Origin: Streptomyces sp. NBC_00162
GTDB lineage: Bacteria; Actinomycetota; Actinomycetes; Streptomycetales; Streptomycetaceae
Length of the DNA: 64,000 bases
Assembly: GCF_024611995.1 (NCBI RefSeq)
Contig: NZ_CP102509.1
Location: 1,116,001-1,180,000, forward strand
Direction: 5' to 3'
Shown here: in pieces, positions 1 through 64,000 of the stretch
Position numbering within the stretch: position 1 is the stretch's first letter
How the letters are laid out: each line of letters opens with the position of its first letter
Made by a program: the position numbers and the translations under genes
Notes under the pieces: model-generated
Seen by the model: the letters and a program-made list of their open reading frames with translations, nothing else
What the model was told of the DNA's origin: nothing
The model's database searches: none

Positions 1-462
1 CTCCCATGTGCGAAGCGTCGCGGGCCGGATGCCGAGCCGCCCTGCCAGCGGCCCGATGAACGTGCCGCCGGGAGGCCCGGACTCCGCCGCGTCGGGTTCG
101 GACGGCGTGGTGGGCGCCAGGTCGCGCAGCGCGCTCTCCACCGCCCGGAGTGTGCGCCGGTCGTCGAGGAGCTGGGCATGACTCTCGTCGATGAGGCGGA
201 ACGCCTCGTCGACGGCGCCCTGGTTCACGGCCCGCATGACCGACGTCGCCGTCCGGTGGCCGTGGCCAGGCACCAGGGCGAGGAACGCGCCCAGGGCCCG
301 CGCGTGCAGCGGGGCATAGGTGCGGTAGCCGTGGGGTGTGCGATCGGCGGCCGGGAGGATTCCCGCCTCCTCGTAGTTCCTGATCGCCTGCGTGGACAGA
401 CCGTGCCCGCGCGCCAGGTCGATCGGCCTGAGCTTCCTATCGCTTTGAAGGTTTCGTCCCAC
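1..462 (-). CDS. MerR-family regulator, TioE type (two HTH domains), partial
   Basis: This is a DNA-binding repressor/activator whose gene runs off the left edge; 154 codons are visible. A GTG start (460-462) gives an N-terminal MerR winged helix: LRPIDLARGHGLSTQAIRNYEE and a following GILP wing, about residues 12-40. A second MerR-like helix begins at the window edge (FIGPLAGRLGIRPATLRTWE), which is the double-HTH layout of TioE-type regulators. It is divergent from the erythromycin-esterase-like gene, and the 58-bp gap carries CTCAAC/GTTGAG half sites, so it probably controls that gene and itself. Domain reading comes from sequence similarity; the target is inferred from position. Confidence 0.8.
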   Translation of the reverse strand, partial: MGRNLQSDRKLRPIDLARGHGLSTQAIRNYEEAGILPAADRTPHGYRTYAPLHARALGAFLALVPGHGHRTATSVMRAVNQGAVDEAFRLIDESHAQLLDDRRTLRAVESALRDLAPTTPSEPDAAESGPPGGTFIGPLAGRLGIRPATLRTWE

Positions 463-487
463 GAGCCCGAGGATATCGCGAAAAAGT

Positions 488-517
488 CTCAACCGAATCT
501 TCAACGATAGCGTTGAG
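488..517. promoter_or_regulatory. Inverted-repeat operator between tioE-like and esterase genes
   Basis: Half sites CTCAAC (488-493), TCAAC (501-505) and GTTGAG (512-517) form an inverted-repeat cluster. TCAAC-N6-GTTGA is symmetrical. The cluster sits 3-4 bp before the esterase ATG at 521, where a MerR-type regulator bound between promoter elements would be expected. Binding by the adjacent regulator is inferred. Confidence 0.45.
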
Positions 518-520
518 GGC

Positions 521-1722
521 ATGGCAACTGACATCAAGGACACCGCCCGCGCCGTCGAGGCCGCCGCCGTCATGAAGCTGCTTCCGGCCCGGCCGCGGCT
601 GCTCGCCCTGGGCGAGCCCACCCACGGCGAGGACACCCTGCTCGACGTGCGCAACGAACTCTTCCGGCAGCTCGTCGAGCAGGAGGGCTACCGGACGGTC
701 GCGATCGAGAGCGACTGCGTGCGGGGCCTGCTCGTGGACGCCTACGTCACCTCGGGCACGGGCACCCTCGACGAGGTGATGGAGCACGGATTCAGCCACG
801 GGTTCGGCGCGTCCGCGGCCAACCGCGAACTCGTGCGCTGGATGCGGGCGTACAACGAAGGCCGGCCCGCGCCCGAGCGGCTCCGCTTCGCCGGCATCGA
901 CGGCCCGCTGGAGATCACCGGCGCCGCGAGCCCCCGGCAGGCCCTCACCGCGCTCCACGGCTGCCTCTCCGCCCGGGTGGACGCGGATCTGCTCCCTGCA
1001 CCGCGGAAACGCTCGACCGCCTGCTCGGCGCCGACGACCGGTGGACGGAACCCGCCGCGATGATGGACCCCTCCCGGTCCGTGGGGCGGTCGGCCGACGC
1101 CAGGGAGCTGCGGCTGCTCGCCGACGACCTGGCGGCGCTGCTCGACGAGCAGACCCCGCACCTGATCACGGCGACCTCGCGGGACGACTGGGAGCGGGCG
1201 CGCCTGTACGGGCGCACCGCCACCGGCCTGCTGCGCTACCACTTCTGGATGGCCGACACCTCACCGGGCCGCATGACGCGGCTGCTGGGCCTGCGGGCCC
1301 AGATGATGGCCGACAACCTCCTCGCGATCGCCGCTCGGGGGCCGGCACTCATCCACGCCCACAACGCCCATCTCCAGCGGGAGAAGAGCACGATGCGGAT
1401 GGGCGGGACGCCGCTGGAGTGGTGGAGCGCCGGCGCGCTCGTGAGCGCCCGCCTGGGCGAGGGGTACGCCTTCCTGGCCACGGCGCTGGGCACGATCCGG
1501 CACCAGGGAGTGGACACCCCGCCATCGGACACCCTCGAAGGACTCCTGTACGCGCTCCCGGAGGACCGCTGCGTCATCGACGCCCCCCGGCTGGCCACCG
1601 CCCTCGGCGACCCGCTGCCCGCCCCCCGCGTATCCCCCTGGTTCGGATACGCCCCGCTCGACCCGGCCCACCTGGCGGACAGCAACGGCATCGTGTTCGT
1701 CAAGGACTGCCCGCAGGACTAG
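521..1722 (+). CDS. Erythromycin esterase family protein (frameshifted as assembled)
   Basis: The family (PF05139) comprises hydrolases, some of which open macrolide lactones; others have unknown substrates. The first frame (521 to about 994) carries the family N-terminus, ALGEPTHGEDTLLDVRNE and VAIESD. The second frame continues without a gap from ETLDRLLGADDRW to the stop at 1722. Adding one C in the CCC run at 994-996 joins them into about 400 aa, the usual family size. The break could be a base-calling error or real inactivation. A GAGGG sequence sits just upstream of the ATG. Divergent from a TioE-type regulator, which fits an inducible resistance or detoxification gene, but macrolide activity cannot be read from sequence. 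Confidence 0.75.
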
Positions 1723-1737
1723 CGGGCAAGAGATGCC

Positions 1738-3093
1738 CTAGAGCCGGACCGTCCACTCGGCCGTGGAGCGCAGGGTGCGGGCGATCTTGGGGTCTCGTAC
1801 CGAGGGGGTGCGGTCCTCCGCCGTGACCGAGAGCCGGTGGGTGCGGAGGTCGAAGAGCCACAGGTCCGCCACCGCCACCTCGGTCCGGCCCTCGAACCTC
1901 TTCAGCTCCCTGCCGTCCAGGTACCACCGGACCACGAGCTGGCGCCCGTCCGCTCCGGCCAGCCTCGGCACGGCGGCCTTCGCCGTGTGGCGCATCCGCA
2001 GGGTGCGGTCGGTCGGGGTGAGCGGCGTGACGGTCCTCGCGTGCTGGTGGAACCCGCCGATCATCGCCTCGACGCCGGGCAGGTTGAAGGGCTTGCCCAG
2101 CACCCGCATGATCGAGTTGTCCGTGGGCCGGTACAGGCCGGTGGCGAAGTAGCCTCCGCCCTCGTACGCGCCCACCGTGCCGCCGTCCGGAGACGGTTCG
2201 CCGAGCCACCGGTACCACTTGGCCCGCTGGGCGGCCATCCGGTCCGCGGGCAGGGCGGAGCTGTTGGATTCGGCGGGCTCGGGGCCGGTGTACTTCTCGT
2301 ACTCCGGGACGCCGGAGTAGAAGTACTCGTCCGCGAGCTTGCCGAGCGAGTGCCCGGTCTCGTGGATGGCCACCTGACCGGACTTCGCGTGGCCCGCCGA
2401 GGCGGTCGATATCCCCTCGTAGCCGAGGGTGGTGCTGCGCTCGTTGTAGCCCGCGCCGCCGTACTTGGCGCTGTTGGCCAGCACGATGACCAGATCGGCC
2501 TCCGGCGCCTTCGCCACGTACGCGTCGACCTTGGGCTGGTCGATGCAGAGCAGCCGCTCGATCTCCTCGCACCAGAAGTACGAGCCGAGGGCGGTGTCGC
2601 GGACGGTGGCCGGGGTGGGGTCGCCGGAGACTCCGGACTCGCGGGAGACGGCGTCGACCGTCCACACGTTGAAGAGGTTCCGGTAGGTGGTGTACGGCTC
2701 GACCGCCGTCACCTCGTCCCACTTCTGCCGGGCGTCGGAGCGGAACCGCTCCAACTCGGCGGAGGTGTAGCCGTCGCCGATGACGACGACGTCGAGGCGG
2801 TCGGCGGTGGGGCCGTTGTCGATCACCTTGACGACCTCGCCGTCGGCCGCCCGCTCGGCCGCGGAGAGCCCGCCCGCGGTCTTCGCCCGGGCCCCGGCGG
2901 CCGGTACCCGGGTGTGGCCGGATCCGGCGTCGCCGCCTTGTTCCGGCCCCGGTATCTCGACCTCCACCCCTGCTGCCGGCGGCGCGTCGGCCGCCCCTGC
3001 CGGTGCGGCTGCCACCAGCACGGCGGCCGCGCAGGCCGCCGCGAGGGCGGCCCGCAGTACGGGACCCTTGGCCCGGACTCTGACTGGACGCAT
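1738..3093 (-). CDS. Secreted M64-family metallopeptidase (IgA-peptidase-like)
   Basis: A 451-aa secreted zinc peptidase. It starts with a signal peptide: a basic MRPVRVRAKG, a hydrophobic Ala/Val core and an AGAADA cleavage region at about 34. The zinc motif HETGHSLGKLADEY lies near residue 243 (HExxHxxG followed by DEY), the hallmark of peptidase family M64. A C-terminal beta-rich domain follows. A GGGGGAGGA ribosome site precedes the ATG. It is divergent from the XRE/TPR regulator at 3233. Family members include IgA-cleaving enzymes in gut bacteria; in Streptomyces the substrate is unknown, so IgA should not be assumed. Confidence 0.9.
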   Translation of the reverse strand: MRPVRVRAKGPVLRAALAAACAAAVLVAAAPAGAADAPPAAGVEVEIPGPEQGGDAGSGHTRVPAAGARAKTAGGLSAAERAADGEVVKVIDNGPTADRLDVVVIGDGYTSAELERFRSDARQKWDEVTAVEPYTTYRNLFNVWTVDAVSRESGVSGDPTPATVRDTALGSYFWCEEIERLLCIDQPKVDAYVAKAPEADLVIVLANSAKYGGAGYNERSTTLGYEGISTASAGHAKSGQVAIHETGHSLGKLADEYFYSGVPEYEKYTGPEPAESNSSALPADRMAAQRAKWYRWLGEPSPDGGTVGAYEGGGYFATGLYRPTDNSIMRVLGKPFNLPGVEAMIGGFHQHARTVTPLTPTDRTLRMRHTAKAAVPRLAGADGRQLVVRWYLDGRELKRFEGRTEVAVADLWLFDLRTHRLSVTAEDRTPSVRDPKIARTLRSTAEWTVRL

Positions 3094-3117
3094 GAAGTCC
3101 TCCCCCTGGAAAGGAAG

Positions 3118-3161
3118 TTAAACAAGGAGATAAGTCTGCTGAATCGGTTGCTTAAACTAGG
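3118..3161. repeat. Direct repeat TTAAACNAGG x2, candidate operator
   Basis: TTAAACAAGG (3118-3127) and TTAAACTAGG (3152-3161) are AT-rich direct repeats in the 139-bp gap between the divergent M64 peptidase and XRE/TPR genes. They are conspicuous in this GC-rich context and could be binding sites for the adjacent regulator. No binding evidence is available. Confidence 0.35.
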
Positions 3162-3232
3162 TGGCGCACGGGGCGTGCGCAATGGCCTGATCCCCCTGAA
3201 TACTGGGGAGTTCGAGCAACCAGGGGGATTCC

Positions 3233-4612
3233 ATGGACGAACCGGCCCGTATCGGCAGCAGGGTTCAGCGGATGCGCAACGAACTCGGCCTGACTCAGAG
3301 ACAGTTGGCGGAGCCCAGCTACACCCCCGCCTATATCTCGACGCTGGAGTCGGGCCGGGTCCGCCCGTCCGAGACCGCGCTGCGCTTCCTCGCCGGGCGC
3401 CTGGGCACCTCGTACGAGGAGCTGGCCACCGGCCGCCCCGCCCACCTGGCCACCGAGGTGCGCCTCGCCCTGGCCGACGCCCAGCAGACGCTCGCCACCG
3501 GCGCCGCCGACGAGGCCGCCGTACGCTACCGGCAGCTGCTCGACGAGGCGGAAGAGCTCGCGCTGGTCCCCGAGCAGGCGGAGGCCCTCCTCGGGCTGGG
3601 TGACTGCGCCCTGGAGTCGGGGGAGCTCCCGGATGCGATCGGCCACTTCGAGGCGGCCGAGCGCCTGCTGGCCGGTGAACCGCTGCCCCGCCGGGCCCGC
3701 CCCATCCGCGGCCGCGCCGTCGCGCACCTGCTCGCCGGAGAGCTGCGCTACGCCTGCTACCTGCTGGAATCCACCATCGACGAGCTGGGCGCGAGCGGGC
3801 TGGCCGACCCGGAGGCGCTGGTCCTGCTCTACGCCGCGGTGATCGGGCCGTACATCGACATGGGCGCCCACGCCCGCGCCGCCCACGCGGCCGAGCTCGC
3901 CCTCGCGCTGGCCCCGCAGGTCAGCGATCCGGCGCTGGTGGCGGGGATGCACCGGCAGGTGGCGCGGACGTTCCTGGCCGAGGGCCGGGTGGCCGACGCC
4001 GACGCCTCGCTCGCCAAGGCGCAGGCGATCTACGGGCAGCTGCGGCTGCGGACCGACCTGGCGCACTGCCACTGGATGCGCGGGTACGTACAGGCTCAGA
4101 ACGGCGAACTCGACTCTGCGGAGCGAGAGTTGCGTACGGCCCGGGAGATGCTGTCCGCCCGCCGCGCCGCCCTGTACACGGCGCAGGTGGAGGTGGAGCT
4201 GGCCGACGTACTGCGCAGGCTCGGCCGGTACGAGGAAGCCGCGGAGCTGCTCTCGGCGCTGCTGGAACTGGGGGACAGCCACGGCGCCGTGCACGCGGGA
4301 GGCGCGCACCGGCTCCTCGGCCTGATGGCCGAGGAGCGCGGTGAGACCGAGTCCGCCGAGGAGCACTACGTGCAGGCGCTGGCGCTGCTGGAGCGCAGCG
4401 GGGCCACCGGCGACCTCGCGGACCTGTGCCGGATGCTGGGCGACCTGCTGCGCCGGACGGGCCGGACCGAGGCGGCGCTGGACGCCTACCGCACGGGCCT
4501 GGGACACCGGGCCGCGCCGGGCACCACCACGCTCGGCCCGGCGCCCGCCGCGCCTGCGTTCGGTTCGGCCCGGATCAGTGGTTCTCGGTGGGCTGGAGAT
4601 CGCGCGGAATGA
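3233..4612 (+). CDS. XRE-family HTH regulator with TPR domain
   Basis: A 459-aa cytoplasmic regulator. Residues about 6-62 form a Cro/CI-type HTH (GSRVQRMRNELGLTQRQLAE, then YISTLESGRVRPSE). The rest is Ala/Leu/Glu-rich helical repeats reading as tetratricopeptide units (for example EALLGLGDCALESGELPDAI and ADVLRRLGRYEEAAELL). Such proteins often sense a peptide or protein ligand through the TPR array. AGGGGGA precedes the ATG by 4 nt. The 3' end overlaps the convergent MFS gene by 38 bp. The divergent M64 peptidase is a plausible target. Confidence 0.88.
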   Translation: MDEPARIGSRVQRMRNELGLTQRQLAEPSYTPAYISTLESGRVRPSETALRFLAGRLGTSYEELATGRPAHLATEVRLALADAQQTLATGAADEAAVRYRQLLDEAEELALVPEQAEALLGLGDCALESGELPDAIGHFEAAERLLAGEPLPRRARPIRGRAVAHLLAGELRYACYLLESTIDELGASGLADPEALVLLYAAVIGPYIDMGAHARAAHAAELALALAPQVSDPALVAGMHRQVARTFLAEGRVADADASLAKAQAIYGQLRLRTDLAHCHWMRGYVQAQNGELDSAERELRTAREMLSARRAALYTAQVEVELADVLRRLGRYEEAAELLSALLELGDSHGAVHAGGAHRLLGLMAEERGETESAEEHYVQALALLERSGATGDLADLCRMLGDLLRRTGRTEAALDAYRTGLGHRAAPGTTTLGPAPAAPAFGSARISGSRWAGDRAE

Positions 4613-6098
4613 GCGCCCAGGTCGTGGCCGCCGCGGCGATCGCGAGCCCGCCGGCCATGAGGAACGCCGGGGTGATCGCGAGGGTGTAGGCCTGCGAGGC
4701 GGCGTCGAGCAGGGCCTGGCCGACGGTGCCGCCGAGCCGCTCGGCGGTGTGGGCGGCCTCGCCCACGGAGTCCCGTACCGCGGCGGTGCTCGGGCCGTCC
4801 AGGTCCAGGGCGGGCAGGTTGCCCCGGTAGAGCGCGGCCGCGGTGGAGCCGAGGATGGCCACGCCCATGGCCGAGCCCAGTTCGTAGCAGGTCTCCTCGA
4901 TGGCGGCAGCGCTGGAGACCTCGTCCGCGGGCGCCGCGGAGATCAGCGTGACCGAGGCGACCGTGGTCGCGATCCCGGCGCCCAGGCCCATGACGGTCAG
5001 GGCGGCCGCGAAAGCGGGGTATCCGAGGTCGGTGAACTGCTGGAAGGTCCACGGCAGGGCCATGCCGACCGCCAGGACGACCAGGCCGGCGCCCAGCACG
5101 TGCCGGATCGCGAAGCGCTGCATCAGGGTGGGGGCCACCATCGAGGCGCAGATCAGCGCGAGCGGGGCCGGCAGCAGCCGCAGTCCGGCCTCGAGCGGGG
5201 TGTAGCCCTGGCCGTACTGGAACCACTGCGTGACCAGGAAGAGGATCGCGCCCATGCCCACCATGGGCAGGAAGATCGCGGTCGCCGCGACGCTGAAGGC
5301 CGGCTTGGCGAACAGCCGTACCTGGAGCAGCGGGTTGTCCCGGTGCAGCTGGCGGCGTACGAAGACGGTCAGCGCGACGGCGGCCAGGACCAGCAGGGCC
5401 CACGGGAGCGGGTCCGCGACGCCGCTCTTGCCGAGCTGCTTGATGCCGCCCGCGAGGGCGAGCATGCCGACGATCGACTGGCCGACGCCCCACCAGTCCC
5501 ACGCGCCGGTGCTGTGCGCGGAGCGGGACTCGGGGAGGTAGCGCAGCCCCGCCGCCACGATGAGGGCGGCGACGGGCAGGTTGAGGAGGAAGGCGGAGTG
5601 CCAGCCGTGGTCCTGGACGAGCAGCCCGCCGACGACCGGACCGAAGGCCATGCCGCCGCCGAACACGGCCGCCCAGACGGCCAGGGCGAAGGCGCGCTCC
5701 TTGGCGTCGGTGAAGACGCTGCGCAGGATCGACAGGGTGGAGGGCATGATGGCGGCGCCGCCGACGCCGAGGAGGGCGCGGGCCGCTATGACGTGCCAGC
5801 CCTCGGTGGCGAAGACGGCTATGAGCGAGGCCACCGAGAAGATGCCGAAGCCCGCCATGAGCAGCCGCTTGCGCCCCCAGCGGTCACCGAGCGCGCCCGC
5901 GGTGACCAGCAGGCCGGACAGCGCGAGCGCGTAGACGTCGATGATCCACAGCTGCTGTACGGCGCTCGGCTGGAGGTCGCCGACGAGGGAGGGGAAGGCC
6001 ACGTTGAGGATCGTGGTGTCCATGGAGATCAGCAGGAGGCTGCCGGAGAGGATCGCCAGGACGATCCACCGGCGGGGGTCGAGCGCGGCGGGGTGCAT
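4575..6098 (-). CDS. MFS drug-efflux transporter, DHA2 (14-TM) type
   Basis: A 507-aa inner-membrane antiporter. The start at 6098 (MHPAALDPRR) was chosen because the first membrane helix (WIVLAILSGSLLLISMDTTI) follows directly; the open frame further upstream is Arg/Pro-rich and overlaps the tetR gene. MFS motif A is GALGDRWGRKRLL near residue 70, motif C-like GGGMAFGPVVGG follows, and about 14 hydrophobic segments fit DHA2 exporters such as QacA/EmrB relatives. It lies 44 bp downstream of the tetR gene on the same strand, probably one transcript under the palindrome at 6727-6760. Substrate unknown. Confidence 0.92.
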   Translation of the reverse strand: MHPAALDPRRWIVLAILSGSLLLISMDTTILNVAFPSLVGDLQPSAVQQLWIIDVYALALSGLLVTAGALGDRWGRKRLLMAGFGIFSVASLIAVFATEGWHVIAARALLGVGGAAIMPSTLSILRSVFTDAKERAFALAVWAAVFGGGMAFGPVVGGLLVQDHGWHSAFLLNLPVAALIVAAGLRYLPESRSAHSTGAWDWWGVGQSIVGMLALAGGIKQLGKSGVADPLPWALLVLAAVALTVFVRRQLHRDNPLLQVRLFAKPAFSVAATAIFLPMVGMGAILFLVTQWFQYGQGYTPLEAGLRLLPAPLALICASMVAPTLMQRFAIRHVLGAGLVVLAVGMALPWTFQQFTDLGYPAFAAALTVMGLGAGIATTVASVTLISAAPADEVSSAAAIEETCYELGSAMGVAILGSTAAALYRGNLPALDLDGPSTAAVRDSVGEAAHTAERLGGTVGQALLDAASQAYTLAITPAFLMAGGLAIAAAATTWALIPRDLQPTENH

Positions 6099-6142
6099 GA
6101 AGTTCCGTTCGGGGTTGTGCACGGGGCGGAGCGGGGCGGGAT

Positions 6143-6712
6143 CTACGGTGCGGACGGTGGTCCGGGGGTCCGGGTCCCGCTGAGGAAGGACGTCAGGATC
6201 AGGTGGCCGATCTGGCGGGGGGCGAAGTGCCCGTCGCGGACGCCCTCGGCGGCGGCGTCGAGCAGGCCCCACAGCGAGTACCAGATCCAGTACGGCGGCA
6301 GGTCGGCGCGCAGCCGCCCCAGCCGCTGGCCGAGGGAGAGGAAGGCCAGCGCTTGCTGGTCCTGCCGGTCTACCCCGGCCCGGAACTCCGGGTCGGCGAG
6401 CACGGTGGCGTCGCGCGAGGTGAAGCCGTACAGGTGCGCCGCGGGCAGCAGGGCGACGACCAGCTCCTCCAGTGCGGCGTCGAAGGCCGGACCGTCGGCG
6501 GTCTCGGGCAGGTCGGCCGGGGTGAGGCACTCGTCGACCACCTGGATGGCCCGGACCGCGACGGCTTTGAGCAGCGCCTCGCGGGTCGCGTAGCGACGGC
6601 TGAGCGTGGCGCGGCTGGTCCCGATCCCGGCGGCGATCTGCACCATCGAGGCGCTGTGATCGCCGGCGAGGACACGCGCGGCACTGTCCAGCAGTTCTTC
6701 TTCGTGCACCAT
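6143..6712 (-). CDS. TetR/AcrR-family transcriptional regulator
   Basis: A 189-aa repressor. The N-terminal HTH reads LLDSAARVLAGDHSASMVQI, then GIGTSRATLSRRYATREALL (about residues 5-50). The C-terminal ligand domain is helical and ends with PPYWIWYSLWGLLDAAAEGV. The start at 6712 is the first Met after an Arg-rich stretch. A 34-bp near-perfect palindrome lies 15 bp upstream of the start. It is followed by the DHA2 efflux pump, the standard local-repressor arrangement: the drug ligand probably releases this protein to induce the pump. Confidence 0.9.
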   Translation of the reverse strand: MVHEEELLDSAARVLAGDHSASMVQIAAGIGTSRATLSRRYATREALLKAVAVRAIQVVDECLTPADLPETADGPAFDAALEELVVALLPAAHLYGFTSRDATVLADPEFRAGVDRQDQQALAFLSLGQRLGRLRADLPPYWIWYSLWGLLDAAAEGVRDGHFAPRQIGHLILTSFLSGTRTPGPPSAP

Positions 6713-6726
6713 GATGAGCCTCCTTC

Positions 6727-6760
6727 GCCTCGAACGATACAAAATTGTCTCATTCGAGGC
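6727..6760. promoter_or_regulatory. 34-bp palindromic TetR operator
   Basis: Arms GCCTCGAA (6727-6734) and TTCGAGGC (6753-6760) are exact, and the centre continues as GATACAAAATTGTCTC. Only two base pairs of the 34-bp dyad mismatch. The core GATACAA/TTGTCTC resembles many TetR operators. It sits just upstream of the tetR-MFS pair and about 60 bp upstream of the divergent small gene at 6818. Confidence 0.8.
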
Positions 6761-6817
6761 AAGCTTGACCCGCCGCTGGTGCCTTCCGCGCGCGCCGTTC
6801 GCTACCGTGGGGGGACC

Positions 6818-7000
6818 ATGGACGAGAAGAAGAACGACAGCGCCGGCGCCGGCGCCACCGAGATCGCCGCTGCGGCGAAGTACGAGAAGTGGAAGCAGAA
6901 CGGCGTGGCCCTGCGCGCCTTCTTCTACATCCTCGGCACCCACGTGTTCGCCGGTTTCGTGTGGCTGCTCTTCCACCTGGGCCAACAGGCCCAGAAGTAA
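6818..7000 (+). CDS. DUF6126-like small membrane protein
   Basis: A 60-aa protein with a charged N-terminus (MDEKKNDSAGAG) and one C-terminal membrane helix (ALRAFFYILGTHVFAGFVWL). The size and the YEKWKQNGVALRAFFYILG motif match the small Streptomyces DUF6126 family; function unknown. It is followed after 24 bp by the DUF6328-like membrane protein on the same strand. Confidence 0.75.
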   Translation: MDEKKNDSAGAGATEIAAAAKYEKWKQNGVALRAFFYILGTHVFAGFVWLLFHLGQQAQK

Positions 7001-7024
7001 CCGCCGGGAGAACCGGGAGACGGC

Positions 7025-7500
7025 ATGCGCGACGACGGCAGGAACGAGAGCGAAGAAGAACGCGCGGACCGGCAGTGGCAGGAGCTGGTGCAGGAGATCC
7101 GCGTCGCGCAGACCGGCGTGCAGATCCTCTTCGGCTTCCTGCTGACGGTCGTCTTCACCCCCACTTCCAGGCCCTGCCCCAGACCGACAAGACGCTCTAC
7201 ATCGTGACCGTCGTCCTGGGATCCCTGTCGACCGGCGCGCTCATCGGCCCGGTCGCGTTCCACCGCATCGTCTCCGGCCGCCGGATCAAGCCCCAGGCCG
7301 TCACCTGGGCCTCACGCCTCACCTTCGTGGGCATCCTCCTGCTGCTGGCCACCCTCACCGCCGCGCTCCTGCTGGTCCTGCGCGTGGCCACGGACAACGC
7401 CTTCGTGCCCTGGCTTGTGGCCGGCGTGCTCGCGTGGTACCTGCTGTGCTGGTTCGCCCTGCCGCTGTGGGCGCGCACGCGCTACACGCGCAAGGACTGA
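7025..7500 (+). CDS. DUF6328-like membrane protein (frameshifted as assembled)
   Basis: The N-terminal frame gives MRDDGRNESEEERADRQW, then VAQTGVQILFGFLLTVVF, a soluble head and first helix. The second frame continues as HFQALPQTDKTLYIVTVVLG, then three further hydrophobic helices, ending in RYTRKD. One extra C in the CCCCC run at 7158-7162 joins them into about 158 aa with four membrane segments, the size of DUF6328 proteins. Function unknown. The GC-run position argues for an assembly error. Confidence 0.75.
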
Positions 7501-7523
7501 CGCCGGCCCCTGCCCCGGGTGTG

Positions 7524-7772
7524 CTACTCCGAGTCCTGATCGGTGCGCGCCCGGGCGCCCGAGCGGGTGCGTCCGGGCGTCTGGGCCCGCTGCGGGTGGC
7601 GCCGTACGTACTCGTGCTCCAGCTCGTTCATCCGCTGCGTGTGGGTAACCAGGGCGTCGTCCGACCCGTGCAGCAGGGTCTCGTGGCGCGTGCGGTGGAT
7701 GGCCTCCAGCTCCTTGAGCAGCCGGCCTTCCTCCAGTTTCCGCGCCGACGGACCGCCGTCGTGCTCCGTCAT
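7524..7772 (-). CDS. DUF6158-like small protein
   Basis: An 82-aa, highly charged, soluble protein: MTEHDGGPSARKLEEGRLLK, then HRTRHETLLHGSDDALVTH, ending in a Arg/Gly/Ala-rich tail. The LEAIHRTRHETL...RMNELEHEYVRR pattern is that of the actinobacterial DUF6158 family, function unknown. The gene lies 80 bp downstream of hypE on the same strand, so it may be read through from the hydrogenase locus. Confidence 0.7.
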   Translation of the reverse strand: MTEHDGGPSARKLEEGRLLKELEAIHRTRHETLLHGSDDALVTHTQRMNELEHEYVRRHPQRAQTPGRTRSGARARTDQDSE

Positions 7773-7852
7773 GGCACGCACACCTCCTCCACGCTCGGTT
7801 CGGCCCTCGCCGAAGCAGCCCTCCGCTTCCATCATCTCCTGCCCGGCCCGCG

Positions 7853-8966
7853 TCAGCAGATGCGCGGCAGTTGCTCTCCGATGGGCAGGTCGACCACCCG
7901 GGTGCCGCCGAGACCCGTGCGGGCCACGACCAGACCGGGGTGGGCGGCGACCGCCTCGCCGATCACCGCCGCGTGGCGGCCCAGCGGGTGGGCGCGCATG
8001 GCGTCGAGGACGGCGTCCGCGTGCTCCCTCGGGACGAAGGCGACCAGCTTGCCCTCGTTGGCCACGTACAGCGGGTCGAGGCCGAGGATCGCGCACGCGT
8101 TCTGGACGGCGGCGGGGACCGGCACGCGGCCCTCCTGGATGACGACGCCGGTCCCGGAAGCGGCCGCGATCTCGTTGAGGGCGGCCGCCAGCCCGCCGCG
8201 GGTGGGATCGCGCAGGACGTGGAGGTCCGGGGTGACGGCGAGCATGGTCCGGACGAGACCGCCCAGGGCCGCGCAGTCGCTCTCGATGTCCACGCCGAAC
8301 TCCAGTCCCTCCCGGACGCTCAGGATGGCCACCCCGTGCAGGCCGATCTCGCCGCTGACGATCACGACGTCGCCGGGAACGACCCGCTGCGGGCGCAGGT
8401 CCACTCCGTCGGGGATCAGCCCGATGCCCGCGGTGTTGACGTAGACGCCGTCGCCGTGGCCCGCCTCGACGACCTTGGTGTCGCCGGTCGCCACCTCCAC
8501 CCCGGCGGCGCGCGCGGCGGCGCCGAGCGCCTCGGCCACCCGCGCCACGACCGACATCTCGACCCCCTCCTCGAGGATGAACCCGCAGGAGAGGTAGGCG
8601 GCTTGGGCCCCGGCCATGGCCAGGTCGTTGACGGTGCCGTTGACCGCCAGGTCGCCGATGCTGCCGCCCGGGAAGAACAGCGGCCGCACCACGTACGAGT
8701 CGGTGGAGAACGCCAGCCGGACACCGCCCAGGGAGACGGCGGCGGAGTCCCCGAGCTGGGCCAGTACCTCGCCGCCGAAGGCGGGGGCGAAGAGGTGCTG
8801 GACCAGTTCGGCCGACAGTGCGCCGCCTCCGCCGTGCCCCATCACCACGCGGGGGCGGTCGCGCAGGGGGGCCGGGCAGGTCCAGCCGGTGATGTCGTGT
8901 GCGGTGTCAGGGTGTGCGGTCTCAGGGTGTGCGGTCTCAGGGTGTGCGGTCTCAGGCTGTGCGGTC

Positions 8967-8974
<8 letters not shown>
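7853..8974 (-). CDS. hypE: Hydrogenase maturation protein HypE (carbamoyl dehydratase)
   Basis: HypE takes the carbamoyl group made by HypF onto its C-terminal cysteine and dehydrates it with ATP to the thiocyanate that supplies the Fe cyanide ligands. The protein ends in the diagnostic PRIC (Cys373). AIR-synthase-like motifs are present: VMGHGGGG near 43, [24 protein letters not shown] and [11 protein letters not shown] start (8972-8974) overlaps the hypD stop. The first 30 residues are an unusual pentapeptide repeat ([10 protein letters not shown] x3, PDTAH) encoded by five 15-bp units; the true start could lie after it. Confidence 0.95.
8898..8972. repeat. Five tandem 15-bp repeats in the hypE 5' end
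   Basis: Five head-to-tail copies of a unit close to TGTGCGGTCTCAGGG (plus-strand sense) run from 8898 to 8972. Each encodes PETAH-type pentapeptides in hypE. The 15-bp period keeps the frame, so copy-number change would alter only the length of the N-terminal extension. Confidence 0.9.
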
Positions 8975-10098
<1,124 letters not shown>

Positions 10099-10102
<4 letters not shown>

Positions 10103-10434
10103 GGGCGGGCTTCCTCCTGCGCTACGGCTTCGTCCGGGTCGTCGGTGAAGGGCCACGGGGAGCCGCCCGCTGCCGCGGCCTGTTCCCAGGGATCGCCAAA
10201 CTCCTCCTGCAGCATGCCGAGTTGTGCGAAGAGTTCGAGGGTCTGGCGGGCCGACTCCTCGTCCAGCCGCTGGAGGGCGAATCCCACGTGGACGATGGCG
10301 TACTCGCCGACCTGAAGGTCCGGCAGGTACTCCAGGCACACCTCTTTCTGCACGCCGCCGAAGTCGACGGTCGCCATGCGGGTGCCGTCCTTCTCCCCGA
10401 TGTCAAGCACTCGGCCGGGTACCGCCAGGCACAT
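10099..10434 (-). CDS. hypC: Hydrogenase maturation chaperone HypC
   Basis: A 111-aa HypC/HupF-family chaperone. It begins with the signature [12 protein letters not shown]; Cys2, exposed after Met removal, binds the iron centre and the large-subunit precursor. The core [31 protein letters not shown] is typical. The family is usually 75-95 aa; this one has an acidic C-terminal tail (about residues 80-111) with no known role. Encoded between hypF and hypD with 4-bp overlap to hypD. Confidence 0.95.
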
Positions 10435-10447
10435 GGGTTCTCCTTCG

Positions 10448-12804
10448 CTAGGGGTGGTGATCCGTGGCGTGTACTGCTGCCGCCACCATGAGCTGGCCCA
10501 GCGACAGCCCGCCGTCGTTCGGCGGGACGCGGGTGTGACGCAGGACGGTGAACCCCTGCTCGCGCAGGATGCTGGCGCAGGCCGTGGAGAGCAGGGTGTT
10601 GGCGAAGACCCCGCCGGTCAGGGCGACGGTGTCCAGGGCGTGCCGCTCGCGGGCCAGAACGCAGAGCGCGCCCACGAGGCCGGCCACCGAGGCGTGGAAG
10701 CGGGCGGCGATCCTGGCCGGATCCGTGCCCGCGCGTACGTCGGCCACCACGGCGGCCAGCACGGGCGCCGGATCGGCGGTCACGGGACCCTCGGCGCCGT
10801 CCGGTGGCGGACGCAGGGCGAAGGCGTACCCGGGTCCGGCTCCGGGTCCACCGGCGGCGAGCGCCGCGGACTCCAGCTCGATCGCGGCCTGCGCCTCGTA
10901 CCCGGAGCGGTGGCAGACGCCCGCGAGGGAGGACACGGCGTCGAAGAGCCGGCCCATGCTGGAGGTCGGGGCGCAGTTCAGGTTCCGCTCCAACTGGCCG
11001 CGCAGTACCCGTAGTTCGTCGGGCGGACAGGCGGCGACACAGGGCAGGTCCGCGGTCCATTCGATGCCCGCGGCCCGCAGCTGGGACAGGGCCATGCGGT
11101 ACGGGCGGTGCACGGCCGCGTCGCCGCCCGGCAGCGGGACGTAGGCGAGGTGGGCGAAGCGCGTGTACCCGGCGTAGTCCGCCAGGAGGAACTCGCCGCC
11201 CCACACGGCGCCGTCGTCGCCGTAGCCGGTGCCGTCGAAGGCGACGCCGATCACCTTCCGGCCGCCGTCCAGGCCGTGTTCGGCCATCGCGGAGGCGATG
11301 TGGGCGTGGTGGTGCTGTACGCGGACCAGCGGTCGCCCGGCGGCGACGCGCCGCGCCCGTTGGCCGGACCGGTAGCCGGGGTGGAGATCGGCGGCGAGCA
11401 GGGCGGGGGTGACGCCGGTGACGGACTCCAGCTGCCGCTCGGCGCGTTCGTAGGCGTACTGGGTGGCGAGGTCGTCCATGTCGCCGATGTGTGCGGACAG
11501 CCAGGCCCGGCGTCCTTCGCCGAGGCAGAACGTGTTCTTCAGGTCTCCCCCGGCGGCGAGGATCGGGGGGACCGGCAGCGGGAGGGTGACGGGCAGCGGG
11601 GCGTAGCCGCGGGAGCGTCGTACGGTCAGCGGCTCGCCGTCGCAGACGCGCACCACCGAGTCGTCGCAGGGCACGTGGATCGGGCGGTCGTGGGTGAGCC
11701 AGGCGTCGGCCAGGCCGGCGAGCCGGTCCAGGGCCTCGGCGTCGTCGGTGACGATGGGCTCTCCGGAGAGGTTTCCGCTGGTCATGACGAGCAGCCGGGG
11801 ACCAGGCGGGTCGCCGGGCAGGCCGAGCAGCAGGTGGTGCACGGGCGTGTACGGGAGCATCGCGCCGAGGTCGGGAGAGCGCGGGGCCACCCCTCCGCGA
11901 CTCCCCCGCCGACGCCGGCACCGGGCGCGTCGGCGCGGCGGCGCAGCAGCACGATCGGCCGGACCGCCCCGGTGAGCAGGGCGTGCTCCTCGGGGCCGAT
12001 GTGGACGAGGTGCTCGAGGTCGGCGGGGTCGCGGGCCATCAGGGCGAACGGTTTGTCCCCGCGGGCCTTGCGGCGGCGCAGTTCGGCCACGGCTCCGGGG
12101 TGGGCGGCGTCGCAGGCGAGGTGGTAGCCGCCGATCCCCTTGACGGCGAGGATCGCCCCGGCGGTGAGCAGCCGACGGGCCTCGGCGGCCGGGTCCACGC
12201 CGGTGACCTCGTGGGGAGGGTGTCCGGCGAGGAGTCGCAGCCGGGGTCCGCAGGCGGGGCAGGCGACGGGCTGTGCGTGGAAGCGGCGGTCGGCGGGGTC
12301 GGCGTACTCGCGGGTGCAGTCGGGGCACATCGGGAAGCCGGCCATGGTGGTGTGGGCGCGGTCGTACGGCAGCCCGGTGACGATGGTGAAGCGCGGTCCG
12401 CAGTGCGTGCAGGTGATGAAGGGGTGGCGGTGGCGGCGGTCGGCCGGGTCCGCCAGTTCGGCGAGACAGTCCGCGCAGGTGGCCACGTCCGGTGGGACCA
12501 GCGTGCGGGCGGGGCCGCCGGCCCGGGAGGCGACGATGGTGAATCCGGCGCCGCCCGCGACGGGCACCTCGCAGTGGTCGACCGCGTCCACCACCGCCAG
12601 CGGGGGCGCGTCCGCCGCGAGCCGGTCGCAGAACTCGGTGACGGCGGCCGGTGCGCCCTCGATCTCCGCGACCACGCCCTCGGGGGTGTTCGTGACGTGC
12701 CCGGCGAGGCCGAGGCCGGTGGCGCGGGTGTACACGTAGGGCCGGAAGCCGACGCCCTGCACCACGCCCCGGACGATGATCCGTCGGCGCTCGACGGCCT
12801 CCAT
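10448..12804 (-). CDS. hypF: Carbamoyltransferase HypF (frameshifted as assembled)
   Basis: HypF converts carbamoyl phosphate and ATP to carbamoyl-adenylate and hands the carbamoyl group to HypE. The order seen is an acylphosphatase domain ([17 protein letters not shown], about 9-25), zinc fingers (CADC, CTHC, CPDC, CPAC), a YrdC-like domain, then a Kae1-like domain with [12 protein letters not shown]. The frame breaks at the CCCC run 11890-11893 inside the YrdC region; one added base gives about 785 aa, the normal size. The start overlaps the hypB stop (ATGA). Function is otherwise fully supported. Confidence 0.93.
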
Positions 12805-13547
12805 CAGTGCGTCTGCACCACTGCGTGCGGCGTCCCGTGGTCGTGCGCGTGACCGTGGGGCTGCCGCGCCATGACCGGCGTGTGCGCCCCGGTGCCCGCG
12901 CCGACCGCCAGCGCCCGGTCGAGCAGCAGGCCCGCGCCCTCTCCCGCGCGGGCGGACGTCAGTGCCACCTCCACGCCGGGGTTGACCCGCTGGACGTTCG
13001 CGCGGAAGGCGGCCTCGTCGAACTCGACGGCCTCCGCGATGTCCGTCTTGGTCACCACGACCAGCTGCGCCAGTCCGAAGGCGGTCGGGTACTTCAGCGG
13101 CTTGTCCTCGCCCTCGGTGACCGAGGCGAGGACCACCCGCAGGGTTTCCCCGAGGTCGTAGGAGGCCGGGCAGACCAGGTTGCCCACGTTCTCCACGAAC
13201 AGGAGCCGGGTGTCCTCGGGCAGCCATCCGTCCAGGTGCCGGCTCAGCATCCCGGCCTCCAGGTGGCAGAGCCCGTCGGTGAGCACCTGCTTGACGGGAA
13301 CTCCGGAACGGGACAGCCGCCGCGCGTCGTTCTCGGTGGCGAGGTCGGCGGTCAGGGCGGCCACCGGCACGCCCCGCTCCCGGGCGAGGAGCAGTTCGCG
13401 CTCCAGCAGTGCCGTCTTCCCGCTGCCCGGGCTGGAGAGCAGGTTGACGACCACGGTTCCCCGTGCGGTGAGTTCGGCGCGCAGGGTGTGCGCCGCCTCG
13501 TCGTTCTTGGCGAGTACCGCCTGCCGTAGATCGACCACTCGGCACAT
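12804..13547 (-). CDS. hypB: Hydrogenase nickel-incorporation GTPase HypB
   Basis: A 247-aa SIMIBI GTPase that delivers nickel with HypA. The P-loop SSPGSGKT is at residues 38-45, with switch/Walker motifs [10 protein letters not shown] and [10 protein letters not shown], and NKxD-like TKTDI. A short His-rich tail ([11 protein letters not shown]) at the C-terminus could store nickel. No N-terminal CXXCGC motif is present, so the high-affinity N-terminal nickel site of E. coli HypB is absent. Overlaps hypF by 1 bp. Confidence 0.95.
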
Positions 13548-13550
13548 GGT

Positions 13551-13955
13551 TCAGGCCTCCTCGGAGATCGGTTCGCGGGTACGGGCGGCGGCGCAGGGGG
13601 CGGGTCCGTCCTCCCAGTCCACGCTGAGGATCCGGAGCTCGCGGCCCGCGATCAGCTCGACGTCGGTGGCCCGCGAGCAGCCGGGGCAGCACAGGTCGGG
13701 GGGCATGCCGGTCGGCCATGCGTGGTCGCAGGCACCGCACCGGGCGCGGGCCGCCACCGTCTCGGTGACGAGGCCGGCGCCTTCCAGTACGGTTCCGGCG
13801 CAGGCCAGTTCGAAGCAGAAGGCCAGGGCGTCGGGAACCACTCCCGCCAGCTCTCCGACCTGGAGCCGGACGGCCGTCACGGCGCTCGCTCCGGCGGCTT
13901 CGGCCGCTTCCTCCACCTGGCCGACGACGGCCATGGCGATTGACATCTCGTGCAT
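13551..13955 (-). CDS. hypA: Hydrogenase nickel chaperone HypA
   Basis: A 134-aa nickel metallochaperone. The MHEMSIAMAV N-terminus supplies the Ni-binding amino group and His2. The zinc site is Cys73/Cys76 (CGAC) and Cys90/Cys93 (CPGC). It partners with HypB, which begins 3 bp after the hypA stop. The C-terminus (REPISEEA) is slightly longer than in E. coli HypA (116 aa). Confidence 0.95.
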   Translation of the reverse strand: MHEMSIAMAVVGQVEEAAEAAGASAVTAVRLQVGELAGVVPDALAFCFELACAGTVLEGAGLVTETVAARARCGACDHAWPTGMPPDLCCPGCSRATDVELIAGRELRILSVDWEDGPAPCAAARTREPISEEA

Positions 13956-14068
13956 CGGACTCCGTCCTGCCGGGGCTCATTACACCGGCAGGACGGAGGC
14001 GGGGCGGGCGGGCACGCCGACGCGCGGCACGCCCCGTACGCCATTCGGGCGCCGGGGCGGGCGCTGTC

Positions 14069-14173
14069 CTACATCTTGGTCATCCGCAGGTAGCGCCTGA
14101 TGTCGGGGAGGAACTGCTTCAGTACGACGACCAGTGCGACGGTGGCGGCCCCGCAGATGACGGCCTTCTTCAT
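14069..14173 (-). CDS. DUF6893-like 34-aa small protein
   Basis: A 34-residue peptide: MKKAVICGAATVALVVVLKQ, then FLPDIRRYLRMTKM. One predicted membrane helix is followed by a basic tail. It overlaps the maturation-protease stop by 4 bp, so translation is coupled. Single-helix proteins of this type (DUF6893) occur in Streptomyces; the position inside the hydrogenase operon suggests a membrane-anchoring or assembly role, which is inference. Confidence 0.75.
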   Translation of the reverse strand: MKKAVICGAATVALVVVLKQFLPDIRRYLRMTKM

Positions 14174-14688
14174 GGGGTTCTCCTCAGTGCTCGGGGAGGC
14201 GTGGCGGTCTCGTCCCGGAGCAGGTCCAGCACCATGCGGACGGCCCCCGGCACGGCCGCGGCCACGGGTGGGCTCAGGCCGATGCCCTCCTCGACGGAGG
14301 CCGGTTCGCAGCCGATGACCAGCGTCCGCCGGGGTGGGGTGGTGCCGGTGCCGGCGCACAGGGTGTCCAGGAGGGCGAGGACCGCGTCGGGGGACATGTG
14401 GTGGCCGTCGAGTACGGCGCCGCCCTGCGGGGCCGCGCCGGGGCCGTCGGCCTCGATGAGGTACAGCGTGCCGGGGGCGCCGCCGCGTGCGGTGGCGTCG
14501 ACCAGGACGAGGGTGTCGTAACCGTCGAGGAGCTGGTAGGCGAGGTGGACTCCGCGCACGCCGAAGTCGAGGACCTCGACGCCGTCCGGGAGCGGGTGTG
14601 CGGACAGGGCGCGCACGGCCTCGACGCCGAAGCCGTCGTCGCCGAGGAAGACGTTGCCGATGCCGGCGACCAGTGTTCCGCCGCTCAC
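14170..14688 (-). CDS. [NiFe]-hydrogenase maturation endopeptidase
   Basis: A 172-aa HybD/HupD-family protease that trims the C-terminus of the large subunit after nickel insertion. The N-terminal GIGNVFLGDDGFG carries the first metal-site acid; LVLVDATARGG and GHHMSPDAVL match the Asp and His ligands. The GTG start (14686-14688) overlaps the stop of the preceding gene once the frameshift there is corrected. The expected substrate is the large subunit encoded at 17971-19755, cut after its DPCxxCxxH motif. Confidence 0.93.
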   Translation of the reverse strand: MSGGTLVAGIGNVFLGDDGFGVEAVRALSAHPLPDGVEVLDFGVRGVHLAYQLLDGYDTLVLVDATARGGAPGTLYLIEADGPGAAPQGGAVLDGHHMSPDAVLALLDTLCAGTGTTPPRRTLVIGCEPASVEEGIGLSPPVAAAVPGAVRMVLDLLRDETATPPRALRRTP

Positions 14689-16102
14689 GCGTCCTCCAGG
14701 GGGTGACCTCGTCGGGCTGGAAGTAGAGGAAGCGGCCCTGCTCCCGTCGGATGTCGGCGCCCGGGTCGTCCTCGACGGTCACCGCGAGGTGGACTCCCCC
14801 GTCGACGTCGTGCAGGACCGCCTCGACCCGGGCGGCCATGCCCTGGAGGAACAGGTCCTGGGCGTCGGCGCGGCGCAGGCCCGGCCGGAGAAGGACCCGG
14901 CTGCCCACGCCCACCGGGGCGCCGTCGATCAGGATCCGGTCGCGTGCCGGGTCGGCGGTGTCCTCCCGGGCCGGGTCCCACCAGGGGGTATCGGACCTGA
15001 ACACCGCTTCCTCATCGGGGAGTTCGGCAAGTTCCGGAGGTGCTCCGCCGGGGTCGGTGATCTCGCGCAGGGCGCGCACCGCCCCGTGCAGCCGCTCCAG
15101 CACCTCGGGCGGCATGGAGTCGGCGAGGTCGATCACGGCGGCGGCCCGGGCGTCCGTACCGCGCGCCTCGCGCTTCTCCTGGTCGGTGAGGGCGGCGGTG
15201 CGCAGGGCGAGGATCTCGTCGATCTCGGTGGCGTCGTACATCGCGCCGGCGCTTTCGGGGGCGATGGCCGGGTGGTCCTCCAGGATGATCGGGGAGGACA
15301 GGACCACGTCGGCGCGGCCTGGTTCGCCCGCGAGTACGGGCCAGGTGTGGCGGTTGACGCAGGAGGCGACGGCTTCCTTGGCCCACTCGGGCGGGTCGGT
15401 CATGGAGAGGAAGGAGCCGGCGTCGAGGCCCAGCAGGAGGTGGGCGGCGACCAGCGACCGGGGCAGGGCCGCGTCGCGGTCGGCGGCCCGGTCCGGCGGG
15501 GTCCACGGACTGGTGTTCTCCACCACCGCGGTGAGCTTGAACACCCGGTAGGCGCCTTCGAGTTCGGTCGCGCGCAGGCGTACGACGCCCTCGATCTCCT
15601 CGGTACGCCGCACCAGGCGGCCGACACGGCCGCCGTCGGCGTCGAGGACGGGCTCGGTGTCCTCGCGGGCGGGGCGGCGGAAGGGAAGGGCGACGCCCTC
15701 CCCCGCCAGTTCGGCCACGTCGACGGACAGCTCGACCCGCTCCTCGGCCCCCTCGTCCCAGGGGACGAGGACCCGGTCCGTCAGGTGCAGTTCGGCCACG
15801 TCCGCGAAGGTGCCGTCCGCCAGGGCCTGTTGGACCGTGCGGCGCTGTGCGTGCAGGAAGCGCAACTCGACGTCGAGGCGCGCCGCGCCCTTGGGTTCCA
15901 TCAGGATCTCGGTCTGCTGGTGCGCGTGCTCTTCGTGCGCCGGGCCCCACGCGGGCGGGACCAGTACCCCGAACTGCCAGCGCAGCCGGTTCTTGGCCGC
16001 CGAAGCCCGGTACGGGTAGAGCACGTAGCCCTCGAAGAGGACGGCGTCGGCCACCTGCCGGGCGGTGGCGAAGCGGGAGTCCGTCGCGGCCGTGGTGGTC
16101 AT
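14685..16102 (-). CDS. Hydrogenase-locus protein of unknown function (frameshifted as assembled)
   Basis: About 472 aa, no named family recognised. It begins MTTTAATDSRFATARQVADA, then LFEGYVLYPYRASAAKNRLR; the middle is mixed alpha/beta and the end resembles a small beta-barrel (GSRVLLRPGLRRADAQDLFL, then HLAVTVEDDPGADI). As assembled, the frame passes its expected stop at the GGGGG run 14699-14703; one added base ends the protein PDEVTPLEDA with a GTGA overlap to the protease gene. Tightly coupled on both sides within the hydrogenase operon, so an accessory or assembly role is likely; the activity is unknown. Confidence 0.75.
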
Positions 16103-16797
16103 GGCGCCGTCCTCTCGGTGGCACGGGGCAGTACGGAGCCGAAGCGGACGGGTGCGGGTGGCGGCTGCGCGGCGGCGGCCGCGTCGAGGAGGGTGCGTAC
16201 GGTGGCCTCCCAGGAGGCGAGGGAGTGCCGCGAGCGGAAGGCGAGCAGCTCCGCCATGGTGTCGCGGGGCAGCCGCAGCCAGCCGCAGCCCGGGAAGTGC
16301 TGCTCGATCATCTCCCGCCACACGGGTACGGGCATGCGGTACGAGGCTTCGCGGTCCCAGGGCACGGGCTCGACGCGGAAACCGCCCGCGCCGGTGAAGG
16401 CGGTGCCGGAGAACAGCATCAGCAGCGGCGCCTCGCCCTCCTCCAGGGCGTGGAAGTAGCGGGTCGCCGCGATGTCCATGTCGTAGGTACAGGGGACGAC
16501 CAGGTCGATCTCGGTCTCGCCGGTGAAGCTGGGCACCATGAGCGCGACCTGGGCGAACTGCACGGGCTGGAGGGTGGTTCCCCAGCGGCTGCGCTCACCG
16601 AACAGGTCGGCCAGGCCGTCGGCCTCGGCGGGGCCGTAGCCGCGCCGGGCCGGTTCGATGCGGATCTGGCAGCGCAGGGCGAGGGCGTGCACCCGGGCGT
16701 CGCCGGCGGCAGTGATCCGCAGCCGGAAGACGAGGGTGGGGCCGGCGGCGTAGGCGTCGGCGCGCACTCCGGTGCAGGTGAAGCCGAAGTCAGTCAT
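16099..16797 (-). CDS. DUF6084 family hydrogenase-associated protein
   Basis: A 232-aa soluble protein, beta-rich by sequence: FGFTCTGVRADAYAAGPTLV, then RLRITAAGDARVHALALRCQ (immunoglobulin-like pattern), then PCTYDMDIAATRYFHALEEG. No catalytic motif or cysteine cluster is evident. It overlaps both neighbours by 4 bp, so it is co-translated. Matches the DUF6084 type found with actinobacterial hydrogenases; function unknown. Confidence 0.75.
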   Translation of the reverse strand: MTDFGFTCTGVRADAYAAGPTLVFRLRITAAGDARVHALALRCQIRIEPARRGYGPAEADGLADLFGERSRWGTTLQPVQFAQVALMVPSFTGETEIDLVVPCTYDMDIAATRYFHALEEGEAPLLMLFSGTAFTGAGGFRVEPVPWDREASYRMPVPVWREMIEQHFPGCGWLRLPRDTMAELLAFRSRHSLASWEATVRTLLDAAAAAQPPPAPVRFGSVLPRATERTAP

Positions 16798-17453
16798 CGC
16801 GGCCGCGCCTCCGCCACATCGGCCGGGACCTTGGCCCGGCGTTCCACCTGGTCGAAGAAGGCGTCGAGGGCAGCGCGGGCCTCGGCGCCGCCGTCGAAGC
16901 CCTGCCACAGCAGCCTCATCCGGCCCACCAGTTCGTAGCAGATGTCGATGGGCACGAGGTGGCAGGTGGTGCGGCCCTCCGTCCGGCGCAGCAGCAGCGC
17001 CTCCACGTCGGGTTCGAGCAGGGCGGCCAGCCGGTGGCCGCCGAGTACGGTCTGCCAGGTCTGCGGGTCGAGTTCGCTCTCGGTGGCTCCGGCCGGGCTC
17101 GGGTAGAGCGCGACCAGGCGGTCGAGGGCGGCGTTGCGGAAGAAGAAGGCGACGCCGACCGGGATCTGGAGCAGTTCCCAGGCTCCCTCGTCGAGCGGGT
17201 GGCCGGGGTCGGTGAGGTAGCGGTCCGGTACGGCGCGGTACCGCCCGGTGGTGGTGCCCGGCCGGTCGAACAGCAGGGCGCAGGCGGTGCAGGCACAGAC
17301 CAGGGCCCGCTTCTCGGGCTCGACGAGGTGGCGGTGGCGGTCTTCGGGCACCACCACCCCGCACAGTTCGCAGGTTTCGGGGCGGGGCGGGCGCGGGCCC
17401 GCGAACCGCCGCAGGCCGCGCGGGGCGCCCGTACGCTCCGGGTGTCGGTTCAC
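16794..17453 (-). CDS. DUF5947 family zinc-ribbon-like protein
   Basis: A 219-aa protein with a GTG start at 17453 overlapping the NifU-like stop. It has two cysteine pairs, CELC (about 28-31) and CACTAC (about 53-58), which could form a zinc ribbon or rubredoxin-like metal site. A helical C-terminal half follows (CHLVPIDICYELVGRMRLLW). The family is DUF5947, found in actinobacterial hydrogenase operons. A role in electron transfer or cofactor assembly is possible, but not shown. Confidence 0.78.
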   Translation of the reverse strand: MNRHPERTGAPRGLRRFAGPRPPRPETCELCGVVVPEDRHRHLVEPEKRALVCACTACALLFDRPGTTTGRYRAVPDRYLTDPGHPLDEGAWELLQIPVGVAFFFRNAALDRLVALYPSPAGATESELDPQTWQTVLGGHRLAALLEPDVEALLLRRTEGRTTCHLVPIDICYELVGRMRLLWQGFDGGAEARAALDAFFDQVERRAKVPADVAEARPR

Positions 17454-17974
17454 GGCACCTGCGCCGGGGTGTGCGGGCGGGTGGAGATCTGGAGCAGGGC
17501 GGGCTGCGGGGCCGCGGCCGGCTCGCTGTCCACCCGGGTCACCTCGGGGGCGAAGGCGGCCAGGGCGTCCTCGACGGCCTGCCCCGCTGACTCGCCGCCG
17601 GCGTGGCAGCCGCAGCCGCTGCCGGCGGCCTCGGGGCGCAGGCGCAGCACTCCGGTGGTCTCGTCGAAGCCGAGCACCTCCACGGGGTCGCCCGCGGCGT
17701 CGAGGGCGCGGGCGATGCGGGTGTGCACGTCCTCGGGGTTCAGGTCGTGCAGGGCCAGCAGGCTCGCGACGAGTTCGTCGTCGAGCAGCGGGCGCAGCGG
17801 CGCCTCGCCGAGCCGCCCGACGATCCGGGCGAGGCCCGCCCCGTAGAAGTCCATGAGGACGCGCACCAGTTCCTCGGCGGCCGCGCACGCCTCGCGGTCG
17901 CCGGTGGCGGCGAGCCGGTCGAGCACCTCCTCGACGCGGCGGCCCGTCTGCCGGGCGTCGACGGCCGGGCTCAT
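17450..17974 (-). CDS. NifU-like domain protein
   Basis: A 174-aa protein with a C-terminal NifU-type domain. Residues about 85-140 give LHDLNPEDVHTRIARALDAA, then GVLRLRPEAAGSGCGCHAGG, then VEDALAAFAPEV, matching the Fe-S scaffold fold. The usual CxxC appears here as CGC-H, i.e. C-x-C, so cluster binding may be altered. The start overlaps the hydrogenase large-subunit stop. Likely supplies or holds Fe-S clusters for HhyS; inferred from context. Confidence 0.8.
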   Translation of the reverse strand: MSPAVDARQTGRRVEEVLDRLAATGDREACAAAEELVRVLMDFYGAGLARIVGRLGEAPLRPLLDDELVASLLALHDLNPEDVHTRIARALDAAGDPVEVLGFDETTGVLRLRPEAAGSGCGCHAGGESAGQAVEDALAAFAPEVTRVDSEPAAAPQPALLQISTRPHTPAQVP

Positions 17975-19755
17975 CCGCCCAGTCCGCTCAGGCCGGTGGG
18001 CACGTGCATGGTCTTCACCGTCTTGCCGCCGCCCACGTACATGTGGACTCCGCAGGGCAGACAGGGGTCGAAGCTGCGTACGGCGCGCATGATGTCGATC
18101 CCCTTGAAGTTCTCCGGGGTGTTCTCCTCGAAGATCGGCGTGTTCTGGACGGCGTCCTCGTAGGGGCCGGGCGTGCCGAAGGTGTCGCGGGTGCTGGCGT
18201 TCCACGGGGTCGGCGGGTAGGGGTGGTAGTTGGCGATCTTTCCGTCGCGGATCACCATGTGGTGCGAGAGCACGCCCCGTACGGCCTCGGTGAAGCCGAC
18301 GCCGATGGACTCGTCCGGCACCTCGAACTTCTCCCAGGTCTGGGTGCGTCCGGCGCGGACCTCGGCCAGGCCCTTCTCGGCGCAGTGCAGGGCGATGGCG
18401 GCGGCGTAGGCCTGGAAGTACGTGCGGGCGCGGTTGCGCTCCAGCGCGTTGCTCCACTTCGGGATCTTCCACTCGAAGCGCGTCTCGGGCTTGGTCATCG
18501 TGCGCGGCAGGTTGATGACCACGCTGTGTCCGGTGGCCTGGACGTAGCCGACGTCGACGAGTCCGGAGAGGGCGGTGGACCAGAGGCGGGCGATGGGGCC
18601 GCCGCCGGTGTCGAGCGCGAGGTGGTCCTTGCCGTCGAACCAGCGGGGCGACATCACCCAGCTGTACTTGTCGTCGAAGTTCCGCTTCTGCGGGGCGGGG
18701 ATGGTGTGCTGGTTCCACGGGTGGCGGGGGTCCACCGGGTTGCCGAGCGGGTCGTGGGTGACGAACTGCTCCTGGCCTGCCCAGTCGTCGTAATACGAGC
18801 TGCCGAGCAGGATGCGGATGCCGAGGTTGATCTCGGTGAGGTCGTTGGTGACCAGTTTGCCGTCGACGACGACGCCCGGGGTCACGAACATCTTGCGACC
18901 CCAGTCGCTCATGTTGGCGTACGTGAAGTCGCAGTACTCGGGGTCGTTGAGCGCGCCCCAGCAGCCGAGCAGCACGCGGCGCCGGCCGACCTCCTCGTAG
19001 CCGGGCAGGGCCTCGTAGAAGAAGTCGAAGAGGTCGTCGTGGAGCGGGACGACGCGCTTCATGAACTCCACGTACCGCATGAGGCGGCTCATGTAGTCGG
19101 TGAAGAGCTGCACGGAGGCGATGGTGCCGACGCCGCCCGGGTAGAGGGTGGAGGGGTGCACGTGGCGGCCCTCCATCAGGCAGAACATCTCGCGGGTGTA
19201 GCGGCTGACCTGGAGGGCCTCGCGGTAGAACTCGCCCTCGATGGGATTGAGGGAGCGCATGATGTCGGCGATGGTCTTGAAGCCGTGGTCACCGGCGTGC
19301 GGGGCCTCGGTGCGCTCGGCGAGCTCGAGGACCCCGGGGTTGGTCTCGCGGACCATCTTCTCGCAGTAGTCGACCCCGACCAGGTTCTCCTGGAAGATGT
19401 TGTGGTCGAACATGTACTCCGCCGACTCGCCCAGGTTGATGATCCACTCGGCGAGATGGGGCGGCTTCACCCCGTAGGCCATGTTCTGCGCGTAGACGGA
19501 GCAGGTGGCGTGGTTGTCACCGCAGATCCCGCAGATGCGGCTGGTGATGAAGTGCGCGTCGCGTGGGTCCTTGCCGCGCATGAAGACGCTGTATCCGCGG
19601 AAGACCGACGAGGTGCTGTAGCACTCCGCGACCCGCTTCTGCTTGAAGTCGATCTTCGTGTGGATGCCGAGGCTGCCCACGATCCGGGTGATCGGATCCC
19701 AGGCCATCTCCACCAGGCCGCTGCCGTCGCCGGACGCCTTCGTCTTCGGTGCCAT
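17971..19755 (-). CDS. hhyL: [NiFe]-hydrogenase large subunit, high-affinity actinobacterial type
   Basis: A 594-aa catalytic subunit that binds the Ni-Fe(CN)2CO site and oxidises H2. The L1 motif RICGICGDNHATC is at about 73-85 (Cys75, Cys78) and the L2 motif DPCLPCGVH at 563-571 (Cys565, Cys568). A 23-residue C-terminal peptide follows His571 and is the expected protease product. Overall sequence (FITSRICGICGDNHATCSVY, YHPYPPTPWNASTRD) is of the group 1h (formerly group 5) class used by Streptomyces to scavenge atmospheric H2. Lies 69 bp after hhyS. Confidence 0.95.
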   Translation of the reverse strand: MAPKTKASGDGSGLVEMAWDPITRIVGSLGIHTKIDFKQKRVAECYSTSSVFRGYSVFMRGKDPRDAHFITSRICGICGDNHATCSVYAQNMAYGVKPPHLAEWIINLGESAEYMFDHNIFQENLVGVDYCEKMVRETNPGVLELAERTEAPHAGDHGFKTIADIMRSLNPIEGEFYREALQVSRYTREMFCLMEGRHVHPSTLYPGGVGTIASVQLFTDYMSRLMRYVEFMKRVVPLHDDLFDFFYEALPGYEEVGRRRVLLGCWGALNDPEYCDFTYANMSDWGRKMFVTPGVVVDGKLVTNDLTEINLGIRILLGSSYYDDWAGQEQFVTHDPLGNPVDPRHPWNQHTIPAPQKRNFDDKYSWVMSPRWFDGKDHLALDTGGGPIARLWSTALSGLVDVGYVQATGHSVVINLPRTMTKPETRFEWKIPKWSNALERNRARTYFQAYAAAIALHCAEKGLAEVRAGRTQTWEKFEVPDESIGVGFTEAVRGVLSHHMVIRDGKIANYHPYPPTPWNASTRDTFGTPGPYEDAVQNTPIFEENTPENFKGIDIMRAVRSFDPCLPCGVHMYVGGGKTVKTMHVPTGLSGLGG

Positions 19756-19824
19756 CGTGTCTGCCGTGACCCTTCTTGCTGCTCTGCTGCGAGGAGTTCG
19801 TGAGCGGGGTGAGGACGTCGGGGC

Positions 19825-20879
19825 TCACCAGGGCGGGCGGTAGCCCGTGGTCAGCTTCTGGCCGGTGCGGCGCCACTTCGGCTCCTGGTCCACGGTGTGC
19901 GCCGTGATCGAGCGGAGCCTGCGGACCACCGCCCCGTACGCGCCGCTGGCCTTGCTGGACAGCTTGGCGCCGGGGGTTCGTCCATGAACGGCATGAACTT
20001 GTCGGGGAAGCCGGGCATCGTGCAGGCGATGCAGATGCCGCCGACGTTGGGGCAGCCGCCGATGCCGTTCATCCAGCCGCGCTTGGGGACGTTGCACTTG
20101 ACGACGGGACCCCAGCAGCCCAGCTTGACCAGGCACTGGGGCGAGTCGTAGGTCGTGGCGAACTGGCCCTGCTCGTAGTAGCCGGCGCGGTCACAGCCCT
20201 CGTGGACGGTGGCGCCGAACAGCCAGGTGGGGCGCAGCTTGTCGTCGAGCGGGATCATCGGTGCGGAGCCCGCCGCCTGGTAGAGCAGGTAGGTCAGCGT
20301 CTCCGAGAAGTTGTCCGGCTGGATCGGGCAGCCCGGTACGCACACGATCGGGATGCCGGCCTTCGACGTCCAGTTCCAGCCCAGGTAGTCGGGCAGGCCC
20401 ATGGCTCCGGTGGGGTTGCCCTCCATGGCGTGGATGCCGCCGTAGGTGGCGCAGGTGCCGATGGCGACGACGGCGAGGGCCTTGGGGGCCAGCCGGTCGA
20501 TCCACTCGCTGGTGGTGATGGGCTGGCCGGTCTCGGGGTCGTCGCCGAAGCCGCACCAGTAGCCCTCGGGCTTGATCTTCTCGTTGGGGATGGAGCCCTC
20601 GACGACGAGCACGAACGGGTCGATCTCGCCCCGCTCCCCCTTGAAGAACCACTCGATGAACGTGTCCGCGCCACCGACCGGACCGCATTCGAAGTCGATC
20701 AGCGGCCAGTGCACCGCGATCTTGGGCAGCCCCGGGAGTACGCCCGTCACGATCTCCTCGATGCTGGGCTGCATGGCGGCGGTCAGGGACACGGAGTCGC
20801 CGTCGCAGCTCAGCCCGGCGTTGATCCAGAGGATGTGGATCGGGGGGTCTTCCACCGGGGCCGGCGTCGCTGGATCCAT
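19825..20879 (-). CDS. hhyS: [NiFe]-hydrogenase small subunit (frameshifted near the C-terminus as assembled)
   Basis: About 351 aa, the Fe-S electron relay of the hydrogenase. No Tat signal is present, unlike classical group 1 enzymes. The proximal-cluster motif reads Cys25-x-x-Asp28 (LSCDGDSV) in place of CxxC, as in the 3Cys-1Asp site described for actinobacterial group 1h enzymes. Other ligands: GTCATYGG, VPGCPIQPDN, the CLVKLGCWGPVVKC block and GGICIACTMPGFPDKFMPF. The frame breaks at the GGGGG run 19972-19976; one added base restores PPGAKLSSKASG and the end TTGYRPPW. GAGGAGG precedes the ATG. Confidence 0.93.
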
Positions 20880-20952
20880 GGGGATGCCTCCTCGGGGAGG
20901 TGCTCGGGTCGGAGTGCGGACGAGGCGGCGTTCGCGGCCTCACCCTCTCTTG

Positions 20953-22722
20953 CTAACAGCCGGGCGCCCGGCGTGCTGCGTCATGTGCGGCCAGTCCAGT
21001 GACCGGGCGCTGCCGGGAGGGCAGCGGAGCCGTGTGCCGGCCGGCCGCGGGGCGCGCGAGGTGGGGTGGCGTGGCCGCCGCGGGCTCCTTGCGTACGAAG
21101 GCGCGGCGCAGGGCGTGGTACGGGGCGTCCGGGTCGGAGAAGGTCTGCCTCATCAGGGCCAGCTCGGCCTCCCGGTAGGCGGCCAGGGGCTTCTCGGCCT
21201 CGTCGCGGTCGCGCCGGGCCTTCTTGGCGGCGATCCGGGAAGCGGTGGCGGGCAGGGCGGCGAGCCGCGCCGCGAGCCGCGCCGTCTCGCCGGCGAAGGC
21301 CTGCGGCGCGCAGGGCACCGTACGGTCGGTCAGCCCCAGCCGGAGCGCGGCCTCCGCGCTCAGCGGCAGGGCCTCGGTGGTGAGGCGCTCGGCGACGCCG
21401 GTGCCGACGCGGCGCGGCAGGGTGTAGGTCCAGAACTCGGAGCCGTGCAGTCCCATCAGGCGGTAGTGCGGGTTGAGCACCACGCCCGCGCGGCACCAGA
21501 CCTCGTCGGCGGCGAGGGCGAGCATGGCCCCGCCGGCGGCGGCGTTGCCGCCGAGGGCGGCGACGACCAGGCGGTCGGTGGTGGTGAGCACGGCCTCGAC
21601 GAGGTCGTCCATGGCGTTGATGTTGGCCCAGGACTCCTCGGCCGGGTCGGCGGCCGCCTCGATGACGCCCAGGTGGATGCCGTTGGAGAAGAAGTCTCGG
21701 CCGCCGCCGAGGACCAGGACGGTGGTGGGGCGGGCGCAGGCGATCCGGTAGGCGTCTCGCAGGCGCCGGCAGTGGGCGGTGCTCATCGCGCCGCCGGGGA
21801 AGGAGAAGGTCAGGAAGCCGGTCTGCCCCTCCTCGCGGTAGCCGATGTCGGACCAGGTGCGGCGGCGCGCGTCCGTGTGCAGCGGGGCGGGGTGTTCCCG
21901 CAGCGCGGGCAGCCGGTCGGCGAGGGCCACGGTGGCGGGCAGTTTCGGGGCGGCGGGCCCGCCGGGGGTGCGGCGGGCGCGGAGTTCGGGGATCCAGACG
22001 GCGCCGTCGGCGGTGGCCCGGCAGATGGCGCCCGCCCGGGTGGCGAGCAGTTCCCCGGGGCGGCCGCGCAGGCGGTCCTCGGCGTGGCTTCCGTGCAGGA
22101 ACCACTCGGCGCCGAGCAGTTCGTCCCGTACGCCGGGCTGTGAGTCGGCGGCGCGCAGGACGCGCAGGACGCGTGCGGTGGAGTCCGCCTGCCAGTCGAT
22201 CCGGCGGTGCTCCTGGCGCATCGCGGGGCGTGGGTGTCCGGCGCTCTGCCGCTGCGGGGTGTACGTGCCCGAGGCGAAGCGGCCGACGGCGAGGTGTACG
22301 GCCTCGAGGGCTGCGTCGGCGACCTCGCCGCGGTAGAGGTCGCTCTTGCCCACTGGTGGTACGGGGCACGTGACGTGGGCCCAGACGGGTCCGGCGTCCA
22401 TCTCGGCCTCGGCCTGCAGGACGGTGACGCCCCATCGGGTGGCCTGTTCGTGGAGGGCCCAGTCGAGCGAGGAGGGGCCGCGGTCGCCGACCGGTCCCGG
22501 GTGGACGATCAGGCAGGTGTACGCGGCCCAGACCTCCTCGGGGAGGGCCGTCCGCAGCATCGGCGCGAGGACGAGGTCGGGCTGGTGCCGGCGGACGGCG
22601 GGCGCCAGGGGGACGTCGGGCAGGGCGAGTTCGACCGCCACGCTGTGGCCGTGGTCGCGCAGTTCGGCGTGGACCCGCTGGGTGAGGCTGTTGAACGCGC
22701 TCGCGACGAGCAGGACGTGCAC
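20953..22722 (-). CDS. hypX: Hydrogenase maturation protein HypX (CO synthesis)
   Basis: A 589-aa two-domain enzyme that makes the active-site CO from N10-formyl-THF under aerobic conditions, by formyl transfer to CoA and decarbonylation. The N-terminal half is formyltransferase-like (CLIVHPGPVGDRGPSSLDWA near 90-109); the C-terminal half is enoyl-CoA-hydratase/crotonase-like (LTFSFPGGAMST, GGGRDFFSNGIHLGVIEAA, ALGGNAAAGGAMLALAADEV). GTG start with GGGAG upstream. It is the first gene of the hydrogenase locus, 73 bp before hhyS. The tail after about 550 is Arg/Pro-rich and poorly conserved in character. Confidence 0.92.
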   Translation of the reverse strand: MHVLLVASAFNSLTQRVHAELRDHGHSVAVELALPDVPLAPAVRRHQPDLVLAPMLRTALPEEVWAAYTCLIVHPGPVGDRGPSSLDWALHEQATRWGVTVLQAEAEMDAGPVWAHVTCPVPPVGKSDLYRGEVADAALEAVHLAVGRFASGTYTPQRQSAGHPRPAMRQEHRRIDWQADSTARVLRVLRAADSQPGVRDELLGAEWFLHGSHAEDRLRGRPGELLATRAGAICRATADGAVWIPELRARRTPGGPAAPKLPATVALADRLPALREHPAPLHTDARRRTWSDIGYREEGQTGFLTFSFPGGAMSTAHCRRLRDAYRIACARPTTVLVLGGGRDFFSNGIHLGVIEAAADPAEESWANINAMDDLVEAVLTTTDRLVVAALGGNAAAGGAMLALAADEVWCRAGVVLNPHYRLMGLHGSEFWTYTLPRRVGTGVAERLTTEALPLSAEAALRLGLTDRTVPCAPQAFAGETARLAARLAALPATASRIAAKKARRDRDEAEKPLAAYREAELALMRQTFSDPDAPYHALRRAFVRKEPAAATPPHLARPAAGRHTAPLPSRQRPVTGLAAHDAARRAPGC

Positions 22723-22863
22723 GTGATCTCCCAGCGGCGGCTCGGAGCCGCGACGCCGGAACGCCTCGGCTGATCATGGCCGGGCGACAGCTCGAACAGC
22801 ATGACCGGCCGCCTGAGATCGTCTGGTACCCCGGTGGGACGCGCCCGGCGCCGAGCGGTGGTG

Positions 22864-23034
22864 TCACCCGAAAGCGCCGCCATCGGGGGCCACTCGGCCC
22901 TGGTGGGCGTCCTGCGCGGGCAGGAACCGGTCCAGGTGGTGGCGCAGGACGGCGGCGGGCGCCTGGGTGACGATGTGAAAGGTCCGGCTGGCCTCATCGG
23001 TGGGCAGCGACTCCGTCAGTAGCGCCTCGGTCAT
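22864..23034 (-). CDS. Possible small ORF (56 aa), unknown
   Basis: An ATG at 23034 opens a 56-aa frame: MTEALLTESLPTDEASRTFH, then IVTQAPAAVLRHHLDRFLPA, then QDAHQGRVAPDGGAFG. The composition is protein-like (helical amphipathic middle). No family is recognised. It lies between lysR and hypX on the same strand, with no clear ribosome site. It may be a remnant or a spurious frame. Confidence 0.3.
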   Translation of the reverse strand: MTEALLTESLPTDEASRTFHIVTQAPAAVLRHHLDRFLPAQDAHQGRVAPDGGAFG

Positions 23035-23133
23035 CGCCCGCGGGCCGGGATCGGGGCCCGCAGTCGCGCCATGACCCGGGCGCCGAGGCCCTCGGCCAGG
23101 TGCTGGAGCGGGACTCGGTCGACGCCGCGTAGG

Positions 23134-24039
23134 TCAACGGGCGGCGGCCCGGGCCGTACAACTGCGGGCGACCTCGGCGGCGAAGGCCCGGGCCGGCGGG
23201 GCGAGTGCGGACCAGCGGCGGACCGCCCAGCCGACGGCGAGCGGCGGCAGGGCCGGGATCGGGACCAGGCGCAGCGGGCCGTCGGTGCCGGGGACCCGCC
23301 AGCCGGGCAGCGCGGGTACGACGGCGTGGCCCAGGCCCAGTTCGGCGAGGAGCAGGGCGGTGTCCCAGTCCGCCACGCTGGTGTCGGAGCGGACCCGGAT
23401 GCCGGCTTCGGCGAACGCGGCGTCGAGGCGGGCGCGGGAGGCGGAGTTCTCCGGCAGCCGGACATGGCGGATTCCCGAGAGGTCGGCGAGCTCGATCCGG
23501 GGGCGGGCGGCGAGGGAATCGTCCGCGCCGACCGCGAGCACCCAGGGAAGTTCCATCACGGGGCGCTGCTCGATGCCGCGGACCGGGGCGCCGATGGTGA
23601 TCCAGGCCAGGTCGAGGTCGTCGGCGGCGAGGGCGTCGAAGCAGCTACGGCTGGAGTTCTCGGTCTGGAACTCCAGGCTCACTCCGGGGTGCCGGCGGCG
23701 GAAGGTGACGACAGCCTCGGACATGAAGTGCCGGACGGTGGTCGCGCCGGTGGTGACGCGCACCGAGCCACCGCCTCCCCGTACGAGGTCGTCCAGGCGG
23801 CGCAGGGCGCCGTCGAGGCCGGCGATGCCGTCGGCGGCGGCCGCTTGCAGGATGCGGCCGGCCTCGGTGGGCACCACCCCGCGGGCGTGGCGCTCCAGCA
23901 GGGTCGCGCCGGTCTGCTTCTCCAGGCGGCGTACGTGCTGGCTGACGGCGGACTGGGTGCGGCCGAGGTCGCGGGCCACGGCACTGAGGCTGCCGGCGCG
24001 GCAGACGGCCACGAACACGCGGAGGTCGTCGAGAGTCAT
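23134..24039 (-). CDS. LysR-family transcriptional regulator
   Basis: A 301-aa LTTR. The N-terminal winged helix is MTLDDLRVFVAVCRAGSLSA, then RDLGRTQSAVSQHVRRLEKQ (residues 1-45), followed by a periplasmic-binding-like effector domain (SVRVTTGATTVRHFMSEAVV, FQTENSSRSCFDALAADDLD). The start at 24039 was taken because the HTH begins at once; a perfect inverted repeat lies 4 bp upstream, typical of autoregulation. Divergent from the DUF6817 gene, its likeliest target. Confidence 0.92.
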   Translation of the reverse strand: MTLDDLRVFVAVCRAGSLSAVARDLGRTQSAVSQHVRRLEKQTGATLLERHARGVVPTEAGRILQAAAADGIAGLDGALRRLDDLVRGGGGSVRVTTGATTVRHFMSEAVVTFRRRHPGVSLEFQTENSSRSCFDALAADDLDLAWITIGAPVRGIEQRPVMELPWVLAVGADDSLAARPRIELADLSGIRHVRLPENSASRARLDAAFAEAGIRVRSDTSVADWDTALLLAELGLGHAVVPALPGWRVPGTDGPLRLVPIPALPPLAVGWAVRRWSALAPPARAFAAEVARSCTARAAAR

Positions 24040-24042
24040 GGG

Positions 24043-24062
24043 ATCCAAGCTATCGCTTGGAT
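24043..24062. promoter_or_regulatory. Perfect palindrome at the lysR start, LTTR operator
   Basis: ATCCAAGC (24043-24050), spacer TATC, GCTTGGAT (24055-24062): an exact 8-bp inverted repeat just before the lysR ATG. It fits the dyad sites bound by LysR proteins. With the DUF6817 gene starting at 24222 in the other direction, it could govern both. Confidence 0.65.
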
Positions 24063-24221
24063 GTGGGGAGCAAATCGGTGGATTGACTTGGGTGTCGGGC
24101 CGGATCAAGATCGATGCAGGGCCCGGGCGGCAACCCGTCCCGCGTCTTCGCCACGGGGTCCGGACCCCAGGCGCGGACGGGGGACGGGTGTCGACCCACC
24201 ACATCGTGAAAGGACGCGCCC

Positions 24222-24752
24222 GTGTCGGATCGAGCCGTCACATGGCTGCGGGAACTCGGCGCCGAACGCATCGCGCATCCCGGCGGAACCCTCCTCGCCC
24301 ACCTGGGGCGCGTCCGGGAGCTGCTCGCCTCCTGGGGAGCGCGACCCGCGCTCCAACAGGCCGGTCTGTGCCACGCGTTCTACGGGACGGACGGTTTCGC
24401 GACCGCCCTGCTGCCGCTCTCGCGGCGGGCCGAGCTGGCCGCGGTGATCGGCGCGGAGGCCGAGGGGATCGTGTACTTCTACGCCGCCTGCGACCGGGCG
24501 GCGTCCTATCCGACGCTCGGCGAGGGGGAGGCGGCCTTCCGCGACCGGTTCACCGGTCGCGTCCACTCCCCCGCCCTGGAGCTGCGCCGGGACTTCGCCG
24601 AGCTGTCGGCGGCCAATGAGCTCGACCTCGCACGGATCGACCCGGCCTTCCGGGAGGCGTGGGGCGCCGAACTGCTCGCGCTCTTCGGCCGGTTCCGCGG
24701 TCTGCTGAGCGAGCCGGCCTGGCGGGAGTGCCAGGCCGGGCTCGTCGGGTGA
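24222..24752 (+). CDS. DUF6817 domain protein
   Basis: A 176-aa cytoplasmic protein, GTG start with AAAGGA 7 nt upstream. The sequence has a HD-domain-like look: RIAHPGGTLLAHLGRVRELL, then LQQAGLCHAFYGTDGF, but no full HD metal motif is obvious. The family is DUF6817, function unknown. Divergent from a LysR regulator with a palindromic operator, so expression is probably ligand-controlled. Ends 6 bp before the convergent GH31 stop. Confidence 0.8.
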   Translation: MSDRAVTWLRELGAERIAHPGGTLLAHLGRVRELLASWGARPALQQAGLCHAFYGTDGFATALLPLSRRAELAAVIGAEAEGIVYFYAACDRAASYPTLGEGEAAFRDRFTGRVHSPALELRRDFAELSAANELDLARIDPAFREAWGAELLALFGRFRGLLSEPAWRECQAGLVG

Positions 24753-24757
24753 ACGGG

Positions 24758-27700
24758 TCAGGGGGTGAAGGTCCAGCGCTGGGCCGGGGTGTTGTCGCAG
24801 GCGGCGCGGGTGAGGAGGGTGCCGTTGGCGGTGCCGGATCCGGCCGGGGTGAGGCATTGGCCGGCGGTGCGCAGGGTGCTCTGGGGGCCCGCCTGCCAGG
24901 TCTGGCCGGCGCTTCCGTCGCAGGTCCGGATCGTCACGCGTGCGGCGTCGGCGCCGTCCAGGCAGACGCCGGCGAGACCGGTGAGGCGGCCGTCGCTCTG
25001 GAGGGTCCAGCGTTGGTTCGGGCCGCCGTGGCAGGTGTAGAGGGTGGGTTCGGTGCCCGGGGTGGTGGCGCTGTGCGGCAGGTCCACGCAGCTCGCGGAG
25101 GCCGCGTTGACGAGGGTGGCGTCGGCCGGGAGCGGGGCCGGGCGTCCGGTGAGGGTGATCTCGGCGGCGCTGGTCCACGGGCCGCGCCCACCGGCCTCGG
25201 TCAGGGCTTTCAGCCTCAGGTAGCGGCCGCTCTTCACGGACAGGGCGGCGCTCTTGGCGGCCGCCGTGTCGGCGAAGGTGCCGCTCGCCACGGGTGAGCC
25301 CCAGTCTGCGGTGGTGTCGGAGACGTAGACCTCGTAGTCGCCGATGCGGCCGTTGACCCCGCTGTCCTGCCGGGGCAGGTAGCCGAGGCCGTCCACCGCG
25401 TAGCGGGCGCCGAGGTCGAGCTGGATCTCGTGCGGGAGCGCGGCCGGCTTCCCGGAGGACCAGGCGGTGTGCCACAGCGTGGCCGGGTTGCCGTCGAAGG
25501 CGTTGGCCGCGGCGCCGTTCTCGGCGGCGGTCTCCTGGCTGTCGGCCGAGACCAGGGACCAGCCCGACTGCGCGATGGGGCTGGAGGAGGGCAGGGCGCC
25601 GGCCGCCGGGATGGTGGTGCCGGTGGCAGAGACGCTGAACGCGCCCGGCTTCGCACCCGTCTTGACCCACAGGACGCCGGAGCGGTCCGACGGGTCGAAG
25701 AACCAGCCCGAGGCGGCCGCGTCGTAGGCGGCCTTGGACGTCAGGCGGGCCAGGGCGGCCCCGTCCGCGGTGAGGGCGGTGGGTGCGGAGGCCACGTGGA
25801 GGGTGAACTCGTAACCCCGGGAGGCCGGTTTGCCGGTGTAGCTGCCGGTGGGGGCTCCGACCGAGACGGTGACCGTGCCGGTGCCCGACGCCGGGGCGGT
25901 GACGTCGACCTGCTGGCGGGCGAAGGCGCCGGACTGGTGGGCGCGGGTGCGGCCGTCGTCCTCGTAGAGGCTGAAGGAGGAACTGCCGCGCGGGTGGATG
26001 TCGTAAGTGAGGGTGGAGACGGCCTTCTCCCCCGTGTAGTTCATCTGCGGCCACATCGGCACGATGGCGCCGCCCTTGACGAAGAGCGGCAGGGTGTCGA
26101 GCGGGGCCTGGTAGCCGTTGAGCCAGCCCGGGCCCGCGTAGGTGCGGCCCGTCCAGTAGTCCGTCCAGGTGCCGGCGGGGAGGTAGATCCCGTCCCGTAC
26201 GGAGGTGTCGGAGACGACGGGCGCGACGAGGAGGGAGTCTCCGGCCATGAACTGGCCGCTGGTGAGGTTCCCGCGGGCCACCGGGTCGTCGGGGTATTCG
26301 AGGACCATCGCGCGGGTGCTGGGCACGCCGGTCTCGTTCGCGGTCTTGCTCATCGTGTAGAGGTACGGCATCAGCCGCATCTTGAGCTGGAGGTACTTGC
26401 GGTTGATGGACAGGTACGGCTCGGCGAAGCGCCAGGGCTGCTTGTCCTGGTAACCGGCCGAGGGACCGGTCGCGCCCCAGCCGGACATGGTCATGAAGGC
26501 GGGGGTGAAGGCCTTCCACTGGAGGTCGCGGGTGTAGGTCTTGGGGCTGCCGCCGAAGATGCCGTCGACGTCGCCGGAGGCGTAGTTCAGGGCCGAGAGG
26601 CCCGCGCCGGTGATGGCGGGGACATGCCAGCGCATGTCGTCCCAGGTGCCGTTGGTGTCGCCGGTCCAGACGACGGCGTTGCGCTGGGTGCCGGCCCAGC
26701 CGTCGACGGTCCAGACGTAGCGCCGGGCGTCGGAGTTCTTCTCGATCCCGTCGACGGCCTGCTGAACCCCGTTGAAGGCGTACTTGTAGCCGCTGCCGAT
26801 CCAGGCAACGTCGGTCTTCACGCCGCGGCTGCCGGCCGTTCCCACCTCGTCGCCGATGGAGCCGAGTCCGGTGGAGGTCCACAGGCCGGTCTGGAAGCCC
26901 TTGGCCTTCAGCGCGTCCACCGTCGACTTGAGGGGCGCGGTGTAGCCGCAGCCGTAGCCGTCGTTGGGCAGGAACCAGCCCGAGGGCATGTCGGCGGCGC
27001 GGGCGTCGGCCGCGTACCCGACGACGTCCGGGGTGGTCTGGTGGCGGAGCCGGTTGTGGTCACCCTGGTAGTCGGGGTTGGAGGCGTTGAAGCAGTCGGC
27101 GTTGCCCAGCTCGAAGCCCCACATCGGCGCCATGAACGGCTTGCCGCTGACGTCGGTGTACGCGTCGAGCACGGACTTGAGGGAGTCGCCGGTGAAGTAC
27201 CAGGCGTCGAACCGGCTCTCGTTGTGGGTGAGGGAGGTGGGCGCGTTGAAGGCGTAGGAGCCCGGGGCCCAGGTGTTGCGCATGACGCCGTAGCCGTTGG
27301 TCGACATGTAGAAGGGGGCGGGGCTGGCGTTGTTGTTCTCGCGCCACTTGTTGTCGACCGCGACGGGGACGGTCTTGCCGCGCAGCGCCCATTCGCCCAG
27401 GCGCAGGCCGGTGCCGTAGAACTGCTCGTCCGCGCCCCGGGCCAGGTACTGGGTGGTCTGGCTGCCGGTCCAGCTGGTGGGCTGTGTCTCCTGCCAGACG
27501 AGGGTGGTGTTGTCGGCCCGGTAGACGGAGAACCGGAGGGGGACTTGTTGACCCGGATGGACAGGGCTCCGGTGCTGATCCGGTAGTACGCGCCCGCGTC
27601 GGTCGAGCTCGTCGTGACGGGACCGAAGTCGGTGGTGGGCGCGAGGTCGGTGCCGGCCGGGTCGTTGGTGAAGGCCCCGTCGGGCGAGAGCCAGAGCCGG

Positions 27701-28017
27701 AAGATGTCGGCCCGGGCGACGACCACACGGGCCTTGGCGCCGCTGGAGGCCGTGACGGTGAAGGTGTTCCCGGCCTGGCTGAAGCCGGTGACGTTGCCGG
27801 CCGTGGCCGTGGCTCCGGCGGGGGCAGCGGCGGCGGGCGAGGCGACCGGTCCGGCGGCGGCCAGGCCCGCGACGGCGAGAGCGGCGGCGAGCAGGGCGGC
27901 CCGGGTGCGCCGCAGCCGGGGTGGGGTGGCGGTCCTGCTCATCGCCCTGGCCTTGCTCATCACCCTGGCCCGGGCCCTGGTCCTGGTCCTGGTCCTGCGG
28001 ATGCCTGGCAGTCTCAT
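24758..28017 (-). CDS. Secreted GH31 glycosidase with discoidin and ricin-B lectin domains (frameshifted as assembled)
   Basis: About 1086 aa after repair of the GGGGG run at 27538-27542 (RVNKSP then LRFSVYRADNTTLVW). The start at 28017 has GAGGAGC upstream. Domain order: a long basic signal peptide with cleavage after the Ala-rich ASPAAAAP region, GH31 N-terminal beta-sandwich, TIM barrel with candidate nucleophile in VKTDVAWIG and acid/base in VWTGDTNGTW, a beta-sandwich, an F5/8-type (discoidin) domain (NAFDGNPATLWHTAWSSG), and a C-terminal ricin-type lectin with QxW repeats (NQRWTLQ, GQTWQAG, AQRWTFTP). GH31 includes alpha-glucosidases and alpha-xylosidases; the substrate is not determined. 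Extracellular polysaccharide degradation is likely. Confidence 0.88.
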
Positions 28018-28157
28018 GGGGCAGCTCCTCGTGCGGTCCGGATCACGGACACACCGACTTGGCATGCACCTGGCAAGATAGCGCCCGAGCGGGCCCCACT
28101 GAAGGATGATGCTCGAAATCTCTCTCTATCACGCAACTTTGAGCATGGAGGTGGCTC

Positions 28158-28364
28158 TCAGAGGGTGACCGCCAGCACCGGCGGGGCCGGGGAGGACCAC
28201 CGGTGGCCGCAGGGCTCGAAGACCAGCACCACCGGCTGTCCCGGCCGTTGGCGCCAGGAGATGCGTTCCGCCGCGCCGTCGCATACCGGACAGCAGGGCA
28301 GCGGGCCGGGCTCCGGAGGGCACTCGGGCGCGGCCGCGAGCGGGGTGGAGTGCGGATCGCGCAT
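28158..28364 (-). CDS. Small CxxC protein, hypothetical
   Basis: A 68-aa protein: MRDPHSTPLAAAPECPPEPG, then PLPCCPVCDGAAERISWRQR, then FEPCGHRWSS. The CCPVC pair plus CGH could form a single zinc knuckle. No named family recognised. It stands alone between the GH31 gene and the betaine transporter, same strand as both. Confidence 0.6.
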   Translation of the reverse strand: MRDPHSTPLAAAPECPPEPGPLPCCPVCDGAAERISWRQRPGQPVVLVFEPCGHRWSSPAPPVLAVTL

Positions 28365-28596
28365 GGAGGCTCCCTGGTCGTGCGGTTGGGCTGATCGCAC
28401 TGTGCCATGGCGGAGCCCTGGTCCGCACGGGCGAATCGTCCAGGGTTTTGGCTGGTCAGAGGTGTGGTCCGGGGGAGGATTCCGGTCCTCTTGGGGGCAC
28501 TTGGTGATCAACCGCACGCACCACCGGCCGCCACCAGGCCCGATGCCGCTCCGGTGCTCCGGGGTCCACGCCGCGTGGACCCCGGAGCGCGCACGG

Positions 28597-30390
28597 TCAG
28601 GCCAGCTTGTCGACCTCGGGGTGCTCGGCGAGCCAGGCGCGGACCGCCTGCTGCTCCTTGCCCTTGCCGGTCTCCTGGATCTTCGCCTCCAGGCCGGTCA
28701 GCTGCTGCTCGGTGAGCTTGAAGGAGCTCAGCCACCGCGCCACGTCGGGCTCGTCGGCGGCGAAGCCCTTGCGGGCCAGGGTGTGGATGCCGTCGCCCTT
28801 GCCCCAGACCCCCTTCGGGTCCTCGAGCTTGGTCAGCTCGTACGAGGAGTACGCCCAGTGCGGGGACCACAGCACGGCCACGACGGGCTCCTTCTTGTCG
28901 TAGGCGCGCTTGAGCTCGGCGAGCATGCCAGGGGTGGAGCCGTCGACGACCTCGTACTCGCCCTCCAGGCCGTACTCCTTGAGGACCTTGTCCTTCAGGA
29001 TCGACATGACGCCCGCACTCGGCTCGATGCCGATGATGCGGCCCTTGAACTGCGCGGACTTGCCCTTGAGGTCGGCGAGCGAGCGCACGTCCTTCACGTA
29101 CGAGGGCACGGACAGCTCCAGCGAGGTGGGGCCGTACCAGGAGCCGAGGTCCTCCAGCTTGTTGCCGTACTTCTCCATGTACTGGGCGTGGGTGACGGGC
29201 AGCCAGGCGTCGGTCTGGAAGTCCAGCTGGCCGCCGGCCAGGCCGGTGTAGAGCGCGCCGGCCTCCAGCTGGCGGGCCTCGACCTTGAAGCCGCGCCGCT
29301 CCAGGAGCTCCTTCCACAGGAAGGTGGAGGCGATGCCCTCGTCCCAGGGGATGTAGCCGACGGAGACCGTGCGGCCCTTGCCTGTGTTCGCGGCGCCGGC
29401 CGGTCCTTCCTCGGCGGCCGAGCCGCCGAAGGTGCTGAGGCCCCCGGCGACCAGGGCCAGGACGACGGCCCCGGCGATGGCGTAGGCGGGCTGGGGGCGG
29501 TGGTTCCACACCTTGGCGGCGCCGGTGGCGGCGGACCTCGCCTTGGCGAGGGCGCGCCGGCCGAGCGGGGAGACCTGGCGGCCGAGCGCCCCAGTCATCC
29601 GGTCGAGGTACATGGCCAGGATGACGATCGAGATGCCCGCCTCGAACCCGAGGCCGATGTCGACGTTACCGATGGCCCGGTAGACAGCGCCGCCGAGGCC
29701 TCCGCCGCCCACCATGCCCGCGATGACGACCATGGACAGGCCGAGCATGATGACCTGGTTGACCCCGGCCATGATGGTCGGCAGGGCCAGCGGCAGCTGG
29801 ACGCGGACGAGGGTGTCGCGCGGCGTGGTGCCGAAGGCGTCGGCGGCCTCTACCAGTTCCGGGTCGACCTGGCGGATGCCGAGCTCGGTCATCCGTACGC
29901 CCGGCGGCAGCGAGAAGATGATGGTCGCGATGATGCCGGGCACCACGCCCACGCCGAAGAAGATGATGCCGGGGATCAGGTAGACCATGGCCGGCATGGT
30001 CTGCATGAAGTCCAGGACGGGCCGCAGGACGGCGCTGACCCGATCCGAGCGCGACGCCCAGATGCCGAGGGGGACGGCGAAGACCAGCGTGACGAGGGTG
30101 GCCACCAGGACCAGGGACAGCGTGGACATGGCCTCGGACCACAGGCCGACGGAGTCGACGAGTGCGAAGCCCGCGAAGGCCAGCAGGCCCGCGAGGAGCC
30201 CGCGCAGCCACCAGGCGCCGACGGCCAGGATGCCCGCGAACAGCAGCGGTGCGGGGGCGGACAGGACGGCGTCGATGCCGTCGTAGAGGCCGGTGACGAG
30301 CGCGCTGATGGCGTCGAACAGCCAGGACAGATGGCGCTGGAGGAAGTCGACACCGCTGTCGACCCAGGCGCCGAGGTGCAGGCGGGGCAT
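28597..30390 (-). CDS. Glycine-betaine-type ABC transporter, fused permease and substrate-binding protein
   Basis: 597 aa. Residues about 1-300 form a ProW/OpuAB permease with the EAA-like loop (GIRQVDPELVEAADAFGTTP) and about seven helices. After one more membrane helix (about 325-345), residues 355-597 form an OpuAC-type binding domain (VSVGYIPWDEGIASTFLWKE, FQTDAWLPVTHAQYM, VAVLWSPHWAYSSY). The tryptophans in the last motif fit a quaternary-amine aromatic cage. Fusion of the two parts is known in OpuA-type systems. The start overlaps the ATPase stop (ATGA). Osmoprotectant uptake is the expected role. Confidence 0.9.
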   Translation of the reverse strand: MPRLHLGAWVDSGVDFLQRHLSWLFDAISALVTGLYDGIDAVLSAPAPLLFAGILAVGAWWLRGLLAGLLAFAGFALVDSVGLWSEAMSTLSLVLVATLVTLVFAVPLGIWASRSDRVSAVLRPVLDFMQTMPAMVYLIPGIIFFGVGVVPGIIATIIFSLPPGVRMTELGIRQVDPELVEAADAFGTTPRDTLVRVQLPLALPTIMAGVNQVIMLGLSMVVIAGMVGGGGLGGAVYRAIGNVDIGLGFEAGISIVILAMYLDRMTGALGRQVSPLGRRALAKARSAATGAAKVWNHRPQPAYAIAGAVVLALVAGGLSTFGGSAAEEGPAGAANTGKGRTVSVGYIPWDEGIASTFLWKELLERRGFKVEARQLEAGALYTGLAGGQLDFQTDAWLPVTHAQYMEKYGNKLEDLGSWYGPTSLELSVPSYVKDVRSLADLKGKSAQFKGRIIGIEPSAGVMSILKDKVLKEYGLEGEYEVVDGSTPGMLAELKRAYDKKEPVVAVLWSPHWAYSSYELTKLEDPKGVWGKGDGIHTLARKGFAADEPDVARWLSSFKLTEQQLTGLEAKIQETGKGKEQQAVRAWLAEHPEVDKLA

Positions 30391-31442
30391 CAGGCTGCCA
30401 CCTCCACGCAGGCCATCGGGGGCCGCGGTTCGTCGCCGATGAAGGCGACGAGGCGGTCCCGCGCGACGGAGCCGATGACCGCGCCGTCCGCGTCGGTCAC
30501 GGCGACCGGGTGCGGGACCCGGGCGCTGACGGCGCACAGGTCGGCGAGCGGGGTGTCGGCGTGGACGGTGGGGCAGGCGCAGGCGTTCGCGTCGGAGAGG
30601 GCCTCGTCCATGACGGCGTCGGCCGTGAGCACGCGCGACCGGTCGACGTCCTGGATGAAGGAGGCCACGTAGTCGTCGGCGGGCCGGATGAGGATGTCCT
30701 CGGCGGTGCCCTGCTGGACGATGCGTCCGTCGCGCATGACCGCGATGGCGTCGCCCAGGCGCATGGCCTCGTTGAGGTCGTGGGTGATGAAGACGATGGT
30801 CTTCTTCAGCCGCTGCTGCAGTTCGAGGAGCTGGTCCTGCATGTCACGCCGGATCAGCGGGTCGAGGGCGCTGAAGGACTCGTCCATCAGCAACAGGTCG
30901 GCGTCGGTGGCCAGGGCGCGGGCCAGGCCCACGCGCTGCTGCATGCCGCCGGAGAGTTCGTCGGGCCAGGACTTCTCCCAGCCGCCGAGCCCGCACAGCG
31001 CCAGGGCCTCGGTGGCCCGGCGTTCGCGCTCGGCCCGGGGGACGCCCTGGACCTCCAGTCCGTATGCGGCGTTCTCCAGGACATCGCGGTGCGGGAACAG
31101 CGCGAAGTGCTGGAAGACCATGCTGATCTTGGTGGAGCGGACCCGGCGCAGGTCGCGCGCGCCGAGCGCGGTGAGGTCCTCACCGTCGAAGAGGATGCGT
31201 CCCGCGGTGGGCTCCAGCAGTCCGTTGAGCATGCGCAGCAGCGTGGACTTGCCGGATCCCGACAGACCCATGACGACGAAGATCTGGCCGGGCTCGACGC
31301 GGAAGGAGGCGTCGATGACCGCGGCCGTCGTTCCGTCGGCGCGCAGCTCGTCGCGGCCGGCGCCGTCCCGGAGCGCGCGGACGGCGTGGTCGGGTCGTCT
31401 TCCGAACACCTTGTAGACGTGTTCGGCCTGGAGTGTGGACAC
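30390..31442 (-). CDS. proV: Glycine-betaine ABC transporter ATP-binding protein (ProV/OpuAA)
   Basis: 350 aa. Walker A GLSGSGKST, signature LSGGMQQRVGLARAL, Walker B LLLMDESFSALDP and the H-loop ITHDLNEAM are intact. A C-terminal CBS-like pair (AVMDEALSDANACACPTVHA to GSVARDRLVAFI) matches the regulatory part of OpuA ATPases, which senses ionic strength. Two in-frame GTG starts exist; the one at 31442 has GAGG at proper spacing, the one at 31448 does not. Co-transcribed with the permease-binding fusion. A SigB-type sigma factor gene lies directly upstream. Confidence 0.92.
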   Translation of the reverse strand: MSTLQAEHVYKVFGRRPDHAVRALRDGAGRDELRADGTTAAVIDASFRVEPGQIFVVMGLSGSGKSTLLRMLNGLLEPTAGRILFDGEDLTALGARDLRRVRSTKISMVFQHFALFPHRDVLENAAYGLEVQGVPRAERERRATEALALCGLGGWEKSWPDELSGGMQQRVGLARALATDADLLLMDESFSALDPLIRRDMQDQLLELQQRLKKTIVFITHDLNEAMRLGDAIAVMRDGRIVQQGTAEDILIRPADDYVASFIQDVDRSRVLTADAVMDEALSDANACACPTVHADTPLADLCAVSARVPHPVAVTDADGAVIGSVARDRLVAFIGDEPRPPMACVEVAA

Positions 31443-31615
31443 ATACACCTCGCGGGTCGTACCGGGTACGGCGCGCGCCGGTCCGGCCGGCGGGCCGTGG
31501 AGCGGGACGGGATCTGCCCGCGTGCGCCACGGCTCCGGCGGCCTGCGCCGGAGTGCGTGGTTCCACTCCAGCCCCGCTGCTTCCCGGAATTCACCTGAGC
31601 AAACGCAAAGGTGAT

Positions 31616-32575
31616 CTACCTCACGACGGCGGCCCGGTGCGGGGCCTCCGGTTGGTCCTCGAGCATGGAGTCGCGCAGGTGTCCGAGGATCCGGTTCAGC
31701 AGCCGCGAGACCTGCATCTGCGAGATGCCGAGCGCGGCACCGATCTGGGCCTGCGTCAGCTCCTGGCCGAAGCGCATGCGCAGCATCCGGCGCTCGCGCT
31801 CGCTGAGCCGTTCCAGCAGCGGCGCCAGGGTCTGGATGTCCTCGACCAGTTCCATGGCCGGCTCGTCCTCGCCGATGACCTCGGCGAGCGTGTGACCCTC
31901 GGCCTGACCGCCGCCGTACTCGGACGGGGCCATCTGCGGGGCGTCCAGGGAACCGCTGGTGTGGCCGTTGGCGGCGAAGAGCCCCTCGATGACCTCCTCC
32001 TCCGAGAGGCAGAGGCGGTCGGCGAGATCCGCGACGGTGGGCGAGCGGTCGAGCTCGCTCGTGAGCGACTCCTTCGCCTTCGCGATGTCGATGCGCAGCT
32101 CCTGGAGCCGGCGCGGGACGCGGACGGCCCAGGAGGTGTCGCGGAAGTGCCGCTTGATCTCACCTGTGATGTACGGCATGGCGAGCGTGGAGAACTCGTT
32201 CTCGCGGGCGGGGTCGAACCGGTCGATGGCCTTGATCAGTCCGATGGTGCCGACCTGGACGATGTCCTCGATGTCACCGCCCTCGCCGCGGCTGCGGAAA
32301 CGGCGCACGGCGTACTGGACGAGTGAGGCGTTCATCTCAATCAGGGTGTTGCGCACGTACTGGTACTCCGGAGTGCCCTCGGACAGCGCGCGCAGTCGCC
32401 GGAAGAAGACCTTCGACAGCTCCCTCGCGTCCGCCGGGGCCATCTCCCGGGGCTCGTCGATCCGCGGCACGCCGGCACTGCGAGCAGCAGCGTCGGCGTT
32501 CCGGCGCGGGCTCGGGACGGCGGCGGCGCCGTCGCGGACGGCGTCGGTATGGGAGGACAGGGCAGGGACCGGCAT
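31616..32575 (-). CDS. SigB/SigF/SigG-family RNA polymerase sigma factor
   Basis: A 319-aa stress-type sigma factor. Region 2: ASLVQYAVRRFRSRGEGGDI, then VQVGTIGLIKAIDRFDP and FSTLAMPYITGEIKRHFRD. Region 3: VPRRLQELRIDIAKAKESLT. Region 4 HTH: ELTQAQIGAALGISQMQVSR. The N-terminal 40 residues are low-complexity. AAGGAG precedes the ATG. No anti-sigma or anti-anti-sigma gene is adjacent. Sits upstream of the betaine transporter on the same strand, which fits an osmotic-stress regulon, although which promoters it reads is unknown. Confidence 0.92.
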   Translation of the reverse strand: MPVPALSSHTDAVRDGAAAVPSPRRNADAAARSAGVPRIDEPREMAPADARELSKVFFRRLRALSEGTPEYQYVRNTLIEMNASLVQYAVRRFRSRGEGGDIEDIVQVGTIGLIKAIDRFDPARENEFSTLAMPYITGEIKRHFRDTSWAVRVPRRLQELRIDIAKAKESLTSELDRSPTVADLADRLCLSEEEVIEGLFAANGHTSGSLDAPQMAPSEYGGGQAEGHTLAEVIGEDEPAMELVEDIQTLAPLLERLSERERRMLRMRFGQELTQAQIGAALGISQMQVSRLLNRILGHLRDSMLEDQPEAPHRAAVVR

Positions 32576-32712
32576 GGGGTTCGCTCCTTGGGCTGGTCGG
32601 CTTGCGGCGCGGGACCTTGACTGCCGTAGATGGTGGACCTCTTCTCGTCGCCCGTCAAGAATTGCCGGAAATCCATTTCACGTCTTGCGTCACGTGAATC
32701 GCGCATCGCATC

Positions 32713-33111
32713 ATGACGTGCATGGGGAGCATGTCTCAGCGACAAAACTGGACATTTCTGACTAATCACGCCCGAGTTCTGGTGACCATCGCCCGGGACC
32801 CGGCCGTGCGGCTCAGGGATGTCGCCGCCGTGTGCGGACTGACCGAACGCACCGTGCAGACGATCGTCACCGACCTGGAGACGGACGGCTATCTGCGGCG
32901 CGCCCGCGACGGGCGGCGCAACCGGTACGAGATCTCCCCCGGCGCGGTCTTCCGCCACCCGGCCGAGGCGGGCGTCCAGGTGGCCGGTCTGCTCGCCCTG
33001 CTGACCGGCGCCGCGGCCGACCCGGACGCCCCGCCCCCGACCCCGGACATGACCGGCGCGGAGGCCACCGAACTCCTCGGCATCACCCCGGCCCTCGATC
33101 CCTCCACCTGA
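32713..33111 (+). CDS. Small winged-helix DNA-binding protein
   Basis: Up to 132 aa; in-frame starts at 32713 and 32731 (MSQRQNWTF). A winged helix is clear: TNHARVLVTIARDPAVRLRD, then VCGLTERTVQTIVTDLETDG, then YLRRARDGRRNRYEISPG, a MarR/ArsR-like layout. The C-terminal 50 residues are Ala/Pro-rich. Divergent from the SigB-type sigma gene over about 137 bp, so it may regulate that gene. No ligand site can be seen. Confidence 0.8.
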   Translation: MTCMGSMSQRQNWTFLTNHARVLVTIARDPAVRLRDVAAVCGLTERTVQTIVTDLETDGYLRRARDGRRNRYEISPGAVFRHPAEAGVQVAGLLALLTGAAADPDAPPPTPDMTGAEATELLGITPALDPST

Positions 33112-33119
33112 CGCCCCGG

Positions 33120-33917
33120 CTACGTGACCCGGAAGCCGGTGACCGGGTGGTCACGGCGGTCCGGGCTGTTCGGGCGGTCCCGGTGGAAGGTCAGCCGGTC
33201 CCAGGTGGGGAAGGCCAGGTCGGTGACGGCCAGCAGCCGGCCCGAGGTGTCGTGCAGGGTACGGCGCACCGTCAGGCCGCAGGTCTGGACGGCGGCCCTG
33301 GGATGAGTGGTACGCGTCATGGTGAGGGTCTCGGCGACCCGGCCGTCCGCCTCGGCCCGGTCGAGCCAGCGGTGCAAGGGGGCCAGGTCCTCGTCGCGGG
33401 CCGCCGCCGGCCGGTCGCGGTAGCGGGCCAGCTCGGGGCTCCCCGTGACGGCGTCCCGGCTGAGGTAGGTGACGGCGTGCCGCAGGGCCTCGCCCGCCGG
33501 GCCGCGTTCGCGGTGGTGGTGGACCAGGGTGCGCTCGCCGCCGCTCATGCCGAGCAGCGCGGCGAGCGAGGGCGGGACGGTGACCAGCGTGAGCCAGCTC
33601 TGCGCACGGACGGGCTCGGGCGCGAGTACGAGTACCGGCGCGGGCACGGGCCCTGGCGCCGGTGCGGCCCCGGCGGCCGCGGCTGCGGCGCGCGTGCCGC
33701 GGCGGCCGGTGACCACGAGGCCGTCCTCGCGCAGGTGCTGGAGCGCGGCCCTGATGGTCTGCCGGTTGACCTGGTAGCGGGCGGCCAGGCTGCGCTCCGA
33801 GGGCAGTCTGCCGCCGGGGGTGTGCGCGGCGCGGTCGAGTTCGTCCCGCAACGCTGCGGCGATCCGCTGGTACTTGGGCATGACGGCCGGGCCGCCGCCC
33901 CGCGAAGGGGAGGGCAT
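33120..33917 (-). CDS. GntR/HutC-family regulator with UTRA domain
   Basis: A 265-aa regulator. The GntR winged helix is at about 13-80 (PKYQRIAAALRDELDRAAHT, LPSERSLAARYQVNRQTIRA, LREDGLVVTGRRGTR). An Ala/Pro linker leads to a UTRA effector domain (ALRHAVTYLSRD to LAVTDLAFPTWDRLTFHRDR). GAGGAGAAG precedes the ATG at 33917; a shorter start at 33882 (MPKYQRI) is possible. A DasR-like site lies 56 bp upstream. The C-terminal Trp-Asp-Arg-Leu pattern is typical of Streptomyces UTRA regulators near transposon-like or conjugative genes; the local target is probably itself. Confidence 0.9.
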   Translation of the reverse strand: MPSPSRGGGPAVMPKYQRIAAALRDELDRAAHTPGGRLPSERSLAARYQVNRQTIRAALQHLREDGLVVTGRRGTRAAAAAAGAAPAPGPVPAPVLVLAPEPVRAQSWLTLVTVPPSLAALLGMSGGERTLVHHHRERGPAGEALRHAVTYLSRDAVTGSPELARYRDRPAAARDEDLAPLHRWLDRAEADGRVAETLTMTRTTHPRAAVQTCGLTVRRTLHDTSGRLLAVTDLAFPTWDRLTFHRDRPNSPDRRDHPVTGFRVT

Positions 33918-33972
33918 GGCTTCTCCTCTGACGGGTGGTCAAGAAGTGCGCGGTCTGCCCGACCAACCTAGC

Positions 33973-33988
33973 ATTGGTCTATACCTCT
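33973..33988. promoter_or_regulatory. DasR/HutC-like operator
   Basis: ATTGGTCTATACCTCT at 33973-33988 has the TGGTCTAnACC core of the Streptomyces DasR-type (dre) consensus. It lies upstream of the GntR/UTRA gene, between it and the end of the siderophore synthetase gene. Autoregulation, or control by the global regulator DasR, would both fit. Confidence 0.6.
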
Positions 33989-34032
33989 GGGTGAGAGGGC
34001 TTCGCGGAACGCGCACCGCCTTGGCCGATTCC

Positions 34033-35589
34033 CTACCCCCGCAGCGGGTTCGGGAGCGGCAGATAGCGGGCGTCCGCGCCGTCCGCGCGGGTCCAGCGCA
34101 GCAGCAGGTTGGTCTTGGCCGGCAGGGCGGGGGCGGTGAGCAGCTCCTCGATCTCGGGGAGCCCGCGCGCGGCGTCGTAGCGCTGGAACTCCTCCCGTAC
34201 GGCCGGCCACACGAGTGGAGAGATGTCCGGATGCCGCTCGCTCAGCGCCCCGGCGATCTCCGCCAGGTTGTTGACGACCAGGCAGTAGACCAGCCGCTGC
34301 CAGGCCGCCCCGCGCTCGAGGTCGGGCAGGAGCTTGACCCCCTCCGCGTCGCGGAACAGCGCCTGGACCGGCATGCCCGCGCCGTCTACGGCGACCAGGG
34401 TGTTCTGGAGGTGCGCCTCCAGCACGATGCCGTGGCGGGCGAACAACTCCAGTACCGGGGGCACCACGTGGCGCAGGTACGCCCGCCACCAGGCGGCCGG
34501 GTCGGTGGTGAGCGCGAGGGGGCTTCCTGCGTAGCCCTCGGCGAGGGCGGCGGCCAGCAGCGGAGTGGCCCCGGGTGCGGCGTGCGCGTGCCCGTCGTGG
34601 GCACCGAAGCCGTCGCGGACCAGGACGGCTAGCTCCTCGAAGGCGAATCCCGCGGTGCGGTAGCCGCGGTCGGCGAGCCAGGCCGCGCCCGAACCGGCCC
34701 GGCGCAGCGCGGCGAATCCGGCTTCGACCGCCGCGTCGGTGCGGCGCAGCTTCAGCAGGTCGTGGCGCCACAGCCGGCGCACGTCGTTGGTGATCCGGAC
34801 GTCGAGGCTGAACTTCACGAAGAGGTCGGCCGCGGGCCCCGGCCCCGGTACGTACAGGGTCCTGATCGAGGCGGTGGGCCAGGCCGGCAGGCGGCTCTCG
34901 CCGAGCCGCAGCAGCCGCCCGTCGGCGAAGGCCTCGCGCACCGGCGGCCGGGAGCCGACCAGGTCCAGCTGCCAGGGGTGCGCGGGCAACAGCCGGTATC
35001 CGGCGGGCGGTCGCGGCCCGCCGAGGGCCTCGGCGAGGGAGTCGATCGCCGCAGCGGCGGCCGGCCCGCCCTCCTCGACGGCCTGGTCCTCGCGCAGCCC
35101 CAGGAAGGCCAGCGGGAAGCGGGCGTGGGCCTCCGGCGCGTACGGCAGCCAGCTCCCGGCCGGGGCCCCGCCCCGGGCCTTGGGTGCGGGGTGGTGCGGG
35201 TGGCCCATGACCAGGGACTGTTCGGAGAGGAGGTACGGGTCGGCCGGGGGCTCGGCTGTGGAGCGGGCGGCCAGCAGCGCGGCGATGGCGTCCCGGCTGT
35301 CGTTGATCTCGACCGGGAGTTCGTCGTTCGGGACGCCGGTGTAGCGGCCCAGTTCGTCGGAGGTGAGCTTGACCAGCTCGGTGTGGCTGAGCGGATGCCA
35401 GCCGTCCGCCGTGCGCAGCTCGGCGTGCTCGGGCCTGCGGACGCCCCGCACCCGCAGCAGCCGGCCGCTGCCGAGGAGCCGGTGCTCCCCCACGGGCCCG
35501 GCCGCCTCGGTGGCTTCCCTGAGCAGGCAGTTCAGGAGCGGGGTCGCGGCGTACACGTCGGCGGCGGCGTTGAAGTCCACTGGTTCCAT
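34033..35589 (-). CDS. IucA/IucC-family NIS siderophore synthetase (first copy)
   Basis: About 518 aa from MEPVDFNAAADVY (35589; an ATG 9 bp upstream is possible). NIS synthetases adenylate a carboxylate (such as citrate) and join it to an amine or alcohol. Motifs seen: LLPAHPWQLD, then PTASIRTLYVP, VKFSLDVRITNDVRRL, FARHGIVLEAHLQNTLVAVD and PLPNPLRG at the C-terminus (FhuF-like reductase domain region). Divergent from a second NIS synthetase, with a repeat-rich gap. No decarboxylase, hydroxylase or siderophore exporter is present nearby, so the product cannot be named. Confidence 0.9.
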   Translation of the reverse strand: MEPVDFNAAADVYAATPLLNCLLREATEAAGPVGEHRLLGSGRLLRVRGVRRPEHAELRTADGWHPLSHTELVKLTSDELGRYTGVPNDELPVEINDSRDAIAALLAARSTAEPPADPYLLSEQSLVMGHPHHPAPKARGGAPAGSWLPYAPEAHARFPLAFLGLREDQAVEEGGPAAAAAIDSLAEALGGPRPPAGYRLLPAHPWQLDLVGSRPPVREAFADGRLLRLGESRLPAWPTASIRTLYVPGPGPAADLFVKFSLDVRITNDVRRLWRHDLLKLRRTDAAVEAGFAALRRAGSGAAWLADRGYRTAGFAFEELAVLVRDGFGAHDGHAHAAPGATPLLAAALAEGYAGSPLALTTDPAAWWRAYLRHVVPPVLELFARHGIVLEAHLQNTLVAVDGAGMPVQALFRDAEGVKLLPDLERGAAWQRLVYCLVVNNLAEIAGALSERHPDISPLVWPAVREEFQRYDAARGLPEIEELLTAPALPAKTNLLLRWTRADGADARYLPLPNPLRG

Positions 35590-35638
35590 TCGGTCCATCC
35601 GGTGCGCCGGAGGTTCGCGGGACGCGCCCACCGGCCGT

Positions 35639-35672
35639 GATCATCAGTATCCGCGATGATGACGCGATCATC
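35639..35672. promoter_or_regulatory. GATCATC/GATGATG inverted-repeat cluster between NIS genes
   Basis: GATCATC (35639-35645), GATGATG (35655-35661) and GATCATC (35666-35672) make overlapping dyads; GATGAT-N6-ATCATC is exact. They lie in the divergent promoter region of the two siderophore synthetases. The canonical DmdR/IdeR iron box (TTAGGTTAGGCTAACC type) was looked for and not seen, so another metal or pathway regulator may act here. Confidence 0.4.
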
Positions 35673-35708
35673 CTGAAAAGCGATATCCCGATGTGCGGAG
35701 CGCCCAGC

Positions 35709-37229
35709 ATGTACTTTCCCCCTTCACCCGCCGAAGAGGCCGTCGCCGCAGAGCTGGCCTCGGTGCGCCCCGCGCTGGAGACGGCGTACGCCGGCGTGCT
35801 CGACGGGGCACGGGCGGCCGTTCTGACCCGGCTGTGGCGGGCCCTGGCCTTCGAACCGCTGCCGTGGGTGGTGGGCCGGGAGCGGGGTTCCGACGGGCTG
35901 ACGCTGCGGCTGGCAGGGGGCGGCCGCCTTGAGGGCCCGCCGCCGGACGCCTACGCCACCGGTGCGTACGTGGAGGAGCTGCTGCTCGACGGCAAGCCCC
36001 ACCGGCAGGCCGCGCGGCTGATGGCGGCCCTGGGCGTGCCGCACGGGGAGGAGTTCGCCGCCGAGCTGGACGGCAGCACCGCCTCCCTCGCGCTCTCCCG
36101 GGCCGGACAGCCGGCCGCGGGCACGGACCTCGCCCCACGGACCACCCGGGAATGGGAGCAGCGGGTGGTCGACGGGCATCCGTACCACCCGAACTGCCGC
36201 TCCCGGCCCGGTTTCTCGGTGGCCGAGCAGCTGGCGTACGCGCCCGAACACCGGCCGGTGGTGGAGGTCGGGCTGGTCGCCGTACGAGCGCAGGAATGCC
36301 TGGTCACGGGCGGCTGGCCGGCGGAGCTGCGGGACGGGCGGCGGATCCTGGTCCCCGTGCACCCGTGGCAGGCGGAGCACGTACTGGCGCACGAGCGCCC
36401 GCGGTCCGGATTCGCGGCGCATCCGCTGATGGCGCTGCGCACGCTGGCCCCGGTGGCGGGCGGGGCCCACGTCAAGACGGCGCTCAGCACCCGGCTGACC
36501 TCCTCCGTACGGGACATCTCCGGCTACTCGATCGAGACGGCGGCGGCCGTGTCCGCCTTCGCGCAGGCGCTGTCGGAGCGGCTCGACGGCCGGCTGCACG
36601 TCACCCGCACCCTGGGCGCGGCCACCGCGCACAGCCCGGACCTGGCGGCCGTGCTGCGCGAGCCGCCGGAGGTGTACGCGGACGCCGCCGCCGGTGAGCG
36701 GGTGCTCCCGGTGGCCGCGCTGGCCCGGTTCCCGCCCGCGCGCTCGGCGGCCTGGCGGGCCCGGTTCGCCCGTCTCGCGCTCTCGGTGTGCCTGCGCGCG
36801 CTGGAACTCGGCGTGGCCCTGGAGGCCCACGGTCAGAACCTGCTGGTCGTCCTGTCCGCCGCCGGCGCCCCGCTGCGGCTGGTCTACCGCGATCTCGCCG
36901 ACATCCGGATCAGCCCGGCCCGGCTGGTGCGGCACGGGCTGCCGGTACCGCCCCTGTCCGGGCGGCTGATCACCGACGACGAGACCGTGCTGCGGCGGAA
37001 GCTGTTCGGATCCCTGCTGACGGGGGCGCTGGGCGCCACGGCGGGCTCGGCCGGGGCCTTCGCCGAGGCCCTCGCTTCGGCGAAGGCGGCCGGACTGCCG
37101 GCCACCGCCGACACCGAGGCGCTGCTGACCCGTGGGCTGCCCACCAAGGCGCTCACCCTGATGCGGCTGAGCCCCGGCGTTCCGGGCGACCAGTGGGCGG
37201 AGCTGCCCAATCCGCTGACCGGAGGGTGA
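35709..37229 (+). CDS. IucA/IucC-family NIS siderophore synthetase (second copy)
   Basis: About 506 aa from MYFPPSPAEEAVAAELASVR; this start has GGAG 8 nt upstream. An upstream ATG at 35691 lacks a ribosome site. Motifs: GHPYHPNCRSRPGFS, LVPVHPWQAEHVL, HVKTALSTRLTSSVRDISGY, LGVALEAHGQNLLVVLSAAG, LPTKALTLMRLSPG and the end ELPNPLTGG. It is a paralogue of the divergent copy rather than a duplicate, suggesting two successive condensations on one backbone. Followed by argG after 50 bp. Confidence 0.9.
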   Translation: MYFPPSPAEEAVAAELASVRPALETAYAGVLDGARAAVLTRLWRALAFEPLPWVVGRERGSDGLTLRLAGGGRLEGPPPDAYATGAYVEELLLDGKPHRQAARLMAALGVPHGEEFAAELDGSTASLALSRAGQPAAGTDLAPRTTREWEQRVVDGHPYHPNCRSRPGFSVAEQLAYAPEHRPVVEVGLVAVRAQECLVTGGWPAELRDGRRILVPVHPWQAEHVLAHERPRSGFAAHPLMALRTLAPVAGGAHVKTALSTRLTSSVRDISGYSIETAAAVSAFAQALSERLDGRLHVTRTLGAATAHSPDLAAVLREPPEVYADAAAGERVLPVAALARFPPARSAAWRARFARLALSVCLRALELGVALEAHGQNLLVVLSAAGAPLRLVYRDLADIRISPARLVRHGLPVPPLSGRLITDDETVLRRKLFGSLLTGALGATAGSAGAFAEALASAKAAGLPATADTEALLTRGLPTKALTLMRLSPGVPGDQWAELPNPLTGG

Positions 37230-37245
37230 GTCGCGGCGCGCGCGT

Positions 37246-38731
<1,486 letters not shown>

Positions 38732-38811
38732 CCGTGGGCCGTTCGGGGGGCCGCCCGGTGTGTGAGGGCCCGCCTTCGCGCCGATCGGCGCGGGCGGTGG
38801 CAGGAAGGGGC

Positions 38812-39609
38812 ATGAGCCTCCGTCGGCGCCAGGTCCTGGGCAGTGCGGCCGCGGCCGTCCTGGCTTCCGTTGGGGCGGCCGGCCGGGGCCCTGACTACGG
38901 CGCGCTCGCACGCGGGATCGACGGGCGGGTGGTGCTCCCGGGCGACCGGGAGTACCCCGAGGCCCGGCAGTTGTTCCAGCCCCGGTACGACTCGGTGGCC
39001 CCGGGCGCGGTCGCCTATCCCGCGCACGCCGATGATGTGGCCCTCTGCCTGGACTTCGCCCGCCGCGCGGCCGTGCCGCTGGTCGCCCGGGGCGGCGGGC
39101 ACGGCTACGCCGGGTGGTCGACCCGCACCGACGGGCTGGTCGTCGATGTCGGCGCCATGGCCGAGGTGGCGGTCGAGGGGGACGGCGTACGGATCGGCGC
39201 GGGGGCCAGGCTCGGGGACGTGAACGCGGCCCTCGCCGGGCGGGGGCTCGCCGTCCCGACCGGGCTGTGCCCCTCCGTCGGCATCGCCGGACTCACCCTC
39301 GGCGGCGGCCTGGGACTGGCCTCGCGGGCGTACGGCACCACCTCCGACCGGCTCACCGGCGCCCGGGTGGTCACCCCCGACGGGGCCGTCCGCGAGGTCT
39401 CCGCCGACCGGGACACGGAACTGTTCTGGGCCCTGCGGGGCGGCGGGGGCGGCAACTTCGGGGTGGTCACCGAGTTCCGGTTCCGCACCCACCCGGCGGG
39501 CGACTGCGCCTTCGCCGAACTCCACTGGCCCGACGGCGACTCGGAGGCGGTCCTGCGCGGCTGGCAGCGCTGGCTGGCCACGCTGCCCGACCCGTTTATC
39601 CCCGCATAG
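38812..39609 (+). pseudogene. Secreted BBE-type FAD oxidase, N-terminal half, interrupted by mobile element
   Basis: Start ATG 38812 with AGGAAGGGG upstream. A twin-arginine signal (MSLRRRQVLGSAAAAVLASV) is followed by a FAD_binding_4 domain: VARGGGHGYAGWSTRTDGLV with the His for 8-alpha FAD linkage, and GLCPSVGIAGLTLGGGLGLA with the Cys used for bicovalent flavin in berberine-bridge enzymes. The native frame ends at LPDPF (39596); the last residues to the stop at 39609 come from the inserted element. The missing half is at 50553-51279. Joined, the two give 1512 bp, 504 codons. Confidence 0.93.
39590..39596. other. Left attachment core (ACCCGTT) of the mobile element
   Basis: ACCCGTT at 39590-39596 is the last host sequence before the element. 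The same 7 bp occurs at 50546-50552, where host homology resumes. Joining at the core restores the oxidase frame: GAC CCG TT|C TGG. Confidence 0.85.
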
Positions 39610-39635
39610 GTCGTGTCCCCCGCAGGTCATGTCCC
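39608..39635. repeat. Direct repeat AGGTCRTGTCCC x2 at left end of element
   Basis: AGGTCGTGTCCC (39608-39619) and AGGTCATGTCCC (39624-39635), 16 bp apart and 11 bp inside the left junction. Their position at the end of the element suggests recombinase-binding sites. No copy was found at the right end. Confidence 0.5.
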
Positions 39636-40046
39636 AAAGCGTCCCCGCCGTCGGCCGTGACTACGTCCCGTATCGCCTGGGCCCCGGTGTCGCATTCGGG
39701 GCGGCGGAGACCACAGTCGGCCGTGAGGACCTTCGGACAGCAGTTAACTGTAGCCATGATTCCGCTTGTTGGCCGAGTGGATGGCGACGCGAGACGCCTT
39801 CAAATTAAGGCAGGACCCGGGGACGCATGCGTCGAGAGCCCGGAAAGATGCCGTCCAGCCGCATCCCCACGCCACTCCAGGAAGTGCCTGGTCTGGGGGG
39901 TAGTCCAAGGGCGGCGGCACCATTCCCCACCCCGAACTGGCGGTCCCTGCCCGTCCTGCTGACCGCGCTGCCACCACGCAGGCCCCGCCCGTCCATGTGA
40001 CGTGCGGGGCCTGCTTGTTACAGGCATTCAGGCCCTACCAGGGGTG
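39636..40046. other. Non-coding left-end region of the element
   Basis: No credible gene: the open frames here are short, overlap in several frames and have odd composition. It contains a GTTAAC-containing AT-rich patch (about 39730-39740), a 12-bp perfect palindrome GACGCATGCGTC (39822-39833) next to a GCCTT/AAGGC hairpin, and the strong hairpin listed separately. It could hold recombinase sites or a small RNA. Confidence 0.5.
39978..40014 (+). terminator. Strong hairpin, terminator-like
   Basis: An exact 11-bp stem, GCAGGCCCCGC (39978-39988) with GCGGGGCCTGC (40004-40014), 15-nt loop, followed by TTGTTA. It lies upstream of the iterons and DUF6551 gene, so it would insulate them from read-through out of the disrupted oxidase gene. 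Confidence 0.6.
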
Positions 40047-40109
40047 ATGCGAGAAATCGCCGGGTGCGAGGAATCCCGAGATGCGAGACTGTTTGACATG
40101 CGAGAAATC
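40047..40109 (+). repeat. Four iterons (ATGCGAGAAATC) with exact 17-bp spacing
   Basis: Copies begin at 40047, 40064, 40081 and 40098: ATGCGAGAAATC, GTGCGAGGAATC, ATGCGAGACT (degenerate) and ATGCGAGAAATC. The period is exactly 17 bp. They end 51 bp before the DUF6551 ParB-like start. A TTGACA hexamer overlaps the last copy (40093-40098). This looks like a protein-binding array (operator, parS-like or accessory recombination site). Confidence 0.75.
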
Positions 40110-40159
40110 TCTACGGTTGACTGTCCGTCAATCGACACCCGATGAAGGGAGTTCTCACT

Positions 40160-41062
40160 GTGGTGACGAAGACCGCCCCGGCGAAGAAGGCCGTGGGCAA
40201 GCAGCGCGGCAAGGACGAGCCGCAGTACGAACCGGTGCCGGTGGACCCCCGGTCCGTCTTCCACCAGAAGATCCCGGTGGGTCTACTGGAGGTCGACCCC
40301 AGCCTGGACGCGCAGCGCATGTTCCAGCGCTCTTGGGCCAACAAGCTGGGGAAGAAGTGGAACCCCCGCCTGCTACTCCCCGCGATCGTCTCGAAGCGGG
40401 CGGACGGCCGGTATTACCTGCTGGACGGCCAGCACTCCACCCAGGTGGCCCTGGAGAAGCACGGCCCCGAATTCGAGCGGCACTGTCTGGTCTACGAGGA
40501 GCTGGCCGACGCCGAGGAAGCCGCACTGTTCCTCGCTGCCAACCGCGACCGCAAGGCCGTCAAGCCCGTGGACAACTACCGCGTGGCGCTGACCGCCGGG
40601 GAGCCGCTGGTGACCCGGGTTGACGCCGAGGTGGTGTCCTGCGGCCTGACCGTCACCGGCAGCTCCTCCCCCAACCAGGTGGGCGCCGTCCAGGCCGTCC
40701 TGCTCATCGGCGAGAAGCGCGTGGGGCTGCTCCCCAAGGTGCTGACTACCCTGGCCGAGGCGTGGGGACGGGACGCGACGTCCTGGGACAACATGATGAT
40801 CCGCGCGGTGGGGATGGTCATCCACACCAACTGGAAGAAGGAGGACGACGCGCCGAGGATCGACCTGGACCGCTTGGCCCTCGTGCTCCGCAAGCGCACC
40901 GTGCGCCAGTGGAAGACCGACGCCATCCGTTCCACGCAGTCCGGCGGTGGCTCCCAGTCCCGTTCCCAGCCCCTGGCCGAGAACGTCGTGACCGCCTACA
41001 ACATCGGCATCACGGAGCCCACCGAGCTGGTGATCGCTCCCGGCCGCGGCGCTGGCGCGTAG
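40160..41062 (+). CDS. DUF6551-like ParB/sulfiredoxin-fold protein
   Basis: About 300 aa from GTG 40160 (or GTG 40163); AAGGGAG lies 9 nt upstream. A lysine-rich N-terminus (VTKTAPAKKAVGKQRGKDE) leads to a ParB-N-like core: KIPVGLLEVDPSLDAQRMFQ, then YYLLDGQHSTQVALEKHG, with the GQH in the place of the ParB GxRR/NTPase motif, then EEAALFLAANRDRKAV. The C-terminal half is helical. It fits DUF6551 (ParB-like nuclease-type fold). It probably binds DNA, perhaps the upstream iterons; catalysis is not shown. Flanked by two similar hairpins, so it is a self-contained unit. Confidence 0.8.
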   Translation: MVTKTAPAKKAVGKQRGKDEPQYEPVPVDPRSVFHQKIPVGLLEVDPSLDAQRMFQRSWANKLGKKWNPRLLLPAIVSKRADGRYYLLDGQHSTQVALEKHGPEFERHCLVYEELADAEEAALFLAANRDRKAVKPVDNYRVALTAGEPLVTRVDAEVVSCGLTVTGSSSPNQVGAVQAVLLIGEKRVGLLPKVLTTLAEAWGRDATSWDNMMIRAVGMVIHTNWKKEDDAPRIDLDRLALVLRKRTVRQWKTDAIRSTQSGGGSQSRSQPLAENVVTAYNIGITEPTELVIAPGRGAGA

Positions 41063-41077
41063 CCACCCCGTAAGGCC

Positions 41078-41118
41078 GGCAGGCCCCCACCCCGATGAAG
41101 GCGGGGTGGGGGCCTGCC
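41078..41118 (+). terminator. 17-bp-stem terminator after DUF6551 gene
   Basis: GGCAGGCCCCCACCCCG (41078-41094) pairs exactly with CGGGGTGGGGGCCTGCC (41102-41118) around a 7-nt loop, 15 bp after the DUF6551 stop. No T tract follows, as is common in Streptomyces. Confidence 0.8.
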
Positions 41119-41299
41119 ACATGCTGGACCATACCGGCCGCCCCGCACCGAGGCACCCGCCACAGTGCGGGTCGCCTGCATACAGAGGTGTAGACCAGCC
41201 CGCCGTCTTCATGCCGGGCTTCCAGCCCGGCCGCGTCGGTTCGTATTTACTCCGTGCTCATCGCTCCATCATGCCGCGGAAGGGAAGAATGCCCCGGGC

Positions 41300-42637
41300 T
41301 CACGCCTCGCCCAGCAGGCCGGCGGCCCGGCCGTCCAGCTCGGCGACACCGGGCGCCTTGCCGTACCGGGACAGGCGGACGCGAATGTCCGTCAGGGAGT
41401 CGGTGATCTTGACGGACTGGACGCCTTCGGCGCACTCGATGAACTCGGACCAGGCGGCCAGGGCGCCGTCCAGGTCGCCCTGGCGAAGGTCGACGTCCCC
41501 AAGGTCGCCGAGGACGATCGCGCGGGACCGGCGGCGGTCCAGGCCGTGGACGTCGAGTGCGTGCTGGAGATGCTCGCGGGCGCCGTCCAGGTCGCCGAGG
41601 CGGGCGAGGATCATCCCGGCGTGGTGGGCCCACCGGCCGGTGGAGAAGTGGGAGGCCCAGGACTCCCCGGGGGCGGCGGTGGCCTTCTCGATGGCGTGCT
41701 GGGACCGGGCGAGGGCGGTCCGGGCCAGGCGCTGGTCGCCGTCCAGGGCGGCGGCGTCGGCGAGGGTGGTTTGGTAGTAGGCGACGGCCTTCGGTTCGTC
41801 CAGGTGGTCGACGTAATCCACGCACCGCTCGGACAGCCGCAGTGCGACGGCCCGGCCGCGCGGGCCGAGGTCAATCGCCTGGGTGGCCATCCCGCGGAGG
41901 GCAGTGGCGGCCAGCTCGGCGGCGCCGGCTTCCTCGGCGAGGGCGAAGGCGTGGGCGTAGTAGCGCTGTGCGAGTCCCTGGTGGTGGTCGTCACCGCCTT
42001 CGTCCTGGGCCATCCATCCGCACAAGTGGACCAGCTCGGACGTGGCGGCGTACAGGTCCCGGCCGGTGGCTTCGGCGTAACGCCCCTCCAGCCACGGTCC
42101 GACGCTGGTGGTCAGGTACTGGACGGCCAGCTGGCGAACGTGGGCGCCACCGTACTCGGCGGCGGCGTCGCCAAAGGTGCGGGTCATGGTCCGGATCGCG
42201 GCGACTTCGCCAGCCCCGACCCGCACGGACCCGGCCGGCGCGGTGGACACGCGGCGGGTGACGGCCTCGGCGTCTGGGAGCCCCAGCGCCGACAAGCCGA
42301 ACGCGGCCGTGGCCGCCAGCACCGTTCGACGTTCCACGTCACTCCTCCCGAGGGCCAGGACTCCCGCCACCGTATCCGCCGATCCTGGTCGGGGATCACC
42401 CAAATTGACAACCGCAGGACCGTTCAGGTCCAGCTGTAAGACCCGGACGACGAAGGGAAGCCAGACGTCCGGCGACGGCTTCCGCTCGCCCGTCATCCAC
42501 CGGCGTGCGTACTGCCGTTCCAGGCCGTCGGGGCCCCGACCTGCGGCCAGGGAGACCTCGCGAGCCAGCTTCGTGGGACCCCACCCGCGTTCTTCGCACG
42601 CTGCCCGGATTCGGTCCGTGATCGTCGCCGCCTGCAC
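41300..42637 (-). CDS. XRE-type HTH regulator with TPR-like C-terminus (element cargo)
   Basis: A 445-aa regulator. The N-terminal HTH is degenerate but readable (ITDRIRAACEERGWGPTKLA, then YARRWMTGERKPSPDVW, about 5-60). A possible Ala/Leu stretch follows (RTVLAATAAFGLSALGLPDA), then helical TPR-like repeats (FALAEEAGAAELAATALRGM, GMILARLGDLDGAREHLQHA, DLGDVDLRQGDLDGALAAW). Related proteins in Streptomyces act as development or antibiotic regulators. It is divergent from the LysRS-like/ASCH operon and faces three 10-bp-phased CCTACA repeats, so it probably controls the cargo operon and itself. Confidence 0.85.
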   Translation of the reverse strand: MQAATITDRIRAACEERGWGPTKLAREVSLAAGRGPDGLERQYARRWMTGERKPSPDVWLPFVVRVLQLDLNGPAVVNLGDPRPGSADTVAGVLALGRSDVERRTVLAATAAFGLSALGLPDAEAVTRRVSTAPAGSVRVGAGEVAAIRTMTRTFGDAAAEYGGAHVRQLAVQYLTTSVGPWLEGRYAEATGRDLYAATSELVHLCGWMAQDEGGDDHHQGLAQRYYAHAFALAEEAGAAELAATALRGMATQAIDLGPRGRAVALRLSERCVDYVDHLDEPKAVAYYQTTLADAAALDGDQRLARTALARSQHAIEKATAAPGESWASHFSTGRWAHHAGMILARLGDLDGAREHLQHALDVHGLDRRRSRAIVLGDLGDVDLRQGDLDGALAAWSEFIECAEGVQSVKITDSLTDIRVRLSRYGKAPGVAELDGRAAGLLGEA

Positions 42638-42650
42638 CGCGTCCCCCTGA

Positions 42651-42676
42651 CCTACACGGGCCTACAGAGACCTACA
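42651..42676. repeat. CCTACA x3, 10-bp-phased operator
   Basis: CCTACA begins at 42651, 42661 and 42671: a perfect 10-bp helical period, one face of the DNA. It sits 14 bp upstream of the XRE/TPR start and upstream of the divergent cargo operon; a related GGCTACAG follows near 42690 and a TTGACT hexamer near 42710. A cooperative binding site is likely. Confidence 0.6.
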
Positions 42677-42799
42677 GGATGGCCCCTCTTCCCGGGCGGC
42701 TACAGCCCGTTGACTGAACATCACCCCCACCAAGGGCTTGCCTGGTCCGCGTCCGTGGACTCGAGCGAGGGCCAGCCGAGAACACCCAGGGAGGACGAC

Positions 42800-42943
42800 A
42801 TGAGCCCCGACCCCCACCAGTTGCCCGCCGAGGAAAGCACCGGCGACAGCCCCGAGCCCAGCCCTGAACTACAGGCCCGCGCTGAGCGCGGCATGGACCG
42901 CTTCCTGACGTCCTGGGAGGCGGACGCCGAGGAACCCCGGTGA
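42800..42943 (+). CDS. Small acidic protein, first gene of cargo operon
   Basis: A 47-aa protein: MSPDPHQLPAEESTGDSPEP, then SPELQARAERGMDRFLTSWE, then ADAEEPR. AGGGAGGA with 4-nt spacing gives a strong ribosome site, which supports it as real. Mostly disordered and acidic with one amphipathic helix. 73 bp upstream of the LysRS-like gene. Function unknown; possibly a leader or partner peptide. Confidence 0.65.
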   Translation: MSPDPHQLPAEESTGDSPEPSPELQARAERGMDRFLTSWEADAEEPR

Positions 42944-43016
42944 CCGTGGCCCCTCATCGGTCGGCCACTGACGAACGCAACCGTGAGACAACCCCCGACG
43001 AACTGGAGACAGCCTG

Positions 43017-44120
43017 ATGGATCTCGTCGTGTCCTCCCCGAACAGCGTTCTGGCGAACGCCCTGGGCCAGGTCGAAGACGTACTGACCCCACACCTGCGG
43101 GCCGCGCACCCGAAGCGTGTGGAACTGTGCGTGGGGACGCAGATCAACGGCGTCCCCCACATCGGGACGTCCATGGTCCAGGCTCTGACGTTCGCCCTGG
43201 CGGCCCGATTGCGGGACCGGCACCAGATCCGCGTCCAGGTCGCCTTCACGGCCCTGGACAACGCGCCCCACGAAACCGTCCAGGACCCGGCCTCGGGGCA
43301 CGTCTACCAGCGGGCCTTGGCGCACGCCTTCGACCCGGCCACCGTCGGCCAGCAGATCGATTCCCTGTACCGGCCGCTGTTCGATGCCTTGTCGTCCCGG
43401 GCCGCGGTCTCGTACCGGCTGGAGACCTACACCCAGCAGCAGGCCGGCCCTGGGTTTCGGATGACGTGGTTGCGGCTGCTGCCGCGGCTGGAGGCGGCCC
43501 GTTGGTGGCTGGCGCCCCCGAGCGGGAACCCGCACCTGCGGGTGCCATGCCCGACTGCCGGGTGCGGGTGGGCAGAGAAGCGCGCGGAGCGGACGACCGC
43601 CCGGCCTGGCCCGGACCAGACGGCGGCCGTCGCGGCGGTCTGCCTCCAGCACGGCCCGTACGAAGTGGTCGTCAGCCCGGACGGTGGCGGCTACCTGGAC
43701 CTGTCCACCCTGTACCGCAACGTCGTCAAGGAGCTGGCCGTTCAGCTCACCCCGGACACCCTCACCGTCATGGTCAAGGGCGCCGACTGGATGCCCGGAA
43801 CGCTGCTGGTCAATGGGGCCTTGACCGCCGCCGGCCTGACCCCGGGGCAGATCCCGGCCCGCATCTTCTGCCCGCAGATCGTCACCGCCACCGGCGCGAA
43901 GCTGTCCAAGTCGCTCATCCGGGAGGGCCGGGCGGAGCCGATGGACCTCGGGGACGAATGGATGCTCGATACGCGGAAGTGGCCCGGTAGTCCCGACTCC
44001 TACGCCGCCCGGCTGCTGGAAACCGCTACGGTTCTTCTCTCGCATCCCCGCCATTTCTTCCGGGACTACTCCGCTCAGGAGATCGCCCGGCTCATGGAGA
44101 CCAGGAGCGTCCACGTCTGA
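43017..44120 (+). CDS. Class-I lysyl-tRNA-synthetase-like protein, catalytic core only
   Basis: A 367-aa protein with both signatures of class I aminoacyl-tRNA synthetases: a HIGH-type motif (NGVPHIGTSMV, about 44-54) and a KMSKS-type motif (TGAKLSKSLI, about 294-303). Between them are a zinc-ribbon-like CPTAGC segment and the VMVKGADWMPGTLLVNGALT strand-helix, whose order resembles archaeal-type class I LysRS. The helical anticodon-binding domain of LysRS (full length about 520 aa) is missing. Thus it probably activates an amino acid or transfers it to something other than normal tRNA; alternatively it is an antibiotic-resistant or RNA-modifying paralogue. The stop overlaps the ASCH start (TGATG). 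Confidence 0.75.
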   Translation: MDLVVSSPNSVLANALGQVEDVLTPHLRAAHPKRVELCVGTQINGVPHIGTSMVQALTFALAARLRDRHQIRVQVAFTALDNAPHETVQDPASGHVYQRALAHAFDPATVGQQIDSLYRPLFDALSSRAAVSYRLETYTQQQAGPGFRMTWLRLLPRLEAARWWLAPPSGNPHLRVPCPTAGCGWAEKRAERTTARPGPDQTAAVAAVCLQHGPYEVVVSPDGGGYLDLSTLYRNVVKELAVQLTPDTLTVMVKGADWMPGTLLVNGALTAAGLTPGQIPARIFCPQIVTATGAKLSKSLIREGRAEPMDLGDEWMLDTRKWPGSPDSYAARLLETATVLLSHPRHFFRDYSAQEIARLMETRSVHV

Positions 44121-44485
44121 TGAGCGACACCCCCGCCACCACCCTGTACGAACTGAACCTGTTCCAGCGCTATTTCGACCTTGTGGCCAGCGGCCGCAAG
44201 ACGATCGAAGTCCGGGTGAAGTACCCGAAGCTGGAGGGGCTGGAGGCGGGGGACCTCATCCGGTTCCGGGTCAAGGACACCGACCAGGCGTGTCTGGTCC
44301 GCGTGCTCCGGGTCGCGGAATATGCCTCCTTCGCGGACCTCCTGGACGGTGAGGGACCGGCACGAGTCAACCCGGCCAGTACCAGGGAGGAACAGCTGAC
44401 GAACATCCGGGCCATCTACGGGCTCGAGAAGGAGTCCCTGGGCGCCCTGGCCATCGAGATTCAGCTGACGGCCCCGGACGCCTGA
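44120..44485 (+). CDS. ASCH-domain protein
   Basis: A 121-aa PUA-like ASCH protein: LNLFQRYFDLVASGRKTIEV, then RVKYPKLEGLEAGDLIRFRV. The G-x-K-T-x-E/V core (SGRKTIEVRVKYPK) with lysine and acidic residues matches the ASCH nucleotide/RNA-binding site; some members hydrolyse N4-acylcytidines. The start overlaps the LysRS-like stop, so the two are translationally coupled and probably act together on an RNA or nucleoside. Followed by a bidirectional terminator. Confidence 0.85.
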   Translation: MSDTPATTLYELNLFQRYFDLVASGRKTIEVRVKYPKLEGLEAGDLIRFRVKDTDQACLVRVLRVAEYASFADLLDGEGPARVNPASTREEQLTNIRAIYGLEKESLGALAIEIQLTAPDA

Positions 44486-44517
44486 CCCTTCCCACTAACC
44501 CCCGCATCCCACGTACG

Positions 44518-44543
44518 AAGGCCCCCATGGCGTTGGGGGCCTT
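44518..44543. terminator. Bidirectional terminator between cargo operon and recombinase operon
   Basis: AAGGCCCCC (44518-44526) and GGGGGCCTT (44535-44543) form a 9-bp stem with an 8-nt loop followed by T residues. It lies 33 bp after the ASCH stop and 35 bp from the convergent TnpC-like stop, serving both. Confidence 0.75.
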
Positions 44544-44577
44544 TCCGTATGCCTGGGAAAGCCCTTCCGGCGTATGA

Positions 44578-45060
44578 CTACCCGGGTCCAGATCGGCCTC
44601 CCAGCGGCAGCGTGCGGACGTTCCCGGCGCCGTCCAGGGCCTTCCGTAGCCGCTGGATCTCGGCGTGCTGGGCGGCCAGCTGCGACACGGCGCGCGTCCG
44701 GAACTCGGTCAGCTCGGCGATGGTGTCGTTCCGCTGGGCGACCCGCGTACGCAAGTCGGACACCTCCCCCTTCAACCGGCTGATCTGGGCGTCCCGGGGG
44801 TCGGTGATCTCCCCGGCCTCTTGCTTGGCCCTCACACGCCGCTCGAACTCCTCGGCGAGGTGCTGGTAGGGGCCGGGCCGCTCCTTCCCGGCCCGGTCCT
44901 TCTTCGGGTAGAACCCGGTCCGGGACACGCCGGCCTCGGCGGCCAGGGTCTTCAGGTCGCACCGGCCGCCGGGCCGGAGTTCACCGCGCAGCAGGCGATC
45001 CATGGCGGCCCGGATCGCCTGTTCGTTGTGCTGCTTCATCTCTTCGCTGATCCGTGCCAT
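44578..45060 (-). CDS. TnpC-like coiled-coil accessory protein (DUF6262-like)
   Basis: A 160-aa protein in the last place of the recombinase operon. The N-terminus contains a HTH (CDLKTLAAEAGVSRTGFYPK, about 36-55). The C-terminal half is a long coiled coil (AQISRLKGEVSDLRTRVAQR, then FRTRAVSQLAAQHAEIQRLR). In Tn554 the small TnpC sets orientation and efficiency of transposition; the same position and size suggest the same role. ATGA overlap with the gene upstream. Confidence 0.75.
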   Translation of the reverse strand: MARISEEMKQHNEQAIRAAMDRLLRGELRPGGRCDLKTLAAEAGVSRTGFYPKKDRAGKERPGPYQHLAEEFERRVRAKQEAGEITDPRDAQISRLKGEVSDLRTRVAQRNDTIAELTEFRTRAVSQLAAQHAEIQRLRKALDGAGNVRTLPLGGRSGPG

Positions 45061-47258
45061 CACTGCCCCTTCGCCGTGCCGGTGCCGGCAGCGGCATCGA
45101 TCTCTTCCAGGACCCGGACGGTGCGGTCCAGGTCGGCGCGTACGCGGTCCCGCGCGTCCTTGTGGGCGCGCGGGATGCTGCCCAGGAAGACCTTCGTCTT
45201 CTGGGCGTTGTCCGCCCACACCGGCCTGTGACAGGGGTGGTAGGTGGCCTGCGGGCATCGGGAGGAGTCGCACAGCCCCGCCATGGGCTTGGAGTCGGCG
45301 GTGATCTCGGTGCCTGCGATCTTCAGGCAGAGCGCTTTGTGGGGATCCTTGAACCAGCAGTAGTTTGCCGTGCCGACGTGGAGGTACTGGGCTTGGTGCC
45401 GCAGCAGGTTGACCAGCTGGCGGTCCGAGTCCATCGTCTTCGGCTCCCCCGCCGAATGGTCCTTCAGTGCGGCGTCCACGTGCGTGAACGTGGCGATGAC
45501 GTCGCGGGCGCCGGGGCCGGACGGCATGATCCCGGCCTGGAAGTCCCGGAACGCGGCCGCGGTCAGCTCCATGTGGTGCTCGGTCTCTTGCTCCCCGACC
45601 TCGGCGAGGAAGATCCCCTGGGCGCCGCCGGGCCGGTGGGCGTAGCCCTCGGTCGTGGCTACCTGCACGTGTTTGAGATGGATCTTCGCGGCGATCATCC
45701 CACCGGGCCGGTAGGCCAGGGCCATGGACAGGGTTCGGCGGAGCATCCGCGCGTTGACCGGTCCGTCCGGAATTGGGGTAAGGCCGAGGCGGGCGCCTTC
45801 GGGACCGTTCACCCAGTCCCGAAAGTTCCGGTAGGCCAGCGACGTGTTGAGGGTCTTCATACCGAACACGGCGCCGTGCAGTGCACCGCTTCGGCGGGCG
45901 ATTTGGGCCCCGAGCGCTACGGCCTTCCAGGCTTCTTCGATCACCACCCATTCTTCTGGTAGGCCGCCGAACTCCTGCCCCTTGATCACCCGGGATGCGA
46001 GCCGGTAACGCATGGCCCCGCTACATGCAGGGGTGGGCGGAAGGCAGGAGTCTTCGGTGAGTTCGGCCAGTTCACTGGCCTTCATCCCGCTCACGGTGGA
46101 CGTGATCAACATGCAGGCGTGCTGCACGACGCGGCCGAGGTGCCGCAGCTGGTCATGGTCAAGGGGAAGCATGCACGGCACCGTGCCGGCCTTGTCGGCG
46201 CGCTGAACCATGGCCGCCTGGCGGCCGATGATGTCCTGTACGCCGACCTTGGCCACGGCGTCTTCAAGGAGTGGGCGGAAGAAGGCCCGCTGCTCCTCAT
46301 TCATCACCCGCTGGTTGGCGCCCTCGCGGATCAGATGGTCCAGGTGCACTTCCAACAAAGGGTCTGACGGCGACCAGCCGTTCGCCGACACACGGCGTGC
46401 GGAGTCCTTACGGGCCATGCGAGGGAGCGGAACGTCATCGCGTACGTAGTTCCCGATGTGGGCGGAGAACCGGTACTTCTCCTGGTCAGTCAGGTTATGA
46501 CCTTGGATCATGGTGGGCTTGGCCGCCATGCGGGCGTCGTTCCGTTCGATCTCTTCGGCCACGTGCGGGCCGATCGTCTCGACTATCCAGAGCGCGGCGG
46601 ACAACAGCGGCTGGAGCACATGGTCCGGCACCGGGACGACCTTGTTCCCCTGACTCGGTTTCCAGCCGGTGACGTCAGCCGCCGTGCGGCCGCCCCAGGG
46701 CTGGAAAGCTGGAGCGTAGGCATCGTGGGTGAACAGCTCTCGGTACATGGCCAGGTACTGGACGGGGACGATGTGGTTGATGACGGTTGCCGGAGACCGG
46801 TTCCCGTCACCTCTCACACGGGGTGTGACCAATGCCAGGTAGCGGTCGCAGTGCTCTTGCCCCACATCGGTGAGGGTGCGGACGCCGTCGGCGGACAGCC
46901 AGTTCAACCAGCTGGCCAGGTGCTGGACCGTGTCGTACATGCCGCTTATCGCCTTCGGCGTGCGGAAGGCGTCCGGCAGCACGGCCACCCGTTCATCGGT
47001 CGGGGCGAGAAGCGACAGGACCAGCTCTTTCGCCACGACCCGCCACACCGGATCCACGATGATGGAGAAGTCCCAGCGCAGCCGGAACCGGGCCAGGTAC
47101 TTCGGGGCACCGGCCAGTCCCGACAAGTCCCACAGGTCATCATCGAACCGTGCCCCCGGCGCCTCAGGCTTCAGCTCCAGCCCTGCCACCTGGCAGACTT
47201 CCAGGCCCGCGAACAGTGACCGGCTGGCATGCACCATGTGGTTCTTCGGGGCCGTCAT
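45060..47258 (-). CDS. Tyrosine-recombinase-like transposase (TnpB-like)
   Basis: A 732-aa protein. A core-binding-like region (MYDTVQHLASWLNWLSADGV) is followed by a C-terminal catalytic-like block: ARMLRRTLSMALAYRPGG, then IHLKHVQVATTEGYAHRPGG, where R-x-x-R, KH and the final Tyr occupy the RHR-Y positions. After it comes a cysteine-rich tail (ANYCWFKDPHKALCLKIAGT, LCDSSRCPQATYHPCH) that could bind zinc, as in other large Tn554 TnpB relatives. ATGA overlap with both neighbours. Confidence 0.82.
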   Translation of the reverse strand: MTAPKNHMVHASRSLFAGLEVCQVAGLELKPEAPGARFDDDLWDLSGLAGAPKYLARFRLRWDFSIIVDPVWRVVAKELVLSLLAPTDERVAVLPDAFRTPKAISGMYDTVQHLASWLNWLSADGVRTLTDVGQEHCDRYLALVTPRVRGDGNRSPATVINHIVPVQYLAMYRELFTHDAYAPAFQPWGGRTAADVTGWKPSQGNKVVPVPDHVLQPLLSAALWIVETIGPHVAEEIERNDARMAAKPTMIQGHNLTDQEKYRFSAHIGNYVRDDVPLPRMARKDSARRVSANGWSPSDPLLEVHLDHLIREGANQRVMNEEQRAFFRPLLEDAVAKVGVQDIIGRQAAMVQRADKAGTVPCMLPLDHDQLRHLGRVVQHACMLITSTVSGMKASELAELTEDSCLPPTPACSGAMRYRLASRVIKGQEFGGLPEEWVVIEEAWKAVALGAQIARRSGALHGAVFGMKTLNTSLAYRNFRDWVNGPEGARLGLTPIPDGPVNARMLRRTLSMALAYRPGGMIAAKIHLKHVQVATTEGYAHRPGGAQGIFLAEVGEQETEHHMELTAAAFRDFQAGIMPSGPGARDVIATFTHVDAALKDHSAGEPKTMDSDRQLVNLLRHQAQYLHVGTANYCWFKDPHKALCLKIAGTEITADSKPMAGLCDSSRCPQATYHPCHRPVWADNAQKTKVFLGSIPRAHKDARDRVRADLDRTVRVLEEIDAAAGTGTAKGQ

Positions 47259-49000
47259 ACGGTCATCTCCTCGGGGCGCACGGGTACCTCTTCGTCGGTG
47301 TCGGTCACGCTGGCCGCCGCCTGTTCCAGGACGGCGGCGGGGAAGGCGGGCAGGATGTCCCGGTCCAGCCGGTCGGCGTACGGACCGAACACGGCCACGA
47401 ACTGGGCCGTGGTCATCTGCCGGTACTGCCGCGCAAAGTAGGCGCGCAGGCGCAGCAGGTTCGGCGCGTGCCGGGGCATGAACACGGCCAGGGGGCACAG
47501 CAAGCACACCCACGGCCGGGCCGGGCAGGGCTTCCCGGCCGGGCCGTGAAGGCCGGCCAGCTGGTCCTTGCACGACGCGGTGAACACGTCGCGCTCCCCG
47601 CCCAGAAGCTCGGCCAGGGCGCCGTCGCTGACGCCGAGGTCGGCCGCCACCGCTGGGAGGTCGACCGCCGCGCGGGCCGCCGCGTCCAGGGTGAGCACGA
47701 CCGGCGGAAGGGCCCGCCGCAGGACGTCGGACTGACTCTCCTCAATGATCGTTTCGACCGCATCCATCTGGGCCGGGGTCTGCGCTGTCAGGTAGCGGTC
47801 GCCCTCCACGGCGGTCGTGTGGTTCGGGTCGATGGCCGTATTGCCTGTCCACCCCTTCCGGCTCAGGGTGTTCACGTAGGTCGTCCGGATCCGGGACATG
47901 TGGAGGAGCAACGGCTTCCCGGCGTCATCGACCAGCCCCAGCTGCGCGGCGAGCCCGCTCTTTTGAGCCGACTGGTTCACTTTGAATTTGGCCGGGCCGC
48001 TGATGGTGTACCCGGATGTTCGGCGCTCACGTCCGCTGGGTTGGCGGAGCCGTAGCCACAGTTCCTCGCGCACGTCCTCGTCGGCGTGCCTGCGAAGGAG
48101 GGCCGAGTGTTCCAGCCATCGCTCGATGAGCCGGACCGGGCGGCCGGTGAGGTTGACCGACTCGGGGCCGCGGCGGCCTTTGATGTAGTCCAGGAGTACG
48201 GAGGCGTCGCCGGACCACATCACGTCACCGAGGCCGAGTCCGGCGATTCCGTCGGGCACCACACCGGTGTAGACGCCGAGGAGCATCCGATACGCGGCGG
48301 CGATCTTGCCCGACGGGTACAGCGCATCTTGGATCTGAGCACGACCCACCAGTTCCACACTGAAGCGCGTACAGCCGACGCTCGCCGTGAGCGCTCGGGT
48401 GGACATCGGCCCGTACTCCATGAGTTCGTGGGCCACGTTCGCCGGGGTAACGCCCCCGACGCGGGGGTCTTGGCCCGCTTCTGCGGCCGCCACTGCGCGC
48501 TGATGGTCTGCCCAGCTCTGCCGTACAACCGACCGCAGGGCGTCGGTGATGCGCTGCCACTCGGCCTCGGTGTAGGGCTGGAGCGGCGTTGTTTTGGGTC
48601 GCACCTTGTTGGGGCGTCCGTTCAGGAAGCGGACTACGTCCGGCGCCAGGGTGCCGCTGGTCTGGTGCGCGGCGCGGAGCAGGGCCCGCGCCATGTCGGC
48701 GCGGTAGATGCTTGCGGCCAGCCAGTACCGCAGGAGGAGCGGGCGCGTCAGATCGGACATGCCACCGGTGAATCCTTCGTCGGCCAGCCAGCGGACCATT
48801 CTGCGTAGGCCGGTCGCGTACTGGGCGGCCGTGCCCCGGGCCGCGATCGTCCCGTGGGGGTGGACCAGCTCGGGGAACCCGGCGATCAGCTCAGCGACCA
48901 ACAGCTGGTTCGGCAGGGTGTCGAACGCGGTCACGTACCGGCTTCCGTCGGGGAAGACGAATTCGACGCGCAGGGGGTCGTGGTGGATGTGGGCGGGCAT
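47255..49000 (-). CDS. Tyrosine-recombinase-like protein, divergent catalytic site
   Basis: A 581-aa protein. An N-terminal SAM-like region (TAAQYATGLRRMVRWLADEG) is present. The catalytic part is only partly recognisable: LLLHMSRIRTTYVNTLSRKG, then NHTTAVEGDRYLTAQTPAQM, lacking a clear HxLRH and LGH motif. A Cys cluster occurs near the end (CPARPWVCLLCPLAVFMPRH). It may be a structural partner for the other two recombinases. The start at 49000 overlaps the first recombinase stop. No other function is indicated. Confidence 0.78.
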   Translation of the reverse strand: MPAHIHHDPLRVEFVFPDGSRYVTAFDTLPNQLLVAELIAGFPELVHPHGTIAARGTAAQYATGLRRMVRWLADEGFTGGMSDLTRPLLLRYWLAASIYRADMARALLRAAHQTSGTLAPDVVRFLNGRPNKVRPKTTPLQPYTEAEWQRITDALRSVVRQSWADHQRAVAAAEAGQDPRVGGVTPANVAHELMEYGPMSTRALTASVGCTRFSVELVGRAQIQDALYPSGKIAAAYRMLLGVYTGVVPDGIAGLGLGDVMWSGDASVLLDYIKGRRGPESVNLTGRPVRLIERWLEHSALLRRHADEDVREELWLRLRQPSGRERRTSGYTISGPAKFKVNQSAQKSGLAAQLGLVDDAGKPLLLHMSRIRTTYVNTLSRKGWTGNTAIDPNHTTAVEGDRYLTAQTPAQMDAVETIIEESQSDVLRRALPPVVLTLDAAARAAVDLPAVAADLGVSDGALAELLGGERDVFTASCKDQLAGLHGPAGKPCPARPWVCLLCPLAVFMPRHAPNLLRLRAYFARQYRQMTTAQFVAVFGPYADRLDRDILPAFPAAVLEQAAASVTDTDEEVPVRPEEMTV

Positions 49001-50442
49001 CAGATTTCGTCTCCGAACTCGGCGGCAGCTTCGACCTCGGCGTCGTCGTCGACGTGGCCGGCGCTGGTGTAGGCGTCGCGGTAGATCCGCTGGACGTCGA
49101 GGCGCCGCAGGTAGATTTCGGTCGTCGTGACGGAGGAGTGACCGAGGAGATCCCGAAGGATCATCAGCGGGTCCGTCTTGGTCAGGTAGAGGGCCAGGCC
49201 GGCGTCTCCGCCGGTGTCGGTGATCAGCGCGGCGGCGCGCTGGTAGTAGCCCTGGACCAGGGCTTCCAGGGTCTCCATGGCGAAGGTGTGACGCAGCATG
49301 TGGGCGTGCACGGTGGGGAACCGGGGCTCGAACCGGTCGCGGATGCGCTGGGATGTGCGCCGGAAGACGGTGTCCCAGTCCACGAACGGGGTCCCCGCGG
49401 ACTGCACGGCGACCAGCGGTGACGTGCCGTCCGGGTTGACCAGCCGCAGGCGCTCGGCAGGTCCGAGGAGCCGCCACGGCATCCGGGCTCCGTTGATCCG
49501 GCCGCCCTCCCAGTCGGCCTGCTCCACCATCAGCGGCGGCCCGAGGCGCGCCGGCGGTCGGTAGGGAGCCCGGGTGACGGCGGCGTGCCGGTCCAGCTCC
49601 ACGTACTGGTAGACATCGGCCAGCGCCCCATGGCTGGTCCAGGTGGCCCTGGCCTTGTTCCCCTTCGTCGTGGCCTCGGCGATCGGGAACCAGACCGGCA
49701 CGGGCGTCCGCCGCGCGGGCAGGGCGGGGAGCTCGTAGGTCAGCAGGTAGGTGAACTCCTGGGCGCGCAGTCCCGAGGCTACGGCGAGGCCGCCCATGGA
49801 GCCGTTGCGGGACAGCTCCCGCCCCCGGAAGGAGTCGTCGGGTGCTCCGTCCGGGTCGAGACCGGCGAGGGCCCGCAGGAAGAGGTCCCGGAATCCGGGC
49901 TCCAGGTATTTCATGGTCGCGTGCGGTTGAGCCCGGCGGACAGTCGCCGTGTTACGGCGGGTCTCCACCGGGCTTGAGTCTTTGGAGTACCGGGAGCCCA
50001 TGGCGTACGTGAACGGAACCTTCGAGCAGTGATCGTTGTCGACGGCCCACGTGTAGAAGCTGGACAGGACCGTGATCCGCTGGTTCCAGGTGGAGCCGTC
50101 CCAGCGCGCTTCAATGGGGCCGGCCAGCCGGTACTCGGCGAATGCTCCGAGCGCGGCACGCAGTTCCTCGCGTTCACCGAACGGGTGGACCGACCGGTCC
50201 GACAGGAACTCCAGCCAGCTGCGGACGGCCTGGGCGTACGACCTCCACGACTTCGCCGCCGGTACCCCGCTGATCGGAAGTTCCCTCAGCCACGCGTTCA
50301 CAGCGACAGTGGGGCGCGGTCCGTTCTCGTCCTCGAACCTCAGGTCGTCATCAACCAGAACCGGCATGTTCTCCCGGATCAGGGGTTCTCGTCCCAGGTC
50401 CCAGGACTCCCACCCGTCGCGGGTGAAGTAGGTCAGCAACAT
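49000..50442 (-). CDS. Tyrosine recombinase / integrase (TnpA-like)
   Basis: A 480-aa enzyme with all expected catalytic residues: the first Arg in ASGLRAQEFTYLLTYELP, then HAHMLRHTFAMETLEALVQG (HxLRH), LRDLLGHSSVTTTEIYLRRL (H of LGHSS and the Tyr nucleophile). The N-terminal half is a core-binding domain (KSWRSYAQAVRSWLEFLSDR, then LSSFYTWAVDNDHC). First gene of the recombinase operon, about 104 bp from the right junction, where its promoter must lie. Catalyses integration and excision at the ACCCGTT core by inference. Confidence 0.93.
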   Translation of the reverse strand: MLLTYFTRDGWESWDLGREPLIRENMPVLVDDDLRFEDENGPRPTVAVNAWLRELPISGVPAAKSWRSYAQAVRSWLEFLSDRSVHPFGEREELRAALGAFAEYRLAGPIEARWDGSTWNQRITVLSSFYTWAVDNDHCSKVPFTYAMGSRYSKDSSPVETRRNTATVRRAQPHATMKYLEPGFRDLFLRALAGLDPDGAPDDSFRGRELSRNGSMGGLAVASGLRAQEFTYLLTYELPALPARRTPVPVWFPIAEATTKGNKARATWTSHGALADVYQYVELDRHAAVTRAPYRPPARLGPPLMVEQADWEGGRINGARMPWRLLGPAERLRLVNPDGTSPLVAVQSAGTPFVDWDTVFRRTSQRIRDRFEPRFPTVHAHMLRHTFAMETLEALVQGYYQRAAALITDTGGDAGLALYLTKTDPLMILRDLLGHSSVTTTEIYLRRLDVQRIYRDAYTSAGHVDDDAEVEAAAEFGDEI

Positions 50443-50545
50443 GCCAACACTCTAGACAATGCAACACAGTTGGCGAGAATGGATAGAAGAACAGTTGCAC
50501 TCCCGCCTAGCCGTCTAATGCGACAGTGTCAGAGTGCAGGGATTA

Positions 50546-50552
50546 ACCCGTT
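50546..50552. other. Right attachment core (ACCCGTT)
   Basis: Second copy of the 7-bp core; host oxidase sequence resumes at 50553 (CTGGAGCCAGGTGGAG). Just inside, TGCAAC (50460-50465) and GTTGCA (50494-50499) form an inverted repeat that may bind a recombinase or regulate the recombinase promoter. Confidence 0.85.
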
Positions 50553-51279
50553 CTGGAGCCAGGTGGAGTTCGCGGTCGGGGCGGGATCCGCCGCGCAGCC
50601 CCCGGCGGTACGGGTGGTGTGCCTCGACGGGCGCCCCGAGCTGGACCGGCAGCTGACCCGGCTGTCGGATCTGGTCGGCCGGCCGGTGCGGGACAGCTGG
50701 AGCGTCGTACGGGGCTACGGGGACACCGTTCTGGCCCTGTCGGGCTGTCTGGAGCGCAGCGCGGAGCAGTGCCGGCTGCCGGGCACGCTGCCCGGCCGGG
50801 ACCCCCGCGGCCTGCTGGGCCGGGACTCGTACGCCGCGCGCTCCGACTTCTGGGCGGGCGCCGGGCTGCCGGACGGGGCGATCGGCGCGGTGTTGGCCGC
50901 CGTCCGGCGGTACGGGTCCGCGGTTCCTCCCGGCGGACGGGGGGTGGTGCAGTTCGACGGGGTCTGCGGGGGCGCCGTGAACCGGGTCGCGGCAGCCGAC
51001 ACCGCCTTCGTCCACCGCGACAGCGCCTTCCTCGCCCAGTACCTCGTCTACTGGCCGCAGTCCGCGACGGCCGCCGACGTGGCCCGGCACCAGGCCTGGC
51101 TCGACGGGCTCTGGCAGGACCTGCGCCCCTGGGCGAGCGGCCGGGCGTACCAGAACTACACCGATCCACGGCTCGTCGGCTGGCGCGAGGCCTACTACGG
51201 GCCGAACCTCTCCCGGCTGGAAGACGTCCGCCGCGCCTACGACCCCGACCGGATGTTCCGCTTTCCCCAGGCCCTCTAG
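50553..51279 (+). pseudogene. BBE-type FAD oxidase, C-terminal half
   Basis: Continues the gene broken at 39596: [20 protein letters not shown] onward. It holds the substrate domain and the berberine-bridge C-terminal motif [20 protein letters not shown], then [20 protein letters not shown]. Without its N-terminal FAD domain it cannot be functional. It ends 9 bp before the protease start, so the intact gene was once coupled to that gene. Confidence 0.93.
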
Positions 51280-51287
51280 GAGAGTGC

Positions 51288-52436
51288 ATGCGACGTACGT
51301 TGACGATGGCCGTTGCGGCCGCCGCCCTGCTGCTGCCGGCCGGGCCGCTGCCCGTCGCCGAGGCGGGCGGCGCCGCGCAGACGGCGGTGGGCCGATGGTC
51401 CGCCCGGGAGGCGCAGGCCTTCTGGACCGCCGAGCGGATGGCGTCGGCCGCCCCGCTGCCGCCGGCGGAGCCCGAGCCGCCGGCCGCGGTGCCTGCCGGA
51501 ACGCCGTCGGCCCCGGCCGCCGATGCCACGCCGACGCCCACGCCCACGTCAATCCCGACGTCAACACCGACGCCGTCACCGACGTCAGCACCGGCCCTCA
51601 CCCCGACACCGACGCCGGCACCGGCACTCACCCCGACCCGGACCCCGACACCGACACCGACACCGACGCCGATCCTCAGGCCCGCCCCGGTCGTGCGGCC
51701 GGCCGCCGCGGGGCCCGGTGTCGGCCAGGACTTCGACGGCGTCCCGGTCGTCGGCCGGATGTTCGTGGTCAAGGGCGCCGGGGCGTACTTCTGCACCGCG
51801 AGCGTGGTCGCCTCCCCGGGGCGCAACCTGGTGCTCAGCGCGGCGCACTGCCTGCTCGGCGCGGACACCCAGCAGGTGGCCTTCGTACCGCGGTACACGC
51901 GCGCAAACCCGCGGCCGTACGGGATGTTCCCGGTCCTGCGGGACGCGGCCGGGCACTCCAGGATCTGGATCGACCCGCGCTACCGGTCCCAGGGCGCCGA
52001 CCGCGCGGCCGCGCTCGACGTGGCCTTCGCACAGGTCGGCCCGGACGCCGACGGGTCCCGCGTGCAGGACGTGGTCGGCGCGAACCGCCTCGTGACCGGC
52101 TCCGGTTACGCACATCGGCAGGTCACGCTGATCGGCTACCCGGCCTCCGCGGCCCGCCCGCGCCTGTGCGTCAACCGGACGACGAAGTTCACAAGCAAGG
52201 ACGCGCGGATCCCGGGCTCGTTCCTGCGGATCGACTGCACGGGCTATCCCGGCGGGACCAGCGGCGGCCCGTTCCTGGTCCGCTTCGACGGGCGGACCGG
52301 GACCGGTGACGTGGTCGGGGTGATCGGCGGCTGGAAGACCGGCGGGGACACCGCCGACACCTCGTACAGCTCCTACTTCGGCACGGCCATCAGGAAGTTG
52401 TACGAGAAGGCGGCTGCCGCGGCGAAGGCGGGGTGA
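51288..52436 (+). CDS. Secreted trypsin-like serine protease with Pro/Thr linker
   Basis: A 382-aa protein. A signal peptide ([20 protein letters not shown], cleavage near AEAGG) is followed by a variable Pro/Thr/Ser-rich linker (about 75-125; PTPTPTS-type repeats) and an S1 domain: His in [10 protein letters not shown], Asp in [10 protein letters not shown], Ser in [12 protein letters not shown]. Ends in an Ala/Lys tail. The ribosome site AGGAGAG overlaps the end of the oxidase fragment, so insertion of the element may have removed its normal upstream promoter. Likely extracellular; substrate unknown. Confidence 0.9.
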
Positions 52437-52782
52437 GCACCCGGACCCAACGGGTCCGGCGCGGGTTGCCGACCGTGCGCGGGGTCGCCGGGAGCCCGGC
52501 GGCGTTGAGCGGGTCGGCGGGCGCGAGGCCGAGCCTGCGGCGCAGGTCGGCGACGGCGGCGTGGACCGGCGCGAGGACCACCTCGGCCCCCGGGTCGATG
52601 TGGGCGAGGGCGTGCGCGGTGGTCTCGATGGCCTCGGCGGCGTCCTCGGCGGCGGTCCGGCTCCACCCTCCGGGCGAGCCGGTCCGCCAGGGCGCTACGG
52701 TGTCGTAGAGGTGGCAGGCGGCATCGGCCACGGCGTCGGCCCGTTCCCCGACGCCCGGCGCCGCGATGGTCGGCAGTTCCAT
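52390..52782 (-). CDS. Hypothetical protein
   Basis: A 130-aa frame: [20 protein letters not shown], then [20 protein letters not shown], then [20 protein letters not shown]. The first 95 residues are helical and protein-like; the last 35 are Pro/Arg/Thr-rich and overlap the protease gene by 47 bp, so the real end may be earlier if a frame error exists. No family recognised. Separate from the HXXEE gene by 82 bp. Confidence 0.55.
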
Positions 52783-52864
52783 GCAGGGTCAACGAGCCGG
52801 TTCCCTCCTGGGGTACGAGCCGATGCCCTGGAACGGCGCACCGCCACCGGGTGCATGGCCCGCG

Positions 52865-53407
52865 CTACCGCGCCGACGCTCGCCGGAGGATCTGCCTGGA
52901 AACCGCGTGGGCCGCGGCGGTGGCAGCGCCCGCGAGCGCCAGTCCGGTCACCGCGTCACGCGCCCGCGCGGGCCGCAGGACGCTGGCGTGCCGGAGCCGG
53001 CCCCGCGCCCAGAGGGTGAAGGGGACGACGACGAGCGGCGAGGTGACCACGCCCGGGGTGTAGCCGCGGGTGGCGGCGGCCTGTGCGAGGTGTACGAGGC
53101 CGTGCAGGCCGAAGCCGTTCAGGGAGGCCTGGTAGAAGGCCGAGCGCCCGCCGGTGCGGTAGCCGTCGGCGGCGGCCGCCGCGACGACGATCCCCATGAC
53201 ACCGACGGCCGTGGCGAACTCGCGGCCGTCCACGGCTTCGAGGCGCCGCCATACGCGGTCGGGTACCCGGGGGTGGCGCTCCCGCAGGGCGGGGACCCGG
53301 GTACGGGACCAGCGCGCCATGGTGGCCACTTCTTCGAGGTCGTGCACGGCCCAGGCGGCCAGCAGACCGACCGTGACGGCGCCCCGTGATATCTGCGATG
53401 CGTTCAT
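52865..53407 (-). CDS. HXXEE-domain membrane protein
   Basis: A 180-aa integral membrane protein with the family motif H22-D-L-E-E26 in the first helix (AAWAVHDLEEVATMARW). About four hydrophobic segments follow (AVGVMGIVVAAAAADGY, GFGLHGLVHLAQAAATRGY, SPLVVVPFTLWARG). The family (PF13787) has no known function. It overlaps the AEC-transporter stop, so the two are a co-translated pair. Confidence 0.85.
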   Translation of the reverse strand: MNASQISRGAVTVGLLAAWAVHDLEEVATMARWSRTRVPALRERHPRVPDRVWRRLEAVDGREFATAVGVMGIVVAAAAADGYRTGGRSAFYQASLNGFGLHGLVHLAQAAATRGYTPGVVTSPLVVVPFTLWARGRLRHASVLRPARARDAVTGLALAGAATAAAHAVSRQILRRASAR

Positions 53408-54351
53408 GAGGCAACAGTCTGCAGCCAGAGGGGCAGCAACAGGAGGGAAACGAGGGAGGACTTGATCACCAGGGACGCGGAGAGTTCGACGCCCACGTCG
53501 TAACGCTGGGCGAAGATGAACAGGTTCTGCGGGGTCGGCATCGCGGCGAGCAGGACGAGGTAGGCGAGCCACTCGCCCCGCACGCCGACCAGCGCCCCGC
53601 ACACCACCCAGGTCAGCAGCGGGAAGGCGACGCACTTGAAGGCGATGAGGGCCAGTTCCTCGCGTGTGGTGCCCCGCAGGTCCAGGCCCAGGCCGCCGAG
53701 GTGGAGGCCGAGGGCGAACAGGGCCACCGGGGAGGCGCTGTCCCCGACGAAGGCGGCTCCGTCCAGGACCACCACCGGGACGTGCACGGACAGCAGGTTG
53801 AGCACGATGCCCGCGTTGCAGGCGAGGACCAGCGGCGTGGCGAGCGAGGCGCCGACCGCCCGGGCCAGGCGCCTGCCCGGGCCGCCCGCGCCGGGACCCG
53901 CCCGGCCCAGCTCCATCAGGGAGATGACGACCAGGGACAGGACGCACACCTGGAACAGCAGGATCGGGAAGATCGGGGCCGCCGTCCCGAACACGGTGAT
54001 GAAGACGGGGACGGCGAAGTAGGCGGTGTTCACCTGGACGCCCGCCATGACCCGCAGCGCCACGGCCCGGGGTTCGCGTATCCCGTGGGCCACGGCGGCC
54101 ACCGTGACCGCGGCCACCGCGAGGGCGGCCGCCCCGGCATAGCCGCCGATCGCCTGCCAGTCGAACAGGGCCGCCAGGTCGCCGGCGTAGATGTTGCCGA
54201 AGAGGTAGCAGGGCACGGCGAAGAGGAAGGCGTAGTCGGAGAAGGCCTTGGAGGCCTCGGCCGGGACGGCCTTGCGGCGGGCGAGCAGCACCCCGCCGCC
54301 GAAGGCCAGCAGCACCGGCACCAGCTTCTCCAGCGCGGCTGCCCCACCCAT
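53404..54351 (-). CDS. AEC-family transporter (auxin efflux carrier type)
   Basis: A 315-aa membrane protein with about 9-10 hydrophobic helices. Features of the AEC family: an N-terminal LVPVLLAFGGGVLLARR, a duplicated five-helix plan, and the late VSLLLLPLWLQTVAS helix with the conserved proline. Family members export small organic acids. First gene of a pair with the HXXEE gene; divergent from the histidine kinase. Confidence 0.88.
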   Translation of the reverse strand: MGGAAALEKLVPVLLAFGGGVLLARRKAVPAEASKAFSDYAFLFAVPCYLFGNIYAGDLAALFDWQAIGGYAGAAALAVAAVTVAAVAHGIREPRAVALRVMAGVQVNTAYFAVPVFITVFGTAAPIFPILLFQVCVLSLVVISLMELGRAGPGAGGPGRRLARAVGASLATPLVLACNAGIVLNLLSVHVPVVVLDGAAFVGDSASPVALFALGLHLGGLGLDLRGTTREELALIAFKCVAFPLLTWVVCGALVGVRGEWLAYLVLLAAMPTPQNLFIFAQRYDVGVELSASLVIKSSLVSLLLLPLWLQTVAS

Positions 54352-54425
54352 GCGTACCGGCTCCCCCGTGATCGTCCGGCGAGCAGCCTATCCCCCGGAC
54401 CCGTTGCGCATAGGCTGGCCCGATC

Positions 54426-55777
54426 ATGAGCGACAAAGCCCGCTTCCGGCTGCTCGGCCGGACCCGCGAACGCGCCCGTACCGTCGCGTCCTCCCCCGGC
54501 TCCCGGGTGCCCGGGGCGCTGGCTCAGCTGGCCGTGGTGCTGCGCACGCCCGCCCGGGCGGCGCAGCCCTGTTCGCACAGGCGCCCAAGACCTGGCAGCG
54601 GATGCTGCCGTTCGCCGTCGTCGGCGTCTTCGTGGTGACGCTGCTGCCGGTGACCATCACCGTGCTGGCCAACGACTACGGACTCGGCGGCGGCTGGTCG
54701 GGCGCGCTGGGAGTGGCGCAGACCGTGCCGCTGCTGCTGGCGGTGACCCGGCCGCTGCAGGCCTGGGCCGTGGTCCTGCTCGCCGACACGATCGGCGCGA
54801 TGCTGCTGATCCATGCCGACCGGGTGGCCGCGCACCCGTGGCCCTGGACGCCGATGGTCATCGTCGGCTACCTGCTGCTGATGGCGTGTCTGGGGCTGCG
54901 CGAGTCCATCCGGACCCTGGTCGGGGTGTGGCTGGTGACCGGCGCGGTCGGGGCGGTGCTGGGCTTCTTCCAGCCGTCGGGCTCCATGAACACCGCCGCG
55001 CTGCTGTTCGTGCTCGCCGGGGGCATGCTGGCGCTGACGGGCGCGCTGCGCGGGCTGGGTGACGCGCAGCAGCGGATCGCCGAGCAGGAGAGCATCAGCG
55101 AGGCGGAGCGGGCCCGGCGGACGCTGCTCGAGGAACGGGCCCGGATCGCCCGTGAGTTGCACGACGTGGTGGCCCACCACATGTCGGTGATCACCGTGCA
55201 GGCCGATTCCGCGCCGTACCGGCTGCCGGGCATGCCGGAGCCGGTGCGGGAGGAGTTCGCGGCGATCGCGGCCAGCGCCCGGGAGTCGCTGGGCGAGATG
55301 CGGCGGCTGCTGACCGTGCTGCGCGGGGACGGTACGGAGCGCGCCGAGGGCGAGAAGGCCCCGCAGCCCGGGATCGACCGGCTTCAGCAGCTGGTGGAGG
55401 CGACCGTACGGGCCGGGCAGCCGGTGGAGTTGTCCCTGGCGACCGGGGCAGCCGAGGCGGCCCCGCCCGCCGTGGACCTGTCGGCGTACCGGATCGTGCA
55501 GGAGGCGCTCGCCAACGTGGTCCGGCACGCGCCCGGGGCGTCGACCCGGGTCTCGGTGACCGTCGACGAGGACGAGGTCCTGGTGCTCGTGGTCAACGGC
55601 CCGGCCCGGGACGCCGTGGTGGCGCTGGAGAGTTCGGGCACGGGGCACGGTCTGGTGGGGATGCGGGAGCGCGTACGGTTGACCGGCGGGACGCTGGACA
55701 CCGGTCCGCTGCCCGACGGCGGCTTCCGGGTCGCCGCCCGTCTGCCCCTGAACACCCTTACCGAGGACTTGAGTTGA
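54426..55777 (+). CDS. Sensor histidine kinase, HisKA_3 type (frameshifted as assembled)
   Basis: About 450 aa. The first frame gives MSDKARFRLLGRTRERARTV and continues to RAAQP; the second frame starts LFAQAPKTWQRMLPFAVV. One extra C in the CCC run 54567-54569 joins them. Four to five membrane helices follow, then a dimerisation/phosphoacceptor helix (RARIARELHDVVAHHMSVIT, His in ELHD) and a HATPase (YRIVQEALANVVRHA as the N box, GTGHGLVGMRERV as the G box). It is coupled to the NarL-type regulator downstream and is a NarL-family two-component sensor; the stimulus is unknown. Confidence 0.88.
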
Positions 55778-56454
55778 CCATCCGCGTGATCATCGTCGAC
55801 GACCAGGCCATGGTGCGGGCGGGGTTCGCCGCGCTGCTGTCGGCGCAGGCCGACATCGATGTGGTGGGCGAGGCGCCCGACGGGCGGCAGGGCGTACAGG
55901 TCTCCCGCTCCACGCACCCCGACGTGGTGCTGATGGACGTGCGGATGCCGGAGATGGACGGGCTCACGGCGGCCCGGGAGCTCCTCGATCCCCCGCCGGG
56001 GGTGGTGCACCGGCCGAAGGTTCTGATGCTCACCACCTTCGACATCGACGACTACGTGTACGAGGCGCTGCGCGCGGGCGCGTCCGGATTCCTGCTGAAG
56101 GACGCACCGCCGGCCGACCTGATCGCGGCGGTACGGGTCGTCGCGTCGGGCGAGGCGCTGTTGGCGCCCTCGGTGACCCGGCGGCTGATCGCGGACTTCG
56201 TGCAGCAGCGGCCGGCGCCGCGCAAGGATCCGGCGCTGCGGCTGAACGGCCTCACCCCGCGTGAGACCGAGGTACTGGAGCTCATCGCGCGAGGGCTGTC
56301 GAACCAGGAGATCGCGGGCCATCTGGTGCTGGCGGAGCAGACGGTCAAGACGCACATCGGGCGGGTGCTGGCCAAGCTCGACCTGCGGGACCGGGCCCAG
56401 GCGGTGATCTTCGCGTACGAGGCGGGAGTGGTGCGGCCGGGCGACTCCGCCTGA
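55774..56454 (+). CDS. NarL/LuxR-family response regulator
   Basis: A 226-aa regulator with a TTG start overlapping the kinase stop. The receiver domain has VIIVDDQ (Asp9-Asp10), phosphoacceptor Asp in VVLMDVRMPEMDG (about 54), LTTFD and LKDAPP (Lys). The C-terminal LuxR HTH is LTPRETEVLELIARGLSNQE, then QTVKTHIGRVLAKLDLRDRA (about 155-212). Partner of the upstream kinase. Confidence 0.95.
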   Translation: MTIRVIIVDDQAMVRAGFAALLSAQADIDVVGEAPDGRQGVQVSRSTHPDVVLMDVRMPEMDGLTAARELLDPPPGVVHRPKVLMLTTFDIDDYVYEALRAGASGFLLKDAPPADLIAAVRVVASGEALLAPSVTRRLIADFVQQRPAPRKDPALRLNGLTPRETEVLELIARGLSNQEIAGHLVLAEQTVKTHIGRVLAKLDLRDRAQAVIFAYEAGVVRPGDSA

Positions 56455-56604
56455 GTCCCCGGCCGGTTCAACGAGGGGGCGGGGCAGGGCCCGTCTCCTC
56501 CACCCCCTACCCGGGTATGACATCCGAGTTGGCTCCACGGTGGGACGCAGCCACCGGTACCTCCTTCCTACCTTCCTCCTCGTCACGAGGAGAGGAGAAG
56601 GGGC

Positions 56605-57648
56605 ATGCGCCGCTTCGGAAGGACGATGGTCACGGCCGCGCTGGCGGTGGCCGTCGTCGGGGGGACCGCCGGCTGGGCCTCCGGCGACAGCCAGCGGGCG
56701 GTCACCGGGCCGCCGCCCGGCGCCGCCGCCTGGCGGGCCGACACGGCGTCCGGCCGGGCGCTGCCCGATCCGGCGAGCGCGACGCCGCACGAGGTGGCCC
56801 GGTTCTTCGACCGGCTGGACGAGGCCACGCGCCGGGAGCTCGTACGGTCCCACCCGCTGGTGGTGGGGAACCTGGACGGGGCTCCGCCGTCCCTGCGGTA
56901 CGAGGCCAACCGGATCGCGATCGCCGCGACGGGTGAGGCCCGCTACGCCTCGCTCGGTGCGCCGGACCGGCAGGTCCTGGCCTTCGACCCGCGCGGCCGG
57001 GGCCAGGTCGCCGAGGTGTTCGGGGATCTGGAGCACGCGGCGCACGTCTCGGTGATCGTGCCGGGCTCGGACAACGACGCCACCCACCACGACGCCCGGC
57101 GCAAGCCCGCCAGCGGTCCGGCCGGGATGGCCCGGGCGCTGCGCGCCGAGACCGGCGAATCCACCGCCGTCATCGCGTGGATCGGTTACACCACCCCGGT
57201 CGGGGTCGGCCTGGACGCGGCCGACGGCCGGCTGGCCGAGGCGGGGGCGGTCCGCCTGGCCCGCTTCACGGCGGGGCTGGACGCGGTCGGCGCACCCGAC
57301 CCGGTGCTGTTCTGCCACAGCTACGGATCGGTGGTGTGCGGGCTGGCGGCCCGGCACACGGACGCCACCGACATCGTGGCCTTCGGCTCCCCCGGCATGC
57401 GCGCCGGCACCGCGGGCGGGCTGCGCACCGGCGCCCGGGTGTGGGCGGCGCGGGGCCCCTCCGACTGGATCGCCGACGTCCCGAACGTCGAGTTCGCCGG
57501 GATCGGCCACGGCGCCGACCCCACCTCCGCAGGCTTCGGCGCCCGCCGGGTGCCCGCCGCCGATGTCCAGGGCCACACCGGCTACTTCGCGCCCGGCACC
57601 CAGTCCTTGGCGGCCTTCGCCGCGATCGCAGAGGGAGAGATCCGATGA
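56605..57648 (+). CDS. Secreted alpha/beta hydrolase (DUF1023)
   Basis: A 347-aa protein with a signal peptide (MRRFGRTMVTAALAVAVVGG, cleavage near ASG). The alpha/beta-hydrolase core has the nucleophile elbow CHSYGSVVCG (Ser in S-Y-G-S context GHSxG-like), an upstream VIVPGSDNDATHHDARRK oxyanion region, and a late His in FAGIGHGADPTS. Strong ribosome site (GAGGAGAAGGGG). Followed by the acyltransferase with ATGA overlap, so hydrolase and acyltransferase may act on one cell-envelope substrate; inferred. Confidence 0.85.
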   Translation: MRRFGRTMVTAALAVAVVGGTAGWASGDSQRAVTGPPPGAAAWRADTASGRALPDPASATPHEVARFFDRLDEATRRELVRSHPLVVGNLDGAPPSLRYEANRIAIAATGEARYASLGAPDRQVLAFDPRGRGQVAEVFGDLEHAAHVSVIVPGSDNDATHHDARRKPASGPAGMARALRAETGESTAVIAWIGYTTPVGVGLDAADGRLAEAGAVRLARFTAGLDAVGAPDPVLFCHSYGSVVCGLAARHTDATDIVAFGSPGMRAGTAGGLRTGARVWAARGPSDWIADVPNVEFAGIGHGADPTSAGFGARRVPAADVQGHTGYFAPGTQSLAAFAAIAEGEIR

Positions 57649-58874
57649 CGACGCCGCGCACGCTGACGCTGCTGAAGAGGGCCGCCGACGGGATCGAGCG
57701 GCAGACCCCGGCCCATCGCGACCGGGCGATCGACGGGCTGCGCGCCCTGGCCCTGCTGGCCGTGCCGACGGGCCACTGGCTGCTCGGCGGGTTCACCCTC
57801 GACTCCGACGGCGGCCTGCACAACGCCAGTCCGCTGTCGTCCTTCGGCGGGCTGGCCCCGGCGAGCTGGGTGCTCCAGATGCTCGGCATCTTCTTCCTGG
57901 TCGGCGGGTACGCCTCGGCGCTCTCCTTCCGGCGTCACCAGGGTTCGGCGGGCGCGTGGCTGAAGGGGCGGATCGTCCGGCTGGGGCGGCCGGTGCTCGG
58001 GGTCACGGCGGTGTGGGCGCTGGCCGCGCCGGTGCTGTACGCGGCGGGGGTGCCGGAGGCCACGCTGCGGACCGGGGCGACGCTGGTGATCCAGCCGCTG
58101 TGGTTCGTCGGGGTGTATGTGGTGATCACCGCGCTGACCCCGTACTGCGTGCGGGCGGCGGGCCGGCTCGGCGGCTGGGCGGCGGCGCCGCTTCTCGTCT
58201 CGGTCGCCGTGGTGGACTTCCTGCGCTACGGGCCGCTCGCCGGCTCGGTGCCGGGCTGGGTGTCGCTGCTCAACATCCTGCCGGGCTGGCTGTTCGCGTA
58301 CCAGCTGGGCGTCAGCTGGGGTGAGGGGCGGATCGGCCGGCGCGGGGGCTGGCTGCTGCTGGCGGGCGGGACGCTGCTGTTCGCGGCGCTGCTCGCGGTC
58401 TTCCACTACCCGGCGTCGATGGTGGGCGTACCGGGTGCCGCGCGGACCAACTCCCACCCGCCGTCGCTGCTCGTACTGGCCCTGGCGGCGGGCCAGTCGG
58501 GTGCCGCGATCCTGCTGCGCGACCGGCTGGCGAGGCTGTTGGCCCGGCCGGCCCTGTGGGCGCCGGTGGTCGTGATCAATCTGTGTGCGATGACGATCCT
58601 GTGCTGGCATCAGACGGCCATGCTGGCCGCGGCCGTGCCCGGTTCGTTCCTGGGTGAGCTGGCGGGGCTGACGACGGCGCCGGACAGTCTGGGCTGGATC
58701 GCGGCGCGGCTGGCGTGGATGCCGGTGTTCGCGGTGCTGCTGGTGGGCATCGCCCGGTACGCGAAGCGATTCGAGAGTCCGGCGCGGGAGGCGCGCACGG
58801 CCCCGGCGGTTCGCCGGACCGTGGCGGGGCTGCTCGCGGCGGGATTCGCGGTGTTCGCGCTGGGGCTGGCGTAG
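57645..58874 (+). CDS. Membrane acyltransferase, AT3/OafA type
   Basis: A 409-aa protein with about ten membrane helices. The catalytic His of acyltransferase-3 proteins is in RAIDGLRALALLAVPTGHWL (near residue 45, after the typical R-x-x-x-L-D-G-LRAL segment). Other features: GIFFLVGGYASALSF and LCAMTILCWHQTA. These enzymes O-acylate sugars, peptidoglycan or metabolites. Translationally coupled to the secreted alpha/beta hydrolase. Ends 25 bp before a bidirectional terminator. Confidence 0.88.
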   Translation: MTTPRTLTLLKRAADGIERQTPAHRDRAIDGLRALALLAVPTGHWLLGGFTLDSDGGLHNASPLSSFGGLAPASWVLQMLGIFFLVGGYASALSFRRHQGSAGAWLKGRIVRLGRPVLGVTAVWALAAPVLYAAGVPEATLRTGATLVIQPLWFVGVYVVITALTPYCVRAAGRLGGWAAAPLLVSVAVVDFLRYGPLAGSVPGWVSLLNILPGWLFAYQLGVSWGEGRIGRRGGWLLLAGGTLLFAALLAVFHYPASMVGVPGAARTNSHPPSLLVLALAAGQSGAAILLRDRLARLLARPALWAPVVVINLCAMTILCWHQTAMLAAAVPGSFLGELAGLTTAPDSLGWIAARLAWMPVFAVLLVGIARYAKRFESPAREARTAPAVRRTVAGLLAAGFAVFALGLA

Positions 58875-58898
58875 ACCCGGGGTCGCCGGGATACGACG

Positions 58899-58930
58899 AG
58901 AGCGCCGCTCCCGATGGGGAGCGGCGCTCT
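58899..58930. terminator. Bidirectional 14-bp-stem terminator
   Basis: AGAGCGCCGCTCCC (58899-58912) and GGGAGCGGCGCTCT (58917-58930) are exact complements round a 4-nt GATG loop, between the convergent acyltransferase and DUF350 genes. Confidence 0.85.
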
Positions 58931-58944
58931 TCGTCGTGCCGGCG

Positions 58945-59367
58945 TCAGGCGATCGAGGCCGCCACGATCGCGGCCACGGCGAGGTTGCAGGAGGCGGTGA
59001 CCCAGACCGCGGGGTGGGGCTCCGGGTCGACGACGATGGCTCCGAGCTTGCCCGGAGTCACCAGGTCGAGCACCAGGAACGCCACCGCCATCAGGACCAG
59101 GCCGAGCACGCCGAAGGCCGCGGTCGACAGCAGGCCCTTGCCGAAGTTGTCGTACGTGGTCCAGATCGAGGTGAAGACGATGCCGCCGATGCCGAGGAGC
59201 GCGGAGCTCAGCAGGAGGGCGGCATTGCGGTTGCGCTCCTCCCAGATCTGCTTCGGGAGCTTCCCGGGCGTCAGCACGTCCACGAGGACGATGCCGAGGA
59301 TCAGCAGCACCAGGCCAAGAGCGCCGAAGGCGCTGGTGCGGCCAAGTCCGTTGATGATGTCGCTCAT
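58945..59367 (-). CDS. DUF350-domain membrane protein
   Basis: A 140-aa protein with four membrane helices forming a duplicated unit: GLVLLILGIVLVDVLTPGKL and GLVLMAVAFLVLDLVTPGKL each end in the D-x-L/V-T-P-G-K-L motif. DUF350 has no biochemical function assigned; in other bacteria it neighbours ATP-grasp peptide ligases. Here it is divergent from a GNAT-ATP-grasp fusion gene, with a 95-bp shared upstream region, which supports the same association. Confidence 0.88.
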   Translation of the reverse strand: MSDIINGLGRTSAFGALGLVLLILGIVLVDVLTPGKLPKQIWEERNRNAALLLSSALLGIGGIVFTSIWTTYDNFGKGLLSTAAFGVLGLVLMAVAFLVLDLVTPGKLGAIVVDPEPHPAVWVTASCNLAVAAIVAASIA

Positions 59368-59462
59368 TGAGAAGCCTGTCTCCGCGTGGGTGGGAAATGA
59401 TGTGCCGTGGGGAGGCCGAATCTATCGCACGGCCTTGGCGCGGACCATGGGGAGGTCAGGAA

Positions 59463-61227
59463 ATGGCAAAGGTCAGGGCCGCGCGGGCGGCCGAGGCGGA
59501 GGCCCTGACCGGGCTGGTGATGCGGTCCAAGGCGCACTGGGGGTACGAGCCGGAGGTCCTGGCCGCCTGGGCGGAGGAACTGCGGATCCGGCCCGGCGAC
59601 GTGACGGCCCGCCGCATCGTGGTCGCCGAGGACGGCGAGGGGGCGGTGCTCGGGCTCGCCTCCCTGGACGGGACGGCCCCGCTCGCCTCCCTGGGGCTGC
59701 TGTTCGTGGAGCCGTCGGCCATCGGCCGGGGCGTGGGGCGGCTGCTGTACCGGGACGCGCTGCACCGGGCGGCGGAGCTGGGGGTGCGCCGGCTGGTGAT
59801 CGACGCCGATCCCCACGCGGTCGGCTTCTACCGGGCGATGGGGGCGGTGGCCGCGCCGGGCGGCCCCGGCGCCCTGGTGCGGTTCGAGGTGTCCCCCGCG
59901 CCGCTCGCCGCCTGGGCGCGGGCGTGGACCGGTGGCGGGCGGGCCGTTCACCTGGGCAATGTGGCCGAGTTCAACGCCCAGTTCGCCGACGTCTCCCTGG
60001 ACGGCGAGCAGCGGGCCGCACACCACTACGCGTGCCTGGCCGCCTTCTACAGCCCCGACCCGGCGGCGCTGGTGCTGCCCCGTACGGTGCCGCGGGGCTG
60101 GACCGACCGGGTCTGCCGCCGGCTGGGCTGGTCCGGGGTGGAGGTGTACGACGGCCTGGCGGAGGAGGGCGGTCCCGGCCTGTCGGATGCCGTACGGGCC
60201 CGGCCGGCGCTGGCCGCGCTGCTGACCGGGGCGGGGCTGCCCCTCGTACCGTGGGGGCGGACGCGGCCGTTCGCGCAGCTGACGGGCCGGCCGTGGCGGG
60301 CCGGGGAGCTGCGGTACGAGTCGAAGTCGGCGGCGCACGGTCTGTTCGCCCGGATCCTGTCGGGCGGCGGGCATCCCGGGATCGTGCTGCCCGCGCAGTG
60401 GCGGGCCGGCTCCCGGCGGGCGGCGGTCCGCCTCGTCGCGGCCCGGGCCAAGGCGGGCGAGAGCACTGTTCTGAAATCGGAGCACGGTGTGGGGGTTCGG
60501 GCACCACGGTGCTCACCCCCGCCCGGGTCCGGGCCGAGGGCGGGGCGCGCGCCGTGCTGAGGCGGCTGCCGCGCGGGCCGCTGCTGGTGGAGGAGTTCGT
60601 GCACGGCCCTGGGGAGGAAGAAGGGCCGCGCGACCTCACGTACGACGGGTTCGTGGCTGCCGACGGCCGGGTGCACGAGGTCGGCGGGGCGGTGATGGAC
60701 GTGCGGGACGGCTGCTACGCGGGGGCCACGGTGGGGCCCGGGGTGGTGCCCGGCTGGGCGGAGAAACCGCTCGGCGCCTTCGGGGCGGCGGTGGGCCGGG
60801 AGCTGGCGGCCGGCGGCTACCGGGGCTGGTTCGACGTGGACTTCGTGACCGCCGGCGGGGGACGGCTCGCGCCGACCGAGACCAATCTGCGCCTGACCGG
60901 GCCGGCCGTGGCCTTCATCGTGGCGGCCCGGCTCGACGCGCTACGGGGCGCGGGGCACCTCGTACGGATCGTGGACCGGGTGGAGCTGGGCGCCCGGCTG
61001 CCCGAGGCCCAGCTGGACGAGCTGTGCGCGGGGCTGGACCGGGAGTGCGCCGAGCTGGGCGCGGTGTTCGTCCCGGCGATCCCGACGGCCGCCTTCGAAC
61101 CCTCGCCGTGGCTGGGCTTCCTGGTGGCCGCACACAGCGCGCGGACGCTGGACGCGGCGGAAACACTGGTCCGGGCCAGAACCCTGGCGGGCGGGGGCTG
61201 TTCGGCCCGCGCGAACCGATGCCGTGA
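59463..61227 (+). CDS. GNAT acetyltransferase fused to ATP-grasp ligase-like domain (two frameshifts as assembled)
   Basis: About 588 aa after adding one G at 60491-60495 (EHGVG then GSGTTVLTPARV) and one at 61193-61197 (TLAGG then GLFGPREPMP, stop at 61227). Residues 1-140 form a GNAT domain (AEAEALTGLVMRSKAHWGYE, acetyl-CoA loop IGRGVGRLLYRDALHRAAEL, ADPHAVGFYRAMGAV). After a linker, residues about 250-580 look like an ATP-grasp ligase of the PGM1-related type: TVLKSEHGVGGSGT as the Gly-rich lid, LPRGPLLVEEFVHG, FVAADGRVHEVGGAVMD, GWFDVDFVTAGGGRLAPTET, NLRLTGPA with metal ligands. GGGGAGG precedes the ATG. Probably acylates and ligates a small amide or peptide; substrate unknown. Confidence 0.75.
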
Positions 61228-61248
61228 GCACGGGCCGCCCGGGCCGGG

Positions 61249-63273
61249 TCAGTCGTCGACGTCGAAGGGCTTCGGCGGTTTGGCGATGACGTACGCGGCG
61301 ACGACGACGCCCGCGATCATCAGGGGGATGTTGAAGGTGTAGACGAGCGCGGCCTGCCGCGGCCAGTCCTGTTTGGCCGCGAGCCGGTAGAGGTTGTCCT
61401 GCGGCCACCACGCCATCAGCAGGTATGCCACGGCCAGATGCGCGGCAGTGGTGAGCCTGCGGCCGCGGCCCCGGAGCGGCATCCGGGCGCGGCCGCGGAA
61501 CAGGAAGACCAGGCCGATGCCGAAGGACACGCACTCGATGAGGTAGAGCAGGAAGAAGAGGAACGCCCAGGGCTGCGGTACGCCGGTGAGGTCCGTCGAT
61601 CCGGGCCAGAAGACCTTCGTGAGGATCAGGCCGACGAAGCCCGCCGCGACGCCCCCGCAGGCGGCGGCCCAGAGGCTCGGGAACGGACCGATCGGACGGG
61701 CCGCCGGCCGGGCGGACTTGCTCCCGGCGGGCTGCGCCGCGGAGGCGCTCGTGATCGGCAGGGGCAGGGCGGCCCGGTCCTCCTGGCCGGCCCTGTCGCG
61801 GGGCAGGACGCGCAGCCGTACCACGGCGCGGGGCCGGTCCTCGGGGGGCACCCGGCCCGCCAGGTACTCGCGGAGCTCGTCGACGTCCGGCAGGCCGGAG
61901 CCCGGGGGCCATGACGGGTCGGCGGGCGGCGGGGCGACGTAGGCGACCAGGCGGGGAACCCCCTGGAAGCCGGGCACCGCCGCCACCAGCGCCGAACCGA
62001 TGCCCTCGTGGCCGCGGATCACCGATTCGAGCGGGTGCGGGTCGAGGGTGCGCCCGTCCACGGTGATCCGGTCGCGGATCCGGCCGCCGAACTCCAGCAG
62101 CCCGTCGTCGCGCAGCCGCGCGAGGTCGCCGGTGGGGATCGCGTCGCCGCCGTCGGGCGGGGCGAGGCGGACCTCCCCGTCGCGCAGGTCGACGCGGCAG
62201 CCGGGGAAGGGGGTGCCGATGAGGGAGAACCGTTCCGGGTCGTCGACCGGGCCGGGCAGCTGCGGCAGTTCGAACCAGGCACCGGTGCCAGCGGTCTCGG
62301 TGAGCCCGTAGACGTTGAGCAGCCGCACGCCGGTCCGGAGCCGGTCCTGCAGGGCGGCCTGTTCGTCGAGGTGGAACCGGGCGCCGGTGACGGTGAGCAG
62401 CCGCAGCGAACGCAGCTCCGGGTCGGGTTCGCGGCGGGCTCGGGGTACGGACGGCTGTGTGGTGGCTGCCGGCCCGGGGTCGCGCAGGAGCAGCCGGGCC
62501 GCCCCCACCGGGTCGGTGTGCACGACGCTGACCTGGTCGGAATCGATCGCCTGACGGATCTTGTCGGGCTTCCACGGTGCGCGCTCGGGTACGACGAGGG
62601 CCCCGCCCGAGCACAGGGCCCGGGTCCAGCCCGCCGCGAAGGCGGTGAGGGCCGGTCCGGCGGTGATCAGGTGGCGGTCCTCCGGGGTCGGCCGGATCAC
62701 CTCCGCCCAGCTGTCGTGGGCGGCGAGCAGCCGGGCATGGCTGACGGACACGGCGCGCGGGACCGCTCCCCCGGTGAAGAGGACGGCCGCGGTCCGGCCG
62801 CTTCCGGAGGGCGCCGGGGGCGGCCCGGTGGGCCGGTCGGCTATCGCGGCCGCCTCCGCGCCGAGCCGGATGACCCGCAGGCCGCTTCCGTCATCGAGGC
62901 GGGCCTGGTGCGCGGCGTGCGTGAGCAGCGCGAAGGGCGGGGCGGCGGCGAGCTGCTGCTGCCCGGTGCGCGGCACGTCGACGTCGAGGACGGTGTAGGT
63001 CCCACCGGACTTGAGGACGGCGAGGACGGCGACGAGGAGTTCGGCCTGGCGGTCCGTCCCGATCGCCACGAGGCCGCCGGCGGGCAGTCCGGCGTCGAGC
63101 AGGTGGTGCGCCAACTGGTTGGCCCGGGCGTCGAGTTGCCCGTAGGTGAGGCTCTCCGAGCCGGATATGACGGCGCGGGCGCTCGGGGCGTCCCGCACCC
63201 ACTGGCCGAAGCGGTGCAGGACGGTGTCGGTGGCGGCCTTGCCGAAGCGTACGGACTCGGATCCCTGCGTCAT
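61249..63273 (-). CDS. AMP-binding-like protein with C-terminal membrane domain
   Basis: 674 aa. Residues about 1-480 form an adenylation-type fold: LTYGQLDARANQLAHHLLDA (A2-like), NVYGLTETAGTGAW (A5), IPTGDLARLRDDGLLEFGGR (A7-A8). Core motifs are damaged: the A3 phosphate loop reads LFTGGAVPRAVSVSH instead of TSGSTGxPKG, and the A10 Lys is replaced by Gln (PRDRAGQEDRAALP for PxTxxGKxxR). The C-terminal 150 residues add three to four membrane helices (AACGGVAAGFVGLILTKVFW, FLFFLLYLIECVSFGIGLVF, AALVYTFNIPLMIAGVVVAA). Open frame upstream to 63963 is rejected. Convergent with the ATP-grasp gene and divergent from the ABC gene. Confidence 0.82.
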   Translation of the reverse strand: MTQGSESVRFGKAATDTVLHRFGQWVRDAPSARAVISGSESLTYGQLDARANQLAHHLLDAGLPAGGLVAIGTDRQAELLVAVLAVLKSGGTYTVLDVDVPRTGQQQLAAAPPFALLTHAAHQARLDDGSGLRVIRLGAEAAAIADRPTGPPPAPSGSGRTAAVLFTGGAVPRAVSVSHARLLAAHDSWAEVIRPTPEDRHLITAGPALTAFAAGWTRALCSGGALVVPERAPWKPDKIRQAIDSDQVSVVHTDPVGAARLLLRDPGPAATTQPSVPRARREPDPELRSLRLLTVTGARFHLDEQAALQDRLRTGVRLLNVYGLTETAGTGAWFELPQLPGPVDDPERFSLIGTPFPGCRVDLRDGEVRLAPPDGGDAIPTGDLARLRDDGLLEFGGRIRDRITVDGRTLDPHPLESVIRGHEGIGSALVAAVPGFQGVPRLVAYVAPPPADPSWPPGSGLPDVDELREYLAGRVPPEDRPRAVVRLRVLPRDRAGQEDRAALPLPITSASAAQPAGSKSARPAARPIGPFPSLWAAACGGVAAGFVGLILTKVFWPGSTDLTGVPQPWAFLFFLLYLIECVSFGIGLVFLFRGRARMPLRGRGRRLTTAAHLAVAYLLMAWWPQDNLYRLAAKQDWPRQAALVYTFNIPLMIAGVVVAAYVIAKPPKPFDVDD

Positions 63274-63374
63274 GGACCGATGATGCCACCGGGCACCGAC
63301 AGCGGTCCTGGGTCGTGAAAATCCTTCGTCCGAGCGAGAGTTGGCACAGTCCGGACCGGAGATGACTCGAATCC

Positions 63375-63405
63375 TTGACCTCGACTTTGGTTGAGGTCCT
63401 AACGT
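63375..63405 (+). promoter_or_regulatory. MerR-type promoter of the ABC exporter gene
   Basis: TTGACC (63375-63380) and TAACGT (63400-63405) are separated by 19 bp, the long spacer of MerR-activated promoters. The spacer holds an inverted repeat, ACCTCGAC TTTG GTTGAGGT (63378-63397), 7 of 8 pairs matched. The start codon is 8 bp after the -10, so the mRNA is probably leaderless. A MerR-family activator binds here by inference; none is encoded next to it in the window. Confidence 0.7.
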
Positions 63406-63412
63406 TTCGGCC

Positions 63413-64000
63413 ATGGACATGGAAGTCACCGCTTGGACATCGCTGCACAGTGCGATCAACGCGCAGCAGGACCGCCGCCCGGTCTCCCGGGCGAGCCTGC
63501 GCCGGGTCGCCGCCTTCGCCCGCCCGCACCGCCGCGGGCTCACCCTCTTCCTGCTGCTCAGCGTCGTCACGGCGCTGCTCGCCGTGGCCACCCCGGTGCT
63601 CGCCAGCCGGATCGTCGACGCCATCGTCGGCGGACGCGACAGCGGCACCGTCACCCGGCTCGCCCTCCTCATCGCGCTGATCGCGGTCGCCGAGGCGGGC
63701 CTGGGGCTGCTGACCCGCCGGCTCTCCGCGACCCTCGGCGAGGGGCTGATCCTCGATCTGCGGACGGCGGTCTTCGACCACGTGCAGCGGATGCCGGTCG
63801 CCTTCTTCACCCGGACCCGGACCGGCGCCCTCGTCAGCCGGCTCAACAACGATGTGATCGGCGCCCAGCGGGCGTTCAGCAACACCCTGTCCGGGGTGGT
63901 CGCCAACACCGTGACCCTGCTCCTGACCCTCGCCGTGATGCTGAGCATCTCCTGGCAGATCACCCTGCTGGCGCTGGTGCTGCTGCCGGTGTTCGTGCTG
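63413..64000 (+). CDS. ABC exporter, fused membrane/ATPase type (partial)
   Basis: The first 196 codons of a transmembrane-ATPase exporter, cut by the window end. Start ATG 63413; a second in-frame ATG at 63419 is possible. Helices: LTLFLLLSVVTALLAVATPV, LALLIALIAVAEAGLGLL, then the coupling segment VAFFTRTRTGALVSRLNNDV and NTVTLLLTLAVMLSISWQ, typical of type I ABC exporters (MsbA/LmrA-like). The ATPase part is beyond the window. Controlled by a MerR-type promoter, so drug- or redox-responsive export is plausible. Confidence 0.88.
   Translation, partial: MDMEVTAWTSLHSAINAQQDRRPVSRASLRRVAAFARPHRRGLTLFLLLSVVTALLAVATPVLASRIVDAIVGGRDSGTVTRLALLIALIAVAEAGLGLLTRRLSATLGEGLILDLRTAVFDHVQRMPVAFFTRTRTGALVSRLNNDVIGAQRAFSNTLSGVVANTVTLLLTLAVMLSISWQITLLALVLLPVFVL

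Follow-up and report, generated by a model that had tools for sequence, protein, structure and literature searches.

A probable four-gene tyrosine-recombinase transposon of the SE/GInt type in an oxidase gene of Streptomyces sp. NBC_00162

In a 64,000-nt stretch of the genome of Streptomyces sp. NBC_00162 (the window, whose positions are used as coordinates throughout), a gene encoding a BBE-type FAD oxidase is interrupted by an element of 10,956 bp, counting one copy of its core. Our analysis indicates that this element is very probably a transposon that relies on tyrosine recombinases, selects its sites and has the four-gene layout of SEs and GInts, and that it belongs to an actinobacterial branch within this broader class. 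Judged by sequence comparison, its basis is a recA-recB-recC-cc module with fixed ends; the inverted ends are imperfect and enclose a 6-bp spacer, and the cargo is interchangeable between the stop codon of cc and a short distal end. What appears to be new is the recognition in Streptomyces of a four-gene element resembling a known, SE/GInt-like class that has been described mainly from other bacterial groups; in the accessible parts of the non-subscription literature on Actinobacteria we found no description of a four-gene SE/GInt-type element in Streptomyces.

Insertion site and ends of the element

The N-terminal part of the oxidase gene (38812..39595, plus strand; Pfam FAD_binding_4) is separated by the element from its C-terminal part (50553..51279, plus strand; Pfam BBE), and ACCCGTT is found at both junctions (39590-39596 and 50546-50552). 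Joining 38812-39596 (785 bp) to 50553-51279 (727 bp) gives 1512 bp that constitute a single open frame of 503 aa. The uninterrupted gene was sought in related genomes and found twice, in G012 (locus L051; 74.6% identity over 503 aa) and in Streptomyces sp. NBC_00249 (locus L091; 75.3% identity); both have GACCCGTTCTGG at the uninterrupted site and the same downstream neighbour. The restored frame and the two empty sites confirm the proposal of an earlier sequence-only reading that an element of 10.96 kb with exact boundaries lies in this gene, and its size agrees with the length given above. The repeat of seven bases noted in that reading is indeed present at both junctions, but the true core comprises only six, ACCCGT, and the seventh T is there by chance: on the left the element begins with it, and on the right it is the oxidase gene's next base.

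The 6-bp core was defined by comparing both ends of 14 Streptomyces elements, in seven of which the far end was chosen with a score to which core identity contributed, and in the other seven from gene restoration or from the divergence point of near-identical copies. In these elements the core is flanked on the inside by imperfect inverted ends, TTATCCC...GGGATTA. The far end could not be placed for 12 of the 20 loci compared, within the sequence examined, and of ten further loci the end analysis covered all but L136-L141.

In the window, the recA-distal core (attR; 39590..39595) is where the brought-in 6 bp would be expected, and the recA-proximal core (attL; 50546..50551) where the native target 6 bp would be. 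The recA-distal end, delimited by comparison with the element of Streptomyces sp. ISL-94 and with other ends, spans 39596..39704 and comprises the TTATCCCCGCAT terminal repeat, GTGTCCC/ATGTCCC motifs near +18 and +34, and TGTCGCATT near +92; the similarity to ISL-94 along this segment is strong over the first ~57 bp and is followed by a block around +100. The recA-proximal end (50443..50545) carries the GGGATTA terminal repeat together with the TGTCGCAT and TGTTGCAT motifs, and its G+C content is 50%, versus 72% for the window. Inspection by eye showed no resemblance between the element ends and the sequences flanking the targets.

Recombinase operon, cargo and relatives

The recombination module is encoded on the minus strand. 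Pfam and residue alignment identify the product of recA (49000..50442) as a tyrosine recombinase of 480 aa with the full R-K-H-R-H-Y set; recB (47255..49000) encodes a degenerate tyrosine recombinase of 581 aa, assigned by residue alignment and predicted structure, and recC (45060..47258) a large tyrosine recombinase of 732 aa whose box-I Arg is here Lys393. Neighbouring genes of this trio share 1-4 nt; next comes cc (44578..45060), which encodes a coiled-coil protein of 160 aa in the position of GinD, Srap or TnpC. Gene order, residues and related loci support the three overlapping recombinase genes and the small coiled-coil gene that had been proposed from the sequence alone. For the family and fold of RecB, nothing significant was obtained in Pfam, NCBIfam or PHROGs, nor in a PDB profile search (best E 0.14), and the recombinase fold was recognised only via a predicted structure (pTM 0.54; residues 383-408 weak). 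The box-I Arg is absent from RecB in all 21 aligned rows; Tyr403 is kept, and the C-terminus is Cys-rich.

The cargo comprises four genes, encoding a ParB-like/DUF6551 protein of 306 aa (40142..41062, plus strand), an NsdA-family TPR regulator of 445 aa (41300..42637, minus strand; NF053720), a short class I aminoacyl-tRNA-synthetase-like protein of 367 aa with PHIGTS and KLSKS motifs (43017..44120, plus strand), and, paired with the latter, an ASCH-domain protein of 121 aa (44120..44485, plus strand). Resistance genes are absent from these four genes, as the sequence-only reading had stated, and so are conjugation and mobilization genes, so that nothing in the four genes examined points to an ICE or IME. 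PADLOC detected no defence family among the eight proteins. A cargo-free form of the element family measures 6.3 kb.

The recombinase trio was searched for in other genomes and the flanks were compared; the trio was found, with a 6-bp core in the 14 elements described above. A profile search that scored three candidates per genome detected RecB relatives in 40 of 392 Streptomyces genomes; 28 of these are nearly complete, 8 are fragments (41-69% identity) and 4 are distant (28-31%). In a sample of the phylum, scored in the same manner, at least 4 of 396 genomes were positive. Where the 120 listed RecB relatives have named entries, the annotation is mostly "hypothetical protein". RecA, RecB and RecC each align with one counterpart in operons of Mycobacteroides, alphaproteobacteria and gammaproteobacteria, and a Marinobacter operon, whose fourth gene is DUF6262, matches the profiles A (99%), B (92%), C (98%) and D (88%).

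Kinship with SEs, GInts, RITs and Tn554

SEs are strand-biased circularizing integrative elements, described as forming circles without an empty site. As in the SEs (intA-tfp-intB-srap), an ordinary recombinase is followed by a degenerate recombinase-like protein, a large recombinase and a small coiled coil, and the window element shares their imperfect inverted ends with a 6-bp spacer (PMC10214605). In SEs, moreover, the 6 bp adjoining the first recombinase gene are those of the target and the far end has the brought-in ones (PMC10214605), a trait seen in relatives of the window element. On the other hand, the published SEs are gammaproteobacterial, whereas our element is actinobacterial, and Tfp is described as lacking the catalytic motif (PMC10214605), whereas RecB keeps a Tyr at the nucleophile position and is therefore less degenerate than Tfp as described. 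This kinship was judged from the published description of the SE layout.

GInts, genomic islands with three integrases, likewise carry at one end a four-gene operon (ginABCD) for three recombinases and a small protein, their cargo begins right at the fourth gene's stop codon, their far end is short and poorly conserved, and insertion is precise with interchangeable cargo (PMC5385486). Their excision and integration are described as requiring all four genes. They differ in that the first Arg is reportedly missing from the third protein, GinC, and not from the second, as in RecB, and the hosts reported are Proteobacteria, Bacteroidetes, Firmicutes and Verrucomicrobia, in contrast to an actinobacterium (PMC5385486). 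GInts are also described as bordered by imperfect direct repeats of 10-17 nt; the window element shows a perfect 6-bp core (7 with the chance T), and the outcome of this comparison depends on how longer imperfect repeats are defined. RITs (recombinase in trio elements) share the three overlapping recombinase genes, but their archetype proteins have 315-410 aa, against 480, 581 and 732 aa here (PMC3414803, PMC10214605, PMC8138268). They further have 34-bp terminal inverted repeats and three genes only, whereas our ends measure about 12 bp and a fourth gene is present. Membership of the RITs was rejected, since protein sizes, end length and the fourth gene all differ.

Well-known members of the Tn554 family carry resistance genes. 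Tn554 inserts at att554, which lies in radC, whereas the target in the window is the BBE-type FAD oxidase gene. Common to both are tyrosine recombinases with a small accessory protein, a target-site preference and, as seen in relatives of the window element, a brought-in core at one end (PMC3414803, PMC12486829, PMC10214605); however, Tn554 has two recombinases plus TnpC (PMC10214605) and no counterpart of RecB, whereas three recombinase-fold proteins are encoded here. Tn554 was compared by gene content and description. The earlier label "Tn554-like" thus suits the movement proposed below, in which the far end receives the brought-in 6 bp, as seen in relatives, but not the gene content, which includes a third recombinase and aligns gene for gene, for A, B and C, with operons of SE/GInt type. 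A Tn554-family transposon in the strict sense, in which an unrelated third recombinase travels as a passenger, would agree with the coiled-coil gene that closes the operon and with the brought-in core at the far end, reported for both Tn554 relatives and SEs (PMC10214605, PMC12486829). Moreover, Actinobacteria, Streptomyces among them, harbour Tn554-related elements with two recombinases, one long and one short (PMC3414803). We nevertheless hold such a passenger to be very improbable, as recB lies between recA and recC with overlaps of 1-4 nt, is present in all 20 loci compared, is matched by a counterpart in each of five distant operons and shows a dN/dS of about 0.2. For Mycobacterium and Paenarthrobacter the literature has single mentions of elements of the Tn554 type (PMC4816395, PMC10494377).

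History of the insertion and proposed movement

In ISL-94 an element lies at the same base and in the same orientation, with ACCCGTT at the same two junctions; its operon is 97% identical to that of the window, its cargo is different, and its recB is frameshifted in the draft contig. Similarity between the two elements extends to 44579, inside the stop codon of cc; from there on, only the far end is common. With the window and ISL-94 the oxidase site counts as used at least twice, and two arrivals appear likelier than one inherited insertion, because dS between the two copies is 0.035-0.079 for recA, recB and recC, far under the 0.27-0.38 of the flanking genes. An insertion in a common ancestor of both strains, with later replacement of the cargo, would explain the shared base and orientation, the cargo switch at the cc stop codon and the flank-like dS of cc (0.29); vertical inheritance, however, predicts equal dS unless recombination later replaced the module, and we consider this history unlikely. 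We likewise consider it unlikely that the window copy is a degenerate, immobile relic, a state that is compatible with its being a transposon of the proposed kind. The box-I Arg of RecC is present in ISL-94 and in 19 of the 20 rows having that column, and the window copy is the sole exception, so that this copy may be weakened or inactive through Lys393; against a relic, all four genes are open, with lengths as in relatives, and the ends are intact and match other copies.

Other clades of the family insert into other genes. In NBC_00249 an 83% identical element is found at GATCGC in an AIM24 gene and the oxidase site is free, so site choice across relatives is not strict, and the oxidase site was dropped as a strict attachment site.

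In near-identical copies of a related element, the 6 bp next to recA belong to the target and those at the far end were brought in; the native bases were checked against homologues in G796 only, and G054, whose copy L134 has a broken RecA, is consistent. In the window both cores equal the empty-site sequence, so this copy is uninformative and the footprint rule therefore rests on its relatives. Sphingobium plasmid pTK1, with two copies in ArdC-like genes, is no test either, since GTCGCC is found at all four junctions. At L034 and L041 the cores are mismatched, apparently at the third codon position, which makes the native end indistinguishable; the same holds for L135. On the evidence of the relatives, the element appears to move like SEs and Tn554.

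From this comparison we infer all steps of the movement. RecA and RecC would recombine both ends into a circle whose spacer, in a model taken over from SEs, would be the 6 bp adjoining the recA end, here GGGATTA-ACCCGT-TTATCCC. RecB, which has kept the fold and lost the catalytic Arg, and the coiled-coil protein may serve as structural or strand-choosing subunits. The circle would recombine with matching 6 bp in a target; after integration the 6 bp native to the target would adjoin recA, and those carried by the circle would lie at the far end. No gene for transfer was seen, and spread from cell to cell is likely to occur on plasmids.

According to PMC10214605, SEs are found mainly in gammaproteobacteria, and the relationship between SE, GInt, RIT and Tn554 is vague. 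A wider reading, which we advance tentatively and with somewhat less than even confidence, would unite SEs, GInts and the actinobacterial family in a single ancient, pan-bacterial superfamily of four-gene transposons, to which Tn554 would be related as a three-gene form. Its members would move through a copied-out circle that bears the 6 bp of the donor, and its clades would have become specialised for conserved motif codons in other enzymes, often enzymes of mobile DNA. Candidate targets would be integrase box II (H-x-x-R-H), resolvase GYARVS, methyltransferase motifs and ArdC-like genes. If this is true, the most conserved codons would be a portable landing site spared by evolution, and targeting them would disable competing mobile elements.

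Of the Streptomyces genomes sampled, about 7-10% (28-40 of 392) carry the family, and several of its target genes are defined. These targets, the 6.3-kb cargo-free form and a footprint readable in genomes make it a tractable model for the movement of three-recombinase elements, and the swapping of cargo behind a fixed recombination module is worth flagging in annotation. Intermediates may link the named groups SE, GInt, RIT and Tn554 and, if the footprint rule is general, the six bases at the far end would reveal the last donor site.

The insertion site in the oxidase gene

The split of a FAD oxidase gene described in the sequence-only reading proved exact to the base, as to the repeats, the 503-aa frame and the whole gene in relatives. 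ACCCGTT is found at both junctions (39590-39596 and 50546-50552 of the window), and taking out one copy plus the intervening DNA leaves an open frame of 503 aa, the two halves of which are, by Pfam, the FAD_binding_4 and BBE parts of a single oxidase. When 61 genomes were searched with the rejoined protein, 30 loci came up, one of which was the left half in the window itself. The sole full-length orthologue with >70% identity was that of the relative G012, where the gene is whole and the site reads GGACCCGTTCTGGAGCC; the other 28 loci of this search showed 33-52% identity and lacked LPDPFWSQ. The oxidase gene of Streptomyces sp. NBC_00249 is likewise uninterrupted, with GGACCCGTTCTGG at the site, and the DNA downstream of the oxidase has a match in both relatives. 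Upstream, the block preceding argG is matched in G012; argG itself (37259-38731) was not found there, the flanking blocks lying 38 bp apart.

Close relatives of RecA were sought in a species-level genome collection, yielding two loci. The RecA of Streptomyces sp. ISL-94 is 96% identical to that of the window, and the contig that encodes it also contains the left half of the oxidase gene. This element, of 13,364 bp, has ACCCGTT on both sides and is inserted at exactly the same base as that of the window. At the DNA level the recombination operons (recA, recB for a degenerate recombinase, recC for a large one, and the coiled-coil gene cc) have 97.1% identity across 5,860 bp, against 84-88% in the flanks. 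Because the dS values of recA, recB (520 codons) and recC were 0.079, 0.035 and 0.047, against 0.27 and 0.33 for the oxidase halves and 0.38 for the gene that follows them, the sequence comparison favours two arrivals at this one site.

The DNA similarity between both elements breaks off within the stop codon of cc, at 44579; it returns only in the far end (distal to recA), with about 57 bp of strong similarity and a second block near +100. The dS of cc (44578-45060) was 0.29, far above the 0.035-0.079 of recA-recC; therefore, an exchange point by recombination may lie between recC and cc. At E 1e-3, the ISL-94 stretch contained no counterpart of any of the window's four cargo proteins, nor was argG matched within it. 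At the same site, the ISL-94 cargo (L081/L089) comprises, from translations only, a 674-aa protein, a helix-turn-helix regulator and a radical-SAM-like protein. The argG slot (37240-38733), directly upstream of the oxidase, is variable beside the insertion, about 2 kb of other DNA taking its place in ISL-94.

Kinship, cargo and distribution

Profiles of RecA, RecB and RecC (21 rows) and of the cc protein (20 rows) were scored against 19 proteins encoded by five distant plasmid operons, those of Agrobacterium (the three recombinases only), Marinovum, Klebsiella, Marinobacter and Mycobacteroides. Each recombinase matched its own counterpart (RecA 98.5-99.9%, RecB 92-99.7%, RecC 98.4-100%), the best off-diagonal match being 11.6%. 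The cc profile matched in three of four operons (95, 88 and 87%) and failed in Klebsiella (2%). The fourth gene of the Marinobacter operon encodes a DUF6262 protein, in a layout like that of the strand-biased circularizing integrative elements (SEs). In the RecA tree, where outgroup branches are long, the window's RecA groups with those of ISL-94 and L031 (94/100). The window element has the four-gene layout of SEs and of the genomic islands with three integrases (GInts), in an actinobacterial branch. The link to both is drawn from layout and from kinship between operons, none of the five distant ones being known as a published SE or GInt; the window element is a possible member of either group, though it lacks one feature of GInts. 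The earlier label "Tn554-like" is fair for the inferred mechanism but not for membership. In the window copy only, Lys replaces the box-I Arg at RecC residue 393 (46080-46082).

The cargo of the window element encodes a ParB-like DUF6551 protein, an NsdA-family regulator, a short class I aaRS-like protein and an ASCH protein; the NBC_00249 element carries an NsdA-like gene, 30% identical to that of the window. The predicted structure of the aaRS-like protein (mean pLDDT 80.2) has 1irx, a lysyl-tRNA synthetase of class I, as its nearest match (Foldseek E 1.3e-7, TM 0.51 by query, rmsd 13.9), and its gene (in the pair at 43017-44485) encodes HIGH and KMSKS-type motifs. It is present in 25 of 199 genomes of the genus, the window's included, and adjoins an ASCH gene in 23 of 26 distinct places. 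The pair also occurs on two plasmids and in Streptomyces phage Picard, beside the phage serine integrase. We regard the pair as a travelling module of two genes, and its neighbour genes allow a guess at a role in defence or lysogeny.

RecB relatives were detected in 40 of 392 genomes of the genus at E <= 1e-20, scoring three candidates per genome (28 near full length, 8 fragments, 4 distant). RecA at E <= 1e-3 gave matches in 85 of 295 genomes, many of them ordinary integrases of about 30% identity. A protein collection contains at least 767 RecB relatives; among the 120 listed are proteins from Streptomyces, Kitasatospora, Amycolatopsis, Saccharothrix, Nocardia, Pseudonocardia and Actinoplanes. 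RecA relatives were found on 204 plasmid records, 68 of them predicted conjugative.

Element ends and the origin of the core

The upstream sequence of recA (220 bp) was compared in 27 loci, and both ends in 14 Streptomyces elements. They share one plan, in which a 6-bp core is followed inwards by a repeat of about 12 bp (TTATCNCYGC or a variant). Most elements then have a GTGTC-type motif at about +18 to +20, and more TGTCnCAT-like repeats lie further inside. The ends of the window element read ACCCGT TTATCCCCGCAT ... TGCAGGGATTA ACCCGT. The far ends of seven of the 14 elements (L031, L034, L037, L041, L042, L049 and L050) were chosen by a score that includes core identity; those of the window, ISL-94, L036 and L132-L135 came from gene restoration or from the divergence point of near-identical copies, and for 12 of 20 loci in one fetched set no far end was placed. 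The two cores were identical in 10 of the 14 and differed by one base in L034, L041, L133 and L135. Sizes range from 6,273 bp (L132 and L133 of genome G796, cargo-free, with the four genes followed by some 300 bp up to the far core) to that of the ISL-94 element. Two 99.8% identical alphaproteobacterial relatives on one plasmid (L200 and L201, Sphingobium sp. TKS pTK1) also have TTATC-type ends, with the core GTCGCC, in two genes that read as ArdC-like.

Targets were identified from Pfam matches of the rejoined or flanking proteins, or by reading the flanking codons. They include a C5 methyltransferase at DLFAG (L034), a tyrosine integrase at LRHSF (L041), an N6 methyltransferase (L133), a resolvase (L135), AIM24 (L031) and, below the curated cut-off, a radical SAM protein at GGEP (L035); for the target of L132, Pfam gave no match. 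All four members of one RecA clade (L037, L038, L041 and L042 in G192, G011, G022 and G056; support 100/100) interrupt other tyrosine integrase genes at the catalytic R-H codons of box II, one assigned by Pfam and the others from flanking codons (L038 from the near flank only).

For SEs and Tn554 relatives, the 6 bp near recA are reported as native and those at the far end as brought in (PMC10214605; PMC12486829). In the window this rule is invisible, since donor and target 6 bp are alike. The two copies in G796 have a single mismatch over 6,283 bp: L132 has GCTGGG at both ends, and L133, which interrupts the N6-methyltransferase gene, has GCTGGG at the far end and TCTGGG beside recA. The L133 target protein identified 20 places, two of them its own halves; because TCTGGG occupies the position in 10 of the 18 others and GCTGGG in none, the 6 bp beside recA in L133 are native and the far 6 bp were carried in by the element. 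The near-identical 6.9-kb copies of G054 (L036, L134, with a broken RecA, and L135) each interrupt a different resolvase gene within its GYARVS motif (by Pfam for L135 only). Their far-end core is CGCGCG in all three, and beside recA it is CGCGCG, CGCGCG and CGAGCG, which agrees with a brought-in far end, the base beside recA being the putative native one. By comparison, these related multi-copy genomes support the rule of a brought-in far 6 bp in Streptomyces.
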